Shown: positions 1-64,000 of the stretch, piece after piece
How positions within the stretch are numbered: the stretch's first letter is position 1
Layout: each line of letters starts with the position of its first letter
Source: Haloarcula marina
GTDB taxonomy: Archaea > Halobacteriota > Halobacteria > Halobacteriales > Haloarculaceae
Length of the DNA stretch: 64,000 nucleotides
Assembly: GCF_024218775.1 (NCBI RefSeq)
Contig: NZ_CP100404.1
Location: 2,914,001 to 2,978,000, forward strand
Reading direction: 5' to 3'
Notes under the pieces: generated by a model
What the model was told of the DNA's origin: nothing
The model's input: only the letters and a program-made list of their open reading frames with translations
The model's database searches: none
Made by a program: the position numbers and the translations under genes

Positions 1-461
1 GGCTCCCCCGAGTCCGTATCCACGAAGACGTGCAGCACCTCCCAGTCGTGCCAGTGGAAGTTCGTCGTGAACTGGTCGAACGCCGAGTACAGCCAGTACT
101 GGACGACGGCGAGCGGCGAGTCCGCGTACTCGACGACGTGGTAGAACACCGTCGGGTCCGGCGGCGTCTCGCCGGTGAATCGCTCGTGGTACCCGTCGAA
201 GGCGTCGAATCCGTCGACGATTGTCTCGCCGTCGCGTTGACTGGTGTAAGGCCGCGGGTCCGTCGGGAACCACGGTTCGTTCTCGTCGAAGTACAGGGTG
301 GGCGCGAACCGGGCGGCGAGTTCGCTCGCGCGGTCACCCTCGACTTCGGTGGCCGGGCCGTCCTCGCCGCCCTCGAAGAACGAACACCCGGCGAGCGAGG
401 CTGCCGCGGCACCCGCGAGGGAGGCGAGGACGGTCCGGCGGTCGAGCGTCCGGTCCGTCAC
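1..461 (-). CDS. Partial secreted lipoprotein, Vps62-like fold suspected
   Basis: The gene enters from the right and runs off the left edge of the window, leaving about 153 codons. It starts with GTG at 461. The N-terminus has an arginine pair at residues 8-9, a hydrophobic alanine-rich stretch and a lipobox-like SLAGC with Cys26, so I infer a Tat-exported lipoprotein anchored outside the membrane. The mature part has RFAPTLYFDENEPWFPTD followed by aromatic and His/Trp-rich segments (FHWHDWEVLHVFVDTD). This resembles the start of Vps62-related proteins, whose biochemical function is unclear. The domain call is weak because the C-terminus is missing. The plus-strand reading frames over this stretch are shadows. 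Confidence 0.6.
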   Translation of the reverse strand, partial: MTDRTLDRRTVLASLAGAAAASLAGCSFFEGGEDGPATEVEGDRASELAARFAPTLYFDENEPWFPTDPRPYTSQRDGETIVDGFDAFDGYHERFTGETPPDPTVFYHVVEYADSPLAVVQYWLYSAFDQFTTNFHWHDWEVLHVFVDTDSGE

Positions 462-558
462 CGTTCACCGCCCCCGACCCGTCGACGAGCCTGGTAGCGA
501 CGCCACTGGTCCATAGCCCCGTCTGGGAAGCACGGGCAAAGTGTCTTCTGGGACCCGT

Positions 559-999
559 TCACGAGGAGTGAGTGACGGCATCGGGAAGCCACGCTCGAAC
601 CGGGCGGAACTCGACGTGTCGCCGGAGGAGGAACCACGGCGACACCAGCACCGCCCCGAGGGCGTTCGCGTACGCGTCACCGAGCGAGAAATACCGACTG
701 GGGAGGAACGACTGGCCGAACTCGATACCGATGCCGTACAGCGCCACGCCCGCGAGCAAGAGGCCGACCCAGCGCAAGCGGCCGTCTCGGTCGGCAGTCG
801 CGTACACCACCGTCGCGGCGAGCGTCGCGTAGGCAACGAAGTGCCGCCACTTGTCCAGCGGGAGTAATTCGGGCTTCGCCGTGTCGACTACGGTCTCAGG
901 TGGTACAGTGAGAATAGATGCGTAGAAGATGAACGCACCGACGGCGGCGACGGCCCCCCAGCGGAGCCAGCGAGGCAAGAGCGGGAGACGAACTGACAT
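559..999 (-). CDS. VanZ-like membrane protein
   Basis: This 146-residue protein has about four hydrophobic segments (roughly residues 13-31, 51-66, 77-95 and 108-124). Motifs of the VanZ-like family are visible: DKWRHFVAYATLAA in the middle and GIEFGQSFLPSRYFSLGDAYAN towards the end. VanZ-like proteins are small integral membrane proteins named after the teicoplanin-resistance accessory protein; their role in archaea is not known. The length is normal for haloarchaeal members. It lies on the same strand as the lipoprotein to its left and trmY to its right, with no overlap, so an operon is possible but not shown. Confidence 0.8.
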   Translation of the reverse strand: MSVRLPLLPRWLRWGAVAAVGAFIFYASILTVPPETVVDTAKPELLPLDKWRHFVAYATLAATVVYATADRDGRLRWVGLLLAGVALYGIGIEFGQSFLPSRYFSLGDAYANALGAVLVSPWFLLRRHVEFRPVRAWLPDAVTHSS

Positions 1000-1037
1000 G
1001 GGTGTTCGGTTGTCGAACCCTATATCTAAACCCTGCG

Positions 1038-1634
1038 CTAGTACGTCGTGAACCCCTCGGTGTCGAGGTAGTTGTGCGCGACGGTGATGGCGTGGTCGGC
1101 GTGGAGCGCCTTCGGCCCCAGCGAGACGCGTTCTTCGGCCGCCTCGGCGAGCAGAGACGCCTCGCGTTCAGTGAAGTCGTGGTGGTCCGAGAGGACGAAC
1201 ACCGGGTCCGTCGGCGTCTCGACGTCGACGACGGGGTCCCCGTCCTCGTGGAGTTGCACGACCGTCCCCTCGCGGGCGACGGCGTCGAGCGTCCCCTCGA
1301 ATCCGCGCCGGGTGAGCGAGACCCCCGGCGACGTTTCGACCGGGATGTGCCCGATGGCCTCCTCGCGCTCTTCGAGTGCGTTGCGGACGAGCGCCGCCGT
1401 CGACCGCTCGTCGGGATTCAGGCGGCGGAGGTCGCTTCCCTCGAAGGAGACCGTGTACTCGTCGGCGAGGACGAGGTGGGCGCGCACGTCCTCGCGGATG
1501 GCGTGACTCAGGAAGAACGCGCTGTTGACACAGCGACAGAGGACGTCTAAGCGACCGGCCGCCCCGGCGAGGTCGTCTAACGAGAAGTCGGGTGTCGTGG
1601 GTGCGTCGTGACCGACGACGACGAACTGGCGCAT
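1038..1634 (-). CDS. trmY: tRNA (pseudouridine(54)-N1)-methyltransferase TrmY
   Basis: The 198-residue product matches the archaeal TrmY family over its whole length. It starts with [22 protein letters not shown] and the C-terminal SPOUT region carries [18 protein letters not shown], where the knotted S-adenosylmethionine site is expected. Family members methylate N1 of pseudouridine 54 in the T-loop of archaeal tRNAs, giving N1-methylpseudouridine in place of the ribothymidine used by bacteria. The length is as expected for the family. This is a housekeeping gene and marks the border between ordinary chromosome on its left and the accessory strip on its right. Confidence 0.9.
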
Positions 1635-1679
1635 ATTCGGTGGTGACGACGGGGTGGGTTAGGTGTGTCGAGTCGAACC

Positions 1680-2140
1680 GGAAACAGACTGGGATCATCA
1701 ACAAACATCGGACCGCGTTCGCCAGTCCGGACCGGTACCTCGACGCCAGCGAACAGGTCAACGACTTCAACAACATTAACGAGTGGGACGTCAAGAACGG
1801 GTCGCTCTACGTCTAAACAATGGACCTCTACAGCGGCACCCACTCTGCGCGACTCTCGCTGCAGACCGGCACTGGCGGGAGTCTTGAGGTCGGCCGGGAG
1901 TTCGACGACGACTTCGACCTCTCGGACCGAGCCCTATCGCTGGACCAACTCCGCGACCTGCAGGACGTCGGATGGGGAATCGGGATCCACACGGTCGACC
2001 GTGAACGGTTTATGGACCTCAACACCGACGCGGTCCGCTCGCAAATCGGCGGCGCGAAGGAGTTGCTGCTTGAACGCGGGATCGAGAACGGCGCGAGCAC
2101 GTTCGTCTATCCGTGGAGCAGCAACGACCCACGAATGTGA
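1680..2140 (+). pseudogene. Broken polysaccharide deacetylase (NodB-like) fragment
   Basis: One frame reads as a protein fragment through 1680-2140 but is interrupted by TAA at 1814-1816 and ends at TGA 2138-2140. The part after the stop has LSLDQLRDLQDVGWGIGIH, a spaced run of Asp and Asn, and TFVYPWSSND, the pattern of the middle of NodB-type polysaccharide deacetylases, which remove N-acetyl groups from sugar chains. No proper start and no complete catalytic core are left. The fragment directly precedes a glycosyltransferase on the same strand, so it looks like the remains of a former glycan-locus gene. The internal ATG at 1820 could start a 106-residue peptide, but I see no reason to think it is functional. 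Confidence 0.5.
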
Positions 2141-2213
2141 GCCATCGTCAGCGAGAATTGAGTTATGCGAACGGTTATCCGACAGATTGGCGTATGTGAA
2201 GCGAACCACTCCT

Positions 2214-3320
2214 ATGCGCATCCTGCAGGTGAACAAGCTCTATCATCCGGCCATCGGTGGGGTTGAACACGCCGTGAAGCAACTCGCGGATGGCTTCCAC
2301 AGCCGAGGTTACGATGTGTGTGTCCTAGCTGGAACAGACCGCGTTCAAGGCACCAGAGAGCGCGTTGACGGTGTCCCTGTTCGTCGCATTGGGACCATCG
2401 GGACCGTCCTCTCAACCCCACTCGCCCCGACGTTCCCTAGCTCGCTCGCCGACGCAGCTGCTAACGCCGATGTTGTCCACTACCACCTTCCAAATCCGCT
2501 GGCGGTGGTGAGCCACCTTCTCGTCCGCCCCGACGCGCCGACGATAGTTACCTATCACAGCGACATCGTCCGCCAGGCCCGGGCGCTCCGGCTCTACCGC
2601 CCGCTGCTGGAGCGGGTTCTCGCCGATGTCAACCACATCATCACTACCTCCCCCCGCTTGCGGAACAACTCAACTTTGCTGGCCCCACACGTCGGGAAGA
2701 CGAGCGTCGTCCCACTAGGTATCGACCCCGAGGTGCGCGACGCCGATCCCGTCACGGACCCGCGGATAGAGGGGCGTCCCGTCGTGCTGTTCGTCGGCCG
2801 GCTGACCTACTACAAGGGCGTTGAGTACCTCGTGCGGGCGGCGGCGCAGGTTGAGGACGCCGTCTTCGTCGTTGTCGGCGAGGGTGACCGGCGCAGGGAA
2901 CTCGAAGCGCTGGCCGACTCGCTGGGGGTCGCCGACCGCGTGGTCTTCCCCGGCTACGTCCCGGACGACGACCTCGACCGGTGGTATGCCGCCGCCGACG
3001 TGTTCGCGCTCCCGTCCGTCGAACCGAGCGAGGCGTTCGGCATCGTCCAGCTGGAGGCTATGGCCCGCGGACTGCCGGTTGTCAATACCGACCTCCCGAC
3101 GGGCGTTCCGTGGGTGAGCCGGGATGGCGAGACCGGATTGACAGTGCCGCCGCGGGACAGCGAGGATCTGGCCGATGCGCTCGCGACGCTCTTGGGCGAC
3201 CCGCACCTGCGGGCGGAGTGCGGCGCCGCAGCGCGGCAGCGGGTCCGCGAGATGTTCACCCTAGAAGGGATGTTAGATGGAGTCATGGCAGTGTACGGGG
3301 ACCTGAACATCGAAGGATAG
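2214..3320 (+). CDS. GT4 family glycosyltransferase
   Basis: The protein has 368 residues if it starts at ATG 2214; the longer open frame upstream is shadow or relic sequence. It has the two-domain GT-B layout of GT4 retaining glycosyltransferases: an N-terminal MRILQVNKLYHPAIGGVEH with a glycine-rich turn, a linker followed by VVLFVGRLTYYKGVEYLVRA, and the C-terminal EX7E sugar-nucleotide motif in PSEAFGIVQLEAMARGLPVV. Such enzymes transfer a sugar from a nucleotide donor to a lipid-linked glycan on the cytoplasmic face. Donor and acceptor cannot be read from the sequence. It is isolated between a broken deacetylase and a dead transposase, so it may be a survivor of a larger glycan locus. 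Confidence 0.85.
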   Translation: MRILQVNKLYHPAIGGVEHAVKQLADGFHSRGYDVCVLAGTDRVQGTRERVDGVPVRRIGTIGTVLSTPLAPTFPSSLADAAANADVVHYHLPNPLAVVSHLLVRPDAPTIVTYHSDIVRQARALRLYRPLLERVLADVNHIITTSPRLRNNSTLLAPHVGKTSVVPLGIDPEVRDADPVTDPRIEGRPVVLFVGRLTYYKGVEYLVRAAAQVEDAVFVVVGEGDRRRELEALADSLGVADRVVFPGYVPDDDLDRWYAAADVFALPSVEPSEAFGIVQLEAMARGLPVVNTDLPTGVPWVSRDGETGLTVPPRDSEDLADALATLLGDPHLRAECGAAARQRVREMFTLEGMLDGVMAVYGDLNIEG

Positions 3321-3873
3321 AGAATGCATCGGTCGGCGCACTGGGCAGATCTACGCCGACGCAAACCACGGGAGCCCGGTTACCCGAATCCCGCACAGAT
3401 TTATACTGACGGGACGCTGATGCTGTTCGTCCAAGGCGTTCCACCCAGCGGCGCCACAAGAAATAATCAGGTAGACAGATAGCATCTGAATAAGTTCTTA
3501 TCTCCGATTACCCAGCAGATTCCGACGACGGTCGACGGGGTTTTTCAATAACCAGTCAACGATTTCCAGGGTCTAGTCGTCAATTTGGCAGACTCGATCA
3601 CGCATCCCACCGACAAGGGACAGGGTCTAGGCTCGTATTTTCGGGGCACTGGAAAACGCTGCCTCCAGCGAGACGACCTGCCTCTGCTTTCGGGATCTCA
3701 ACGACAGCGTAGCGCTCCGCCATATTACCGTCACTGGAACCAGTATCAGTGTCGTTGACAACCGCTGGCGTGGTCCCTACGACCTGACCACCGCAAGCCC
3801 GCCGGAGCGGTAAGGCAACCGAGTCGCAAAAGAGATCAAAGGGCTATGGTGACTCGCCATACGTAGCGTGATT
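3321..3873 (+). other. Gene-free stretch before the transposase relic
   Basis: I see no convincing coding frame here on either strand. The sequence holds short repeats of the word agggtctag near 3569 and 3623 and scattered stops in all frames. It is probably decayed sequence next to the dead insertion element. Confidence 0.4.
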
Positions 3874-4636
3874 TCACTGTTCCACTACCTGCTTGATGTT
3901 GTAAGCCGCAACCACCAGTACAAGTTCTCGGAATTCGCCGCATCAAGCTCGCGTAGCTACGGCGTCGCCGAGCACGCGCTTAATCGCCGAGAAGACGGCC
4001 TTACATATGCTCGCTAACGGTATCGAGGAGCCGTCAATCCGCACGTTGTGCGCATGATCGATGGGCTGGAACTCACGATGTTTGATCAACGGTCTAGCGT
4101 CTTCTTCGCGGAGTTTTTGCGTAAATCTATCCAATGATATCCTTTGTCGGCAGCGAGACTGGTGAGGTCGCCCGCGTTGCGGTGGGCGACCTGCCCACCG
4201 AGCTGTGTGTCGCCGCGTTTCTCAGTCGTACAGTGAACGTCCAGAATCGCGTCGCTTTCTGTGTCGACGAGAGCTGTTGGTTTGAGTGTCTGAACGCGGT
4301 ACTTCATCCGACGACAGTAGTGCTTGCTCGCGTTTTCGCGGTCGAAAATTATCGCGTCATAGCAGCGTGACCGCTCGAGTCGTGCAGCTGCGCCGAGAGG
4401 AGCATCAACACTCGTCAGATTGATATCTTGATTCTGTCAAACCACTCCACTAGCGTCGAATGGTCTGGGAGATCAGCCGCTTTGAGGCAGAGTTACCTAA
4501 GTATTTCTGGCATTTCGCTCAGCATATCTAACGCGTCTCAGTAGGATTTTCCTAGGTAAACCCGAAGGCAGTACAGCGACTTCGCCTCGCTCACCACGGC
4601 ATTTTTAGCCAACTGAACGACTTTGCTCGTGAAGTA
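3874..4636 (-). pseudogene. Decayed IS5-type haloarchaeal transposase
   Basis: Read right to left, the pieces line up with one transposase of the IS5-like type common in haloarchaea. An N-terminal FTSKVVQLAKNAVVSE begins near 4633, then come LRVYLGKSY, LSEMPEIL and DHSTLVEWFDR, the KYRVQTLKPTALVDTES block near 4307, LAADKGYHWIDLR, then LIKHREFQPIDHAHNVRIDG and a tail FRELVLVVAAYNIKQ ending at TGA 3874-3876. The blocks lie in three frames, with at least two frameshifts and several internal stops, including a TGA at 3943-3945 where relatives have tryptophan. It cannot encode an active enzyme. I did not find clean terminal inverted repeats or a target duplication. Confidence 0.8.
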
Positions 4637-4903
4637 AAATAATACCTACATATATCATCGGTGATTTCCCGCTTTAATTCTCTAGTTCTGACAGTAGAAG
4701 CCGATGCTATCCAGCGGTTCACCAGAGCCAATGAAAGTCAAAGCTGGAACTGGGATGTTTCGATAGAACTTTTCACCGGCCTAAATTTCAGGGACTGGCC
4801 ACCCGCGGACTTTAACGGAACAAGGACCTCTCGTAATGACTAGAACGGCATCAATAAACCTTAATAACTTTGTCACCAACATGAAACCGTTAATCAAGTA
4901 GAA

Positions 4904-6061
4904 ATGATAGTAGTAGGTTCCGTATTGGACTCTCGTGATATTCATGTGGGCAAGGGATTCTATGCTATTGTGAGTTTATTGTTATATTTTCTTCTCCGTA
5001 TTCCGGTTCTGCTAAGTCCATTTCCTGCATGGTATCGGCGCGCTGTGCAGGAGAACATGCTTGAAGTGGCTCGTGACACTGCTGTCCATGGCCATCCGAT
5101 TCCTGGTGGCCACGGCTCGTATTCATTTGCCGGCGCGAATTTACATGGTGTATTAGCCTGGTGGGTGCCGTTCTTCGGGTTGGAACCCTGGATAATTAGA
5201 GTAGTGACAGTTATCGGTGGCGCGGCCTCAATATACGTCTTCTACAAAATACTACGAAGACTCGGAGTGTCTATGTTAGGAAGTTACGCTGCCGCCACTA
5301 TCATGATTCTAAATCCACAGCACATCTTGATGAGTGCTGTCGGAACGCCATACGTTATCGACCTCCTGTTCGGACTTCTTGGAATACTTATATACCTTCA
5401 ATTCCTCGACACGGAGAACCGACGCGAACTGATTCTGAGTGCGATCAGTGTTGGAATAGGCACGCTGAATCATTTCTGGACGGGCATTGTTGCATTGCTG
5501 CTTGTACCGCACTATTCGTTGACTTCCGCTAGGTCATGGCAAGCGGCCTTCCGCTTGCTTTGTACCTATGCCGTCGCTATGCTGCCAGCACTGGCCCTCT
5601 TTTTGTATTATCAGACGTTACCGAGTGCCTCCGACTATAGTGGATACATGATCCAAAATTCCGCTGGCAAACTGATTAAACCGGAGTTCTACACGACATG
5701 GATAGAGTACGCTGGAATGTATGCTCCGTCCGTGCACCCACTATTTCTAGCAGGTATCGTCGCCCTAGGAATCGCATCAGGCTACGCTGGACCAGACTGG
5801 GCTGTGATGAAAGGATTGCTTGCAGCAGGCTTGGGCGTGTTGATTGTGTTCCCCGGCGGATTCCTGGTCCACGACTACTACCTCTGGCTTCTTGTTCCTG
5901 CAAGCGCCGGGATACTGGGCATCATCGTTGATCGAGAGCTTAGGACTGCCGGACCAGCTTCTCAGTGGTCTGCCCGCCGATGGGCGGTCGGTGCGCTCAT
6001 GATGTATCTCACATTCAGGTCAATCAAGTCGCTATTGGGAATATTTGTCCTCACCGCCTAA
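4904..6061 (+). CDS. Polytopic membrane protein, GT39/GT-C-like glycosyltransferase
   Basis: This 385-residue protein has roughly nine to eleven hydrophobic segments spread over its length. The first, at about residues 18-40, is followed by a loop holding VQENMLEVARDTAVHGHPIP, and the next by GLEPWIIRVVTVIGG. That arrangement, an acidic-aromatic first loop followed by many helices, fits the GT-C fold of dolichyl-phosphate-sugar dependent transferases and related archaeal membrane proteins, but I see no unique active-site signature. The likely role is transfer of a sugar from a polyprenol donor on the outer face of the membrane. Its base composition is lower in GC than the genes from 11 kb on, which suggests transfer. 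An AT-rich region before the ATG could hold its promoter. Confidence 0.6.
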   Translation: MIVVGSVLDSRDIHVGKGFYAIVSLLLYFLLRIPVLLSPFPAWYRRAVQENMLEVARDTAVHGHPIPGGHGSYSFAGANLHGVLAWWVPFFGLEPWIIRVVTVIGGAASIYVFYKILRRLGVSMLGSYAAATIMILNPQHILMSAVGTPYVIDLLFGLLGILIYLQFLDTENRRELILSAISVGIGTLNHFWTGIVALLLVPHYSLTSARSWQAAFRLLCTYAVAMLPALALFLYYQTLPSASDYSGYMIQNSAGKLIKPEFYTTWIEYAGMYAPSVHPLFLAGIVALGIASGYAGPDWAVMKGLLAAGLGVLIVFPGGFLVHDYYLWLLVPASAGILGIIVDRELRTAGPASQWSARRWAVGALMMYLTFRSIKSLLGIFVLTA

Positions 6062-6190
6062 CCTGAAAACGCACCTACGATTGCAGTTTGGACGCTGGCA
6101 GGTGCACATTCCGATTATAGTTCACGACCGCGAGTTATTCATTCATGCTCAATAGTAACCATCGTAAAGTCGACCGGGATTATACGCAAC

Positions 6191-6312
6191 GACGGCTATG
6201 GGTTGTCACGGCAATATCGGGTGTGGGAGTAGCAACTCCCCTTTTTGTCATTACCCCGATGAAACCAGACAGCTAGTACTGAAGACACTTTCCGGCCACA
6301 GGGTAGTATCCC
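6191..6312 (+). repeat. Left copy of a diverged direct repeat
   Basis: This stretch begins with gacggctatgggtt (6191-6204) and ends with cagggtagtatccc (6299-6312). Both 14-nt words occur again, in the same order and orientation, at 9512-9525 and 9543-9556. The spacing differs (94 nt here, 17 nt there), so the copies are diverged or rearranged. Together they bracket the FkbM methyltransferase and sulfatase-like genes. Confidence 0.45.
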
Positions 6313-6640
6313 GGTCGTTGATTGGTGTGAACAGATTACATGTGCATACGGCGTCGGCTGCTGGCGATCCAGTCGGTACAGCGCTGCTCCTGCGAGGACG
6401 GCCTCGAAAACTCGAGAGGAGCGGGTGGCGGCCGTTGTCGTCGTGGGTGCCGTGGCGGTCTTCGTCGATGTAGGTTTGGACGGCATCGGCTGTCTCTGGT
6501 GGTAGCCCGACCCGCCGCTCGCCGCGGCGCTTGTTCTTCAGTGGTATGCCGCTTCCTGGCCGGGACGGCGGTACCTCAGCGGCACTCCAACTCCTTCGAG
6601 AACGGGGTGTGTCGGGCGGTGATCTCGATGATGTTGCCAA
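6251..6640 (-). pseudogene. Tyrosine recombinase (phage-type integrase) relic
   Basis: On the minus strand a short frame contains GIPLKNKRRGERRVGLP followed by a helix-like segment TADAVQTYIDEDR and HDDNGRHPLLSSFRGRP. This is the pattern of haloarchaeal XerC/D-like integrases around the middle of the catalytic domain, where an arginine-rich strand leads to a loop ending in PL and RG. The conserved catalytic histidine, arginine and tyrosine region is not present in the same frame, and the upstream part is in other frames, so the gene is dead. It supports the view that 6-11 kb contains the remains of an integrated element. Confidence 0.55.
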
Positions 6641-7053
6641 CGAGATCGGGGCATGAGTGTATTAACCAACATTCACGGGGAAATGGCCGGTTTTGTTGGT
6701 TAGCCACTTGCCCGGCAATCGTATATATCCAGATATTTCGAGAACTGTTACCGCCTCCGCCGGGCCACTCGCGCAGTCCCATCCGACGTCGTCGATGTCG
6801 TCGCATCTAGTGCAAGTAAGTTCGATTGGTGAACGCCGGAGGCGGTGGTCGACAGCGAAGGCGCGCCATCCGCCGTCTTTCGGTAACTGGCGCTCACCGG
6901 ACTGACGCTGCGGCTCCGGCCGCGGCGGGGGCCCTTCGAAGTCGTGATCGCGACGGTCTGACCGACACGCGCGGCATTTCGAAGGTGGGTGTTGGCTCGT
7001 GGGACGATCTACATCAAGTATCATCGTTGAAAAGTCTCAAAAACAAGAGACAA

Positions 7054-7830
7054 TTATAGACGACATTCCAACATTGTGTTACTCATTATTTCATCGGGAT
7101 CTGAGCTATGCAGTCCTGATGGGTTTTGGGATCTATGGTCTTCTAGCTCTCTGATTTTGAAATCCATATCGTCAAGGAGTGTGAAAACATCGTATTTGTC
7201 ATGTCCATATTGGTTCAGTAGATCTGGGTGAATTTCAACAAATAAAACCGTTATATCTGTATCATTGAGTGTGTTTTTCGCACCCAGTAATACTTCGTAC
7301 TCAAACCCTTCTACATCAACTTTCATCACATCTGGTGCAGCATGCGTTCGTTGATATTCATCTATCGTTATTGTCTCAGATTCGTTCGCGTTTGATTGTT
7401 GATCAGTGACACTCGGAGCAGCAGAATCTGTATATCTTATCGTATTGCCTGATTCACTGGAAACAGCTTTCTGATTGATAACTGCGGAGGTCCCATTTTT
7501 CTGGAGACTTGCTTTGATCGAGTCGACAAACTTCGAATCCAGCTCAAACGAATGAACTTCGCCATCAATACACACTTCTGACGCAAATAGAGTAAAATAA
7601 CCCACGTTTGCTCCGATATCGTAGAACACACTATCCTGATGAAGACTTTCAAGAAGGCGATATGTAAAAGCAGGTTCGTGTAATTCCCCACCCATATATC
7701 GCGGATAAAACCAGGATTTTGCAATTTGATTGGTGGTGTCAAATGTAACATTCACACCACTACATTCCATTTGCACCTCTGACTGAAATTGACCTTTCAA
7801 GTAGTGGTGGCTGGGAATAAAATTGCGCAA
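7054..7830 (-). CDS. FkbM family methyltransferase
   Basis: The 258-residue protein has the features of FkbM-type S-adenosylmethionine methyltransferases. The glycine-rich binding motif is FYDIGANVGYFTLFAS, followed by the acidic strand end VHSFELDSKF, then APDVMKVDVEGFEYEVLLGA and TVLFVEIHPD. Such enzymes usually O-methylate sugars or small molecules in glycan and antibiotic loci. The gene is clearly richer in A and T than the loci to its right and uses AAA, ATT and TTT freely, which indicates recent transfer. It is divergent from the sulfatase-like gene to its right, and the two are bracketed by short direct repeats. The methyl acceptor is unknown. Confidence 0.85.
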   Translation of the reverse strand: MRNFIPSHHYLKGQFQSEVQMECSGVNVTFDTTNQIAKSWFYPRYMGGELHEPAFTYRLLESLHQDSVFYDIGANVGYFTLFASEVCIDGEVHSFELDSKFVDSIKASLQKNGTSAVINQKAVSSESGNTIRYTDSAAPSVTDQQSNANESETITIDEYQRTHAAPDVMKVDVEGFEYEVLLGAKNTLNDTDITVLFVEIHPDLLNQYGHDKYDVFTLLDDMDFKIRELEDHRSQNPSGLHSSDPDEIMSNTMLECRL

Positions 7831-8025
7831 GTATCGTCTGGATGCTAAAAATAGATCCTGAATTCCCTCCTCTTTCGCAATTTGATATGATTTTTGAATT
7901 AGATTTTTCCTTCCATATCCACCTTACAATTGCTCTCAGTAGTGAATAATGTATAACTACGCATTAGGTTTAAGGGGTACTAACGGTCCGAAATTTCAAT
8001 ACGGGTCGACAGACATTCTCAGAGC

Positions 8026-9432
8026 ATGCCACCGAATATCCTCGTTCTTATTATGGATTCTGTACGGGCCGCCAACTGCAGTCTCAATGGCTACCATCGC
8101 GACACGACGCCATTTCTTTCACATACTTCTGGTGTGAACTTTTTGCAGGCACGGGCTCCGAGCAACCTCAGTTTGCCGAGCCACGTTTCCATGTTCACCG
8201 GCGTAGAGGCAACAGATCATTCACTTCATGGTCGCGATCGCGCTCTCGTGCATGGGGACACCGTCTGGAAATGGCTCCAACAAGAAGGATACGAAACGGG
8301 CGTGTTTTCCAGAAACGCATTCATTACGTTGCCTGAATACGGCCTGACGGCAGGGTTCGACACAATCAAGAGCGATTTTTCGACCGAAGAACCGCCATTC
8401 CCGTCGGGCCTCAATCCAACTGAGTTATCGGGGATGAATCCACAGTCGTATCTCTCTGTCTGTCTCGACAATCCGAACCCGGTACCATCGCTGTTGAACG
8501 GTGTTGCGATGAGATACCGTGGGTCTCCATTTCTCCCATCACGGTTTCAGTACCGCCCGAAGCCAGTTGGTAAGGCGGTCGCACAGAGCTGTCTCGATTG
8601 GATCGACGAAACGACCGATCCGTGGGGTGCGTGCCTCAATTTTACCGACGCTCACCAGCCATATCTCCCGACGCCAACACACAATCTGTGGGGCCCCGTG
8701 CCAAATAGTGTGTATCGTGGCAAAACGGACATCCGATGGGAGCTGATCGCCGGCAATCGGTCGTGGGAGCAAACCGAGATACTTGAGGATTTGTACGACG
8801 GAGCAATCCACCAAACTGATGCCGCAATTCAGATCCTGTTCAAGTCACTAGAGGCAACGGACGAACTCTCTGACACACTCGTCGTCGTAACCAGCGACCA
8901 CGGTGATTGTTTCGGCGAGGAATGTGGACTTCGCGATGTTCGACACCTTACCCACACTGGCGGTGTACCAGAGGAACTACTCCATGTGCCGTTGCTCATC
9001 AAAAACCCGAATGAAACCGGCACGGAGACCGTCGATGGCATCACCTCATTAACACGAATGCCTGCTGTCATTCGAAAGGCAGTGGCTGGCGATGCCCGGC
9101 CTAGTGATGCAATGATCCACGACAAGCCAGTTATCGCGTCTGCAGATCACGATCTCCGGTACGCTCCGATCGAGGTCACTGAGGCTCATGAATACGTCGA
9201 GAATCTCTCCGGCAGAGCAACTGCCGTCTACGACAAAGCCGCTGGTAGAAAGTACATCAAGTGGGGCGACGACACAGCTGTCGTTGATGTATCAACTGGC
9301 GAAATCATCGCAGAACAAATCCCGGAAGAGATGAGCCAGCATATGCAGGCATCTCCATCTGATATTGGCGGCGAGAAACGAGCGATCGGTCAGGAGGCAA
9401 GGGAGCGTCTTGCTGATCTCGGCTATAAATAA
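8026..9432 (+). CDS. Sulfatase-like hydrolase of the alkaline phosphatase superfamily
   Basis: This 468-residue protein has a metal-binding aspartate at residue 11 in NILVLIMDSVRAANC, a candidate nucleophile region SLPSHVSMFTG at residues 49-59, FTDAHQPY at about 207-214, and the second metal site VVTSDHGDCFGEE with Asp291-His292. The classic sulfatase C-x-P-S-R motif is replaced by Ser49-x-P-S-His, so a formylglycine residue cannot form from cysteine. It may be a serine-type sulfatase, a phosphohydrolase or a phosphotransferase. No signal peptide is visible, so it probably acts in the cytoplasm. It ends with ADLGYK, a tail shared with four other superfamily members in the window. Its GC content is lower than in the central locus. 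Confidence 0.8.
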   Translation: MPPNILVLIMDSVRAANCSLNGYHRDTTPFLSHTSGVNFLQARAPSNLSLPSHVSMFTGVEATDHSLHGRDRALVHGDTVWKWLQQEGYETGVFSRNAFITLPEYGLTAGFDTIKSDFSTEEPPFPSGLNPTELSGMNPQSYLSVCLDNPNPVPSLLNGVAMRYRGSPFLPSRFQYRPKPVGKAVAQSCLDWIDETTDPWGACLNFTDAHQPYLPTPTHNLWGPVPNSVYRGKTDIRWELIAGNRSWEQTEILEDLYDGAIHQTDAAIQILFKSLEATDELSDTLVVVTSDHGDCFGEECGLRDVRHLTHTGGVPEELLHVPLLIKNPNETGTETVDGITSLTRMPAVIRKAVAGDARPSDAMIHDKPVIASADHDLRYAPIEVTEAHEYVENLSGRATAVYDKAAGRKYIKWGDDTAVVDVSTGEIIAEQIPEEMSQHMQASPSDIGGEKRAIGQEARERLADLGYK

Positions 9433-9645
9433 GCCTGTTAGGCGTCAGCTGCTTAGCTGATTATTTTTGCACCGTAGCTACTTCACACTTATTTTGGCGC
9501 CACCGAAACCGGACGGCTATGGGTTAAGATACCGTCCGACTGCAGGGTAGTATCCCCAAGTCGGAGTATGAGGACTTGTTAAATAAGTTTCCCGCCTCGG
9601 CTGAGGTAAGCGACAGCAATCTACTTCGAGCGATGGTTGATGGGC
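9433..9645 (+). other. Junction with repeat words and a possible relic frame
   Basis: The stretch holds the right copies of the two 14-nt repeat words. From 9546 a plus-strand frame reads SIPKSEYEDLLNKFPASAEV and continues as a helix-like acidic segment to about 9700. I do not recognise it. It overlaps the 3' end of the minus-strand gene at 9646, and only one of the two can be real in the overlap. Confidence 0.3.
9512..9556 (+). repeat. Right copy of a diverged direct repeat
   Basis: This stretch contains gacggctatgggtt (9512-9525) and cagggtagtatccc (9543-9556), matching the words at 6191 and 6299. See the left copy for the comparison. Confidence 0.45.
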
Positions 9646-10143
9646 TCAACCGGCTTGAAGAACTGGAGGAGATGCGAGCGACTGAACCAATCCGAGCACC
9701 TCAAATTGTGAGAGGTTCGTCGATTCGACCTGTACACGGATGGATTCAGGGGACTGCGTCGGCATCACGCTGATGAGTTCGCCCGTCTCGATGTGCCTCG
9801 CCTTTGGAAATCCTGGTCGAAACGTGAAGTCCGCACCAAGTTCATCGTTCTCGTCGTCCGCTGCATACATCCCGAGTTTGTACTCGTTCATCGTGCCGTC
9901 GAACGTGGCCGAAGGTAGGGTATCTATCTTGCCCGTCCAATGCGTCGAGCGGACTATCTCGTACTCCGTACCGTTGAACACGAACGTCTCGCCGCGGTCT
10001 TCGAGGTCCGGTTCGTACTGACTGACCACCGCCCAGTACGGAGAGGGACCACCCTCGTCGAACACGAGGTTCGCACCGATGCGGTGGGTCTGGAGGTCGA
10101 TGACCTCCTTATGCTGGTCGAGACCCCGGTCATAACTCCTCAC
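9646..10143 (-). CDS. Haloarchaeal protein of unknown function, DUF7845-like
   Basis: The 165-residue frame starts with GTG at 10143, overlapping the stop of the frame upstream by 14 nt, an arrangement typical of small mobile-element operons. The protein has SPYWAVVSQYEPDLEDRGE near the front and FTFRPGFPKARHIETGELIS towards the end. This resembles the haloarchaeal DUF7845 family, whose members have a similar RFP-x3-ESGE segment; no function is known. It appears shorter than its relatives at the C-terminus, where the sequence may be replaced by the relic frame on the other strand. It is part of the damaged set of small genes running up to the tRNA-Pro gene. Confidence 0.45.
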   Translation of the reverse strand: MRSYDRGLDQHKEVIDLQTHRIGANLVFDEGGPSPYWAVVSQYEPDLEDRGETFVFNGTEYEIVRSTHWTGKIDTLPSATFDGTMNEYKLGMYAADDENDELGADFTFRPGFPKARHIETGELISVMPTQSPESIRVQVESTNLSQFEVLGLVQSLASPPVLQAG

Positions 10144-10655
10144 CGCCGTCGGTCGCGTACTCGCCGAGCGTCGCAGTCTCTATCGCCGACGTTGTCGCAC
10201 CCGTGTCGACGCGGTCGGGAGACCACCCCTCCGTCAGTCGGGTACGTTCCTCTGCGTCGCGGTGGCGGAGGTGGGCGGCGGTCACGAAGCCGTCGGCTTC
10301 ACAGCACTCGCATGACTCGCGGCGGCCGAACGGACCCGGTCGGGACGTTCGCCGTTCAGCCGGAGCCACTGTTCGCGCTTGTCGAGGCGCTGTATGATCG
10401 CCGTCCGCGACTGGTCCAGCGGGTTCCGGGCCTCGTCGGCATAGCGGTCGTTCGCGAGGCGCTTCTCGACGGCACGCCACGGGGAGACGCGTTCGAGACT
10501 ATCGATGTCGTTGATGACGGAGATGACGAATTGCTTCCGACCGGCGCTGGTCAGTAGGTCGGCGTCCAGCCAGGGGCCGGGCCTCGCCAATTCGGTCAGC
10601 GAGGTTCGGACAGCGCATCCTGTCCCTGCTGTCGCCGCCCTGCGTCGTCGAGCGC
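10130..10655 (-). pseudogene. Frameshifted small ORFs, one with a CxxC knuckle
   Basis: Two minus-strand frames look protein-like in turn. The upstream part has LTSAGRKQFVISVINDIDSL followed by LDQSRTAIIQRLDKREQWLRL and ends at 10282. The downstream part, in another frame, has ESCECCEADGFVTAAHLRH and ends at 10130. The change of frame near 10300 and the lack of a convincing start for either part suggest one or two damaged genes. The second part could be a separate small zinc-binding protein, which would make this two genes rather than a frameshift. I do not recognise either family. Confidence 0.35.
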
Positions 10656-10657
10656 AT

Positions 10658-11002
10658 CTACGCGTCATCCCCAGTAGTGTGCTGGCGGTCCCACTCGAAC
10701 TCATGATCGAGGGACGCTTTGCCGCTCGCCAGTCGGTCGGTGAGCGTGTCGTCGGGATAGCCGTGGTTGCCAAACTCGGAACTGTCTAACTCTTCGCCTG
10801 TGTCGACGCTCCGGTGTAGCTTCGTCCCGTTCTTGTACGTGATAAGGTACATCTCGACGCCGAACCCGTCGACTCTGGTCCCACCGTCGAGGAAGCACTA
10901 GCCGCAGTACTCGCGGCCGTCGGCGTGACGCGAGTCGGTCGGACACCGGAGCCAGTTGCCCTGCGTGAGACAGGGGGTTTCGGGCGTCGGCTTCGACATC
11001 AT
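10658..11002 (-). pseudogene. Small zinc-ribbon gene interrupted by an amber codon
   Basis: A single frame of 114 sense codons runs from ATG at 11002 to the stop at 10658, broken only by TAG at 10898-10900. The first part has cysteines in TPCLTQGNWLRCPTDSRHAD and EYCG. After TAG the frame continues CFLDGGTRVDGFGVE and then MYLITYKNGTKLHRSVDTGE. Reading through gives a CxxC pair with the stop between the two cysteines, as expected if a glutamate, lysine or glutamine codon mutated to TAG. The ATG overlaps the stop of the zinc-finger frame upstream as ATGA, a coupled arrangement. The internal ATG at 10852 could still start a 64-residue product. Confidence 0.5.
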
Positions 11003-11142
11003 GGCCGACACCTCCGACCGTCGTCAGTGGCCGGACAGTGCTGGAGCTGGCCCTCAATGACCTCGCCACAGGTATCGCAGATGAGCCGCTCCCGACGGCC
11101 GAGAGACTCACGTGGACCTCCGCCTAAAGCCGCCGCTAAGTG
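10999..11142 (-). pseudogene. Small zinc-finger ORF fragment without a start
   Basis: An open frame on the minus strand contains GRRERLICDTCGEVIEGQLQ, then HCPATDDGRRCRP, with four cysteines and a histidine spaced like a small zinc ribbon. It ends in an ATGA overlap with the next small gene. No ATG, GTG or TTG is visible in frame before the upstream stop at 11143-11145, so the 5' end seems lost, only about 30 bases from the tRNA. It fits the picture of an integrated element cut off at the tRNA. Confidence 0.35.
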
Positions 11143-11173
11143 TCATAGAAACCCGAAAAGGGTTTGTAGGTAG

Positions 11174-11246
11174 TGGGCCGGCGCGAATTCGAATCGCGGT
11201 TACGGCCACCCGAAGGCCGAAGGATACCAGGCTACCCCACCGGCCC
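11174..11246 (-). tRNA. tRNA-Pro (anticodon CGG)
   Basis: The minus strand folds as a 73-nt tRNA without CCA. The acceptor stem pairs GGGCCGG with CCGGCCC with discriminator A. The anticodon stem pairs CGGCC with GGCCG and encloses the loop TTCGGGT, giving anticodon CGG for proline codon CCG. The variable region is TAAC, and the T-arm pairs CGCGA with TCGCG around TTCGAAT. No intron is seen. The 3' end faces the damaged small ORFs at lower coordinates, as expected for a tRNA used as an integration site. Confidence 0.92.
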
Positions 11247-11344
11247 GTGCGATAGCAATTGAACGAATGCGAGGGCGATTTTTAACCCTTCCGAAACGTG
11301 AGCCACGAGTCTACACACGAGCAGAAGACTTTTACCGAATTGGA

Positions 11345-11365
11345 GTTACTCACAAGTTGAGTAAC
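11345..11365 (+). promoter_or_regulatory. Perfect inverted repeat just before the SDR operon
   Basis: Arms gttactca (11345-11352) and tgagtaac (11358-11365) are perfect complements with a 5-nt spacer. The right arm ends 2 nt before the ATG at 11368. A weak TATA-like cttttac lies at about 11330. The element could be an operator overlapping the transcription start or a hairpin that covers the start codon. Confidence 0.5.
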
Positions 11366-11367
11366 CG

Positions 11368-12546
11368 ATGACGATTCTCGTCACTGGGGCCGACGGCTAC
11401 ATCGGGTGGCCGACCGCCCTCCGAATCGCGAACCGGACCGACGACCGCGTGCTGCTGGTGGACAACTTCGCTCGCCGCGAGTGGGTCGAGGAGGTCGGCG
11501 CGACCAGCGCCACCCCCGTCGCGTCCATCGACGAGCGACTCGACGCCGCCGAGGAGACGCTGGGTATCACGAACATGTCCTTCGTCGAGGGCGATCTCAC
11601 CGACCGCGCCGTCGTCGACGAACTGCTGGCGGTCCACGAACCCGACACAATCGTCCACGCGGCCGCCCAACCCTCCGCGCCCTACTCCCAAATCAACGGC
11701 GAGCGGGCCAACTACACCCAGCACAACAACCTCCAGTCGACGCGGAACCTGCTGTGGGGCCTCGAAGAGCATGACCTGACCGACACCCACTTCGTCGAGA
11801 CGACCACGACGGGCGTCTACGGCGCGCCGGAGTTCCCCATCCCCGAGGGCGGCGCGACGATGGAGAACGAGGGCGAACGGGACGACGTGCCGTTCCCGGC
11901 GATGGCTGGCAGTTGGTACCACCTTACGAAGTCCCACGACGCGGCCAACATGCGCCTGGCCCACAAGCAGTTCGGCATCCCCATTTCCGACGTGCGGACG
12001 GCCATCACCTACGGGACCGAAACCGCCGAGACGCGCGAAGACGACCGTCTCAAAACCCGGTTCGACTTCGATTACTACTTCGGGACCGTCGGCCACCGCT
12101 TCTGTGCCCAAGCGGTCGCGGGCTACCCCGTGACGGTGTACGGCAAGGGCGAACAGCGCAAGCCGTTCGTCTCGCTGGAAGACGCCGTCGAAGGCCTCGC
12201 GCAGTTGGCACTCGGCGACCACGAGGACCGGCCGAACGGGCTCACGGTGTACAACCAGGTCACCCGCGCCATCAGCATCGTCGAAATCGCCGAGACCATC
12301 GCCGAGGTTGGCGGGGAGTTCGAACTCGACGTGGCCGTCGAACACTTCGAGAACCCGCGTGACGAGGACGAGACCCACAAGATGGAAATCGAGAAAGCCC
12401 GCTACATGGCCCTCATCGACGGGCAGTCCCAGACCTTCGAGGAAGGCGTTCGGGACATCTTCGGGACGTTGACCCGCTACGCCGACACCATCGAGGCCCA
12501 CGAGGACCGGTTCCTGCCGGGCGTGCTGGAAGACGACGAAGAATGA
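11368..12546 (+). CDS. UDP-sulfoquinovose synthase-like SDR enzyme (SqdB/Agl3 type)
   Basis: The 392-residue protein is an extended short-chain dehydrogenase. The NAD-binding motif is GADGYIG at residues 7-13. The active-site region has VETTTTGVYGAPEFPIPEGG (144-163) and WYHLTKSHD with Tyr184 and Lys188, close to the spacing of SqdB (Thr, Tyr, Lys). SqdB and archaeal Agl3 add sulfite to UDP-glucose to give UDP-sulfoquinovose for sulfolipids or N-glycans. The TTGVYG and YHLTKSHD segments are more like SqdB than UDP-galactose epimerase. It heads five overlapping or closely spaced SDR genes and has a perfect inverted repeat 2 nt before its ATG. Another nucleotide-sugar reaction remains possible. 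Confidence 0.75.
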   Translation: MTILVTGADGYIGWPTALRIANRTDDRVLLVDNFARREWVEEVGATSATPVASIDERLDAAEETLGITNMSFVEGDLTDRAVVDELLAVHEPDTIVHAAAQPSAPYSQINGERANYTQHNNLQSTRNLLWGLEEHDLTDTHFVETTTTGVYGAPEFPIPEGGATMENEGERDDVPFPAMAGSWYHLTKSHDAANMRLAHKQFGIPISDVRTAITYGTETAETREDDRLKTRFDFDYYFGTVGHRFCAQAVAGYPVTVYGKGEQRKPFVSLEDAVEGLAQLALGDHEDRPNGLTVYNQVTRAISIVEIAETIAEVGGEFELDVAVEHFENPRDEDETHKMEIEKARYMALIDGQSQTFEEGVRDIFGTLTRYADTIEAHEDRFLPGVLEDDEE

Positions 12547-13478
12547 GCACCGACATCTTGGTCACAGGGGCCTGCGGCTATATCGGGAGCGACCTGATTC
12601 CCCGTCTGCAGGCAGATAACCGTGTGGGAGACGTGGTAGTCCTCGACAATCTCTCCTCAGGGTCTCCCCGAGCGCTCATGGGTGCTGTCGACGGCAATCT
12701 GGAGTTCCGACGCGGCGACGTCCGGGAGTATGGTGACGTCGAGAGTGCGATTCGGGGTGTCGACACGGTCGTTCACCTTGCAGCCATCACTGGTGCGTCC
12801 AGCACTCACGATCGACGGGACGAGACGGTCGCTATCAACTACGACGGCACAGAGAACGTGCTGAAGGCCGCCGGAAAGTTGGGCGTCGAGAGCGTCGTCT
12901 TCGCCTCCTCGTGTAACGTCTACGGGCGGGCGACGAGTACGGACATCGACGAGACGGTCGATCCGGACCCCATCAACCCATATGCCGAGACGAAACTCGA
13001 CTCCGAGACACTGTTGCGGGAGTACTGCGAGGAGTTCGGCATGGACGGCACCGCCCTGCGAATGGCGACGAACTTCGGCTACTCGGCGGGCGTCCGGTTC
13101 AACCTCGTGGTCAACTACTTCGTGTTCCGAGCGCTCACAGGCCGAACGCTCACCGTCTACGGCGACGGGTCGAACTGGCGGCCGTTCATCCACGTCTCGG
13201 ACGCCGCCCGCGCCTACAAACATGCTGCTCTCGAACCGGGCGAGTGGGACGAGACGGTGTACAACGTGGGCGACAACGATCTGAACTACCAGATATCCGA
13301 AATTGCCGACATCGTCGACGAGGAGGTCGGCGCGGTCGACGTGACCTATCTGGAAGACGAACATCCCGGTCCGTCGTACCACGTCAACTTCGACCGACTT
13401 CGGGAGACGGGATTCGAACCGCAGACCACCCTCCGAGAGGGGGTTCGCGACCTCGCACGGAGATTCACCGATGCCTGA
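12543..13478 (+). CDS. NAD-dependent nucleotide-sugar epimerase/dehydratase
   Basis: The 311-residue extended SDR starts at ATG 12543, overlapping the stop of the previous gene as ATGA, which indicates translational coupling. It has GACGYIG near the N-terminus, VVHLAAITGAS, an ASSCNVYG strand with the catalytic Ser/Thr position, and the Tyr147-x3-Lys151 pair in NPYAETK. The C-terminal part has YGDGSNWRPFIHVSDAARAY, the substrate-side pattern of UDP-glucose 4-epimerase-like enzymes. Members interconvert or dehydrate nucleotide sugars in the cytoplasm. Whether this is a 4-epimerase, a decarboxylase or a reductase cannot be decided from the motifs. Confidence 0.8.
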   Translation: MSTDILVTGACGYIGSDLIPRLQADNRVGDVVVLDNLSSGSPRALMGAVDGNLEFRRGDVREYGDVESAIRGVDTVVHLAAITGASSTHDRRDETVAINYDGTENVLKAAGKLGVESVVFASSCNVYGRATSTDIDETVDPDPINPYAETKLDSETLLREYCEEFGMDGTALRMATNFGYSAGVRFNLVVNYFVFRALTGRTLTVYGDGSNWRPFIHVSDAARAYKHAALEPGEWDETVYNVGDNDLNYQISEIADIVDEEVGAVDVTYLEDEHPGPSYHVNFDRLRETGFEPQTTLREGVRDLARRFTDA

Positions 13479-14454
13479 ACGAGCAATAGACACACCACAC
13501 GTCGCTATCACGGGCGCGGCTGGCTATATCGGTAGCCGCGTCCTCGTCGAACTGCAAGACCAACACCCCGACTGGGAACTTACCGCCATCGACAACTTCT
13601 ACCGCGGCGACCTGCGAACGGTCGGCGGTGTCGAGGTCCAGCACGTCGACATCCGGAATCGCGATCGTCTGGAAGACGCGTTGGACGGGGCTGATGTGGT
13701 GCTCCACCTCGCGGCGATATCCGGTGTCGACGACTGCGACGAGAACCCTGATCTGGCCTACGAGGTCAACGTCCAGGGTACCGAGAACGTGGCGTGGTTC
13801 TGCCGGAAGACAGGCGCCGCGCTGGCGTTCCCGTTCTCGATGGCCGTCATCGGCGATCCACAGGAATTTCCCATCACTGTCGACCACCCGCGAGACCCAA
13901 TCAACTGGTACGGGCGGACAAAACTGCTCTCAGAGCGCGCTATCGATACGTTCGCCGACGGTGCGTTCCCAGCCCATCAGTTCATGATATCGAACCTCTA
14001 CGGCGGCCACGAAGTGGGCGGCGACCTCGTCTCGAAGGGGACGGTCATCAACTTCTTCCTCGGCCGCGCGCTCGCCGGGGAGACGCTGACCGTCTACGAA
14101 CCCGGGACACAGTCGCGGAACTTCGTCCACGTGAAAGACATCGCTCGCGCGTACGTCCTGAGCGCCGAGCGACTGCTGGACCAACGCGAGGCAGGCGAGA
14201 CGGGCGTCGAGAAGTTCGAACTCGCCAGCGACGAGGACCCCAGCGTCCACGAGGTGGCCGAACTCGTTCAGTCGGCGGCGGCCGACCACGGCATCGACGT
14301 CGACGTGGAACTCGTCGAGAACCCCCGTGCTGGCGAGGAGACGCTGGTCGACTCCTTCGAGGTCGACACCTCGCGGGCGGCGCGCCTCCTCAACTGGGAG
14401 GCCACCGAGACCGTCGAGGCGACCGTTCGGGCGGCGCTGGACAGCCGTCAGTGA
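13471..14454 (+). CDS. NAD-dependent nucleotide-sugar epimerase/dehydratase
   Basis: The 327-residue extended SDR overlaps the upstream gene by 8 nt. Its motifs are GAAGYIG (residues 15-21), VLHLAAISGVDDCDENP, FPFSMAVIGDP at the catalytic Ser position and Tyr147-x3-Lys151 in NWYGRTK. It then reads TVYEPGTQSRNFVHVKDIAR, which positions the sugar nucleotide. It is clearly related to the protein encoded just upstream, and the two share the same spacing of catalytic residues, so one may have arisen from the other by duplication. The exact sugar is not readable from the sequence. Confidence 0.8.
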   Translation: MPERAIDTPHVAITGAAGYIGSRVLVELQDQHPDWELTAIDNFYRGDLRTVGGVEVQHVDIRNRDRLEDALDGADVVLHLAAISGVDDCDENPDLAYEVNVQGTENVAWFCRKTGAALAFPFSMAVIGDPQEFPITVDHPRDPINWYGRTKLLSERAIDTFADGAFPAHQFMISNLYGGHEVGGDLVSKGTVINFFLGRALAGETLTVYEPGTQSRNFVHVKDIARAYVLSAERLLDQREAGETGVEKFELASDEDPSVHEVAELVQSAAADHGIDVDVELVENPRAGEETLVDSFEVDTSRAARLLNWEATETVEATVRAALDSRQ

Positions 14455-14511
14455 CAGTCGAACTACAGTAACCAGAACTTACAAGCGGGATTGCCCGCTC
14501 CCTTCGGACGA

Positions 14512-16526
<2,015 letters not shown>

Positions 16527-16595
16527 CCGTCAACGGACGCCCCATCATACGCTACTGGCACGGTAGCGTGACCCGTGCGGGGCCGCCCCGGTGCC

Positions 16596-17696
16596 CTACG
16601 AGAGGAGCGAGCGATGGAGGGTGACGGTGTCGGCACAGACACGCCCCACATCGTGTCGCTCTATCCAGTAGGTGCCGCGTGGTTCTGACCACTCTTCGCC
16701 AATCGCTCGCCTGAGCGTCGACAGGGAGCGTGTGTCGAGTATCCGGACGATATCCGCCTCGGACAACTCCGGAACATCGACGGTGAGGAGGGCTGGCGTA
16801 CCGAGAACTATCGCTTCGAGGACCACACGTGGGAATCCCTCGCTAACGGAGGGGAGGACGAGCATCTCTGCGCCGTCAATAACCTGAAGGGCATCGTCGT
16901 GTGGTCGCGAGCCCAGATGCACGGCGCCCTCAGGGAGCGAGCGAACGAGCTGTCGTCCTGCCTTATCGACAGGGTTACCCAGAATCACTACCGGAGGATT
17001 GCTGTCCATCCCCGAGATCGCCTCGACGAGAAGCGGGGCACCTTTCGCGGCCGAGATATCACCAACGAACGCCAGATAACGCTCCGGCAGTGACGAGGCG
17101 AGCCGTTCGTTCCTGTCGTAGGTCCGTATCCCGTCAATGTCGACAGGGACGGGGATTTCGACGAGCCGATTGAGCGCGATGTTGCTCTTCCGACGACACC
17201 GCTCGTGGATACCCCTCGACCCACAGATGACAGCCGCAAAACCCGGAGCAGAAGGTGGAATCGTGCTCATGTCCCGAACGTCGAGTACGAACCGACACCG
17301 TGTCACGGCACGCAAAACACGAAAACCCCAGTCAAGAGGAAGGTTATAACCAAGTCGACCGACGAAGGTGACCGTCGAGTGGATCTGGACAACGGTTTCC
17401 TGGTAGGTAAAACAGTACCACGTCAGCGCCATCAAGAGAATGAGCTGTTTAAGTAGAAACGAAAACGGCCGAAGGAGGGTGCCACGGCTGCTCGTCCGCG
17501 GTAGGATGCGGTACACCGTCCGGTTACCATTAGTTTCGCGGAACGGTCGTGACGGGTGAACGGTTGTCAGAACGGACAGCGAGCGCACTGCCTCACTCTC
17601 TTTGAGTTCAGCCGAAAGGAGCCGGTAGTAGGTCGCCGCACCGCCGGTATCTGGCGGATATTTGGGTGTGACGATGGCGAGGTCGTAGTCATTCAT
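16596..17696 (-). CDS. GT4-like glycosyltransferase
   Basis: The 366-residue protein has a GT-B type layout: IVTPKYPPDTGGAATYYRLL at the N-terminus, a hydrophobic helix near residues 80-100 that may touch the membrane, the interdomain YLAFVGDISAAKGAPLLVEA, and SVSEGFPRVVLEAIVLGTPA with the EX7E signature. It should transfer a sugar from a nucleotide donor at the cytoplasmic face. Its 5' end overlaps the 3' end of the next glycosyltransferase gene at 17689-17696, so the two form an operon transcribed towards the SDR cluster. The donor is not readable. Confidence 0.85.
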   Translation of the reverse strand: MNDYDLAIVTPKYPPDTGGAATYYRLLSAELKESEAVRSLSVLTTVHPSRPFRETNGNRTVYRILPRTSSRGTLLRPFSFLLKQLILLMALTWYCFTYQETVVQIHSTVTFVGRLGYNLPLDWGFRVLRAVTRCRFVLDVRDMSTIPPSAPGFAAVICGSRGIHERCRRKSNIALNRLVEIPVPVDIDGIRTYDRNERLASSLPERYLAFVGDISAAKGAPLLVEAISGMDSNPPVVILGNPVDKAGRQLVRSLPEGAVHLGSRPHDDALQVIDGAEMLVLPSVSEGFPRVVLEAIVLGTPALLTVDVPELSEADIVRILDTRSLSTLRRAIGEEWSEPRGTYWIERHDVGRVCADTVTLHRSLLS

Positions 17697-18849
17697 GTGT
17701 TAGATCGTCGTAGAACTCACGTAGCTGTTCGCCGACGACAGCTGGCCGGTAGCGCTCGTAAGCGCGATGTCTGCCGTTGTTTCCTAGTTCCGTTCGTCGA
17801 ACCTCGTCGCAAAGGAGGTTCTCAATGGCCCTAGCTAGGTCCAAGGGCGACCGTTCCGGAACGACAAGCGAACTCTCCCCTTCAGAGACGACGTAGGGCA
17901 ACCCCCCGACGTCCGTCACGACAGTGGCCGTACCGCAGGCCATCGCCTCAAGAACCGCCATGCCGAACTGCTCCTCGTTGTTCGGCATCGTCACGCTCGG
18001 TAGTACTGCTACGTCCGCGAGGTTGTAGAGTGTCGGCATCTGAGTGTATGGAATCCGCTCGCGCCAAACGATGCGCTCACTTTTGGCGATACGCGCGCTG
18101 GCCTCGTCGTCAAGTTCGTCGGTCCCCAGCAAGACGAGGCGAGCATCTTCATTCTCGATGCGCTCGAACGCACTCAGGAGGTCGTAGGTCCCTTTCTGCT
18201 CGCAAAGGCCATGAACGAACAGCACGTTTCGGGTTGAGTTCAGCTCGGTCGGCAGACTGACATCCGCCGGCCGGGCGTCCTCAACTGGTGCGAACCGCTC
18301 TGTGTCTATCGCGTTTGGCAGTACGGTCACCTTCTCATGAGGGACACCCTCGTGGATCAGCGCGCGTCTTCCAAGCGGTGTCGTAGTCGTAATACCGGCC
18401 GCGCGCCGGTTGACGTACTGTTTCGTCTTCCAGAGGAGCGGGTTGCGCTGGTAGAGGGGATAGGGGATATTCTCGCCGGTGCTGAACGCGAACGCCGTAT
18501 CCGTGCCACGCGTCGCGCGCGCAGCCTGGGCCGAAAATAGATTGAAGTTCTCACTGGTGTGGAGTACGTCGAACCGCTCTATCAGGTCCCCGAGTCCGAC
18601 CATGTAGTCCGAAGGGAACCGAAGCTTCCTGACCGCCCGCGAAATAAAGTGGTCGTACCCAAATAGGTTGAGCCAGCCGTCCGGCCACGGGAGCTGTTCA
18701 ACCGGCATTGATAGGGAGTCGGTGTCGAACCGCGGCGGGTCGCTTTCGAAGGCAACGACCCGGTGGTCTGTCTCATTGTGGAGGTACTCCCACGGACGGA
18801 CCCCGTCTGGTCGGAGATACGGACCCCGAATCAGAGCGATATGGGCCAT
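17689..18849 (-). CDS. GT4 family glycosyltransferase
   Basis: The 386-residue GT-B enzyme starts MAHIALIRGPYLRPDGVRPW. Its central part has VTVLPNAIDTERFAPVED and NVLFVHGLCEQKGTYDLLSA, and the donor-binding motif is NNEEQFGMAVLEAMACGTAT with two glutamates eight residues apart. It is the first gene of a two-gene minus-strand unit with an 8-nt overlap to the next glycosyltransferase. The region before the start holds TTTTAAGAT on the minus strand about 25-30 nt upstream, a plausible TATA element. A third GT4 gene is transcribed divergently. Confidence 0.87.
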   Translation of the reverse strand: MAHIALIRGPYLRPDGVRPWEYLHNETDHRVVAFESDPPRFDTDSLSMPVEQLPWPDGWLNLFGYDHFISRAVRKLRFPSDYMVGLGDLIERFDVLHTSENFNLFSAQAARATRGTDTAFAFSTGENIPYPLYQRNPLLWKTKQYVNRRAAGITTTTPLGRRALIHEGVPHEKVTVLPNAIDTERFAPVEDARPADVSLPTELNSTRNVLFVHGLCEQKGTYDLLSAFERIENEDARLVLLGTDELDDEASARIAKSERIVWRERIPYTQMPTLYNLADVAVLPSVTMPNNEEQFGMAVLEAMACGTATVVTDVGGLPYVVSEGESSLVVPERSPLDLARAIENLLCDEVRRTELGNNGRHRAYERYRPAVVGEQLREFYDDLTHE

Positions 18850-18919
18850 TCGTTAAGGAGTTAGCGGGAGCTATCTTAAAATTCGCGTCTGCAATCCTCA
18901 GTGCGCGCCGTATGTTGGC

Positions 18920-18926
18920 TTTATTA
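18920..18926 (+). promoter_or_regulatory. Candidate TATA element for a leaderless transcript
   Basis: The AT run tttatta lies about 25 nt before the ATG at 18951 in GC-rich surroundings. This spacing fits haloarchaeal promoters whose transcripts start at or next to the start codon. Confidence 0.45.
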
Positions 18927-18950
18927 CTACGTGTAGACAATGTATGAACC

Positions 18951-20051
18951 ATGCGTATTGTGGTTATTCCGTTCGGGTTCTTTTCCGATGACCTCTCTTC
19001 ACCATCGCTTGCGGACTTCTCTGCCCCGCTAATCGCGGACCGAATCAGCTTGCTCACCGACGAGTTTGACGACGTCACGCTCATCGCTGGCTGGCAGGAG
19101 GGCGAGTCCATGGTCCGGCATCCAGACGGGAACAGATATGTCACTATCAGAACGACCGGGAGAGCATCAATAGTGAAATACCTCTATCGGGCGGTCAGGG
19201 AACTTGGACGACATCGGGACGAGGAGGTTGCGGTCGTCAACTTCAACCCGCATATCCCGGGTTGTTTGCTCGCTGCGTACTGTGACGCTGTCGGCATCCC
19301 GTTCGTCACGTACTTCATCGGACTGCCAGAAGGGAGTCCGGGGGCATTCGATAAGCATCTCTACACGTTCCGGTTCCTGTTGCGACGGTCGGACGGCCGA
19401 ATCTGTCTCACACCGAAGGCCCGTGACCGGTTACAGGAACTTGCTGGTGTCGATATCGAAGTGGTCCCCAACGGTGTCCACCCGATGTTTCGACCCGATG
19501 CGAAGGTTGATGCCGAGGAGAATCTACTGCTGTACGTGGGCCGGTTCGCACCCGAAAAGCGACTCCCCTTACTCGTCCGTGCATTCGCCCGGGTTCGGGA
19601 ACGCGGGGTCGACACGCGTCTCGTCCTCATCGGCGCACGGCGGGAAACCGCCAAGACAGAGGTCAAGGAGCTCGCGGCGGAGCTCGGCGTCGCGTCAAGC
19701 GTTGAGGTGTACGGCCGTATTCCTAGGGAATCGGTGCCGGAGTGGATGAACCGCGCACGGTCGGTCGTACTACCTTCCCGCGATGAGGGGTTCGGGATGG
19801 TACTCATGGAAGCGATGGCCTGCGGGACGCCACCAATTGGGATGGACAGTGGCTCGGTCCCGTGGGTCATCGACGATGCCGGGCAGCTGTGTGCGGACGA
19901 AGACGAATTGGTGGACGCCCTCGAACGGATCGTTGCCGACGACGACTACTACCGACAACAGCGGGAGCGAGCACTTAACCGGGCGTCGAAGTTCACCCGC
20001 GAGCAGTGGGGAATAAACATCCGAAAGGCAATCCTGAACTCTGTCGCCTGA
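18951..20051 (+). CDS. GT4 family glycosyltransferase
   Basis: The 366-residue protein starts MRIVVIPFGFFSDD and has the GT-B pattern: EVVPNGVHPMFRPDAKVDAE, then LLYVGRFAPEKRLPLLVRA, and SRDEGFGMVLMEAMACGTPP with the EX7E glutamates. It sits alone on the plus strand between a divergent pair of glycosyltransferases and a convergent membrane protein. A TATA-like element 25 nt before the ATG suggests a leaderless message. It belongs with the surrounding glycan assembly genes; the linkage it makes is unknown. Confidence 0.87.
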   Translation: MRIVVIPFGFFSDDLSSPSLADFSAPLIADRISLLTDEFDDVTLIAGWQEGESMVRHPDGNRYVTIRTTGRASIVKYLYRAVRELGRHRDEEVAVVNFNPHIPGCLLAAYCDAVGIPFVTYFIGLPEGSPGAFDKHLYTFRFLLRRSDGRICLTPKARDRLQELAGVDIEVVPNGVHPMFRPDAKVDAEENLLLYVGRFAPEKRLPLLVRAFARVRERGVDTRLVLIGARRETAKTEVKELAAELGVASSVEVYGRIPRESVPEWMNRARSVVLPSRDEGFGMVLMEAMACGTPPIGMDSGSVPWVIDDAGQLCADEDELVDALERIVADDDYYRQQRERALNRASKFTREQWGINIRKAILNSVA

Positions 20052-20080
20052 CGGGCTTCGATGACATCACACTGCCAGCC

Positions 20081-21289
20081 TCACGGCCGCACTGTCACGG
20101 TACCTCGGTCCGCCTCGCTATGGTACACTGTGGCACCCGACAGCAACAGGCCGACGGTCAGCCAGAGTATCTTCGTATAAGAGCCGTCGAATAGCATCAG
20201 TTCGACGCTTACTCCAGCGTAGGCGGCTAGAAGCGTGACCCAGAGGAACGGGGTACGGGATCGGCAGGCTGTCTGCAGGCCGGTTCGGAACGCGAGGGTA
20301 TAGACGGCAAGAAACAGTACGAATGCGAGCGGGCCGAACGAGACCAAGATGCTCAGGACACCGTTGTGGATGACCTCCGTGCCGTAGGCGTGAAAGTACG
20401 ACGCACGTCCGATGCCAATGAGCGGCGACTGGAGGTATACGGAAAATGCGGTCCGGTACGCGTGGAGCCGGGAGTAGAGTGTCAACGGATCAATGGCGAT
20501 AAGCCAGCGTGCGACGCCGACCATGGCGAACGGTACGGCGATAACAGCGACCGCCAGAAGCGAGTAGCCGAAAGCGGGTCGAATGCGTCCCCAGATGATG
20601 TTAAGAGCTTTGTACGCCAGAATCAATCCCACCACCGAACCGACGGCGAGCCACGAACTCCGGCTCTGTGAGATGAACACCGCAAGCAGGAAGACCGGGA
20701 GTGCGCCAAGCGCCCACCAGTTGTCGAACTGGTCAGTCTCGTAGAGGAGGTACGCAGTCCCGAGGGACATGTACATCCCGAAGTTCCCATAGTCCATCGG
20801 TACGCCCAGTGTCCGGCGAAACGGAATCTGATATCCGAAGATCCATCTCGGTTCGATGACCGAATCGCCGAACTCGACGAGCCCAACGGAGTGAAGGACG
20901 GTGAGGACTGCGACGATCAGGAGAGAGACACACAGCAAACGTAACAGCACGTAGATATCCCGGCGGGAGTCAACCGTGAGCAGAACCGAGGCCAGCAAGA
21001 GGAGGTTCCCCAAGCGGGTTCGGGCCCAGATGGCACCGGCTAGCGGTTGGACGGCGTTGGGGATCGCGGCCACCTCCACACCGAAAAGGATACACAGCCC
21101 GAAAAGGCCAAGCAAGGCCGTCCGCTGGATGTCGATCGCCCCCCGCTCCAGCGCGCTGACGAGTACAGCCGACGCCGCCACCAGCAGAAAAATGTCAGGT
21201 AAGGATAAGAACCAGACGAGGTCGAGTCCGGTAAACGGGGTCGTAGCGACCGCAGCGCACGTGAGCTGGAATCCACGTCTCCTTCGCAC
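20081..21289 (-). CDS. O-antigen ligase/polymerase-like membrane protein (Wzy/WaaL type)
   Basis: The 402-residue protein has about ten to twelve hydrophobic segments. Towards the C-terminal half there is a long external loop with GIGRASYFHAYGTEVIHNG, similar in place and character to the periplasmic loop of the O-antigen ligase family, where an arginine-x3-histidine region is important. Such proteins join or polymerise lipid-linked glycans on the outer face of the membrane. The annotated start gives a basic N-terminus MRRRR; a start closer to the first helix is possible. Its convergent neighbour ends only 29 nt away. Which glycan it handles is not known. Confidence 0.7.
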   Translation of the reverse strand: MRRRRGFQLTCAAVATTPFTGLDLVWFLSLPDIFLLVAASAVLVSALERGAIDIQRTALLGLFGLCILFGVEVAAIPNAVQPLAGAIWARTRLGNLLLLASVLLTVDSRRDIYVLLRLLCVSLLIVAVLTVLHSVGLVEFGDSVIEPRWIFGYQIPFRRTLGVPMDYGNFGMYMSLGTAYLLYETDQFDNWWALGALPVFLLAVFISQSRSSWLAVGSVVGLILAYKALNIIWGRIRPAFGYSLLAVAVIAVPFAMVGVARWLIAIDPLTLYSRLHAYRTAFSVYLQSPLIGIGRASYFHAYGTEVIHNGVLSILVSFGPLAFVLFLAVYTLAFRTGLQTACRSRTPFLWVTLLAAYAGVSVELMLFDGSYTKILWLTVGLLLSGATVYHSEADRGTVTVRP

Positions 21290-21425
21290 AGGAGTGGTAG
21301 CGTGATTTGGGTCTTGAATATTTCGATTATTTCACCAATCCATATCCACATACTTACCACAGAATGCCGCCATCGGAAAACTCGCCGAGACCGCTGGCGA
21401 TCCGCCGGCCTCTGCATGTCAGTCG

Positions 21426-22670
21426 CTACGGTCTGCCGACGCCGGCGTACCGCAAGCCGGCCGCCCGGATGGCGTCCGCATCAAGCACGTTCCGTCCGTC
21501 GACGACGACCTCAACGCCCCTGTCGGCCAATCGTTCCGGATCGAGTCCGCGGAACGCCTCGTGGTCTGTGACGAGGACAACGGCGTCAACCGGTTGATAT
21601 GGTGACTCGACCGTCGATTCGGAGGGCAGCAGCGGGTCGTACGTGTGTATGCTGACGTCGTAAGTCTCCAGTGCAGTCCGGATCGGGAAGTACGGGCTGT
21701 TCCGCGTGTCCGGGATATCGGGCTTGAACGCCTTGCCCAGAAGCAGCACCGATGCATGCTGGGGGAGCCGACCCGACCGAACCAGATAATGGATAGTCTT
21801 GTCGGCGACGTACCGTGGCATCTTATCGTTGATTTCCCGGGCTGTCTCTAGGAAGCGGCTATTCAGGTCTTTCGAGGTTGCCTTCTCGATGAGGAAGTAC
21901 GGGTCAATGGGGATGCAGTGCCCCCCGACGCCTGCGCCGGGCGAGAACCGCGTGAAGCCGAACGGCTTGGTATCCGCGGCGTCGAGAACCTCGGTCGTAT
22001 CGATGCCGAGTTGCTCCAACGTCGTCGCGATCTCGTTGACGAACGCAATATTGATGTCGCGGTACGCATTCTCGATTATCTTCGAGGCCGCTGCTGCGGC
22101 CGTCGAGGAGACGGGGTGGATGGACGCATCCAAGAGCCGCTCGTAAAAAGTCACCGCGGCGTCAAGCCCGCTGTCATTGTCGGCGCCGACGACCCGGGGA
22201 ATCTCGGCGAGCGACCACTCGTCGTTTCCGGGGTCAATACGCTCGGGAGCATGTGCCAGTTGGACATCTTGACCGGGCACGTGACCGAGATCCTCGAAGG
22301 CTGGAGCGACAATGTCCGAGACGGTCCCCGGGGGTATCGTCGACTCGACGACGACGAGTGTCCCACCAGGAGACTCCGGTAGCCCGGTAGCCACCGTCTC
22401 ACAGACAGCTTGGAGCGCCGAGAGGTCGACGGAGAACGAAGAATCGATTGGTGTCGGGACGGTGACAACGACTGTGTCGGCGCCCGTGACGGCAGCAGCC
22501 CCGTCAGTCGTTGCAGTGAACCGCTCGGAGGTGGTGAGCGGAGCGTCTTGGGCCGCCTGGACGACGGTCGAGTCGGTGTCGACACCAGTAACCTCGAATC
22601 CTCGTTCGCTTGCCAGCATAGCGACCTCGCTGCCGACGTATCCGAGCCCGAAGACAGCTAGCCGTCGCAT
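21426..22670 (-). CDS. Nucleotide-sugar 6-dehydrogenase (WecC/WbpA type)
   Basis: The 414-residue enzyme has the UDP-glucose/GDP-mannose dehydrogenase layout. The NAD motif is GLGYVG at residues 8-13. A lysine-asparagine helix ASKIIENAYRDINIAFVNE follows near residue 196, and the catalytic cysteine is Cys252 in GVGGHCIPIDPYF. The IPIDPY version of this motif is typical for UDP-N-acetyl-glucosamine or -mannosamine dehydrogenases rather than UDP-glucose dehydrogenase (FPKD). LLLGKAFKPDIPDTRNSP marks the C-terminal domain. It oxidises C6 to a carboxylate, giving an acidic amino sugar. The sequence shows no intein, unlike the second dehydrogenase in this window. Confidence 0.87.
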   Translation of the reverse strand: MRRLAVFGLGYVGSEVAMLASERGFEVTGVDTDSTVVQAAQDAPLTTSERFTATTDGAAAVTGADTVVVTVPTPIDSSFSVDLSALQAVCETVATGLPESPGGTLVVVESTIPPGTVSDIVAPAFEDLGHVPGQDVQLAHAPERIDPGNDEWSLAEIPRVVGADNDSGLDAAVTFYERLLDASIHPVSSTAAAAASKIIENAYRDINIAFVNEIATTLEQLGIDTTEVLDAADTKPFGFTRFSPGAGVGGHCIPIDPYFLIEKATSKDLNSRFLETAREINDKMPRYVADKTIHYLVRSGRLPQHASVLLLGKAFKPDIPDTRNSPYFPIRTALETYDVSIHTYDPLLPSESTVESPYQPVDAVVLVTDHEAFRGLDPERLADRGVEVVVDGRNVLDADAIRAAGLRYAGVGRP

Positions 22671-22767
22671 ATCTATCTACAAACAAGGAGGCAATAAAGA
22701 CGATTCGATTAAAATATCGAAAGCGATACTCCGATAGCGGATCTGTGAACGGTGTCCATACTGGAGA

Positions 22768-23775
22768 CTAAAGGGCCTTGACCGTCTGGAGGAACGACTC
22801 CATACGGGCGCGGTACGTGTGTTCCTGGACTGTCTCGTGACCATTCGCGGCTACCTCCGATAACCGACTCCTGTCGTTGAGCAGGCGATCAACCTCGGTG
22901 GCGAGTTCGTCGGGACCGTCGTACATCAAACAGTCGACACCGTCAGTGAACACCTCCTGTTGACCCTCGCTCCTCGTCGTCGCCATAACGGAGCGGACAG
23001 CAGGGATTTCGAAGGTCCGCATGTTGTAGTATGGGAGGTTGTGGTCACCGACGACGTTGATTACGATCGATCCGGCGTTGATCGCCTTCGCGTACTCCTC
23101 GGCGTCAAGGTGGCCGCCCTTGACACAGGATCGGAGTTCGGGGTCCGAACACCGCTCGTTCCACCAGAGCCCACGTACCTGAAGGTCGTAGTCAGTGAGC
23201 GTCCTGAGGATGGACTCGCGTTTGGGGGACCACTGTCCGACAAACGTGATCTCGCAGGCGTAGGCGGGAGTTACCTCCCTCGGGTGATGGACGAACGGGT
23301 CGTGTGCGAACGGCAGGTGTTCGACGCGCGCCGCACCCTCAGAGCGGAGTGGGTCGATGAGGTGTCGTCCCCAGGTGTAGACGAGATCGTACGCCGGGAG
23401 CGCGTCAAGATACTGTTCGGCTCGTCGGCGTTTAGAACGGACTTGGAAGGGATTGTCCGGATTCCAATTCACCACGGGTGCGTCGGCGATCGTACCGATG
23501 CTGGCAACCGTCTCTCGATCAAGTTCGTACCCCTTGATGACGAGGATCACATCAGGATCCACTCGTCGGACCCGCCGCCGTGTGTTGTACTGTACGAGTG
23601 ACTCGAACAGGGGCGTCGATTTGATTCGTGGGATCGATGCGAGGCGCGTTCCCGGGAGTATCGTGGGGCCAGCACGACTAGCGTAGGCGACTTCGTGGTC
23701 CAACTGCTCCAGTGCCCGCCCACACATAAATTCCAGCGCAGGGGAGTGGGTCTTCCCGTAAATGAGGATATTCAT
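22768..23775 (-). CDS. CgeB-like glycosyltransferase
   Basis: The 335-residue protein starts MNILIYGKTHSPALEFMCGR. The segments WNPDNPFQ, CEITFVGQWSPKRESILRTL and PYYNMRTFEIPAVRSVMATT, followed by FTDGVDCLMYDGPDELATEV, match the CgeB/DUF3880 type glycosyltransferases. These have a GT-B fold with an EIPA-type donor motif in place of the standard EX7E. CgeB acts in spore surface maturation in Bacillus, and homologues are common in polysaccharide loci. It overlaps the upstream FkbM methyltransferase gene by 4 nt (ATGA) and is the last of a three-gene minus-strand unit. Confidence 0.75.
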   Translation of the reverse strand: MNILIYGKTHSPALEFMCGRALEQLDHEVAYASRAGPTILPGTRLASIPRIKSTPLFESLVQYNTRRRVRRVDPDVILVIKGYELDRETVASIGTIADAPVVNWNPDNPFQVRSKRRRAEQYLDALPAYDLVYTWGRHLIDPLRSEGAARVEHLPFAHDPFVHHPREVTPAYACEITFVGQWSPKRESILRTLTDYDLQVRGLWWNERCSDPELRSCVKGGHLDAEEYAKAINAGSIVINVVGDHNLPYYNMRTFEIPAVRSVMATTRSEGQQEVFTDGVDCLMYDGPDELATEVDRLLNDRSRLSEVAANGHETVQEHTYRARMESFLQTVKAL

Positions 23776-24587
23776 AGTGAGTGGTCACTTCCTACGTCAG
23801 TCACTGGCATCCGTTCAGCGGTGAGGATGTAGATGTCCTCCGCTGGGACCGCTCCCGCCGTGTTGACGACGGTGTAGCCCAGATCGGCCAGTTCGGTGCT
23901 GATAGTCGTCACCGGTGTGTCGTAGGCCGGGTGTGTTTCGACGATAATAATCTGGGGTGTGATTTTGAGGTCACGGATGATCTCCCGCTCGGAGCCTTCA
24001 CAGTCCATCTCAAGGACATTACACGGCGGAATCGTGGCTGGCTCGATGTGCGTGGCACCGTCGGCTTCATAATCGTTGCCGACGATCTCTTTCGGCGGGC
24101 CGACGATGGCATGTTCAACTTGGACCCGGTCTGCCACGTCATTCAACGCCGCCGTGTTCTGAATCGCGCTGACGCGCCGTCTATTCCCCTCATAGGTCAG
24201 CACGTGCCCGTCGGGTCCCGCCAGTTGTGCGGCCCGTACAGTCGAGATACCGTTCCCACCGCCGACAATGACGACTTTGTCTCCAGGGTCAACCTGTGAC
24301 TCGATTGCGGCGAGCAGTTCTACCTCGTAGTCGGGCATGCTGTGGATTGCGGGCGTGCTCCACGGAACAACGGAATCGAAGAGGTGCGGTGCTCTGCTGT
24401 CGGGTCCCAAGGCACCGCCGACGGCGATACCGTTGAACTCCGGGTGGGGGCCGCGCACGGGGAGCCATGGCCTAACCAGTCGGTTGTACAGGTGAGTGAA
24501 CCCTTTTTTCAACAGCCCGACACTTCCGTTCTGACGGTGAATCGCGGCTGCACGTCTGATTCGCACGGGGAGATTTGTGATTACCAA
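23772..24587 (-). CDS. FkbM family methyltransferase
   Basis: This 271-residue protein has the FkbM core: KVVIVGGGNGISTVRAAQLA as the nucleotide-binding motif, HVLTYEGNRRRVSAIQ as the acidic strand, VLEMDCEGSEREIIRDL, and IIVETHPAYDTP. It probably O-methylates a sugar of the glycan. It lies between two glycosyltransferase genes in a minus-strand unit, with a 4-nt overlap downstream and a 6-nt gap upstream. It differs from the other FkbM protein in the window (7054-7830) in length and in its GC-rich codon use, so the two are not recent copies. Confidence 0.82.
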   Translation of the reverse strand: MVITNLPVRIRRAAAIHRQNGSVGLLKKGFTHLYNRLVRPWLPVRGPHPEFNGIAVGGALGPDSRAPHLFDSVVPWSTPAIHSMPDYEVELLAAIESQVDPGDKVVIVGGGNGISTVRAAQLAGPDGHVLTYEGNRRRVSAIQNTAALNDVADRVQVEHAIVGPPKEIVGNDYEADGATHIEPATIPPCNVLEMDCEGSEREIIRDLKITPQIIIVETHPAYDTPVTTISTELADLGYTVVNTAGAVPAEDIYILTAERMPVTDVGSDHSL

Positions 24588-24593
24588 CGATAA

Positions 24594-25724
24594 TTAATGT
24601 TTGGACTGCCCATCGATGACCGATTCGAGTATCTTGGTAAACCGCTCGCGCTGGCGTCGGGGTTCGTACTGAGTGGCGTTTCTGTCCGCGGCGCGGCTGA
24701 CGTGTTCACGGAACGACCTATCCGTGGAGACACGTTCGAACGTGTCCGCGAGGTCAGCCCGGTCGCCGTAGAACAGTCCGGACTCACCGAGCGAATCTTC
24801 GAAGCGTGCGTGGTCGGGCAACACCAGCGGCGTCGCGTTGTGAATGGCGTCGGCGATGTTCCCGCTACCCTTCGTTTTGCTGTAGTACTCAACGATATCT
24901 TCGACGCGTTTCGTTCGCCTAAGCGGAGCAACCAAGAGCGTACTGTCTCGGAGCGTCTGTCGGAATGTATCGACAGGAATCCAATCGTCGTAGAACCGGA
25001 TATCGTATCCCTCGTCGGCGAGCGCCCGGCAATGTGAGAGTATCGCCTCCCTGGCGTCTTCGGCAGGCCTCCCCAGAAGTTCCAGGCGGAGTGACGCCCC
25101 AGCGTCAACCGCCTCCCGGAAGGCACCCAGCACCGTATCGTAGTCACGACGGGCAGGATCGACGTTTCCGGGCACGGTCACAGTGACCGGGTCGATCGTC
25201 GGCGACGACTGCCGGCCGGTGAAGACCGCCGGGACGAAAGTGTACGTCTGCTTCCGGGTCAATCCGGCCGTCGTCACGTAGCGCCGGATGCTCGGGTACT
25301 CGAAGAGGAGTCCACGCTGTTTCCGGACGATCCAGCGTTTCAGCCCCCGACGAACCGACTCCCGTGGGCTTGACGTGAGTACCGGGGCCTGTAACCATCC
25401 CCGAGCGTTGAACACCCAAAGGAGCGATGGGCAGTTCGGCGAGAACCGAGCGTATTGGAACAGCTCGCGCCGCCCACCGGAGAACGGGAAACAGACCAGC
25501 ATGTCTAGGGCACTGCTGACCCGCTCGACCCGTCCAAGGTAGGAGCTGAGGGACTCGGTGGGCCGCTTCGTGACGTGTCGCGTAGCGGCCACGCTGGCAT
25601 CTGTGGTAATATCCTCACGGATAGCAGAGGTGGTGAAGACGGTGAGGTCGTCTTCGAGCAGCCGACAGAGCCGAACCAGATACTGCTCGTGGGCTTTCAG
25701 TTCGAGTACCCCGATAGACACCAT
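24594..25724 (-). CDS. GT-B type glycosyltransferase
   Basis: The 376-residue protein opens with MVSIGVLELKAHEQYLVRLC. It has VTVPGNVDPARRDYDTVLGA at the start of the second domain, LRLELLGRP, and a donor region YSKTKGSGNIADAIHNATPL. The normal EX7E motif is replaced (Ser/Asn in place of the first Glu, Asp in place of the second), so the family assignment is looser than for the other GT4 genes and activity could be altered. It is the first gene of the unit with the FkbM and CgeB-like genes. The start region is divergent from the GT-A-like gene at 25816. Confidence 0.65.
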   Translation of the reverse strand: MVSIGVLELKAHEQYLVRLCRLLEDDLTVFTTSAIREDITTDASVAATRHVTKRPTESLSSYLGRVERVSSALDMLVCFPFSGGRRELFQYARFSPNCPSLLWVFNARGWLQAPVLTSSPRESVRRGLKRWIVRKQRGLLFEYPSIRRYVTTAGLTRKQTYTFVPAVFTGRQSSPTIDPVTVTVPGNVDPARRDYDTVLGAFREAVDAGASLRLELLGRPAEDAREAILSHCRALADEGYDIRFYDDWIPVDTFRQTLRDSTLLVAPLRRTKRVEDIVEYYSKTKGSGNIADAIHNATPLVLPDHARFEDSLGESGLFYGDRADLADTFERVSTDRSFREHVSRAADRNATQYEPRRQRERFTKILESVIDGQSKH

Positions 25725-25784
25725 CTGAAACAGCTATTCATTGCCGAAGCATAAATCGTGCTGTCGAGCCTACCGGACCGATAC

Positions 25785-25792
25785 ATTTTATT
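25785..25792 (+). promoter_or_regulatory. Candidate TATA element for a leaderless transcript
   Basis: The run attttatt ends about 24 nt before the GTG start at 25816, the usual spacing for a leaderless haloarchaeal transcript. It lies in the 90-nt divergent gap between two transferase genes. Confidence 0.45.
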
Positions 25793-25815
25793 GGCGACTC
25801 GGCGTGCGTTAGGCC

Positions 25816-26727
25816 GTGTCATGTGGAGTTGTCTACGTCGCAACCGGCGAGGAGTTTCTGGACGACGCGATGGTGTCGGCCGGAACTGTCCGTGAGACGA
25901 ACTCGTCGCTCTCGATTGGAGTCATCACCGCCGAGTCGCTGGTAGACGCCGCCGAGGCTGCTCCCGAGTTTGACGACATCGTCGTCGCGACAGCCGAGTT
26001 TGACGACATCCGGGACAAGCACGCGAACCTACACCTCACGCCGTACGACCGTACACTGTATCTCGATACCGACACGTTCGTTCTCGATGATCTCAAACCG
26101 ATCTTCGAGGTTCTCGACTGGTTCGACATCGCTGTAACGCATGCGCCGTTCCGGTCCGTCGTCTCGATCGACGGCGTCTCGCCCGCGTTTCCGGAAGTGA
26201 ACGGTGGCGTCATCGCCTACCGACAGAGTGAGGCGGTGGCGTCGTTGTTCGAACGCTGGCAAGCGTGTTTCGACCGACAGCGACAGGAGGGACGGCCGGA
26301 CGAGACGATCCGGTTCTCCGACGCCAAGACGCTTGATGAAATTCCGTTCGGTCGGCTACACGACCAGCCCCCACTCAGAGAGGCACTCTACCACAGCGAT
26401 ATCCGTTTTACTGTTATGCCACCAGAGTACAATTTCCGGGGACCTGCCGCATACGCCGAGTCGGCTGTCACCGTCATGCACATGGGACACTCAACGAAGG
26501 CATCCGCGCTCGCGGCCGTCGTGAACGACCGAACCGAACCGAGGGTGTACATTGACTGGCAGCGGCGACTGTACTTCCAGAGCGGCGACAACCGAGCGGT
26601 CGGATTACCCAGGTTGGAGGCATATCTCGGCCACCCGGCGGTCGTCGGAACACTCAAGAAAATTGGCGTCTACGAGTCGGTAAGAGGACTCTACCGTCGG
26701 CTCATCGGTCGAACTGACGGACTGTGA
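25816..26727 (+). CDS. GT-A type glycosyltransferase-like protein
   Basis: The 303-residue protein begins with GTG at 25816. It has GVVYVATGEEFLDDAMVSA at the start, then LTPYDRTLYLDTDTFVLDDL, where Asp84-x-Asp86 is the metal-binding DxD of GT-A enzymes, and VNGGVIAYRQSEAVASLFER. This is the pattern of GT8-like and related nucleotide-diphospho-sugar transferases. A histidine near TVMHMGHSTK would complete the metal site. The sugar donor is unknown. Only 13 nt separate it from the downstream sulfatase-like gene, so the two are likely co-transcribed and may act on the same glycan. Confidence 0.75.
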   Translation: MSCGVVYVATGEEFLDDAMVSAGTVRETNSSLSIGVITAESLVDAAEAAPEFDDIVVATAEFDDIRDKHANLHLTPYDRTLYLDTDTFVLDDLKPIFEVLDWFDIAVTHAPFRSVVSIDGVSPAFPEVNGGVIAYRQSEAVASLFERWQACFDRQRQEGRPDETIRFSDAKTLDEIPFGRLHDQPPLREALYHSDIRFTVMPPEYNFRGPAAYAESAVTVMHMGHSTKASALAAVVNDRTEPRVYIDWQRRLYFQSGDNRAVGLPRLEAYLGHPAVVGTLKKIGVYESVRGLYRRLIGRTDGL

Positions 26728-26740
26728 ACCGGCAAATCAC

Positions 26741-28618
26741 ATGAAAGATACTGTCTCAGTAGGCGTCTCGAGTGTTCTCAGAGGGGATCTCCGCCACCCA
26801 CTTGAGTGGCTGATGCGTGCCACGTCGGCACGGGACAGCCACCCGTTTGTCCTCCGGGGCTCACCAACCCTTCCATCGTGGATGGCATACGATGGGACAC
26901 CCACGACCGTCCGGATAGCCGACGGTAATGGACGGAACCGGTATCGGGACGTACTCCACCTTCGGAACGGTGACCGCCTGACGGTTGACCCACCTCAAGA
27001 GTTCGATACCCTCGGTTTCGAGGTCGTCGACCCGGCGGGCGTATGCCGGCTGACCGTCTCGGTCACGTTCGACACCGATAGTGGCACAGACTCAAAACAG
27101 GCGATGTATCGCCCGCCAGACGACGGCGGACCGGCCATCGTTCCGTTCCAGTTCGAACTGCCGGCTCCGACGACTCGGGCAACCATCGAGTTGACCGCCG
27201 TGGCCGGAGACAGTCCCTACGACTCCCGTCTGGTGTCGCTGGCCCGGGTGTTACCGGTGCAAACGACACAGTGGCTCAAGATCGAGCGAGACCCCTGGCT
27301 CTCTAGACCCTCAGTCAACAGGACGCCAGACGACAGACCACACGTGTTCGTGGTGTCCATCGACTCACTCCGATACGACTATCTTGACGCACTCGACCCA
27401 CTACTGGCCGCCCTAGGTGACCGCGTGACGGTGCCCTCAGAGCCGCGTGTCCAGGGAACGGCCACACAGCAGTCCCATGGAGCGCTATACACCGGGACAC
27501 ATCCCGGTATACACGGTATCACCCACGGGACGTTGGACGAAAATCGGCCGACGATAGCAGAGTTGCTAAGCGACGCCCAGTACCGGTGCTCTGCGTGTGT
27601 CAGCAGCGGAAATCTCTCTCCGGGATTTGGGTTCGGCCGTGGCTTCTACAGATACGACCACCAAGAGATGGACTGGGAGGACAGACAGTTCGACGCGAGG
27701 TCGATCGTCGATACGGCTATCGAATGGTTGGAGACCGATCTCGCCGGAGGCCATCAGGTGTTCCAGTTCCTGCATCTTTTTGACGCACATTACCCATACG
27801 TTCCGCCGGCACCGTTCTCGCCGGATATCGAAGCGGACTTTGAACTGGTCTCGCGGACACTCACTCTGGCGGCCAGGCTACAGGACACCCAAGTCGAACC
27901 GACCACACTCGACCAGACAGAGTTGCAAGAGGGCGATCTGGACCGGCTGAAGCGTAGCTACTGGCAGTCGCTACGGTACGTCGCCAGCCAGCTACGGCGG
28001 TTCGTCGACGAATTGTCGAGGGCTGGCGTGTTGGGAGAGAGCCTGATCGTCGTCACGGGGGACCACGGCGAGGAATTCTTCGAGAACGGCTACGCGTTCC
28101 ACAACAGTCTCCACGACGAGAACATCCGGCCGGGTATGGTCGTCAAAACGCCGGCTGACTCCGATATAGCAGTCCCGGAGACCCCGGACATCATAGACCT
28201 CTTGCCGACAGTCGTTCGGGCCACTGGCGGCGACGTTCCCGCCAGGTGTCCGGGCCAGCCCTGGCAGGAAACAGACCGTGAGACCGTCCGTATCACGGAA
28301 CGGATCATCCGTCCGGTGTATCAGCTCGCCATCGAAGACGGCGAAGAGAAAGCGATACTGACCTACCCCTCGAACTATCCGGATCGACCGACACCCGAAA
28401 CGGCCGATCGTGGGCCCGATAGCGTCGTGTACTACCGCTTGAGCGGGTCGGAATCGGAGCGGGAGGAGCGGATTAGCGTCCCCGAAACCCACGATGAGGA
28501 GTGGTTCCTCGGCAAGGCGGAGGAGTTTCTCAGCGAGCACCACAGTGGACGCCAGGGCAACAAAGGAGCGGTCTCTCCGTCGGTGACGCGGCGTCTCAAA
28601 GACCTCGGGTACAAGTAG
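26741..28618 (+). CDS. Large sulfatase-like protein with an extra N-terminal beta domain
   Basis: The 625-residue protein has about 195 N-terminal residues rich in predicted beta strands (for example FDTLGFEVVDPAGVCRLTVS) that are not part of a normal sulfatase. The alkaline-phosphatase-superfamily domain starts at HVFVVSIDSLRYDY with metal-binding Asp208. Then comes the nucleophile region TATQQSHGALYTGTHP (Thr242 where sulfatases have Cys), LHLFDAHYPYVPP and VVTGDHGEEFFENG. It ends with KDLGYK. With Thr instead of Cys it resembles phosphoglycerol transferase-like or phosphodiesterase members more than formylglycine sulfatases. No signal peptide is seen. It follows a glycosyltransferase by 13 nt. 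Confidence 0.75.
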   Translation: MKDTVSVGVSSVLRGDLRHPLEWLMRATSARDSHPFVLRGSPTLPSWMAYDGTPTTVRIADGNGRNRYRDVLHLRNGDRLTVDPPQEFDTLGFEVVDPAGVCRLTVSVTFDTDSGTDSKQAMYRPPDDGGPAIVPFQFELPAPTTRATIELTAVAGDSPYDSRLVSLARVLPVQTTQWLKIERDPWLSRPSVNRTPDDRPHVFVVSIDSLRYDYLDALDPLLAALGDRVTVPSEPRVQGTATQQSHGALYTGTHPGIHGITHGTLDENRPTIAELLSDAQYRCSACVSSGNLSPGFGFGRGFYRYDHQEMDWEDRQFDARSIVDTAIEWLETDLAGGHQVFQFLHLFDAHYPYVPPAPFSPDIEADFELVSRTLTLAARLQDTQVEPTTLDQTELQEGDLDRLKRSYWQSLRYVASQLRRFVDELSRAGVLGESLIVVTGDHGEEFFENGYAFHNSLHDENIRPGMVVKTPADSDIAVPETPDIIDLLPTVVRATGGDVPARCPGQPWQETDRETVRITERIIRPVYQLAIEDGEEKAILTYPSNYPDRPTPETADRGPDSVVYYRLSGSESEREERISVPETHDEEWFLGKAEEFLSEHHSGRQGNKGAVSPSVTRRLKDLGYK

Positions 28619-28647
28619 TCAGCGCTACAGGTCAGTGACCGCGTCGC

Positions 28648-30429
28648 CTACTTGTGGTGCCGATAGAGCGACGAGTACAGTCCATCCTGACCCATGAGTT
28701 CATCGTGGTTACCTGATTCCAGCATCTTCCCGTCCTCCATCACGTGGATCACATCGGCGTTCGTCACGGTCGAGAGACGGTGGGCGACAACGACGAGCGC
28801 GTAGTTGTTGTCCATGGACTCTATACCGGCTTGGACATCGTTCTCGGAAATGGAGTCCAAGTCGCTGGTCGCCTCGTCGAGCACCAAGATATCCGGGTCC
28901 TCAAGGATGGACCGAGCAATCGCCACGCGCTGGCGCTGGCCGCCGGAGAGGCGGACGCCGTCCTCACCGAGTTCTGTGTCCAGTCCATCGGGGAGAGACG
29001 GGAAGAATTCGTCGACATTCGAGATTGCACACGCCTGCTTGATCTCCTCTTCGGTCGCATCTCGGTTGCCGATCGTCAGATTGTACCGGAGCGTGTCACT
29101 GAACAGGAATGGTTTTTGGCGGACAATCGACACATGGTCGCGCCACGCGTCGATCCGAAACTCGCTGATCGGTCTGTCCTCCACCAGAATCTCGCCAGTG
29201 TCAGGTTCGTACAGTCGGGCAAGCAGGGAGACGATGGTCGACTTGCCCGCACCGGAGGGACCGACGAAGGCGACGAAATCGCCGCGTTCGAACTCGAAAG
29301 AGACGGTATCGAGGACCTGTGTACCGTCGCTATAGGTGAACGACACCTCGTCGAATTTGACACCGGAGACGGTCTCCGGCGGTGTCTGAGTGCCGTCACC
29401 CCGCTCCGATCGTGCCTCCAATCGTTCGGTAAACTCCTGCAACCGGACGAGATGGGGGAGGTTCCCCTGTGCCTTGTAAAACGTGTTGCTCAGCGTGCTG
29501 ACCCGGGGAATCAGTCGGAACATCGCGAACAAGAACACAGCGAGACTCCCCAGCGACAGCGACGTGAACCGCAGGGAGACATAGATCAGCGAGAAAATAG
29601 TCAGCACACCAATCAATTGATAGAAACTCGCGATCGCGTTCTGATTGCGCCGGAGTGTAATCGTAGACTCGGTGTACTGGTCAATGGCGTTCGAAAACCG
29701 GTCATCAAGTTCGTCAATTAGCCCGAAGGTCTTGACATCGCGCGCGCCTTGGATGCCGGCCTGGACCACCGACTGTATCCGCTCATGCCCGTCCGCGACG
29801 CGGTCACCGGCGGAGTAGCCAGATTCAAGCCGTGTCCGGAACACGTAGGTGCTGATACCGAACAGAATACCAGAGCCAATCGCCAGAGTGGGCGCAATCA
29901 CCACTGCAAGGGCAGCATACATCAGGCACATCGTCCCGAGTTCAAACAGCCGAACGACTTGATTAATCGTCGACCCTGCGTAGTCCGCCTGTTTGATGAT
30001 CGCGTTCAGCATCTCGTCGGACCCGTACTCTTCGAAATAGCTGATTTCGGCATCCAGTGCGGCGCGGTAGCCCCGCTGTTGAAGATGGCGAATGTAGGTC
30101 GTTTCAAGAATGGCCCGGAGCCACGCTACGAGAAATGTCGACCCGTAGCGCAAAACCATAACGAACCCGATACCAAGCATAATCGTCTCAAGCGTGAAGG
30201 GGACCCCCAGTGTCTCGTAAGCCGTTCTGAACACCTCAATTAGACGGCTCTTACCCGCACTATCGCCACGTGCAGTCTGGATGACGGGAACAATGAACCC
30301 GATTCCGATACCCTCAAGAAACGCGGTCGCGACTCCGAGGCTGAAGACAACGATGATGGTCCGGGGCCGAAATTGAACGACATTGAACAGCGCGCGGAGT
30401 TTGCTCCGGAACGAGGGGGGAGTGTGCAT
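28648..30429 (-). CDS. ABC transporter with fused membrane and ATPase domains (flippase-like)
   Basis: The 593-residue protein is a half-transporter. Residues 1-330 contain about six membrane segments, and the C-terminal ATPase has Walker A GPSGAGKST (390-398), the signature LSGGQ (494-498), Walker B ILVLDEAT with Asp518-Glu519 and the switch His550. It would work as a homodimer. The layout matches MsbA- and PglK-type exporters that flip lipids or lipid-linked oligosaccharides, and its place among glycosyltransferases supports a glycan flippase. A second candidate flippase of the Wzx type lies at 49379. The gene converges with the large sulfatase-like gene, 29 nt away. Confidence 0.87.
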   Translation of the reverse strand: MHTPPSFRSKLRALFNVVQFRPRTIIVVFSLGVATAFLEGIGIGFIVPVIQTARGDSAGKSRLIEVFRTAYETLGVPFTLETIMLGIGFVMVLRYGSTFLVAWLRAILETTYIRHLQQRGYRAALDAEISYFEEYGSDEMLNAIIKQADYAGSTINQVVRLFELGTMCLMYAALAVVIAPTLAIGSGILFGISTYVFRTRLESGYSAGDRVADGHERIQSVVQAGIQGARDVKTFGLIDELDDRFSNAIDQYTESTITLRRNQNAIASFYQLIGVLTIFSLIYVSLRFTSLSLGSLAVFLFAMFRLIPRVSTLSNTFYKAQGNLPHLVRLQEFTERLEARSERGDGTQTPPETVSGVKFDEVSFTYSDGTQVLDTVSFEFERGDFVAFVGPSGAGKSTIVSLLARLYEPDTGEILVEDRPISEFRIDAWRDHVSIVRQKPFLFSDTLRYNLTIGNRDATEEEIKQACAISNVDEFFPSLPDGLDTELGEDGVRLSGGQRQRVAIARSILEDPDILVLDEATSDLDSISENDVQAGIESMDNNYALVVVAHRLSTVTNADVIHVMEDGKMLESGNHDELMGQDGLYSSLYRHHK

Positions 30430-30645
30430 AGTTCTCAGAAGGCGGGTTTAATTAGGAAGTGGTTGGGAAAGCTAAAAGCTTTGTTTCCGGCATTCCCGGG
30501 TACAGCTTGAAGTCGGGCAAAACGAAACAAGTGCGTTACCCTGCTGGCAGGACACAGCGGAACATAAAATCAGTGAGGTCAGGAAGCAAAAAGGTGTTCC
30601 GGTAGGTATGGCACCGGACTGAGGACAGTATCAGCAGCCGTAAAC

Positions 30646-30654
30646 GTTAATTAA
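30646..30654 (+). promoter_or_regulatory. Candidate TATA element for the UDP-xylose-synthase-like gene
   Basis: The run gttaattaa lies 27 nt before the ATG at 30682. It suggests a leaderless transcript covering this gene and the glycosyltransferase after it. Confidence 0.45.
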
Positions 30655-30681
30655 CCATATACATTGGAATACTGTACTACG

Positions 30682-31614
30682 ATGGCCCGTATTCTCGTGA
30701 CAGGTGGTGCAGGGTTTCTCGGTGGATATCTCTGTGAGGCACTCCTTTCGGACGGACATCGCGTAATTTGTGTGGATAACTTCGGCAGTGGTCAGTACGA
30801 GAATGTCGAACATTTACGCGACAACGACCGCTTCGAAATAAAGGAACTAGACATCCGGGAGACAAATTCGTTTCCGGACGCCGACAGGATATTCCATCTC
30901 GCGTCCAGAGCCTCGCCCAAAGATTTCACGGAGTATCCAGTCCAAATCGCACTCACGAACACAATCGGCACCAGAAACGTCCTTGAACACGCCACAAGGT
31001 GTGGCGCACGCGTCCTCTATGCGTCCACAAGTGAGGTGTACGGTGAGCCAGAGGTCCACCCACAGCCCGAAACATACAACGGGAACGTGAATATCCGAGG
31101 CCCAAGGGGCTGCTACGACGAGTCAAAGCGATTCGGCGAGACACTGACTGTCGCCTATGAGAAAGAGTACGATGTCGACGTTCGAACTGTTCGGATATTC
31201 AATACTTATGGCCCACAGATGCGACCGGACGACGGCCGGGTTGTTCCGACATTCGTGACACAGGCACTCCAGGGGAATGATCTGACTGTGTACGGTGACG
31301 GAACGCAGACACGGAGTTTCTGCTACGTCTCGGACATGATTGCTGGCCTGCGAACGTTCATGCGGACCGACGGATTCCAAGGCGACGTACTCAACATGGG
31401 TAACGACAACGAAATTAGCATTGAGACATTGGCAGAGACAATAATCGAACTTACCGGTACCGAGAGCTCGATACAGTACATGCCGCTTCCAGACGACGAC
31501 CCGTCACGGCGGCAACCGGATCTCGAAAAAACGAGATACAAGCTGGACTGGGAACCAGCAGTGTCCCTCGAAGAAGGCCTGCGAAAGACGCTTGAGTACT
31601 ATCGGGACTCGTGA
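30682..31614 (+). CDS. UDP-glucuronate decarboxylase-like SDR (UDP-xylose synthase type)
   Basis: The start at ATG 30682 gives 310 residues, beginning [20 protein letters not shown]. The active-site region has [18 protein letters not shown] and the catalytic pair Tyr145-x3-Lys149 in [11 protein letters not shown], which matches the YDExKR motif of UDP-xylose synthase. Then come [19 protein letters not shown] and [16 protein letters not shown], also typical. The family decarboxylates UDP-glucuronate to UDP-xylose. The substrate would be supplied by the UDP-glucose dehydrogenase encoded at 32774-35491, on the other side of one glycosyltransferase gene. The two stop and start codons to the next gene are 7 nt apart. 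Confidence 0.82.
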
Positions 31615-31621
31615 GCTACTG

Positions 31622-32749
31622 ATGAGTATCCGGGTCGGTATCGACGCACGGTTTCTTGGCCGGACAGGAATCGGACGGTATGTGAAGAACCTGCTGCAGT
31701 CGTTGCCGACAGTCGTCAACGTCGTTGCGTTCGTGACTAGTGAGACAATAGCCACGGCTGAGCGCGCCAGACCGTCAGCGGAGACAAGACGTGTGTATGC
31801 GGACCCGTTTAGCCCACTCGAACAGATGACGCTGCCGGCACAGTTGTATCGATCACGTATCGACTGTTTTCACGCCACCCAGTTCAACATACCTCTCATC
31901 TGGACCGGTCCCCTAGTGACGACGATTCACGACTGTGCGTACGACCACTTTCCATCCGAATTCGGCGATAGAGGGCCCCTAGCCAGACAGTACTACCGGT
32001 CGATGATGGCGCGGGCTGTCAGACAGTCTGACACGGTTGTCGCCGTCTCCGAAAGCACGAAGCGAGACCTAGCTTCCTTCTACGATGCCGACCCCGACGA
32101 CGTTCAGACCGTCTACGAGGGTGTTTCGCCGTCGGAATTCGGCAATTCCACCGGTCAACCGGCAACCGTCAATGGCGCGTATCTACTGTACGTGGGGTCC
32201 AACCGACCACGAAAGAACATCGAGAATCTTCTGCAGGGGGTGTCGATAGCGAACGAGAAACGTGCCGAACCGATTCCACTCGTCATGGCCGGAGAATATA
32301 ATGACAGGTTCGGTGACCTCAAAGAGGTGATCCACCGCTGGGGATTGGAAGCCGTCGTCCACCGTCCGGGCTACGTTGAGGACGCGGAACTTGCTCGGCT
32401 CTATGCCCATGCCACTGCATTCGTCTTCCCATCTCTATACGAGGGTTTCGGACTCCCTCTACTGGAAGCGATGGCCGCCGGAACGCCCGTCATCGCGGCG
32501 GATAGGGCGTCAATCCCAGAGGTGTGTGGTGAGGCCGCCAGATACATCACACCCACCGACCCAAACAGTATCGCCGACGGAATCATTGAAGTTACCAGTT
32601 CCGAGCGGCTCCGGGCGGAGCTGCGTCGGAAAGGTTATAATCAGGTCAATCGGTTCGACTGGGCGACGATGGGAAACAGACTCTCCAACATCTACTACAG
32701 CGCGGCCGGCTCGGATCAAGGGACCTGTTACGACAACGACCGCCAATAG
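31622..32749 (+). CDS. GT4 family glycosyltransferase
   Basis: The 375-residue protein starts at ATG 31622 with MSIRVGIDARFLGRTGIGRY, a form of the N-terminal glycine loop seen in mannosyl- and related GT4 enzymes. The linker region reads YLLYVGSNRPRKNIENLLQG, and the donor motif is SLYEGFGLPLLEAMAAGTPV. It follows the UDP-xylose-synthase-like gene by a few bases, so it may use the product of that enzyme, which is inference from position only. It converges with the dehydrogenase gene that carries the intein. Confidence 0.87.
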   Translation: MSIRVGIDARFLGRTGIGRYVKNLLQSLPTVVNVVAFVTSETIATAERARPSAETRRVYADPFSPLEQMTLPAQLYRSRIDCFHATQFNIPLIWTGPLVTTIHDCAYDHFPSEFGDRGPLARQYYRSMMARAVRQSDTVVAVSESTKRDLASFYDADPDDVQTVYEGVSPSEFGNSTGQPATVNGAYLLYVGSNRPRKNIENLLQGVSIANEKRAEPIPLVMAGEYNDRFGDLKEVIHRWGLEAVVHRPGYVEDAELARLYAHATAFVFPSLYEGFGLPLLEAMAAGTPVIAADRASIPEVCGEAARYITPTDPNSIADGIIEVTSSERLRAELRRKGYNQVNRFDWATMGNRLSNIYYSAAGSDQGTCYDNDRQ

Positions 32750-32773
32750 CGTCGACCGGACCGGCATTCGTAA

Positions 32774-35491
32774 CTACCACGTCAGCCCTTCGTACGTAAT
32801 CCCCTCACGCCGCCCCACAATCCGCCGTCCGTCGACCACGACCGGGTCGGCCATCGCGTCGAACTCGTCGTCCAAGGCCGCGAACTCGTCCCAGTCGGTC
32901 ACCACCACCGCGCCCGATGCCCCATCCAGTGCCTCACCAGCAGACTCTGCGTACTCGACGTCGGGATAGCGCTCGCGCATATTCTCGGTGGCGACGGGGT
33001 CGTAGGCTACCACGTCGGCCCCCCGCTCTTGGAGGCCTTCGATGACCGGCACGGCCCGCGTGTTCCGGATGTCGTCGGTCCCGGGCTTGAACGCGAGGCC
33101 AAGGACGGCGACGCGCTTGCCCTGCACGTCGACGTGGTCGTCCAGTAGCGAGAGCAGGCGTTCGGGTTGGGCGTCGTTCAACTCGACGGCCGCCGACAGC
33201 ACCGCGGGGTCGTAGCCGCGTTCGCGGGCGGCGGCGATGATGGCGTCGGTGTCTTTCGGGAAGCAGTTGTGGACCACCAGTCCGTCCGTCGTCACGAACG
33301 TGTGATTATCCTTTACTTCCAGTGAATACACCTCGGTCGATGCATCGTTAGTATCGATATCACGGACCTCGACTGTCGTGTGAGTGCCCCCATCAGCATG
33401 CCCCGTCGGTTTGATATCTCGGTCGTAGGCGTCAAGACGTTGCTGGATGGCTTGTTGGTCTGCAGGGAGGAACATGTCTTTCAGCATCGCAATCTGTCGT
33501 TTCGAGCTCACACGGAGGAAGTGGGCTGGCCTCGTGGATTTCGCCGACTGAGAGGTCTTGTAGCTGGGTACGATACCGATACTGTGAAGGAGAAACTGCA
33601 TCCCCTGAATTAACTCCTCACTGACGGACCCGTAATCGTACACGACAGCGTTAGAATGGCTTGTGTATTCGATGTGTCCGTCGCCCCGGAACAGGCCAGA
33701 CAAGAGCTCTTTCCGATGGCCGATTGGTTCCTGATAGGCGATGTCTGGAATCGCTGCTGTGTATGATCCCGTTCCACAACCGAGCCATTCGAGTAGGTAG
33801 GCGAAGACACGGCTCGAAACCTTGATTTGCGTCGCCGTCTCCTGTGTCTCGGTCCGGTATCGGATTCCGAGTCCCTCGTAGAACGACTCGGCGTCCGAGA
33901 CATACTCGTCTTCCTTAGATGGGTGGAAGCTCAGGAAAACTCGCTTTCTGGCGGTAGAGCCGCGTCCCGAGTTGTCTTCGTTGATGTGGCCTTCGCTCAG
34001 GTAGTAGCCGATGAACCGCCAGAACGCGTCGTCTGCAGTGATGACCGCGGGAACGTACGTTTGTCCACCGCCGACCGTCGTGTATATCGACAGATCCTCG
34101 CGGCCAAACGGTAACTCCTCTTCGTATTCGAGGAACACATCCAGTGGGAGGTAGTTACTCCGAACGAGGTCGTGAAGTTTCGAGTAGTCGAACTGTCGGT
34201 TATACTCAGCCAACACGTCACGGAACTCGTCATCGATGGTCTGGAGTTCGAACGACGGTTTCAGGTAGACGTTCGAATTATCGAAGCGATCAGCGGAAGC
34301 CACGAGTTCGAGTAGGTCTATCGCTCCGACGGGGTCTTCCGGCAGGCTCGTTTGTACCGGAAGCTTGTCACCGGACGACAACGTGCTAGCCTCACAGACT
34401 GTTGGTTTACCGCTCTCGATGGCCAGCATCGGATGGTCCCGAGTGACGGTAACCTCTTTATTCATTTTCGTCCGGATCGTATAGAGTTCGTCTTCGTACG
34501 GCCGACGTGTCGCTGCCTCGACCGGCTTGAACTCGAATGACCCGTTCTTGCCACAGCTGAGTACGGAGACATCTGCGACAGTGTCACCCGTAACGTACCG
34601 GTCGAAGAACTCCGCGAGGGTCAGGAGTTTGGTACCTTCTTGATCCTTTGCCATCACTCGCTGGTCACCAGTGAGACAACTGCCGCCCCACCCCACGCCG
34701 CTGCGCAGGAACTGCTCGCCGATGCGGTCGTCTAAGCCGATGGCGTCGGCCACCTCGTAGGCGTCGACGCCGAACTCCTTGCAGACGTTCCCGATGTCGT
34801 TGATGAGGCTGACCTTCGAGGCGAGGAAGGTGTTGTTGGCGTACTTTATCATCTCGGCCTCGGCGATGCCCGTCTCGACGACGGGGACGTCGCCGTCGGC
34901 GGCCTCGCGAAGGGGGGCGTAGAGGTCGTGAAGCAGGGCGAACGCCCGGTCGTCGTCGGCCCCGAAGACGAGTTTGTCGGGGTTCAGGAAGTCTTCGACG
35001 GCCGTACCCTCGCGCTGGAACTCGGGGTTCGAGGCGACAAGGAAGTCCTCGCCGCGGGTCAGGCCCGATTCGGCGATGCGCGGGGCGAGCACCTCGTCGG
35101 TCGTCGTCGGAATCACGGTGGACTTCGTGACGACGAGGTGGGGGCCGTCGTCGCCGTCGCCCGCCGCCAGCGCTTCCCCGACGCTTGCCGCGCCCGCTTC
35201 CATGTACTGGAGGTCGATACTGCCGTCCTCGTTGGAGGGGGTCGGCAAGGCCAGCATCGTCAAGTCCGTCTCGCGGACCACGTCGTAGTCGGTGGTCGCC
35301 CGCAGTCGCTCGCCGCCGTGTTCGGCGACGAGTTCGTCCAGTCCCGGTTCGTGGATGGGCGACTCACCGGCGTTGACGGCGTCGACGATGGCCTCGTCGA
35401 TGTCGATAGTCGTGACCTCGTGCCCCAGGTCGGCGAGACACGCCGCGACGGTCGTCCCGACGTAGCCGCTCCCGACGATGCTGACGTTCAT
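32774..35491 (-). CDS. UDP-glucose 6-dehydrogenase containing an intein
   Basis: The open frame encodes 905 residues from ATG 35491; the seven extra residues of the longer frame are not family-like. Residues 1-271 and 743-905 form a normal dehydrogenase of about 434 residues: GSGYVG at 7-12, SNPEFQREGTA, EMIKYANNTFLASKVS and, at the splice point, SGVGWGGS followed by Cys743-FPKD. The catalytic cysteine is the first residue after the inserted element. The domain between (272-742) is a protein-splicing intein. The mature enzyme oxidises UDP-glucose to UDP-glucuronate for acidic glycans or for UDP-xylose. The active enzyme can only form after splicing. Confidence 0.93.
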   Translation of the reverse strand: MNVSIVGSGYVGTTVAACLADLGHEVTTIDIDEAIVDAVNAGESPIHEPGLDELVAEHGGERLRATTDYDVVRETDLTMLALPTPSNEDGSIDLQYMEAGAASVGEALAAGDGDDGPHLVVTKSTVIPTTTDEVLAPRIAESGLTRGEDFLVASNPEFQREGTAVEDFLNPDKLVFGADDDRAFALLHDLYAPLREAADGDVPVVETGIAEAEMIKYANNTFLASKVSLINDIGNVCKEFGVDAYEVADAIGLDDRIGEQFLRSGVGWGGSCLTGDQRVMAKDQEGTKLLTLAEFFDRYVTGDTVADVSVLSCGKNGSFEFKPVEAATRRPYEDELYTIRTKMNKEVTVTRDHPMLAIESGKPTVCEASTLSSGDKLPVQTSLPEDPVGAIDLLELVASADRFDNSNVYLKPSFELQTIDDEFRDVLAEYNRQFDYSKLHDLVRSNYLPLDVFLEYEEELPFGREDLSIYTTVGGGQTYVPAVITADDAFWRFIGYYLSEGHINEDNSGRGSTARKRVFLSFHPSKEDEYVSDAESFYEGLGIRYRTETQETATQIKVSSRVFAYLLEWLGCGTGSYTAAIPDIAYQEPIGHRKELLSGLFRGDGHIEYTSHSNAVVYDYGSVSEELIQGMQFLLHSIGIVPSYKTSQSAKSTRPAHFLRVSSKRQIAMLKDMFLPADQQAIQQRLDAYDRDIKPTGHADGGTHTTVEVRDIDTNDASTEVYSLEVKDNHTFVTTDGLVVHNCFPKDTDAIIAAARERGYDPAVLSAAVELNDAQPERLLSLLDDHVDVQGKRVAVLGLAFKPGTDDIRNTRAVPVIEGLQERGADVVAYDPVATENMRERYPDVEYAESAGEALDGASGAVVVTDWDEFAALDDEFDAMADPVVVDGRRIVGRREGITYEGLTW
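33266..34678 (-). mobile_element. Intein with LAGLIDADG homing endonuclease, at the catalytic Cys of the dehydrogenase
   Basis: This in-frame element of 471 residues begins with Cys (CLTGDQRVM, splicing block A), has TVTRDHPML with the TxxH block B at intein residues 77-85, and ends VVHN followed by extein Cys. Two LAGLIDADG-type motifs, FIGYYLSEGH (222-231) and LLSGLFRGDGH (325-335), keep the acidic residues needed for DNA cutting, so a dodecapeptide homing endonuclease may be active. The YSLEVKDNHTFVTTDG block F precedes the end. The base composition is visibly closer to neutral than the GC-rich exteins, in line with horizontal spread. The insertion disrupts the most conserved codons of the host gene. 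Confidence 0.93.
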
Positions 35492-35663
35492 TGAGCGTGG
35501 GTTGGCCACCACCCTACTTGAGAACTCGGGTCCTTCGGAACGGTAGAGACGGCGTCAGCGTGGCTGGCCGACCTTTTGAAATCGCCCGCACGAGCGGTCG
35601 CCTACCGGCCGATAGCCACCCCATAACAACACCCCGGTCTGACGGAAGCCGAATCAGCAGACA

Positions 35664-35679
35664 GGCGACGTACGTCGCC
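35664..35679 (+). promoter_or_regulatory. 16-bp perfect palindrome before the DUF4129-type gene
   Basis: The sequence ggcgacgtacgtcgcc is fully self-complementary and ends 10 nt before the ATG at 35690. It lies in the divergent gap with the dehydrogenase gene. It could be an operator for a dimeric repressor. Because the surrounding DNA is GC-rich, chance palindromes are somewhat more likely here. Confidence 0.4.
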
Positions 35680-35689
35680 CCCAGACAGC

Positions 35690-36448
35690 ATGAACGTTGA
35701 ACGAGTCGTGTCGGTCGCCGTCGCGTGTCTCGTCGTCGTCGCCGTCGGCCTCTCGGCGTCGACACTCGACGAGTCGATGTCGACCGACCCAGGCGACGCT
35801 ATCGACCCAGAGTACGACGCCCTCCCCATCGGCGAGGAACAGGCGGGAGACGTCGAGGCGGCGGCGAAGGGCCTCCACGAACAGTACGAGAACCAACGCG
35901 ACGGGAGCGTCCGGCGACCCGAACGCGCCGAGAGCGGGCCGACTAGCCAGTCCCAACAGTCCCAACAGTCCAGCCAGTCGAGTCAGTCGTCGGACGGACA
36001 ATCGGGCGCGGACAGTAGCGAGACGCAGGGACAGACCGAGCGGCCGACCAACCCCGGACCGGACTGGTGGGCGATACTCACGGGCCTCGCGCTGGTCGCG
36101 GCGGTCCTCGGACTGACGTACCGCTACCGGCGGCGCATCGTCGCGCTCCTCGGCACGGTCGTCGGGGCTGAGCGACGGTCCGGCGAGGTGTCGGAGATGG
36201 TCCCGAACCCCACGAACGGCGTTCAGCGGGCGTGGGTGGAACTCCTCCGGCGCGCGGGGATTACCGACCCGCGGACGCGGACGCCGCGGGACTGCGCGCG
36301 GCGGGCCGTCGAAACCGGCTTCGACGCCGACGCCGTCGACCGACTCCGCCACACGTTCGAGGAGGTACAGTACGGGCAGACACAACCGACGCCGGAACAG
36401 GAGCGACGCGCCAGCGAGACGCTGGACGGGTTAGAGGAGCGCGAATGA
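35690..36448 (+). CDS. DUF4129-like membrane protein
   Basis: The 252-residue protein has a hydrophobic N-terminal segment (about residues 5-24), a low-complexity Ser/Gln-rich region (about 85-120), a second membrane segment WWAILTGLALVAAVLGLTY (about 125-145), and a C-terminal region with NGVQRAWVELLRRAGI, TPRDCARRAVETGFDADAVD and LRHTFEEVQYGQ. This last part matches the DUF4129 domain often linked with transglutaminase and DUF58-MoxR operons. It heads four overlapping plus-strand genes. A 16-bp palindrome lies just before the start. Its function is unknown; a role in cell-envelope protein maturation is only inference. Confidence 0.7.
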   Translation: MNVERVVSVAVACLVVVAVGLSASTLDESMSTDPGDAIDPEYDALPIGEEQAGDVEAAAKGLHEQYENQRDGSVRRPERAESGPTSQSQQSQQSSQSSQSSDGQSGADSSETQGQTERPTNPGPDWWAILTGLALVAAVLGLTYRYRRRIVALLGTVVGAERRSGEVSEMVPNPTNGVQRAWVELLRRAGITDPRTRTPRDCARRAVETGFDADAVDRLRHTFEEVQYGQTQPTPEQERRASETLDGLEERE

Positions 36449-37092
36449 ACCCGACCGCGCCCCGCCTCCGTCGGGTCGGGAAGTACGCGCTCGTCGGCCT
36501 CGGCGTCGTCGTCTTCGGTCTCGCGCTGTCGTCGAACGACCCCGCATCGGGGCTGGTCGACGCCGCCCTCGAAGCGCTCGGCAACGACTACTTCCTGCTG
36601 GCGGCGTTCGGCGCTCTCGCGCTGGTCGTCTTCGGCGGGATGGCGCTCAGACGGGCTATCGAGCGCGTCGACCAGGCCGCACCGCCCGACCCCGAGACGA
36701 TTCGAGACGCCCCGCGACCGGGCCACCGCTTCGACACGAAAGTCACGGGCTGGCCGGGCCGAGCACACCTCGTCCGGAGCGAGGACGACATCCGAGAGCG
36801 CGTGCGGACGGCGGCCGTCGAGACGCTTGTCCGGACCGACGGCCTCCCCCGCGAGACGGCGGCGAGACGGGTCGACGAAGGGACGTGGACGGACGACGAC
36901 ACCGCCGCCGCGTTCCTCGCCGCCGACGCGTCGGGACCGACGCTCGGCGAGCGACTCAACCACGTCCTGCGCGGCGATTCATGGACCCAGCACGCGGCCA
37001 GCGCGAGCGCGCGAGCGGTGGTCGAGCGGGCGGACTCGACCGGTGAGACGGCGACGGAGACGATAGCGGAGGCGCGGGAGGGCGACTCGTGA
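36445..37092 (+). CDS. Membrane protein of the DUF58 operon, DUF7269-like
   Basis: The 215-residue protein starts at ATG 36445 inside the stop of the previous gene (ATGA). It has two hydrophobic helices near the N-terminus (about 12-28 and 48-68), then a soluble acidic region with HLVRSEDDIRERVRTAAVE and TAARRVDEGTWTDDDTAAAF. This resembles the haloarchaeal DUF7269 family found next to DUF58 genes. No catalytic motif is visible. The next gene starts with GTG at 37089 and overlaps it by 4 nt. Confidence 0.6.
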   Translation: MNPTAPRLRRVGKYALVGLGVVVFGLALSSNDPASGLVDAALEALGNDYFLLAAFGALALVVFGGMALRRAIERVDQAAPPDPETIRDAPRPGHRFDTKVTGWPGRAHLVRSEDDIRERVRTAAVETLVRTDGLPRETAARRVDEGTWTDDDTAAAFLAADASGPTLGERLNHVLRGDSWTQHAASASARAVVERADSTGETATETIAEAREGDS

Positions 37093-38360
37093 CGACCGTT
37101 CGAACCACGGGACGCTGGCGCGGCGTCGTGGCCATCGCCCTCTTTGCGGTCGCCGTCGGCGTCCTCGTCGACCGGCCCGCGGTGGTGCTCGTCGGCGTCG
37201 TCGGCGCGGGCTTTGCGGCGTATCCGCACCTCGTCGGCCCGCCGTCGGTCGACCTCGAACTCGAACGGCGACTGGACGACCGCCACCCCTCGCGCGGCGA
37301 TGTCGTGACGGTCACCACTCGCCTGACGAACGCGGGGAGTCGCCCGCTGACCGACGTACGCGTCGTCGACGGCGTCCCGCCGATGCTCACCGTCGCCGAG
37401 GGAAGCCCCCGCCACGCGGCGGTGTTGCGCCCCGGCGAGAGCGCCGAGTTTACCTACGCGCTGGACGCCGAACACGGCCGCCACCAGTTCGACCCCGCCA
37501 CCGTCCTCGTCCGGGACGTGACCGGCGGCCACGAAGTCGAGACCACCGTCGCCGACGGGACCGAAATCTCCTGCGCCGACCCGGTTCCGGCCGTCCCGAT
37601 TCGCCAGCAGGCGAACGGCCACGCGGGCCGACTCGTCACCGACGAAGGCGGGAGCGGTATCGAGTTCCACACGGTTCGGGAGTACCGCCCCGGCGACCCG
37701 ATGAGCCGCATCGACTCGAAACGGTGGGCGCGGACCGGCGACCTCACCACCATCGAGTTCCGCGAGGAACACCGCACGTCGGTCGCGCTGGTGGTCGACG
37801 CCTGCGAGTCAGCGTACCGTGCCCGGACCGAGGAGACGCCCAACGCCGTCGCCCACAGCCTCGCGGGCGTCGAACAGGTCCTCTCGGCGCTGGGCGATAC
37901 GCGCGACGCCGTCGGCGTCGCGGGCCTCGGCCGCGAGTTCTGCTGGGCCGCCCCCGGCGTCGGCCCCACGCACATGGCTCGCTTGCGCGAACTGTTGGGG
38001 ACGCATCCGACGCTGTCCTCGACACCGCCCGCCGCCGATACGGACGAAGACATCGAGCGGCAGACCGAGATGCTCCGGAAACGCCTCGGTTCCGAGACGC
38101 AGGTCGTCGTCTTCTCGCCGCTGACCGACGACCGAATCCGCCAGGCGGTCCGGACCCTCGAAGCCGCGGGCTACCCGACGACGGTCGTGAGTCCGAACGT
38201 GACCGCCGACGGAACGCTCGGCGAGCGACTGGCCCGCACCGAACGGGCGAACCGGATGCACGCGCTCCGGAACGCGGGCGTCCCGGTCGTCGACTGGGAC
38301 CCGGAGAAGGCGCTCGGGACCGTCCTGCTGGACGAACAACAACGGCGGTGGTCCGCGTGA
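37089..38360 (+). CDS. DUF58 domain protein
   Basis: The 423-residue protein starts with GTG 37089 in an overlap with the previous gene. It has two N-terminal hydrophobic helices (about 12-29 and 33-48), a beta-rich region starting VDLELERRLDDRHPSRGDVV, and the typical DUF58 core FHTVREYRPGDPMSRIDSKR, in which the arginines and Asp-x-Ser are conserved. A von Willebrand factor A-like fold follows. DUF58 proteins are partners of MoxR ATPases, thought to help assemble membrane complexes. A MoxR gene lies 2 kb away on the opposite strand. Confidence 0.82.
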   Translation: MTTVRTTGRWRGVVAIALFAVAVGVLVDRPAVVLVGVVGAGFAAYPHLVGPPSVDLELERRLDDRHPSRGDVVTVTTRLTNAGSRPLTDVRVVDGVPPMLTVAEGSPRHAAVLRPGESAEFTYALDAEHGRHQFDPATVLVRDVTGGHEVETTVADGTEISCADPVPAVPIRQQANGHAGRLVTDEGGSGIEFHTVREYRPGDPMSRIDSKRWARTGDLTTIEFREEHRTSVALVVDACESAYRARTEETPNAVAHSLAGVEQVLSALGDTRDAVGVAGLGREFCWAAPGVGPTHMARLRELLGTHPTLSSTPPAADTDEDIERQTEMLRKRLGSETQVVVFSPLTDDRIRQAVRTLEAAGYPTTVVSPNVTADGTLGERLARTERANRMHALRNAGVPVVDWDPEKALGTVLLDEQQRRWSA

Positions 38361-39064
38361 GCGCGAGCGACCGTGAGCACGCGCGTATCGACCACCGACC
38401 GACGCCGCTTGCGAGTACGCTCTCGCTGGTGTTGGCGGCCGTCTCGACGCTCCTGCTCGTCTCGACGCCCGGCCAGCAACTCGCCGTCCTCGGAACGCTC
38501 CTCGGGGTTGCGCTCGTGGTCGTCGACGGACGGTCGCTGTTCGGACTCGACCGCCTGCCGACCTACCTCCTCGCCGCCGCGGGCGTCGGCCTCGTCGTCT
38601 GGTCGGTCGCTCACGGCGTGACCGCCGTCGCGGAGTTCGGCGCGCGGGCCGAACTCGTCCCGGGTCTCGTCGGCCTCGTCTTGCTCGGCCTCGGGGTCCG
38701 CCCGCTCAGTCAGCGATTCGCCCGCCGGTTCGTCTCGGCCGGTCTCGCGGCGCTCGTCGTCGGCGTCCTCCTCGCCGGTGTCTTCCAGCGCGCGGGGCCG
38801 ACGCTCCTGCTCGCGGCTGCCGCCAGCGCCGTCGTCGCGTGGGACCTCGGCGAACACGGCATCGGCCTCGGCGAGCAGTTGCGCGCCGACGCCCGGACCC
38901 GCGAGGTCGAACTGCTCCACGGGGGGGCCAGCGCCAGTTTCGGCGCAGTGCTCGTGGTGGCCGCGACGCTACTGTTCGCCGGTGGCGGCCGGGACCTGCC
39001 GCTGTCCGTGTTGGCGCTGTTGCTCGCCGCCGCCGTCGTCCTGATGGCGGCGCTGTATCGATGA
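38357..39064 (+). CDS. Polytopic membrane protein of the DUF58 operon, DUF7519-like
   Basis: The 235-residue protein starts with GTG 38357 in an overlap with DUF58. It contains six to eight hydrophobic segments with short loops and a final helix ALYR. This composition and place match the DUF7519-type membrane proteins at the end of haloarchaeal DUF58 operons. I see no motif for a function. It closes the four-gene unit of overlapping genes. Confidence 0.6.
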   Translation: MSASDREHARIDHRPTPLASTLSLVLAAVSTLLLVSTPGQQLAVLGTLLGVALVVVDGRSLFGLDRLPTYLLAAAGVGLVVWSVAHGVTAVAEFGARAELVPGLVGLVLLGLGVRPLSQRFARRFVSAGLAALVVGVLLAGVFQRAGPTLLLAAAASAVVAWDLGEHGIGLGEQLRADARTREVELLHGGASASFGAVLVVAATLLFAGGGRDLPLSVLALLLAAAVVLMAALYR

Positions 39065-39188
39065 GTCCCCCCGGCCACCCGCGCTCTGACAGCCCGCGCC
39101 CCGGCGTTCCTGCGTTCCGGGCACTTCGCGTCCTAATTCTCGCCACTACCGGACACAGTTATTAGTTAGTACCCGTTCGAACGATACG

Positions 39189-40262
39189 ATGAGCGAACGG
39201 ACGCAGACGTGTCGGCGGCGAGCGTTTCTCACCGCAGTTGGCGCTGCTGTCGCGACTGGGACGACTGGTTGTCTCAGACTCACCGACGGGCAGGCGGCCA
39301 CGACTGCGACGGACCAGCAGGCCGACGCTCCGGCCGGGACAGCCACGACAGGACCGACCGAAGAGCCGTCGGCTGGACAGTCCGACCAGTCCACCGCGGA
39401 ACAGACCCAGCAACCCGAGGAGACTGGAACCTTACCCGAGTCCTATTCGACTCGCGAGGACGCCATCTCGTACGTCGGGTCGTTCGCGCGCGGCCAACCC
39501 GGCGGGTACGGCAGTTACGACGGCGACGGACCGCGGAAAATCGCCTTCTCCACCAGCGGGAGCGGGACCAGCGGGGGCTCCGGCGCGAACGGAAGCATCG
39601 TCATGTCCGAAGACGTAATCGTCGAGTCCTACGCGCCCGGCGGTTTCGCGTTCGGCGGCGACACCGGGCGAGCCCTACGCGTGCGGAACCTCGTCTCGGG
39701 AACGACGCTCACGTTCGAACCGGACGCAGGAACCGACCGCTACGACGTCACCGAAGCCGACATCGAGACTCAAGGTGACGGTCGACTCCGCGAGGAGTCG
39801 CCGCGCTTCGAGGTCGCGGGCAGTGACGGGTCGCCCGTGACGATTCCCGGCAGTTGGTCCGGTGACTTCCGACTGTTCACGCGCCAGACGTTCGCGACGT
39901 ACGTCGTCGAGTTACTCGAAGGCGGGTCGGTCATCGGAGAGACGGGCGGCCGTATCTTCGGAAAAGCCTACCAGTACGGCTTCGACCAGACCGAGTCGGC
40001 GGCGTTCATCACGCGCCAAGGCTCGGTGGGCGAGGAGTGGCAAGCGACGTTCTATCTCGATAACGCCTACCAGCCACGCGGAACCGCGACGGCGACCCAC
40101 CGCCCAGACGACGGCGTCTTCGAAATCGACCTCGCCTCGCTCGACGCCGACCCCGGCGAGTACGACTGGGCGCTCCAGTTGAGGCCGTCGAACTCGATGA
40201 GCAAGAACAACCGCTACATCCAACTACGGTCCGTCTTCGGAAATCCCGTATATATCGAGTGA
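39189..40262 (+). CDS. Tat-exported lipoprotein, unknown function
   Basis: The 357-residue protein begins with a Tat signal CRRRAFLTAVGAAVATGTTGC containing RRxFL-like arginines and ends in a lipobox with Cys28. The mature part is a Thr/Ala/Gln-rich stalk (about 30-85), then a domain with FARGQPGGYGSYDGDGPRKI, SGSGTSGGSGANGSIVMSED and VIVESYAPGGFAFGGDTGRA, then beta-rich sequence to the end. I do not recognise the fold. It is probably exposed on the cell surface. It stands between the DUF58 operon and the convergent MoxR gene, so a link to that system is possible but not demonstrated. Confidence 0.65.
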   Translation: MSERTQTCRRRAFLTAVGAAVATGTTGCLRLTDGQAATTATDQQADAPAGTATTGPTEEPSAGQSDQSTAEQTQQPEETGTLPESYSTREDAISYVGSFARGQPGGYGSYDGDGPRKIAFSTSGSGTSGGSGANGSIVMSEDVIVESYAPGGFAFGGDTGRALRVRNLVSGTTLTFEPDAGTDRYDVTEADIETQGDGRLREESPRFEVAGSDGSPVTIPGSWSGDFRLFTRQTFATYVVELLEGGSVIGETGGRIFGKAYQYGFDQTESAAFITRQGSVGEEWQATFYLDNAYQPRGTATATHRPDDGVFEIDLASLDADPGEYDWALQLRPSNSMSKNNRYIQLRSVFGNPVYIE

Positions 40263-40335
40263 GGGGACCGGTATCCGTCGCTGGCGGTGCGCTGTGCCGC
40301 CCTCACCCTCGGAGTCGGACCGCCAAAAACGCCGC

Positions 40336-41307
40336 TCAGCCTTCGCTGTACTCCACCGTCGGGACTTCGACCGACTCCAGTAAGTCCGCGACCACCGCAC
40401 GCTTCTCCACGTCGTCGACGCGTGCGTCCGGCGTCAGCACGAGGCGGTGGGCCAGAACCTCCGGCGCGATGCGGGCGACGTGGTCCGGCGTGACGTAGTC
40501 CCGCCCCCTGACCACCGCCAGCGCCCGCACCGCCTCGAACAACCGTTGGGTCGCCCGCGGGGAGACCCCAGTCTGCACCCGCGGGTCCTCGCGGGTCGCC
40601 CGCGCCAGTCGGACGACGTACTCTCGAACGTCACGCTCGACGTGGACCGCCTCCGGCGCCCGCCGGAGTTCCCGCGGGGCCATCGAGACGGCCGCGTCGA
40701 CGGTCGGCGTCCGGTCGGTGCGGGCCGCCCGCCGGTCGACCAGTTCCAACTCGCCGTCCTCGTCCGGATAGCCCAGACTCGTCTTCACGACGAAGCGGTC
40801 GACCTGCGCCTCCGGTAGCGGGAACGTCCCGTCCTGCTCGATGGGGTTCTGCGTCGCGATGACGAAGAACGGTTCCGGCAGTTCGTGAGTCGTCCCCTCG
40901 ATGGTCACCTGCCCCTCCGCCATCGCCTCCAGCAGCGCGGCTTGGGTCTTCGGCGACGCGCGGTTTATCTCGTCGGCGAGGACGACGTTGCCGAAGATGG
41001 GGCCGCCGCGGAACTCGAACTCCTGTGCCTGTTCGTTGAAGACGTACGTCCCGGTCACGTCCGACGGCAAGAGGTCCGGCGTGAACTGGATGCGTGAGAA
41101 AGAGAGTCCCAGCGCCGCCGCCAGCGACCGCGCGGTCAGCGTCTTGCCCGTCCCCGGAACGTCTTCGAGAAGGACGTGTCCCCGGGCGAGAAAGCCCGAC
41201 AGAACCGTTTCGAGCGTCTCCCGTTCGGTGATGACCGCGCCCTCGACGGCGTCGAGGACGGTGCCGCAGTGGTCCGTGACGACATCGACGTCTGTGTCCG
41301 TACTCAT
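40336..41307 (-). CDS. MoxR family AAA+ ATPase
   Basis: The 323-residue protein is a MoxR ATPase: Walker A EDVPGTGKTLTARSL (PGTGKT at residues 51-56), Walker B NVVLADEINRASPKTQAALL with Asp112-Glu113, FFVIATQNPIEQDGTFPLPE as sensor 1, and a C-terminal lid with ATQRLFEAVRALAVVRGRD. MoxR proteins act as chaperone-like ATPases with DUF58 partners. The DUF58 operon is on the other strand and convergent, with a lipoprotein gene between them, which is a rearranged order compared with the usual adjacent MoxR-DUF58 pair. Confidence 0.9.
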   Translation of the reverse strand: MSTDTDVDVVTDHCGTVLDAVEGAVITERETLETVLSGFLARGHVLLEDVPGTGKTLTARSLAAALGLSFSRIQFTPDLLPSDVTGTYVFNEQAQEFEFRGGPIFGNVVLADEINRASPKTQAALLEAMAEGQVTIEGTTHELPEPFFVIATQNPIEQDGTFPLPEAQVDRFVVKTSLGYPDEDGELELVDRRAARTDRTPTVDAAVSMAPRELRRAPEAVHVERDVREYVVRLARATREDPRVQTGVSPRATQRLFEAVRALAVVRGRDYVTPDHVARIAPEVLAHRLVLTPDARVDDVEKRAVVADLLESVEVPTVEYSEG

Positions 41308-41649
41308 CGGGCGGTCATGGTCCGATTACGGGCTTAGTTATCAGTGGGTTACTCCCGCAGCGGAGTCCAGCAACGTAAACTCCGTTGAGTAGACAGAGAC
41401 CGATTTACAAATTCGACAGTATCTAAAACCGTATTATACGAAAAATCGTTATTTATCTACCCCCGCGAGGCCTTTTGATTTTGTCAGCCCGATATCTTGT
41501 CGTCGTACTGTCACTCTCGTTCGCCACAGTCGCTTTCCAGTTCGTAAACGATAGTGGAATCTATCGCTACCGGCTACAAAGATGAATTTCGGCCAGAATC
41601 CTCGAAAAGGCCACCCTATCGACTGAAAGAGAATTATAACTTTTTACCC
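41308..41649 (+). other. Intergenic stretch with AT-rich promoter region
   Basis: I see no gene here. From about 41400 the DNA becomes AT-rich (gtattatacgaaaaatcg), a likely promoter for the membrane protein to the right. A GTG at 41554 could extend that protein by 32 residues, but the extra sequence is not membrane-like. Confidence 0.4.
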
Positions 41650-43581
41650 ATGGAGGGTTCCCGAATACGGAATCTATTACCCATGCGAGTCGGTTCATTG
41701 CCAAAGGTTGGACTGGTGGTCGGGTTCGTGGCGCTGGGGATAGCGACTGTCACTGCGTACCTGAACCCAGCAACCGGATACGAACTGTCTATCTATGCCG
41801 GTACGCCCACGACGTTCTGGATAGGCGTCGTGTTCGCGTTTCTCCTCTCGATACTGGTCGTGTTCTTAGTGCGAAGCCACAAATACCGGGTCCTCGGTAT
41901 GCTTCTCGGCGGGCTAGCGATGACCACGATAGTCTCCCTGCCAGTCATCCGCGGCTACTACTACTTTGGAGAAGGAGACGCACTCGACCACCTCGGAATC
42001 GCACGGGACATGAGTGCAGGGTTCTTGCCGCTCACCGAAAGCCGGTATCCAGTCATTCACAGTCTCGCTACCGTCGTCCACTACGTCTCCGGCTTACCCC
42101 TTCACCACGTGACGCTGGTAGTTCTCGTGAGTTTCGTGGTCTGCTTCTTCGTCTTCGTTCCGCTCGTCGTCAGAGAACTCACGGGCAACGTGTGGACGGC
42201 TTACGTCGGTCTGTTCTCCGCGTTCTTGCTGCTACCGATAAACCACCAGAGTCCACCCCTCAATTTCCACCCCACGAGTCAGGCGATAATGTACACACCA
42301 GTGTTCCTGTTCGCGTTCTTCTTGCTCTACAAATACCGGAACCTCCGTCACTCGACGATGTTTCTCTTACTGTCGCCCGTTTTCGTCCTGCTTCACCCGC
42401 AGCAGGCGGCGAATCTCGTCGCGTTCTTCGGCGTGGTAGCGGCCATCCAAATCGGCTACGACCTCCTCAGCGGACATCGACTTGAACGAGTCCACAAGTG
42501 GGTCGCACCGGAAGTTGCGATATACGCGACGGTGTTCTGGCTATGGGCGCGGAGCCTCCCCGTTTTCGAGCGAAATCTGGAGAGCGTGCTGACGACTCTC
42601 TCCGGGCAAACGAACTTCGCCGAAAGCACTGCCCAGCGGGGTAGTTCGCTGGCCGATGTCGGCGGGAGCATCCCCGAAGTTTTCGCGAAACTGTTTCTCG
42701 TCTCGCTCGTGTACGTCGTTCTAACCGGTCTCTTGAGCATGTTAGTCCTCAGAAGCCTCAGAAGGGCCAAATCACACACTTCGTTGGAGAAGGTTGCGCC
42801 CGACGGCGGGGCCGACCAGATTCTGCTGTTGTCCATTTTCGGTGGTCTCGTCCCGGTGACGATGATATTCCTCGTCTATCTCGTGGGTGGTATCTCTATC
42901 CAAAACTTCCGACACCTCGCAATGCTCATGGTGTTCGCGACGATTCTCGGGTCCATCATGATCGGTCGGACGATGCAGTACGTTCGTGGCCGATGGTCAG
43001 GGACCGCTGCACGACGCTCTATCGCGCTCGTGTTCGTCGTGCTCGCAGCGTTGTCCCTGATAGTCGTCTTCCCGTCGCCGTACATCTACTACCCGTCCGG
43101 CCACGTGACTGAAACACAGATGGACGGGTACGAGACGACGTTCGAACATCAAGCGGATTCGATTGCCTTCGGTTTCGTTCGGTCGGATGTTGCTCGGTAT
43201 GGGGCGGCTATTCAGGGGACAAATCGCTCCGAAGACATCTATTACCAGAAGCTCCACCACGGACTTCCGGACCGGTTCTGTAATCAATCGTTGCGGCGGT
43301 ACTACGACGAACAGACCTACATTCCGGTGACCGAGGCCGACCGGGTTCGCGACCCGGTTCTCTGGAAGGGGTTCAGATTCGACCATGAGGACTTCGAATA
43401 CATCCAGTCCGAACCCGGAATCGACAGAGTCCAGAGCACCGGCGGCTACACACTGTACTTGGTCAATCCGAAACCCGGTAGCGGGTCCGACGAAGCGCAA
43501 GGAACCGACCCCGAAAGTCCGCAGGCGATAGCGGCCGAATGCGCCGGACAGGCCGAAGGCTCCGATTCAGCGCCCTCGTGA
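41650..43581 (+). CDS. Large polytopic membrane protein, possible GT-C type glycosyltransferase
   Basis: From ATG 41650 the protein has 643 residues, with about 11-13 hydrophobic segments in the first 460 and a soluble tail of about 150 residues. A loop after an early helix has YYFGEGDALDHLGIARDM, with an acidic pair that fits the first-loop position of GT-C enzymes, and SRYPVIHSLATVVHY follows. The soluble tail contains YQKLHHGLPDRFCNQSLRRY. This topology is like archaeal membrane glycosyltransferases, but no family signature is certain. The next start, ATG 41683, would trim 11 residues. Confidence 0.55.
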   Translation: MEGSRIRNLLPMRVGSLPKVGLVVGFVALGIATVTAYLNPATGYELSIYAGTPTTFWIGVVFAFLLSILVVFLVRSHKYRVLGMLLGGLAMTTIVSLPVIRGYYYFGEGDALDHLGIARDMSAGFLPLTESRYPVIHSLATVVHYVSGLPLHHVTLVVLVSFVVCFFVFVPLVVRELTGNVWTAYVGLFSAFLLLPINHQSPPLNFHPTSQAIMYTPVFLFAFFLLYKYRNLRHSTMFLLLSPVFVLLHPQQAANLVAFFGVVAAIQIGYDLLSGHRLERVHKWVAPEVAIYATVFWLWARSLPVFERNLESVLTTLSGQTNFAESTAQRGSSLADVGGSIPEVFAKLFLVSLVYVVLTGLLSMLVLRSLRRAKSHTSLEKVAPDGGADQILLLSIFGGLVPVTMIFLVYLVGGISIQNFRHLAMLMVFATILGSIMIGRTMQYVRGRWSGTAARRSIALVFVVLAALSLIVVFPSPYIYYPSGHVTETQMDGYETTFEHQADSIAFGFVRSDVARYGAAIQGTNRSEDIYYQKLHHGLPDRFCNQSLRRYYDEQTYIPVTEADRVRDPVLWKGFRFDHEDFEYIQSEPGIDRVQSTGGYTLYLVNPKPGSGSDEAQGTDPESPQAIAAECAGQAEGSDSAPS

Positions 43582-44221
43582 AGGTACGGGCGGGACCGTC
43601 GACTGGCAAACGCCGCCGACAGAGTACGAGAGCGAAACGACTCGCGGGAGACTCCCCGACGAGACCATATAGTCATAGATTTTACATCTCGTATTTCTCG
43701 CGAACCCCGCAAACCTGGAGGAGGACCCCGCCGAGTATTTCACGACCGCTCGTTCTCGGTACATCGACGAGAGCGTCGAGTTTCCACGCGGACCGTGACG
43801 AGTGAACGCCGCCCTGGCGGTTCGACCACAGCGATACGCGTCTTCGTCGAGCGGGTTCGGCGGGGTGCGATAGTCGTCGGCATCGTAACTGTAGATGAGA
43901 CGGACAGGCGACCGGTGTAATTCTGGTGTCGCGGCTGAGTCGACCCCGACCAAAGGGTCGCCGGACGCTCGTAGTCCGTGCCGGGAATCCGGTCCGACCC
44001 CTCCGTGTACGAGGACCACGTCTGTCTAGCGAGTTAGCACCGTGGTCGTCGAAATACTACTTGTTAACACCACGGTAAGAAGCCTATACCACATTCGATT
44101 TCGGGTAAGGGTTTTTTTAATACGTTAGCAAGCAGTGAGCAAGGATTACAAAGCGTGTGGTAATCTTATCGAACTGGTGAAAATGTAATTTTACCACCAC
44201 CAGTAACAGTCCCTTACTGCA
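43582..44221 (+). other. Gene-free stretch, AT-rich at the right end
   Basis: No convincing gene is seen. From about 44100 the sequence turns AT-rich (gggtttttttaatac) and probably holds the promoter of the Tat-exported protein at 44222. The imperfect inverted repeat of tggtgaaaat and attttaccacca near 44175-44200 is noted but not perfect. Confidence 0.4.
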
Positions 44222-45328
44222 ATGGAAGGCAGCAAAGATCGTAGTACGGCAGAGCAAGACGACAGTCGAGACCAGGGCGGATATGGTGTCGGTCGTCGAG
44301 GGTTTTTAAAGACGGTCGGTGTTGCTGCCACGACAGTGACAGCGGCGACAATCTACAGCGAGAACGTCTCGGCTGTGGGCGATGGATACGGTGAGAACGG
44401 CTACGGCAACGGGCTATACGGCGGTGGTGGCCCGACTGTTACCACGGAAGCGGTAACCGATGTCACGGCCGTGTCGGCGACACTCAACGGAACACTATCG
44501 GACCTCGATGGGGCCGACTCCGCCGCCTGCTACTTCGAGTGGCGACAGGTCGGCGGGACCGACTGGAACGCCACGACGAGCGAGACGCTTTCGACCACCG
44601 GGTCGTTCAGTGCGTCGTTGACCGGATTCGACGACAGCGTGGACTACGAGTACCGCGCTGTCGCCGATGCCGCAGACGGAGAGAGCACCACGGGGAGCAC
44701 TGTTCGCTTCACTACAAGCGACTCCCTGCCAGCAGTCACCACGGACTCCGCCTCCTCTGTGACCGCCTCGGCAGCGACACTGAACGGCTCACTGGACAGT
44801 CTCGGAAACGCATCGTCGGCCGAGTGTTACTTCGAATGGCGAGAGGCCGATTCCTCGTCGTGGAACACCACCGCCAAACAGTCCCTCTCGTCGACGGGGT
44901 CGTTCAGCGCCGACATCAGCAACCTCACGGAGGGTGTCAGCTACGCGTATCGAGCGGTCACCGATGCGGTAGACGGCGATGCTGCAACCGGGAGTACGCT
45001 GTCGTTCTCGACGAGTACTAGCAGCACACCGCCGACCATCGACTCGTACTCCGTGAGCGAGGCGGGCAAGCCAGACCCGCATCTCCAAATTACGACGAAC
45101 TGGAGCGTCTCCGACGCGGACGGTGACCTCGATACAGTAATCATCCGAGTGACCGATGGCTCGGGAACCCTCATCGATGCAGGTGTGACCGAGGTCACCG
45201 GTTCGTCCGCCAGTCTCGCCAACGAAATCAAGATCCGACACCAAGACAGTAAGACAGTCGATGTCACGCTGACCGTCGTCGATACGCTGGGCAACAGCAC
45301 CAGCCAGACCGAGTCGGTTACCGAGTAA
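44222..45328 (+). CDS. Tat-exported protein with two fibronectin-like repeats and a PKD-like domain
   Basis: The 368-residue protein has a Tat signal (GRRGFLKTVGVAATTVTAAT) and a glycine/tyrosine-rich linker with GYGENGYGNGLYGGGG. Two homologous repeats follow, each about 90 residues, with the pattern TTEAVTDVTAVSATLNGTL or VTASAATLNGSLDSLGNASS, then CYFEWR, YEYRAV or YAYRAV, and a Ser/Thr-rich end. The C-terminal third (about 275-368) looks like a PKD-type beta sandwich with VSDADGDLDTVIIRVTDGSG. It is probably a secreted or wall-associated adhesin-like protein. A related repeat occurs in the protein at 52229. Confidence 0.75.
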   Translation: MEGSKDRSTAEQDDSRDQGGYGVGRRGFLKTVGVAATTVTAATIYSENVSAVGDGYGENGYGNGLYGGGGPTVTTEAVTDVTAVSATLNGTLSDLDGADSAACYFEWRQVGGTDWNATTSETLSTTGSFSASLTGFDDSVDYEYRAVADAADGESTTGSTVRFTTSDSLPAVTTDSASSVTASAATLNGSLDSLGNASSAECYFEWREADSSSWNTTAKQSLSSTGSFSADISNLTEGVSYAYRAVTDAVDGDAATGSTLSFSTSTSSTPPTIDSYSVSEAGKPDPHLQITTNWSVSDADGDLDTVIIRVTDGSGTLIDAGVTEVTGSSASLANEIKIRHQDSKTVDVTLTVVDTLGNSTSQTESVTE

Positions 45329-45932
45329 CACCCCGAACGGAACGCGTTTTTCTCGATTCTCCGGCCCCCAAGAGAGCGGCGTTGCGCGGTGAGTTCGGAT
45401 AGCATAGCGAGCTGAAGCAGTTCTGCGTCCCACGTCACTCCGTGGGTCTGCGACGGACCCTGGCTTGACGTGTGACGGCCGTTCCGCGACATTCGTTAGC
45501 GGCGGCACCCTCAACTCGGCCACCATTCCGATGGAGTGGGCGACCCGTCATTCGGGATGCATCCGTTGGTAGTAACTGCTTATCGCGATAAGTGTCGTCT
45601 ACTTGAACACACATATCATGGATACTACCCTGCAACGATTGCTAATGGATTCACGATAAGTGGTAAGAATCTCACATCCACGATTGTTTAGCTGGTCATA
45701 ATTCCGTGAGAACGACTATTTTGGTAAGGGATAGTTACCCTGGTGTGGTTAACGACCGTACCGCAGTTGCACCGAGTAGCGAACCCCGGTCTCGAACTCC
45801 GCCGACGTCTGGTCCAGACGGACAATCGCCCGAGTATAGCGAAGATGGCGGAGGGGAGACGTACTTGGTCCACCTGACCGCCCACGGAGCATCAAGGTCC
45901 GATCGACGCAGCAACACCTACCTTCAACAACT
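45329..45932 (+). other. Gene-free stretch
   Basis: No supportable gene is seen. A plus-strand open frame over 45706-45936 and several minus-strand frames lack family-like sequence. It contains the upstream region of the small ORF at 45933. Confidence 0.4.
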
Positions 45933-46106
45933 ATGACATCACATCAGACGGAAAATCGCAGCTACAACCTTCCCCAGGAAGGCGACGCCGACTGGGAAAC
46001 CCCAGTCAACGAGAACTGGGAACAGATAGACGCGGACATCCAAGCCGTATTCGACACGGTAGATGCCGTGTGGAACGAGCTCGACAACGACGCTGGAGGC
46101 AACTGA
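45933..46106 (+). CDS. 57-residue stand-alone copy of a tail-fibre-like N-terminal domain
   Basis: The small protein reads TENRSYNLPQEGDADWETPV, then NENWEQIDADIQAVFDTV, and a short acidic tail. The first part is almost identical to the N-terminus of the next protein (NRDYNLPQEGDADWHVPVNE). The next gene starts 2 nt after its stop, with ggagg placed 9 nt before its ATG (46095-46099). The domain type, a Leu-Pro-x-Gly-Asp-x-x-Trp segment followed by Asn-Glu-Asn and a helix, is like the N-terminal attachment domains of phage tail fibres and pectate lyase-like proteins. No signal peptide is seen. It may be an inhibitor, an assembly partner or the result of a tandem duplication. Confidence 0.6.
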   Translation: MTSHQTENRSYNLPQEGDADWETPVNENWEQIDADIQAVFDTVDAVWNELDNDAGGN

Positions 46107-46108
46107 CA

Positions 46109-47476
46109 ATGCCGACCGAAAATCGCGACTATAACCTTCCTCAAGAGGGCGACGCCGACTGGCACGTCCCAGTCAACGAAAACTGGCAACTGATAGATGC
46201 AGACGTGCAAGCCGCGTTGGAAGCAGCGCAGGAGGCACTCGACGCAGCCACCAGCGATACCAGCGACAGCACCGACGGCAGTACCTCAGACACGACCGAT
46301 GACAGCACGACCGATTCCACCACTGGCGGAACGGGATTTACCTGGGATCAGACCCACGTCGATACGTCCTGGCTGACTGACGCGGCCGTAAACGATACCC
46401 TGAACGTCGAGAAAGTCACGTCCCTGGACTTGGAAGGGTCCGGTTCCATCACCGAAGCCGTCCAGAACGGCGGCAGCGATCCGACAGTCATCGTCTTCGA
46501 AGTCGGTGGCGTCATCGACATCGGCGGTGGTCCGTACTGGCGGATGGAGCAGCCGAACACGTACATCGCGGGCCAGACCGCACCATCCCCCGGTATCTCC
46601 ATGATTCGGGGTGGACCCCGATTAGAGGCCGAGAACGTCATCGTTGAGCACATGTCCTTCTTCTGTGGCGACGACGTGAACGACACGACTAAGGCTGGTG
46701 CCGTCACCATCGACGAACAGCCCAACGTCTTGCTCAACCACTGCACGGCCGCGTGGGCCACGGACGTTAACATCCGCGTCCCCGATGGCGGCGGTCCCGG
46801 TGCGTTCATCAATGGTATCTGTACAGAGGCACTGAACAACTCCAGCAACCCGGAAGCCCCTCACGGATACGGGTTCAACGCGCGATACGACGGGAAATGG
46901 GACCTGATGGGCAATATCTGGTCGCACAATTGGAAGCGTAATCCCCGCTCGCGACATCCCGACGTGGACATCATCTGGGTCAACAACTACGTCTGGAACT
47001 GGGGTAAGCGATTGTACCACGGACGCGAGGACGAGGGTCCCGACATCGACTGGATAGGCGACGTGGCGGAAGGCGGTCCGGATACCGACATCGGAGAAGG
47101 TGTCTTCGAGAACAACAAGGCGACCGTCTACTGGGAGGATAACACGCTCATCCCATCCGATACACCGCTGAACGACGGCAACGTCGACTACGTTGACCAA
47201 GCCATGAACCTCCCGGACGGCCTCAGCGTGTCCGACCTGACTCCATCCTCGGAGTTAGCCGACGCCCTCGTGCCGTCCGCTGGTCCTCGCCCGGCCGACC
47301 GACCCCCGCAGGAACAGCGTATCGTCGACGACTTCGTGAACCGAGGTGGAGAGATAATCGACCACCACGACGAGGTAGGCGGGTACCCCTCCTACTCGCC
47401 GAACATGCGGTCACTCAATCCGCCGAGCACCGGTGTGCTGGACTGGGTCCAGCAGTACACGAACGAAGTCGAATAA
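46109..47476 (+). CDS. Pectate-lyase-like beta-helix protein with a tail-fibre-like N-terminal domain
   Basis: The start is ATG 46109, 2 nt after the previous stop and preceded by a good Shine-Dalgarno site, giving 455 residues. Residues 1-40 form the YNLPQEGDADW domain and 45-75 are a Thr/Ser/Asp-rich linker. Residues 78 to the end resemble family 1 pectate lyases: LEGSGSITEAVQNGGSDPTV, VIDIGGGPYW, VIVEHMSFFCGDD, EQPNVLLNHCTAAWATDVNI and VDIIWVNNYVWNWGK, the pattern of stacked parallel beta helices. There is no Tat or Sec signal, so export, if any, must be by another route. It could cleave or bind uronate-rich polysaccharide, but the catalytic arginine is not identified. Confidence 0.65.
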   Translation: MPTENRDYNLPQEGDADWHVPVNENWQLIDADVQAALEAAQEALDAATSDTSDSTDGSTSDTTDDSTTDSTTGGTGFTWDQTHVDTSWLTDAAVNDTLNVEKVTSLDLEGSGSITEAVQNGGSDPTVIVFEVGGVIDIGGGPYWRMEQPNTYIAGQTAPSPGISMIRGGPRLEAENVIVEHMSFFCGDDVNDTTKAGAVTIDEQPNVLLNHCTAAWATDVNIRVPDGGGPGAFINGICTEALNNSSNPEAPHGYGFNARYDGKWDLMGNIWSHNWKRNPRSRHPDVDIIWVNNYVWNWGKRLYHGREDEGPDIDWIGDVAEGGPDTDIGEGVFENNKATVYWEDNTLIPSDTPLNDGNVDYVDQAMNLPDGLSVSDLTPSSELADALVPSAGPRPADRPPQEQRIVDDFVNRGGEIIDHHDEVGGYPSYSPNMRSLNPPSTGVLDWVQQYTNEVE

Positions 47477-47567
47477 GGCGTTCAGACGCGCGCCACATCT
47501 TCCCCCGGGGTTGCCCCCTTTCAACCCCGCATTCTCCCCAGTGAGCGGCGGGTGAGTGACTCGGCCG

Positions 47568-49214
47568 TCAGAGATAGCCGAGGTCTTCGAGTCGCTCAGT
47601 CACCTCGCCATCCGACGATTGGTCGTGGAGGGAACCCCTGGCGTACGGCACGTCGTCGAAGCGCCGTACGCGGACCGACGCTGCGAGCAAGTCCCGCGGG
47701 GCCGTCCCCGTCATCCGTTCGGGAACCGGTCGCCCCATCGCCGCCAACACCACGGGCGCGACGTCGGTCAGCGAGAGCCGTTCGGCCTCAAAGTCCTCAT
47801 CGAACGCCGGTCCCGACGCCACGAAGACGCCGTCGAGTTTGTGGTCGTGTTTGTCTACCCCGACGAATTCCCCACCGTAGAGCGAGTCCGAGAGACTGTT
47901 GTCCATGTCTCGCGGACGGACGACTACGTCAGGCCCGTGGTCGGCGAGCGGTCCGTCGTAAAACTCCTGCCGTCGCACAACGGAGTCGAACGCCGGTTGG
48001 CCGTCCGGCGTCTCGACGCGTTCCAGTAAGTCGACTATCTCCCGTTGAACCTGTTCATACTCCGAGGGTGCAACGACACCGTCCGGCTCTCTCCCCTCAA
48101 GGTTGATTCGGATTCCCAGTCGCGTGTGCCGCCGACAGTACGCCCGCGACTGTCGCCAGTCGACCTGTTTCGAGGTGGCGTCGACGAGGGCCTCGGGTAA
48201 CCTCTTGAACACCGCCGGCGGAACCCCGAGGGAGGTGGTCGTCCTGTACACCCGACCCGGCGTGATACCCGCACGGCCGAGCGTGTCAACGACAGTCGAG
48301 AGCATTTGAGTGGCCCACGACTCGTCGCGGTCATCGTCGACTGTCTCGCCGACGAGTTCCGACTTCCGGCCCCCGAGTGATGGCGTCGCCCCGCCTTCGG
48401 TCGTCTCCAAGTACCCGCCGCGTCGGAGCAGTTCGTTGACGAAGATGCGATGGCCTCGAACCGGTCCGATACCGTGGTCCGAGCAGACAATGACGTTTAC
48501 TGGCTCCGCTATCTCCTCCAGAACCGTCCCCATCAGGTCGTCGGCCGCTTCGTAGACCTGCCTGAATGCCGCGTCGTCGTCGAAATTGTGAACCACCGCG
48601 TCGGTCTTCTGGACCTGAACGAACGCGAACTCCCATTCTTTTTCGCGCACCAGATATTTCGCGGCCTGCTTTCGCGTGTCGATGAGGTCGAGATAGCCTT
48701 TCAGTCGCTCTTCCCCGTCCGAGGACTTCTCAGCGTGTGAGTAGATACGATACTGTTCGTCGATAGCGCCCGAAACTTCCTCGCGTATTCCGGACGGATG
48801 CCCGGAGACAGTCTCCTGTGCGATGTATCCCGGAATCATGACGCCCTCGATAGGTTCGGCCGGGTGCGTAATGGGAACGTTGAGCACTACTGACGGCACC
48901 CCCTCGGTCGACAGGAAGTCCCATATCGCTGGCGCCGCCACGTCCGCTCGAGAGATCAACTCGCCTTGGTCGGGATACCCGTCGTACCGAAAGAACCCGT
49001 ACGCGCCGTGATAACTGGGGTCGACTCCCGTGTACATCGAGGGCCACGCGCTCCCCGTCCACGGCGGATGTGTCGAGCGAAGCGGGGCCTCAAAGCCGCC
49101 CTCGCGGAGTCGTTCAAAATTCGGTAGCGATTCTCGATACCGGTCCAGATACCGAAAGTCGAGCGCGTCGAACCCGAATACGATTGTCCGAGAACTCGAG
49201 TCATCCCCGCTCAT
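47568..49214 (-). CDS. Alkaline-phosphatase-superfamily phosphodiesterase-like protein
   Basis: The start at ATG 49214 gives 548 residues. The front has TIVFGFDALDFRYLDRY with metal-binding Asp16, and the nucleophile region STHPPWTGSAWPSMYTGVDP with Thr53, as in nucleotide pyrophosphatase/phosphodiesterase-type enzymes. VIVCSDHGIGPVRGHRIFVN is the second metal site and DHGPDVVVRPRD follows later. It ends with EDLGYL. This type is annotated as a type I phosphodiesterase and is common in archaeal glycan loci. No signal peptide is visible. It lies alone on the minus strand between the pectate-lyase-like gene and the flippase gene. Confidence 0.78.
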   Translation of the reverse strand: MSGDDSSSRTIVFGFDALDFRYLDRYRESLPNFERLREGGFEAPLRSTHPPWTGSAWPSMYTGVDPSYHGAYGFFRYDGYPDQGELISRADVAAPAIWDFLSTEGVPSVVLNVPITHPAEPIEGVMIPGYIAQETVSGHPSGIREEVSGAIDEQYRIYSHAEKSSDGEERLKGYLDLIDTRKQAAKYLVREKEWEFAFVQVQKTDAVVHNFDDDAAFRQVYEAADDLMGTVLEEIAEPVNVIVCSDHGIGPVRGHRIFVNELLRRGGYLETTEGGATPSLGGRKSELVGETVDDDRDESWATQMLSTVVDTLGRAGITPGRVYRTTTSLGVPPAVFKRLPEALVDATSKQVDWRQSRAYCRRHTRLGIRINLEGREPDGVVAPSEYEQVQREIVDLLERVETPDGQPAFDSVVRRQEFYDGPLADHGPDVVVRPRDMDNSLSDSLYGGEFVGVDKHDHKLDGVFVASGPAFDEDFEAERLSLTDVAPVVLAAMGRPVPERMTGTAPRDLLAASVRVRRFDDVPYARGSLHDQSSDGEVTERLEDLGYL

Positions 49215-49378
49215 GGCATCCCCCCCATCCATCCGCCGTCGGCTGTGTCGATGGTGACCCGCATAACGCGCCTGCCAAAGCACGGAGAATAGTTAGTTAT
49301 TCTTCGTGTTCGCGACTATGCTGGCCTTACTTGAAACGTTCGGGCCGTAACGGCCATACCGAGCGACTCGCGCATCGG

Positions 49379-50845
49379 TCACTTGATAAAGGACAGCACT
49401 TGCTTTGTCTCTAGCAGTCCAGTCACGAGCGACAGTGCTCCCCAGACAACGACGCCGACAGCGACGACAGCGACGAGCGTGACCCACCCGGTGATGTACT
49501 CAATGAGAGTGAACACGACGACGGACATCGTGGCCGTGATAAATGCAATCAGTCCGAGCCTCCGGAGTACAAATCCGGCGCGGAGGTCAAGTTCTTGCGT
49601 GATGATAGCGACGTTCGCGGCGGTGTAGAGGCCGCGTGTTGCCACAGTGGCGATGGCAGCACCCACGACCCCGATGACCGGTATTAACGCGACGTTCAAG
49701 CCGACGTTCAGCACGGCGGTGACCAGCCGGGCAATCGCTCGCTCGCGCGCTCGGCCGAGGTAGTCCAGCCCGTTATCCGAGATCTGCATCACCATCGTCA
49801 GTATCACGTACAGACCGAGAACCCGAAGCACGGCTACAGCGCCACTGTACTCCGCTCCGAACACGAGGGTAATTAGCGGTTCGGCGACGAGGACGAGACC
49901 GGCACCAGCGGGTGCATACAAAAGGAGTGCGTTCATCACCGTCTCTTCGTATATCCGGGAGATTCGACCGAGATTCCCTGCCGCCTTCTCACTGCCAAAC
50001 GTCGGCGAGATAGTGAAACTGAGAGCGGAGGTTGGTGCTAAGACGAAACTCACCACTTTCTCGCTGACCACGTAGTAGCTCACCGCGACAGGAGAGAGGA
50101 AGAACCCGACGAGGAGCGTGTCTATCCGCTTGTCCAAGACGATAGACGTGTTCGTCGCCATAATCGGGACCGCATACTCCGCGATTCGGCGTCGGAGCCC
50201 CGGTTCGGCGGTGGCCGTGGCGTCGTAGAAGCTACGGGCGCGTCGTGCGAGATAAACGAAACCGACGACGCTCGCGAGGAGCGAACTGATTACGTACCCC
50301 CAGAGCGCACCTGTTGCGCCGAACCCAGCGACGACGAGGCCCAGTGCGAGTAGCACGCGGCTGACTCGGCCGACCGCTCGCAGCACGGCGACGAATGTGA
50401 TGTCCTCAAACCCCTGAATGACCTTCTCCAAGTACGCCACCAGCGTCCCGAACACCATGAACAGCGTGCCGAGGAGCAGAAACGGGACCAACGCCGATTC
50501 GTTCAGGAGAGTGGCGATGTAGCGATGACTGGCCACCAGCACCAGCCCCGCGAGGAGGATGGATCCGACATTGAAAAGCAGCGATGTTCGCACGATGTGC
50601 GGAATCTGCGTCGGGTCGGTCTCCCTGTACTCGGCGATGTATCTGCCAGCCGAGCGTGCGATACCGAACCGTGCGACCAACTGAAATGTACTGGCGACGG
50701 TGAGCGCGAGAAAGAGTACCCCGTAATTGCTGGGGTCCAACAGCCGCGCCAGCCCAACGGAAAGCGCGGCTCCAGCAGCGGCGGTGATGAACTTGCTTAC
50801 GAGTTGAGCCCTGAAACGCGAGGCGAGTTCGTCCTTGAGACTCAT
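49379..50845 (-). CDS. Wzx-type polysaccharide flippase (MATE/MVF-like)
   Basis: The 488-residue protein has about 14 hydrophobic segments. The N-terminus has RFRAQLVSKFITAAAGAALS followed by LARLLDPSNYGVLFLALTVA, the marker of the Polysacc_synt/Wzx flippase family. The middle has YAVPIMATNTSIVLDKRIDT and the C-terminal half ends with a helix pair and SLVTGLLETKQVLSF. Wzx proteins flip lipid-linked oligosaccharide across the membrane. Haloarchaeal N-glycosylation uses a related protein (AglR in Haloferax) with proposed flippase function. An ABC-type candidate flippase exists at 28648. Confidence 0.85.
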   Translation of the reverse strand: MSLKDELASRFRAQLVSKFITAAAGAALSVGLARLLDPSNYGVLFLALTVASTFQLVARFGIARSAGRYIAEYRETDPTQIPHIVRTSLLFNVGSILLAGLVLVASHRYIATLLNESALVPFLLLGTLFMVFGTLVAYLEKVIQGFEDITFVAVLRAVGRVSRVLLALGLVVAGFGATGALWGYVISSLLASVVGFVYLARRARSFYDATATAEPGLRRRIAEYAVPIMATNTSIVLDKRIDTLLVGFFLSPVAVSYYVVSEKVVSFVLAPTSALSFTISPTFGSEKAAGNLGRISRIYEETVMNALLLYAPAGAGLVLVAEPLITLVFGAEYSGAVAVLRVLGLYVILTMVMQISDNGLDYLGRARERAIARLVTAVLNVGLNVALIPVIGVVGAAIATVATRGLYTAANVAIITQELDLRAGFVLRRLGLIAFITATMSVVVFTLIEYITGWVTLVAVVAVGVVVWGALSLVTGLLETKQVLSFIK

Positions 50846-51090
50846 CGATGGCCTACGACACTGACGCGACGTGTCCGCTCCAGAACGTCGCGAGCGCGAA
50901 TCACCCGCGTTTGGTGGATATCGAGTAAACCGTTGGTCGGTGCTGTACGTCCCGCCGACGGCTGCGTCACGTAGCGTCCAGTGGGCTGCGAAAACTTCCG
51001 GTATCGACGACGCACCCGCCGATATCTCGCTCGAGTGGCATCAAGGGCGCTAGTCCCACAGTTCACGTGGAAACCTGCTGGAGCACAGCT

Positions 51091-51117
51091 ATATTGGTAT
51101 AGAGTACGTACCAATAT
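51091..51117 (+). promoter_or_regulatory. Perfect 9-bp inverted repeat before the YdjM-like gene
   Basis: Arms atattggta (51091-51099) and taccaatat (51109-51117) are perfect complements, separated by 9 nt. The right arm ends 11 nt before the ATG at 51129. The arrangement looks like an operator for a dimeric regulator or a start-proximal hairpin. Confidence 0.5.
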
Positions 51118-51128
51118 CATCCAGTGTC

Positions 51129-51749
51129 ATGATGCCGTGGGAACACGCTTTCGTCGGGTACGTTAGCTACTCACTGTTCGTCCACGCAGTCTACCGCGCG
51201 TCACCGACGAGTGCGTCGACAATCGTGGTCGGTGTTGGCTCGCTGTTCCCGGACCTCGTCGATAAGCCCCTTGCGTGGGAGTTGGGCATATTCCCGAGCG
51301 GGTATGGTATCGCTCACTCGGTTTTCTTCGCGTTGCCTGTGTCGGTTGCCACAGGATGGTTCGCGTGGTCACGCGGACGGCCGCGGCTTGGCATAGCGTT
51401 CACAGTGGGCTACCTCCTCCATCTCATGGCCGACCTCGGCTCGAAGTTTCTCCTCGATGGGGAACTGCAATTGGCCCGGGTTCTGTGGCCGATTCGGCAG
51501 GCTGGGTCAGGATACGACACCGGGTTCGTCGGAGAACTGACAGGCAACATCGTCGGGTACGTCCGCTGGATGAGCAGCGAGATGGTGTCTGCCAACCCGG
51601 ACCCGTACTTCCTCCTCCTGCTCGGAATTTGGCTACTTGGAATGGCAGTGTGGCTTTATGACGGAATGCCCGTCGCCCGCGACCTGTTCGACGCGGTCAG
51701 ACGAGTAGTGCGTGATATCGCTCGCGCCGCGCGGTCCTCCCGACGCTGA
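51129..51749 (+). CDS. YdjM-like membrane-bound metal-dependent hydrolase family protein
   Basis: The 206-residue protein begins MMPWEHAFVGYVSYSLFVH, has VVGVGSLFPDLVDKPLAWEL, GIAHSVFFALP and VGYLLHLMADLGSKFLLDGE, and four or five hydrophobic segments. The spaced histidines and the Asp after LFPD match the YdjM/DUF457 family of putative membrane-bound metal-dependent hydrolases, for which a substrate is unknown. The second ATG at 51132 is equally possible. A perfect 9-bp inverted repeat lies just upstream. It is a single gene among glycan genes. Confidence 0.8.
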   Translation: MMPWEHAFVGYVSYSLFVHAVYRASPTSASTIVVGVGSLFPDLVDKPLAWELGIFPSGYGIAHSVFFALPVSVATGWFAWSRGRPRLGIAFTVGYLLHLMADLGSKFLLDGELQLARVLWPIRQAGSGYDTGFVGELTGNIVGYVRWMSSEMVSANPDPYFLLLLGIWLLGMAVWLYDGMPVARDLFDAVRRVVRDIARAARSSRR

Positions 51750-52228
51750 GAGAGGACGGAAACGGCGATTTCCGGACGATGCGTGATTACCGAGCCTGTT
51801 CGCAGCGCCGTGAATTTCGTCGCCTTCCGAACTCCCTCGCGGTTGTCTTTTCTCGTCAGTACTCCCGGGCGCACTACGGCGTGACGCCACGACGCACCGA
51901 AGTGGACAGTGGAATAGTATAGTAAGGCCATCGTACCAGAATCGACTACACTCGGGTATCGATACGCTTTTGCCTCCAAGATGCCGGAGTCAGATACGTC
52001 GAATCAACGGACAGAACGTGGAGAGAGTTGGTAAGGTGGTATTTTTGGGAACTTATCCATAGATATTCTTTGTTTCAATATCTCGCAACAAACTCCGTCA
52101 CAAACGCTGAAATTTCCAGAATCCGGTGTGAAAGTAGTTCCAGACAGTCTACAGAGAGCGCCACAAATAGCCAGCGTAACTGGTAAACGAGTATATATCT
52201 TTACTAATCCGATATAATCGATAGGGGC
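51750..52228 (+). other. Gene-free stretch with AT-rich promoter region
   Basis: No gene is supported on either strand. From about 52020 the DNA is AT-rich, and tatatat near 52192-52198 lies about 30 nt before the ATG at 52229, a plausible TATA element with a short leader. Confidence 0.4.
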
Positions 52229-53986
52229 ATGAAGGAGAGTGAAACGGGGTCCGAACGGACCTACCATTCTCGAAGAAGTGTCGTAAAAATCGCCGCGTCA
52301 GTGGCAGGACTCAATATTCTCGGAACAGGTGTCGGAGCGGCACAAGAAGAGCTCAACGTGAGAGATTTCGGGGCGACGGCTGATGACGACACGGAAGATA
52401 CGGAGGCGTTTCAAGATGCGGTGGATGCGGCACGCGGCGGTGGGACGGTGTACGTCCCTCCCGGCGAATACCTGATACGGCGGGTCCGAATCCGTGAGAA
52501 CACGACTATCTACGGTGAGGGGGAAGAATCGAAGTTGCTTCACGCACCGTGGAATCTCGACGAGTTCCCGACGACGAGCATCCTCCTCGTCAGGCGTGCG
52601 GACGACGTCACGATTCGCGACCTCGGCTTCAGCGGGAATCTCGACGCGATGACCTACACCGACGACCCCGGTTCGGGGAATTCGGACCTCCTCGACCTCA
52701 AAGGCGGACAGCGAGTGACCGTGGAAGGGTGCTATTTCGAAGAGCCCTTCACCGCCGACGTTATCGACGTCGACCTCACCGACGAGGCAGTCAATTACTC
52801 GATATCTGACAACTACATCGACATGCGGGCCTACGATAGGGCGAACGAGGGCATCCTGATGCGGGGACGGAACCACCAGATAACGAACAACTACGTAATC
52901 GGGTCCAACTCGCGTACGCGGGCGGCAATCGCCGTTGACGACGGTAGCACCAACAACAAATTCCAGGGGAACGTCGTGGAGGACAGCTACCGTGCGTACG
53001 ACATTCGCGGCGACCCCGACAATCCGACACATCCGTTTGTCGACAACGAAGCTGTCGGCACGTTCGAGTCAGAGAGTAATTTGGACGGAGCGATAGTCTC
53101 CAACTCGAACGACATCGAAGACGATGTCCCGGTCGCTGTCGAAACCCTCGAACCGACGAACATCGGCGCAACTTCCACACTCCTGCGAGGGAATCTGGTC
53201 GAACTCGGAGGTAACGACACCGTGGAGTGTTACTTCGAGTGGCGACAGACCGGCGCGGACGAGTGGAACGCGACGACGCCGCAGACGCTCGACGCGCCTG
53301 GAGAATTTAGCCAATCGCTCACTGACCTCGAAAGCGACACAGAGTACGAGTATCTGGCTATCGCCGAGAGCGACGCCGACAAGACTTCCGGCGTGGGATA
53401 CACGTTCGTGACCGCGACCGAGGACGGGTCGTCGACGCCGGGGACGGTCGTGTTCCAAGCGGGTGTCGATGGCTACGACGGCGCTGCCGATACCTACCTC
53501 CAAGAGTCACAACCGGACGAAAATTACGGGGCGGCGGCACAACTCCTCATCGACGGATCCAATCCGGGACGGACCCAACAGGTCGTTCAAGGCCTGCTGC
53601 GTTTCGATTCTATCGTCGGAAGCGACACCGGACAGGTCCCATCGGGGGGGACGGTTACCGAGGCCACGCTGACGCTCGAAATCACGAACAGCGGCTCTGG
53701 AGGCAGCTTCCACCCGATGTTGGTCGACTGGAGCGACACGGACACGTGGAACACGCTCGACGGAGGTATCCAAAACGACTCGACGGAAGCGGAAACTAAT
53801 CCCGACTTCAACACGGGAAGGGTCGACGAAGGAACGTTGACACTCGACGTAACCGACCGAGTGCAAGCGTGGGTCGATGGGCAAGCCAACAACGGATGGG
53901 GTATCCTCCCCAACGGGACTAACGGATGGGAGTTCTACTCGGCCGAAGGAGCGACGCCGCCGAAGTTGACCGTCACCTATGAATGA
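52229..53986 (+). CDS. Tat-exported beta-helix protein with fibronectin-like and DNRLRE domains
   Basis: The 585-residue protein has a Tat signal (SRRSVVKIAASVAGLNILGT). Residues 45 to about 285 are a right-handed beta-helix beginning VRDFGATADDDTEDTEAFQD, the pectate-lyase-3/glycosyl-hydrolase-28-like pattern for surface polysaccharide binding or cleavage. A fibronectin-like repeat (about 290-390) follows, with GNDTVECYFEWRQTGADEWN and YEYLAIAESD, similar to the repeats of the protein at 44222. The C-terminal 190 residues (DTYLQESQPDENYGAAAQLL, then LRFDS and WGILPNGTNGWEFYS) match a DNRLRE-type domain of secreted proteins. It is likely a surface protein of the polysaccharide coat. Confidence 0.78.
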   Translation: MKESETGSERTYHSRRSVVKIAASVAGLNILGTGVGAAQEELNVRDFGATADDDTEDTEAFQDAVDAARGGGTVYVPPGEYLIRRVRIRENTTIYGEGEESKLLHAPWNLDEFPTTSILLVRRADDVTIRDLGFSGNLDAMTYTDDPGSGNSDLLDLKGGQRVTVEGCYFEEPFTADVIDVDLTDEAVNYSISDNYIDMRAYDRANEGILMRGRNHQITNNYVIGSNSRTRAAIAVDDGSTNNKFQGNVVEDSYRAYDIRGDPDNPTHPFVDNEAVGTFESESNLDGAIVSNSNDIEDDVPVAVETLEPTNIGATSTLLRGNLVELGGNDTVECYFEWRQTGADEWNATTPQTLDAPGEFSQSLTDLESDTEYEYLAIAESDADKTSGVGYTFVTATEDGSSTPGTVVFQAGVDGYDGAADTYLQESQPDENYGAAAQLLIDGSNPGRTQQVVQGLLRFDSIVGSDTGQVPSGGTVTEATLTLEITNSGSGGSFHPMLVDWSDTDTWNTLDGGIQNDSTEAETNPDFNTGRVDEGTLTLDVTDRVQAWVDGQANNGWGILPNGTNGWEFYSAEGATPPKLTVTYE

Positions 53987-54043
53987 GTGGTCTCCGAGTG
54001 AGAGAGCCTCGCCGACTGGCGTCAGATAGCGCCTGCGCAGGTC

Positions 54044-55900
54044 ATGAGTGACGACACGGCACCCCGTACCGCGCAATCGGAACCATCAGCGGTGCGTTCG
54101 CGCCGACAGATCCTGCAGTACTTGGCCGCGGGCGCGCTCGGCGGAGCGACCGCTGTTGGCCTCGACCACGCTCTCGGCACGGACGGCGACACGACCGACA
54201 GCGCCAGCGAGCAGGAACGAATGTACGATATCGCCGTGTACGAAACAGACACTGGCTACGAAGCTGTCAGTTCGGGCGGCGAGACGGTCAACTCTGGCAG
54301 CGACGGATGGGCAATCCTCGAAAGTGGAATCCGTGCCGCGCCCGATAGCGGGTCGGTCTACGTCGAAGGACAGTACCAGAGCGAGTCGACAATAGAAGTA
54401 GCGAAGTCACTCACGGTGTACGGCGACGAGGCCACCATCGAGCACCGTCACGCCGGTGATTTCGTGTTCCGCTTCCAAGGTGAGGAACGATACGAAACCA
54501 CGCTCGCCGAGGAGGTGACGACGGGTTCGAACAGCATCAGATTAGCGGACACGTCTGAGATTGAGAAGGGCGATATGGTCCTCCTCGCCGAGGAAAGTGG
54601 CGCCCCCGTCCTCGGCCGAGGGCAACCCCCGGGTGAGCCACACAGCGTGCTTGGAGTCGACGGGAGAGTCGTCAGACTGGAAGACTCCGTCGTCTGGCGG
54701 GACGGCTATCCCTCCGGAACGCTGGTCTACGTTCTCGATCCGATAACGGTCCACCTATCGGGTTTCGACCTGAGCGCGCCCGCGAAAGACGAGAACTACT
54801 ACGGCGTGATGGCCTCCCAATGCCGTGATTCCACCTTCGAGGGGCTATGGATGGATAAGTTCGGAAGCCGCGCGATACTGCTGGAAGCCTGTGCGAACGT
54901 CCGCGTCCGGGACTGTACGGTGCTGCAAAGTTCCGACATTGAGGCGAGTGACGGGTACGGCATCCAGTTGTGGGCGGGTTGTCACGACGTCATCGTGGAG
55001 GGATGCGTCGCCAAGGAGTGCAGACATCCGGTGTCTGTGACCTCCGGCGGGGACCGACAGGTCCCGTCGCGGACAGTCATTGTCCGCGACTGCTTCGTCA
55101 CGTCCGACGGGGCGGGGGCGCTGAACTGTCACGGCGGCGCGGCACACGACATCAGGTTCGAGGGGTGTACGGTTCATACGTGGGGTGAGTCTGGGGTTGT
55201 CACCGGTGCGCAACGGACGAGCGTCGCTGGCTGTGAGTTCAGACTGGACGGCAACAACGCAGTCGATACGCGGGGCGACGGGCAAGAGCGAATCGTTACC
55301 GTCACCGACACGGACATCTTCGGCGCGACGAACGCTATCAAACTCAGTCAGGAGGAAGATTGGAACTACGCCCCGCTGTGGAAGCTTGTCCATCTCGAAG
55401 GCGTGCGTGCCTACGGGTGTAATCGGTTCTTCTCGCTCGGCGGCGGTCAGATAGATCGTGTGCGGGACCTGCTTCTCAGAGGGTGTTACTGGGACGAAGT
55501 CGACGAGGAGGGGATTCGGCTGTTGAACCAACTTGACGGTGGTATTATCCAAGGTAACAACTTCGGCAATGCGCCGGACCAACCACACATTCTGGCACGT
55601 GGCGACCCGGACAACGTTATCAGAAACCTTCAGATCAGCGGCAATACGTTTACGCAAGGGAATGGAGACAGAGCGTTCGTTCGACTGGCACACGGCCACC
55701 GGTGCGTCGTTTCGAACAATAGATTCGAGACGGAGTCTACCGTCCTCATGTACGTAGACGGACCAAGTTCGACCGGGAATCTGATTACGCAAAACGCGTA
55801 CTATGCTCCGGATCCACCGACAGACACGATTATGATAAATGAGGGGTCGGTCGCGACGGACAACCACGTGTACGAGACGAGTGCTGGCAGATGGCGCTGA
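54044..55900 (+). CDS. Tat-exported right-handed beta-helix protein
   Basis: The 618-residue protein has a Tat signal (RSRRQILQYLAAGALGGATA). The rest reads as a parallel beta-helix: SVYVEGQYQSESTIEVAKSL, LTVYGDEATIEHRHAGDFVF and GLWMDKFGSRAILLEACANV, followed by repeated short strands. I do not see a catalytic signature. It follows the previous Tat beta-helix gene by 57 nt on the same strand, so the two may be co-expressed. Many such proteins bind or depolymerise surface polysaccharide. The exact target is unknown. Confidence 0.72.
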   Translation: MSDDTAPRTAQSEPSAVRSRRQILQYLAAGALGGATAVGLDHALGTDGDTTDSASEQERMYDIAVYETDTGYEAVSSGGETVNSGSDGWAILESGIRAAPDSGSVYVEGQYQSESTIEVAKSLTVYGDEATIEHRHAGDFVFRFQGEERYETTLAEEVTTGSNSIRLADTSEIEKGDMVLLAEESGAPVLGRGQPPGEPHSVLGVDGRVVRLEDSVVWRDGYPSGTLVYVLDPITVHLSGFDLSAPAKDENYYGVMASQCRDSTFEGLWMDKFGSRAILLEACANVRVRDCTVLQSSDIEASDGYGIQLWAGCHDVIVEGCVAKECRHPVSVTSGGDRQVPSRTVIVRDCFVTSDGAGALNCHGGAAHDIRFEGCTVHTWGESGVVTGAQRTSVAGCEFRLDGNNAVDTRGDGQERIVTVTDTDIFGATNAIKLSQEEDWNYAPLWKLVHLEGVRAYGCNRFFSLGGGQIDRVRDLLLRGCYWDEVDEEGIRLLNQLDGGIIQGNNFGNAPDQPHILARGDPDNVIRNLQISGNTFTQGNGDRAFVRLAHGHRCVVSNNRFETESTVLMYVDGPSSTGNLITQNAYYAPDPPTDTIMINEGSVATDNHVYETSAGRWR

Positions 55901-56035
55901 CGGCCGTCGATGCGTCACTCTGGACTCGACTACTGACGGCGGTCAGTCTCCACGTCCGTTTGCCGGGCATCTAACACTGCCCTAATCGGAGTACTTCGTT
56001 GCTAACAATCACACACAGGATTCTACCTGCGACCA

Positions 56036-57433
56036 GTGACGAACCGACAGAGCATCGTCTGGATAACGCTCGAAAGCATCAGGTACGATCACACATCTCT
56101 GAGTGACTACGACCGCGACACGACTCCCTCGCTCCAGCGAATCGCGGATGGCACGGAGGGGAACTCCTTCGATCACTGCATCAGCCACGGCAATTGGACG
56201 GGAACGTCGTCAGCGTCAATTCTGACCGGAACGACCCCGCCGACACACGGGATTTTCGGAGAGAGCAGCCTCGTCCTCTCGGAGGACATTGAGACGATCC
56301 CAGAGCTACTCCCCGAAGAGATGACCACACAGAGCCTCGTTTCAAATCCGAATGCCGGTCCGGCGAGGGGTCTCGACCGCGGGTTCGACGACCTGCGATA
56401 CGTCGTCCCATCGAGACTGCGGGACGACGTGGGGCTTTGGACGATGGCGAAATCCACACCTCAGCTCTGGTCCCACGGCGGGGGTCTCACCGCAGATATC
56501 GACCGCCACAAGGGTCTCACGTCGTATATGACGGTCGACCTCGCCAAGCGCTTCGTCGCATCGCAGGACGATCCCTACTTCATGTACCTCCATCTCGGAA
56601 GCAGTCACCACCCGTACTTACCCCCAGCGGCGTACCTAGACGCCTTCACAGACGAACTCACTATCAGTCCACAGCAGGCGCTGGACATCGCCCAATCGCG
56701 GTACGAGGACATCCACGAACTAATCGCCGATGGCGGACTGTCCCCGGACGAACGGCAGGCGGTCGAGGCGATGTACGACGCCGTCATATCCCACGTCGAC
56801 TACTGCGTAGGCGAACTCTTCGACGCCATCCAGCGAAACAGCGACGATACTATCGTCGTTGTCACGGCTGACCACGGCGACCTCCTCGATGAGTACGACT
56901 TGGCCGGGCACAAGTTCGTCTTAGACGACGCGCTCATACACGTCCCGCTCGTAACGCATGGACTCGACGGAGTCGACCACCAAACCGGGGAAGTAGTCCA
57001 GCACATCGACGTCCTCGAAACCGCGTTATCGCAAATTGGCGTCGAATCGCTGCAGTTCGAAGGTAGCAATCTGAGGACCGATAGCCGTACGCTCGCGGTG
57101 ACCCAGCGGTCCGGCAACAACGCACAGGAGAACCTGAAGCAGGTCCGCGAGTACGACCCAAAGTACGAACTCCCGATTCGACACCTACAGACGGCCACCT
57201 CCTTCCGGTCGACAGAGGATAAGTTGGTCCACAGCGAGGACGCGGTCGAACTGTTCGCGTTGCCCGACGAGCAGACTAACCTGAAAGACCGGCATTCGGA
57301 GAAGTACGAGGAGATGCTGACCGAAGCGAGACGCTGGCTCGACGAGCACGAAACCAGACCCGCCGCCGAGCGAGAGCAGGAACTGGACTCCGATATCAAA
57401 GACCACCTCTCGGATATGGGGTACCTCGTTTAG
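56036..57433 (+). CDS. Sulfatase-like hydrolase of the alkaline phosphatase superfamily
   Basis: The 465-residue protein starts with GTG 56036, MTNRQSIVWITLESIRYDHT. Glu13 stands where most relatives have the first metal-binding Asp. The nucleophile region is GNWTGTSSASILTGTTPPTH, with Thr57 or Ser58 in the place of Cys. YFMYLHLGSSHHPYLPP and VVVTADHGDLLDEYDLAGHK follow. It ends SDMGYLV, close to the shared tail. The missing Cys and the Glu13 mean that it is probably not a classic sulfatase. It is a plus-strand neighbour of the next sulfatase-like gene, 92 nt away. Confidence 0.75.
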   Translation: MTNRQSIVWITLESIRYDHTSLSDYDRDTTPSLQRIADGTEGNSFDHCISHGNWTGTSSASILTGTTPPTHGIFGESSLVLSEDIETIPELLPEEMTTQSLVSNPNAGPARGLDRGFDDLRYVVPSRLRDDVGLWTMAKSTPQLWSHGGGLTADIDRHKGLTSYMTVDLAKRFVASQDDPYFMYLHLGSSHHPYLPPAAYLDAFTDELTISPQQALDIAQSRYEDIHELIADGGLSPDERQAVEAMYDAVISHVDYCVGELFDAIQRNSDDTIVVVTADHGDLLDEYDLAGHKFVLDDALIHVPLVTHGLDGVDHQTGEVVQHIDVLETALSQIGVESLQFEGSNLRTDSRTLAVTQRSGNNAQENLKQVREYDPKYELPIRHLQTATSFRSTEDKLVHSEDAVELFALPDEQTNLKDRHSEKYEEMLTEARRWLDEHETRPAAEREQELDSDIKDHLSDMGYLV

Positions 57434-57525
57434 AGCCGTGAGACGGAACCCGTTCCCGACGACCGATCGAAGCGAGTTCGGAACAGCGCGGAGCGCCCTC
57501 CAAATTACCGGTCTAACCCGACATC

Positions 57526-58431
57526 ATGTACTCGATTGAACAACTCTGGTCCGGGGTGAAACATCCCGAGTTGATATTCTCGAAGGTCAACGGGATGCTC
57601 AACCAATGGCGAGTCGGAGAGCGATATTACCCCGGGGGCGTCGACGTGTTTGACGAGGACTGGGACAACCTCATCATTCTCGATGCCTGCCGATACGATT
57701 TCTTCGTGCGACAGGTGTCACTCCCGGGAACGACCGAGAGGCGAACCTCGCGAGGGGCGACGAGCCGAGAGTTCATTCGCGGTAACTTCACGAACAGAGA
57801 CGCACACGACACGGTCTACGTCTCGGCAAACCCGTGGTTTCTCAGGCTACACGAACGTATCGGCGGCGAAGTCCACGACTACGTGAACCTCCACACCGAC
57901 GAGAAGCGCGATGCGGTCGGCGGACTCACGACGAGACCCGAAACGGTCACGGAACACGCCGTCGAGGCCCACGACACGTATCCGAACAAGCGACTCATCA
58001 TCCACTACTTGCAGCCCCACCAGCCGTACCTGACCGATTTCGGTCGCGAGAACTTCGATTTCCACAGGGACGCGGTGCTGTCGGTGAAGCGAAGTGACGT
58101 CGACAGAGGCGATGTGATCCGGGCCTATCGTGAGAACCTCGACCTCGTTCTCGGCGAAGTAGGATCCCTCGTCGACTCGCTCACGGGAAAGACGGTCATC
58201 ACGGCCGACCACGGAGAACTGTTGGGCGAGCGCGAACGACCGATTCCGGTTCGAGGGTTCGGACACCCCGGCGGGGTGTACGTCGACGAGTTACTCGAAG
58301 TCCCCTGGCACGTACTCGAGACCAGCCCACGAAAGGAAATCGTCGCGGAGAAGCCAGCCGCCGCACTGGACGAGCAGATAGACCACGAAGCGGTCGAACA
58401 GCAACTGGAGGACCTCGGCTATCGCATGTGA
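57526..58431 (+). CDS. Short sulfatase-like protein
   Basis: The 301-residue protein is shorter than normal sulfatases. It has an N-terminal extension of about 45 residues, DNLIILDACRYDFFVRQVSL with Asp53, a possible nucleophile Thr79 or Ser80 in SRGATSREFIRGNF, FLRLHERIGGEVHDYVNLHT, LIIHYLQPHQPYLTDFG, and the second metal site VITADHGELLGERE. It ends EDLGYRM. It is a compact member of the alkaline phosphatase superfamily and resembles sulfatase-like proteins found in archaeal glycan loci. The substrate is not known. Confidence 0.75.
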   Translation: MYSIEQLWSGVKHPELIFSKVNGMLNQWRVGERYYPGGVDVFDEDWDNLIILDACRYDFFVRQVSLPGTTERRTSRGATSREFIRGNFTNRDAHDTVYVSANPWFLRLHERIGGEVHDYVNLHTDEKRDAVGGLTTRPETVTEHAVEAHDTYPNKRLIIHYLQPHQPYLTDFGRENFDFHRDAVLSVKRSDVDRGDVIRAYRENLDLVLGEVGSLVDSLTGKTVITADHGELLGERERPIPVRGFGHPGGVYVDELLEVPWHVLETSPRKEIVAEKPAAALDEQIDHEAVEQQLEDLGYRM

Positions 58432-58511
58432 GCCGACCGCCGTAATCCGAGTCGACGACGAGTTCGATGGGAGATGCTATCGGTCGCCGAGAAACCCTCG
58501 CAGGACGATAC

Positions 58512-60020
58512 CTAGAGGGCTGCCCAGATTTTCGCCATCGATTCGGTGACCACGTCGTCGAGGTCCTGGGTCGCGTCGATGTCGACGACTCGGGCGTCCG
58601 GGATTTCGATTTTGTCCGCCTGTGCCGTCCGCGTTTTCGCCCTCTCCAGCGTGTTCTCGGGCTTTCGATCCACGGCAGTCTCCGGCGGAATAGAGAGCCG
58701 AATCACGAGGTCCGGCGGATACTGCTGGGCAATCTCGTATGGACGCCGTTCGACCGCCGCCAGTTTCCGCTTTGCGACGTGCCACGAACTTCGCCAGTGG
58801 TCCAACTGGGGGCTGTCGGGCGAGTCAGCGTCGACGGTCGGGTACCTGTCGGTGATGACGACGTAGCCGTTGTTCCGCGCCGTGTTCATCTTCGTTAGCT
58901 TCCGCATCTTGTCGAGCGAGATGGAGAACACCGCAATTGTGTCCCAAAGTGTATACAGGGGTGACGATTTGATGTTCTCGGCCGTCGAGTTCTCGGTGGA
59001 CTCACCCTCCGTTTCGGAGCGCCGCTGCTGGTCGTCGTTCGAGAGCAGTTGCGCTGCCAGCCATCGCTCGAATCGCTTCGGGAACAGGAGCGCGCTCTCG
59101 GCGCTGTCGCCGTGGCCGAAGTAAATCTGCTCCGTATCGGTAATCCAGCCGATCTCGTCGGCCACTCGTTTCGAGACCGTCGATTTTCCGGACCCGTCCG
59201 CTCCGATGAACGCAACCGAGATACCGCCTTTTTTGACGAGCTTCTGGTAGGGAAAGTTCAGCCCGAGCGTTTTGTCGTTTCCTTTCACTGCTATCGACTG
59301 GAGTTCCTGTTTGGCCGCGACGAGCCCGCCCCAGACCTTCCCGTGTCGCCGGTACTGTTCGAACACCTCGGGGAGTGAAGAACGAAGCTTCCGAAGTCGC
59401 CAGACGGACGGTCCGTTCTCGTAGAGAGCGAGGACCGCGTCTACGCAGTCGGTTCCGAGCAGTCGTTCAGTGGCACGCTCAAGTTCCGCTGCCGTCACGG
59501 TGTGCCGTAAGTCAGTGAACTCCGTCCGGACATCGCCGCGGACCAACGGGATTCCCAGCGGCTCGAAGACGTAGTTTCGCCACCGGAGCTTCAGCGCGTA
59601 TCGGACCAACAGCAACAGCAGTTCGTGCCGGGGATGGACCATGTAGATACCGGTGTCTTCGTCTCTGACCCTGTCGGTCAGTAGCTGCTCCTCCCACGGC
59701 AGTCTGAACTCTTTCAGAAACGGTCGGCCCAAGACGAGTCGGTAGTGCAGGTGGAGGTGAATAACTGTTCCAGAGCGAGCGTCGAAGCCGATGAAATCTT
59801 CCAGAGACGGGTAGTTCGAGTACGTAGACGTTTGGAGAAGCTTAAAATTCAACTCGCTCAGGAGCTTTCTCACCAGCTCCTCCTCAGCAGGATCCACGAG
59901 AATATCTAGATCGGCTTCCCCGTCGGCAGATTCCGATAAATAGGTGTTACTCTTCCAGTGACAGTATCGGATGTCTTCGTCCTCCAGCCTGTTCGACAGC
60001 CTTTCACAGATTGCAAGCAT
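58512..60020 (-). CDS. Fusion of a nucleotidyltransferase-like domain and a thymidylate-kinase-like P-loop kinase
   Basis: The 502-residue protein has an N-terminal domain of about 210 residues with RYCHWKSNTYLSESADGEAD and DLDILVDPAEEELVRKLLSE, where Asp-x-Asp and the preceding Ser resemble the metal site of the nucleotidyltransferase fold (NTP_transf_5-like). Then VIHLHLHYRLVLGRPF and RHELLLLLVRYALKLRWRN follow. The C-terminal domain has Walker A AFIGADGSGKSTVSKRVADE, an Arg-rich lid and YVVITDRYPTVDADSP, resembling thymidylate kinase. The fused pair may phosphorylate and activate, or transfer a nucleotide to, a small molecule or sugar. It is next to a ParB-like protein. Confidence 0.7.
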   Translation of the reverse strand: MLAICERLSNRLEDEDIRYCHWKSNTYLSESADGEADLDILVDPAEEELVRKLLSELNFKLLQTSTYSNYPSLEDFIGFDARSGTVIHLHLHYRLVLGRPFLKEFRLPWEEQLLTDRVRDEDTGIYMVHPRHELLLLLVRYALKLRWRNYVFEPLGIPLVRGDVRTEFTDLRHTVTAAELERATERLLGTDCVDAVLALYENGPSVWRLRKLRSSLPEVFEQYRRHGKVWGGLVAAKQELQSIAVKGNDKTLGLNFPYQKLVKKGGISVAFIGADGSGKSTVSKRVADEIGWITDTEQIYFGHGDSAESALLFPKRFERWLAAQLLSNDDQQRRSETEGESTENSTAENIKSSPLYTLWDTIAVFSISLDKMRKLTKMNTARNNGYVVITDRYPTVDADSPDSPQLDHWRSSWHVAKRKLAAVERRPYEIAQQYPPDLVIRLSIPPETAVDRKPENTLERAKTRTAQADKIEIPDARVVDIDATQDLDDVVTESMAKIWAAL

Positions 60021-60090
60021 GGATTTGTCTCAACGACCCTACGGGAACCGTTCCGTCCAACAGATATTGTAAAAGGGACACTATCGGCCG

Positions 60091-60915
60091 TTAGTCGGCG
60101 TCTCGTCGGGTTTCGGTCGGTGGATCGCCTCGCGGAGACTGCAGACTCCGCCGGTTGGTGCGGTGCAACACGTCGGCGAGCGAATCGATATCGGCAGCCC
60201 CGTCGACGAACTCTCGGTGGATGACAAGTGTTCGAACGGGAACACGTTCGATACCGAGTAGCTTCGAGAGGAACAATCGGTGGCGACCGTCACTGGCGAA
60301 CAGTAGCTCACCGTCCCGAGCGACGTTCACGGTTATCTCGTGGTACGGATCGGAAAATACCCAGGCAGAGTTCTCCTCAGCGTGTCTGTCGAACCCGTTA
60401 GTTTCGAGAGAACGATATAGTCGGTCCAAGTACCGACACTGCGCGTGGATACTCTGTCTATCGGGACACTTCCCGTACCAAGCGGTCTCTCCGCCCGCGA
60501 CTGTCTCGACTTGTTGTTGCACGAACTCGGTCGATAGCCAGTCGGTGCCCTCCTCAAAGTGCGCCTTCATCGCCTCATACAGACCGTGTTCCGCTATCGG
60601 GGTGCCGAGCCAGTCCCGTGAAACGTCTCTCGTGTTGTATCGGTCCCAGTCACCATCCCTGATTTCGCCGAATCTCCGCCGTCGGTGGAAGAACGTCGGC
60701 GTGTGCTTGGCGATTCGCTCGGGACTCACCCAGACGAGTTCCAACGGAGAGACGCCCAGTTCGGACCGAAAGTCCGAGGTATAGGACTTGAGCAAATGAT
60801 ACACGACGGTCTTTCGACACTGAGAGCGAATCAACTGAGGAACGTCACGCAGGTCGACACGAGTGGGGACCGGCGAAAGGTAGTTTTGGATACCCGTCCG
60901 GAGGTCGACGTCCAT
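60091..60915 (-). CDS. ParB/sulfiredoxin-fold-like protein, function unknown
   Basis: With ATG 60915 the protein has 274 residues, beginning MDVDLRTGIQNYLSPVPTRV; an earlier start at 61020 would add 35 residues of low family likelihood. Towards the C-terminus it has LLFASDGRHRLFLSKLLGIE followed by RVPVRTLVIH, the DGxHR-type motif of ParB-like proteins in which a nucleotide-binding loop leads to an Arg. Elsewhere it has FHRRRRFGEIRDGDWDRYN. It lies in a minus-strand row of the kinase fusion and two glycosyltransferases. In archaea a ParB-fold protein (SerK) acts as an ATP-dependent serine kinase, so a kinase role is possible, but this is inference. Confidence 0.55.
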   Translation of the reverse strand: MDVDLRTGIQNYLSPVPTRVDLRDVPQLIRSQCRKTVVYHLLKSYTSDFRSELGVSPLELVWVSPERIAKHTPTFFHRRRRFGEIRDGDWDRYNTRDVSRDWLGTPIAEHGLYEAMKAHFEEGTDWLSTEFVQQQVETVAGGETAWYGKCPDRQSIHAQCRYLDRLYRSLETNGFDRHAEENSAWVFSDPYHEITVNVARDGELLFASDGRHRLFLSKLLGIERVPVRTLVIHREFVDGAADIDSLADVLHRTNRRSLQSPRGDPPTETRRDAD

Positions 60916-61080
60916 CGTTGGCCGATAGACCGCCGGTTTCCCGTTAGTTATAGACTCCTTTGGCCGCGGTAATCCGTCGTCCCGTCTCGGTGATTGGGCT
61001 ATAGCACCGTGAAATCCCATCGACCTTCGAGACGGCGGTCACCCGCTCGGCACGCGCCTCACACGGAGTTCGGCCACCGG

Positions 61081-62169
61081 TCAGCTATCCCCGGCTACTT
61101 CCCAGTACAACGACGCGTGTTCTGCGGCGACTCGCTCCATCGAGAACGTCGACATCGCGGTCTGGTACCCCCTGTCGGCGAGGTGTCGACAGTCCTTCCC
61201 GTGGATTCGCTGCATCGTCCCCGCAAGCGTCTCCGGTTCTCCGACCGGACAGAGGTACCCAGTCGTGTCGTGCTCGACGATTTCGCGGACACCCGGAATG
61301 TCTGTCGAGATAACGGGGAGTTCCGCTGCCATCGCCTCGATGTGTGTCGTCGGCAGACCCTCCTTGGACGACGACGAGACGAACGCGTCCGCGCAGGCGT
61401 AGTAGGGCTCGATGGAATCGACGAACCCCGTGATGGTCACGCTCTCCGAGAGGCCTTTCTCCGAGACGATGGCTTCGAGGTCGCTGCGTAGTGGCCCGTC
61501 GCCGACGACGACGAGATGGGCGTCCGGTGCGTCGAGTCGCTCCATAGCGCTGATGAGGTCCCATTGTCGTTTCACGTCCACACAGCGAGCGACGTTGAGA
61601 AACACCGTCTCGGCTGACTGGACGCGTTTCGGAACGTTGGCCGGGTCCGCCGCGGCGACGCGGCCGTTGAACGCCTCGACATCAATTGCGTTGTAGATGA
61701 CGCGCATCCGCGGGTCGTTTCCGTATGACTGGCGAACCCCATCGGAAACGCAGACTATCTGTTCTGAGAGCGGGCGGGTCGCGTGTTCGACGGCCCGCTT
61801 CAGGGGTGGCCGCTTCTCTTCGACGTTGTGGTAAGTCGAAACGTGTGGCAGCGACAACCCCAGACAAGCCAATCGGCCGACAAGGTCGGAAAACGCGAGA
61901 TGGGAATGAACCACGTCGACATCGAGTTCTCGCAGGCGAGAGAGCAGTCGCGCCGTGCCGTTGCCGACGGACGCAATCGCGACGTCGACGCCGAGGACGG
62001 AGAGTTCGACACCGCTCTCTTCGAACGCCTCTTCGAGTTCGCCGCGTCGGTTCGAAGCGACGACCACGGGGTCAACATCGTTGCGTTGGTCCAGTTCGAC
62101 CGCCAAGTCCTTAACCAACCGCTCTGCACCGCCGCCGTTGAAGTCGTTGAGGAGGAGACAGGGTCGCAT
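61081..62169 (-). CDS. GT4 family glycosyltransferase
   Basis: Start ATG 62169 gives 362 residues beginning MRPCLLLNDFNGGGAERLVK, with the GGGAER N-terminal loop of GT4 enzymes. It then has VDVVHSHLAFSDLVGRLACL, VIYNAIDVEAFNGRVAAADP, VTITGFVDSIEPYYACADAF and SSSKEGLPTTHIEAMAAELP, with the EX7E signature. The longer open frame upstream would add 19 residues that are not family-like. Only 7 nt separate it from the next glycosyltransferase gene upstream, so they form a unit. It transfers a sugar from a nucleotide donor to a glycan acceptor. Confidence 0.86.
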   Translation of the reverse strand: MRPCLLLNDFNGGGAERLVKDLAVELDQRNDVDPVVVASNRRGELEEAFEESGVELSVLGVDVAIASVGNGTARLLSRLRELDVDVVHSHLAFSDLVGRLACLGLSLPHVSTYHNVEEKRPPLKRAVEHATRPLSEQIVCVSDGVRQSYGNDPRMRVIYNAIDVEAFNGRVAAADPANVPKRVQSAETVFLNVARCVDVKRQWDLISAMERLDAPDAHLVVVGDGPLRSDLEAIVSEKGLSESVTITGFVDSIEPYYACADAFVSSSSKEGLPTTHIEAMAAELPVISTDIPGVREIVEHDTTGYLCPVGEPETLAGTMQRIHGKDCRHLADRGYQTAMSTFSMERVAAEHASLYWEVAGDS

Positions 62170-62176
62170 ATGGGTC

Positions 62177-63214
62177 CTACCTCGGTGAGCGATGGTCAGC
62201 CAGTAGCGATTCATAAATCGACTCAATTCGTTCGCCCATCCGTTGGAGGCTCACTTCTCTCACGTGTACTCTCCCGTCAGATCGCTCGCCGGTTTCGAGT
62301 ACCGACACGACCGCGTCGACCAACTCCGCGTCGTTCGAACACACGTACGAGTTCTCCACCGGTCCCAGTCGCCGTCTCGTGTCACCCACGTCCGTGGACA
62401 CGACGGGGAGATTGCACGCCATCGCCTCTTTGACCGTGTTGGGAGACCCCTCACGGAGAGAGGGAAGTAACAGCGCGTCCGCCGCGTTGTAGTACAGCGG
62501 CATCTCGTCGTGGTCTGCGTCGTGAACGTCCTGTAACCGCACCGTCTCCTCGAACGACCGGTTCACCCGTTCGACGGTTCGCTTCGCGACGTGGTAGCGC
62601 TTCTTCTCGTGCCCTTTGTGATATGGGAAAATCACGTGCCTGTCGTCGGCGTCCCAACCGACCGCTTCTCTCGCTTCTACCTGCGGCATCGGCTCGAATA
62701 CCGACAGGTCAACGCCGCTCGGAATTATCGTCGCGTCGCACGGTAGCGCGTCTTTCATCTCCTGGCTTCGGACGATGACGTGGTCGCTCTGCGTGGCACA
62801 GAGCTTCGTTATTTTCGGTTGCAACCCCGCCAGTCGGTCGCCCAGCAGGTCGTCGCCCCAGAACGTCATCACGACCGGTCGGTTCGGTTGGAGCAGTCCC
62901 AGCGGCGCGACAACGCCTGAGTTAACGTGAACGATGTCGTAGTCTTCGGCCAGCGAGGCTTGCAGTATCTTCGGATACAGCATCGACCCGCGAACAGCGT
63001 AGTAAATCGGGTTGTGGCCAGCGATACTGTCTAACAGTCCCTCGTGAATGCTTCTGTCTCCGTGAACGTGGCCGTCCTGACGGAAATCACCCTGATACAG
63101 TGCGTCACATTCGATTCCGCGCTCTTCGAGTATCCGTACTTGATCGAGGAAGAACTCCATGCCAGCGCTGGAAATCTGTAGCACTTTCAGCGAGTGGCCG
63201 TTTGCGGTACTCAC
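62177..63214 (-). CDS. GT4 family glycosyltransferase
   Basis: The 345-residue protein starts MSTANGHSLKVLQISSAGME, has YDIVHVNSGVVAPLGLLQPN, the linker HVIFPYHKGHEKKRYHVAKR and a donor motif SLREGSPNTVKEAMACNLPV with the EX7E glutamates. It is the first gene of a minus-strand row that includes the GT4 at 61081, the ParB-like gene and the kinase fusion. The promoter region to its right is long and has no gene. The sugar linkage made cannot be read. Confidence 0.86.
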   Translation of the reverse strand: MSTANGHSLKVLQISSAGMEFFLDQVRILEERGIECDALYQGDFRQDGHVHGDRSIHEGLLDSIAGHNPIYYAVRGSMLYPKILQASLAEDYDIVHVNSGVVAPLGLLQPNRPVVMTFWGDDLLGDRLAGLQPKITKLCATQSDHVIVRSQEMKDALPCDATIIPSGVDLSVFEPMPQVEAREAVGWDADDRHVIFPYHKGHEKKRYHVAKRTVERVNRSFEETVRLQDVHDADHDEMPLYYNAADALLLPSLREGSPNTVKEAMACNLPVVSTDVGDTRRRLGPVENSYVCSNDAELVDAVVSVLETGERSDGRVHVREVSLQRMGERIESIYESLLADHRSPR

Positions 63215-64000
63215 GGTCCCCTCCCCTCGTGCCGTCGAGTCGATTCGTTCCCTCGGCGGTTGTTAGTGACCGTTTCGCATGGCGGTGGTGCATTCTTGAA
63301 CATCTGAGTTGAGTGGATATGTCGTATGGTCGTTCCGACGGAGGGTTTCGTGTACTCTGTACGCCTGTGTACCGGTCTACTCGGCAGTGACTCTGCGCTC
63401 GGGTCGGACGCCGCGAGACGGTGCGACGTTCCGCCCCACACGCGAGGCGTTCGATGCGTAGCCGCGCTTGAATCGGCAGCCGTGACCGACGCGGTCCCGG
63501 CGACCGTCAGACTCGGTTGCCGATATCCCCTGCCGAAACCGGCGCAAATACGTGTTTTATACGCTGTTTCCGGCTTCTCTGACATCATCGCCGTGCCCGA
63601 TACTGCAGGGATTCAGACTCTACTTGCATCGGTCCGATTGTATCTACCTACGATTCACTTCCAACGATATTTCGAACAATAAGTATCAACAGCTTATGTA
63701 CGGCGTATCCCGAACGTACCGTAGAAGCCCGGAGCGGGAGATTCCGGGACGAGCCTCGTGGGGAAACCACCGGTACCGCGTACTCGTAGGTGGCGTCTCT
63801 TGTCTCCCCGAGGAGTCGAGACCAGGCCAGACACTGTCCAATTCTGTTATCGCTACTCGTACAGAATGAGTCATCTTAGCCATACGATGGTCAACCTCTC
63901 ACGCAAGCTTACATAAAAGCAGTCCGTTAGAGCGACCTTAGTATATCCTAATGCTGGATTGTGGCCGCTCACCTGCCGTACGTTGCTAATTACTATTTGC
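63215..64000 (+). other. Gene-free stretch at the right end
   Basis: No gene is supported. Open frames on both strands lack family-like sequence. The right end holds AT-rich runs such as cttacataaaagcag near 63908 that could belong to a promoter for a gene beyond the window. Confidence 0.35.

Follow-up and report, generated by a model that had tools for sequence, protein, structure and literature searches.

A full-length intein of the udp allele directly before the catalytic cysteine of the AglM-type UDP-glucose dehydrogenase of Haloarcula marina

Background

What interrupts the gene for UDP-glucose 6-dehydrogenase (UGDH) in Haloarcula marina directly before the codon of its catalytic cysteine, and does the interrupting element still move? 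An earlier note on the window (the whole stretch of DNA analysed here, 64,000 nucleotides) had placed an intein with a homing endonuclease at this point, had mentioned a UGDH intein in Methanocaldococcus jannaschii, and had suggested that splicing could switch the production of surface glycans.

Inteins of this host gene have been described. Soucy et al. (2014) defined a 'udp' allele in the UDP-glucose 6-dehydrogenase of seven Halobacteria, with further carriers in six other Euryarchaeota (M. jannaschii, a second Methanocaldococcus, Methanococcus aeolicus, Methanothermococcus okinawensis, Methanotorris igneus and Thermococcus gammatolerans) and two bacteria (Dictyoglomus and a Fervidibacteria bacterium) (PMC4071816). 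In their judgement udp is an old allele that has only rarely been transferred over long distances, and they listed the udp inteins of Halobacteria as a monophyletic group and M. jannaschii as one of the further carriers (PMC4071816). The M. jannaschii intein mentioned in the earlier note (NP_248048.1) thus belongs to one allele with those of the seven Halobacteria; the identity of the site holds by the authors' allele definition, as the text gives no sequences (PMC4071816). The intein in the window agrees with the udp inteins of Halobacteria and M. jannaschii in host gene, organism class and allele by position, with no difference of kind, and is a further member of this described allele rather than something new in kind. 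What we add is its distribution in the genus Haloarcula, at least two acquisitions there, purifying selection on the endonuclease region, and a nanohaloarchaeal copy.

Results and discussion

A dehydrogenase gene interrupted at its catalytic cysteine

The open reading frame lies on the minus strand and encodes 912 amino acids from a GTG start, or 905 if translation begins with the ATG at 35491; on the plus strand, the stretch 32774-35491 contains several stops. Its parts, in window coordinates, are as follows.

32774..35512, minus strand: AglM-type UDP-glucose 6-dehydrogenase gene with intein (open reading frame; NF041297, 749 bits)
34679..35512, minus strand: N-extein, NAD-binding domain and central domain up to GVGWGGS (sequence, Pfam profiles)
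33266..34678, minus strand: intein, 471 codons (sequence, profiles, homologues)
33263..33265, minus strand: Cys+1 codon, the presumed splicing nucleophile and the catalytic cysteine of the enzyme (invariance, PMC4794789)
32774..33265, minus strand: C-extein, starting with the catalytic cysteine (CFPKD), stop codon included (sequence, profiles, PMC4794789)

The limits that the earlier note had given for the intein proved exact; the strand, absent from it, is added here. Removal of the insert in silico leaves a dehydrogenase of 441 (GTG) or 434 (ATG) amino acids and restores the active-site sequence GGSCFPKD. The host protein passes the equivalog model of the AglM UDP-glucose 6-dehydrogenase (NF041297, 749.1 bits, cut-off 670), and its closest solved relatives, the UDP-glucose dehydrogenases 3vtf and 4a7p, align across GGSCFPKD with no insert. 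The cysteine that follows the insert is invariant in the solved UGDHs and in 25 genes of the genus with an empty site, and it is, as the earlier note had it, the catalytic residue of the family, namely its covalent catalyst, which belongs to a set of 18 invariant residues (Cys260 in the Streptococcus pyogenes UGDH, PMC4794789).

Could two separate genes, or a misassembly, have been read as one frame that holds no splicing element? We found nothing that favours this, and its probability is negligible, since the 912-codon frame is uninterrupted and the same arrangement recurs in named isolates and in 20 relatives that were sequenced independently. The two-gene misreading that the earlier note had weighed is thereby ruled out.

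Five full-length nucleotide-sugar dehydrogenases, the interrupted gene included, are encoded in the H. marina genome. The other four were considered as a duplicate AglM that could act as a backup and were rejected, because they carry the GGHC signature, which is described as typical for UDP-N-acetyl-mannosamine dehydrogenases (PMC4794789), and reach only 168-177 bits in the AglM model, whose cut-off is 670. Judged by these scores, the interrupted gene is the only AglM-type UDP-glucose dehydrogenase of the genome, so a cell that does not splice should lack an AglM-type enzyme.

The window also contains a neighbourhood resembling those for surface glycans (21426-22670 on the minus strand, and 28648-32749), where a second nucleotide-sugar dehydrogenase, of the GGHC type, is accompanied by an ABC exporter similar to MsbA, a sugar epimerase/dehydratase and a glycosyltransferase.

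Anatomy of the intein

Within the 471 residues we detected the splicing domain in two parts and, between them, an endonuclease.

34334..34678, minus strand: splicing (HINT) domain, N-terminal part, residues ~1-115, limits approximate (TIGR01445, model)
34433..34444, minus strand: block-B TxxH motif, T79 R D H82 (T79 and H82 invariant in 21 copies)
33389..34333, minus strand: inserted region with LAGLIDADG endonuclease, residues ~116-430, limits approximate (PF14528 at 324-396; model against I-DmoI and inteins)
33986..34015, minus strand: LAGLIDADG-type motif 1, FIGYYLSEGH, acid E229 (invariant)
33674..33706, minus strand: LAGLIDADG-type motif 2, LLSGLFRGDGH, acid D333 (invariant)
33266..33388, minus strand: splicing domain, C-terminal part ending VVHN, limits approximate (TIGR01443; H470 and N471 invariant)

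All the landmarks listed in the earlier note were recovered, in intein numbering C1, TRDH at 79-82, FIGYYLSEGH at 222-231, LLSGLFRGDGH at 325-335 and VVHN at 468-471, followed by the cysteine of CFPKD. Four profiles matched above their cut-offs: Intein_splicing (PF14890, 5.9e-15, 55.8 bits, cut-off 35.8) and LAGLIDADG_3 (PF14528, 5.2e-12, 46.3 bits, cut-off 22.5) from Pfam, and intein_Nterm (TIGR01445, 6.3e-13, 49.5 bits, cut-off 24.5) and intein_Cterm (TIGR01443, 2.8e-6, 27.4 bits, cut-off 15.6) from NCBIfam. The residues C1, T79, H82, E229, D333, H470 and N471 do not vary among the 21 haloarchaeal copies that were aligned (the window and 20 homologues), and the same seven are kept in more distant copies from a nanohaloarchaeon, Methanohalarchaeum, a Thermoplasmatota metagenome-assembled genome (MAG) and, twice, Omnitrophota MAGs.

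An AlphaFold2 model of the intein (mean pLDDT 85.7) matched endonuclease-bearing inteins over residues 1-471 in Foldseek (2.7e-29 for PI-PkoII, 2cw7). In VIA-align it gave Z 36.0 against TliVMA (7qss; 2.5 A over 354 residues), 34.5 against PI-PkoII and 29.5 against PI-PfuI (1dq3), while the HINT fold was matched by mini-inteins (e.g., 7oec, Z 21.8, 2.0 A over 153 residues). PI-PkoII, TliVMA and PI-PfuI share with the udp intein the HINT splicing domain and the inserted LAGLIDADG endonuclease, but reside in other host proteins and are 17-19% identical to it in the structural alignments. Together, motifs, profiles and model support the reading of the insert as a large intein of class-1 type that includes a LAGLIDADG endonuclease with two motifs and is placed immediately before the catalytic cysteine. 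Its GC content is 55%, compared with 68% in each extein, and its third-position GC 66%, compared with 91% and 86% in the exteins, a drop that fits an element with a history different from that of the exteins.

From this anatomy we infer that the precursor of 905-912 amino acids would splice itself into a dehydrogenase of 434-441 amino acids and a free 471-residue endonuclease, by means of Cys1, the block-B TxxH, the penultimate histidine, the terminal asparagine and Cys+1. Because the catalytic cysteine would itself be the Cys+1 nucleophile, a precursor that fails to splice should have no activity, and losing the element imprecisely should do harm. In intein-free cells the endonuclease would cut the empty site and repair would copy the intein in; the site itself stays conserved, since the active site is encoded there. 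We consider it very probable that this full-length udp intein, lying between GGS and the catalytic cysteine of the sole AglM-type enzyme, splices itself and homes by its endonuclease. The polB intein of Haloferax volcanii is likewise haloarchaeal and endowed with an endonuclease, and has been studied in vivo, although its host is DNA polymerase B (PMC3024317); we found no such in vivo experiment in the literature for the udp intein.

Distribution in Halobacteria

In a class-wide draw, the intein was identified in 19 of 391 genomes (E <= 1e-60), and a scan of named genomes added Halosimplex, Halorientalis, Halovenus, Halonotius, several Halorubrum, Haloarcula pellucida and others. All 21 haloarchaeal copies for which both junctions were read are inserted at the same codon (GWGGS/CFPKD) and are 469-475 amino acids long, with no mini-intein among them; the insertion codon is also identical in the loci L103, L106 and L107. 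The intein of a further copy (L090) has 467 amino acids. Within the genus Haloarcula, 30 of the 32 genomes encode AglM, one gene each. Five of these genes carry the intein and 25 have an intact empty site, where the reading is continuous (GWGGSCFPKD); a comparison with intein-free haloarchaeal genes had been proposed in the earlier note.

Two draft MAGs contain irregular copies: in L105 (2501-4036) part of the intein is scrambled and a stop falls in frame within it, and in L092 the frame breaks immediately ahead of the insertion site (near 2500), either of which could be an assembly error or decay. The record of Halobacterium salinarum DSM 3754 (L088 and L041) has a UGDH with the intein, and the H. 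salinarum protein VNG1048G is reported as intein-free with 426 amino acids (PMC5041007). Since the published VNG1048G primer mismatches the DSM 3754 record at 6 of 24 bases, we do not claim a contrast within the species; the intein-bearing record possibly reflects a gene replacement or a mislabelled record.

The H. marina genome encodes a second, distantly related intein (G000:C1:165965-167431, L148) in a frame of 1737 amino acids whose host resembles the DNA polymerase II large subunit. Two fragmented genomes of the same phylum (L112 and L113) also contain relatives of the udp intein, and the host in L112 resembles phosphoribosylformylglycinamidine synthase (PurL).

Horizontal movement within the genus

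The intein of the window (genome G000) is 82, 81, 80 and 70% identical to those of its four intein-bearing congeners, the values of 80-82% being those of G015, G008 and G024. The fourth, G029, has an intein only 69.6% identical to that of the window, yet its extein (92.6%) and rpoB (97.7%) are the most similar of the four. In the intein tree G029 groups with Halorientalis, and a Halosimplex intein falls with the other four inteins of the genus; a single clade of the five genus inteins is rejected by the AU test (p 2.85e-6), which implies that the intein was acquired at least twice in the genus. In the extein tree presence and absence are interleaved, and well-supported branches force at least five gains or losses. 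The trees thus indicate that the intein has moved horizontally, with at least two acquisitions within Haloarcula.

Traces of the transfers themselves were sought in two ways. We compared intein-plus and intein-minus congeners in their sharing of synonymous codons with foreign intein-bearing alleles, and found no significant excess within 10 codons of the site that would mark a co-conversion tract (permutation p 0.14), and, far away from it, a weak excess (p 0.03). A search for a vehicle returned no plasmid record that matches the intein, and only distant (24-28%) and partial matches to phages and viral contigs.

This distribution bears on the switch suggested in the earlier note. In a fuller form of that suggestion, the intein would have been domesticated and kept as a benefit to the host, with conditional splicing (by salt, redox or temperature) turning the production of UDP-glucuronate and surface glycans on and off. 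The position at the catalytic cysteine does make the enzyme dependent on splicing, H. marina has one AglM-type gene, and conditional splicing is known in other inteins (reviewed in PMC10663303). However, 25 of 30 congeners do without the intein, the genus acquired it at least twice, the haloarchaeal AglM enzymes studied biochemically are intein-free with 426-430 amino acids (PMC5041007), and the sequence has nothing that resembles a sensor. The suggestion finds no support here, and we regard such a switch as very improbable.

State of the endonuclease

Over ten pairs of inteins, omega was 0.03-0.11 in the endonuclease region and 0.08-0.16 in the splicing region; dS is at about 1 or above in most pairs, for which the values are rough, although the closer pairs (G310/G142, G063/G234 and G137/G114) agree. 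The ratios indicate purifying selection on the endonuclease that is about as strong as, or stronger than, that on the splicing region.

It could nevertheless be that only splicing works, the endonuclease being dead or decaying and inheritance now mostly vertical. Inteins without homing are, as far as we are aware, kept in many lineages generally; the inteins of the genus differ by ~18-20%, so that the last transfers among G000, G008, G015 and G024 were not recent; and the co-conversion test was negative. Decay should bring relaxed constraint and, in some lineages, mini-inteins, and neither is seen in the intact copies, where both catalytic acids are invariant, omega is low and no length has been lost; the horizontal acquisition in the tree likewise argues against it. 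We therefore consider a dead endonuclease unlikely, and the endonuclease of the udp intein probably still works.

Copies beyond the haloarchaea

The same intein is present at the same site of UGDH in Candidatus Nanohalarchaeota NHA25 (L103), on a contig of 1.03 Mb that carries its own rpoB. This intein is 59% identical to that of the window, whereas the extein is at most 50% identical to haloarchaeal ones and rpoB 49%. Within haloarchaea the mean divergence of the intein (33%) is ~2.5 times that of rpoB (13%). As inteins outpace rpoB in haloarchaea and the intein of L103 is nonetheless closer than its rpoB, vertical descent is very unlikely, and the nanohaloarchaeal copy implies a transfer between phyla. 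Some nanohaloarchaea live attached to haloarchaeal cells. The published list of udp carriers (PMC4071816) lacks the copies reported here from the nanohaloarchaeon, Methanohalarchaeum and Thermoplasmatota.

In two Omnitrophota MAGs (L108 and L109, 2501-3946) we observed a 32%-identical intein, which in L108 lies at the matching catalytic cysteine (GGHC) of a paralogous dehydrogenase, next to a UGDH gene that is intein-free.

Implications

The udp intein of H. marina is ordinary in kind and would illustrate active homing well. As a rule, inteins come to occupy those codons of important proteins that are most conserved; with the catalytic residue as splicing nucleophile, the active site would double as the homing target and guard the element against loss or escape. 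For annotation, the enzyme to be expected from such genes is one of 434-441 amino acids, not 905-912. As a tentative wider view, for which the case falls somewhat short of even, udp may be a long-lived and still-homing element that crossed between the phyla of haloarchaea and nanohaloarchaea because its target is the nearly unchangeable active site of UGDH. The nanohaloarchaeal copy may serve to mark gene flow that links haloarchaea with DPANN archaea, and sister species with empty and filled sites, independent acquisitions and a conserved endonuclease together would offer a convenient natural system in which to ask for how long such an endonuclease remains active.
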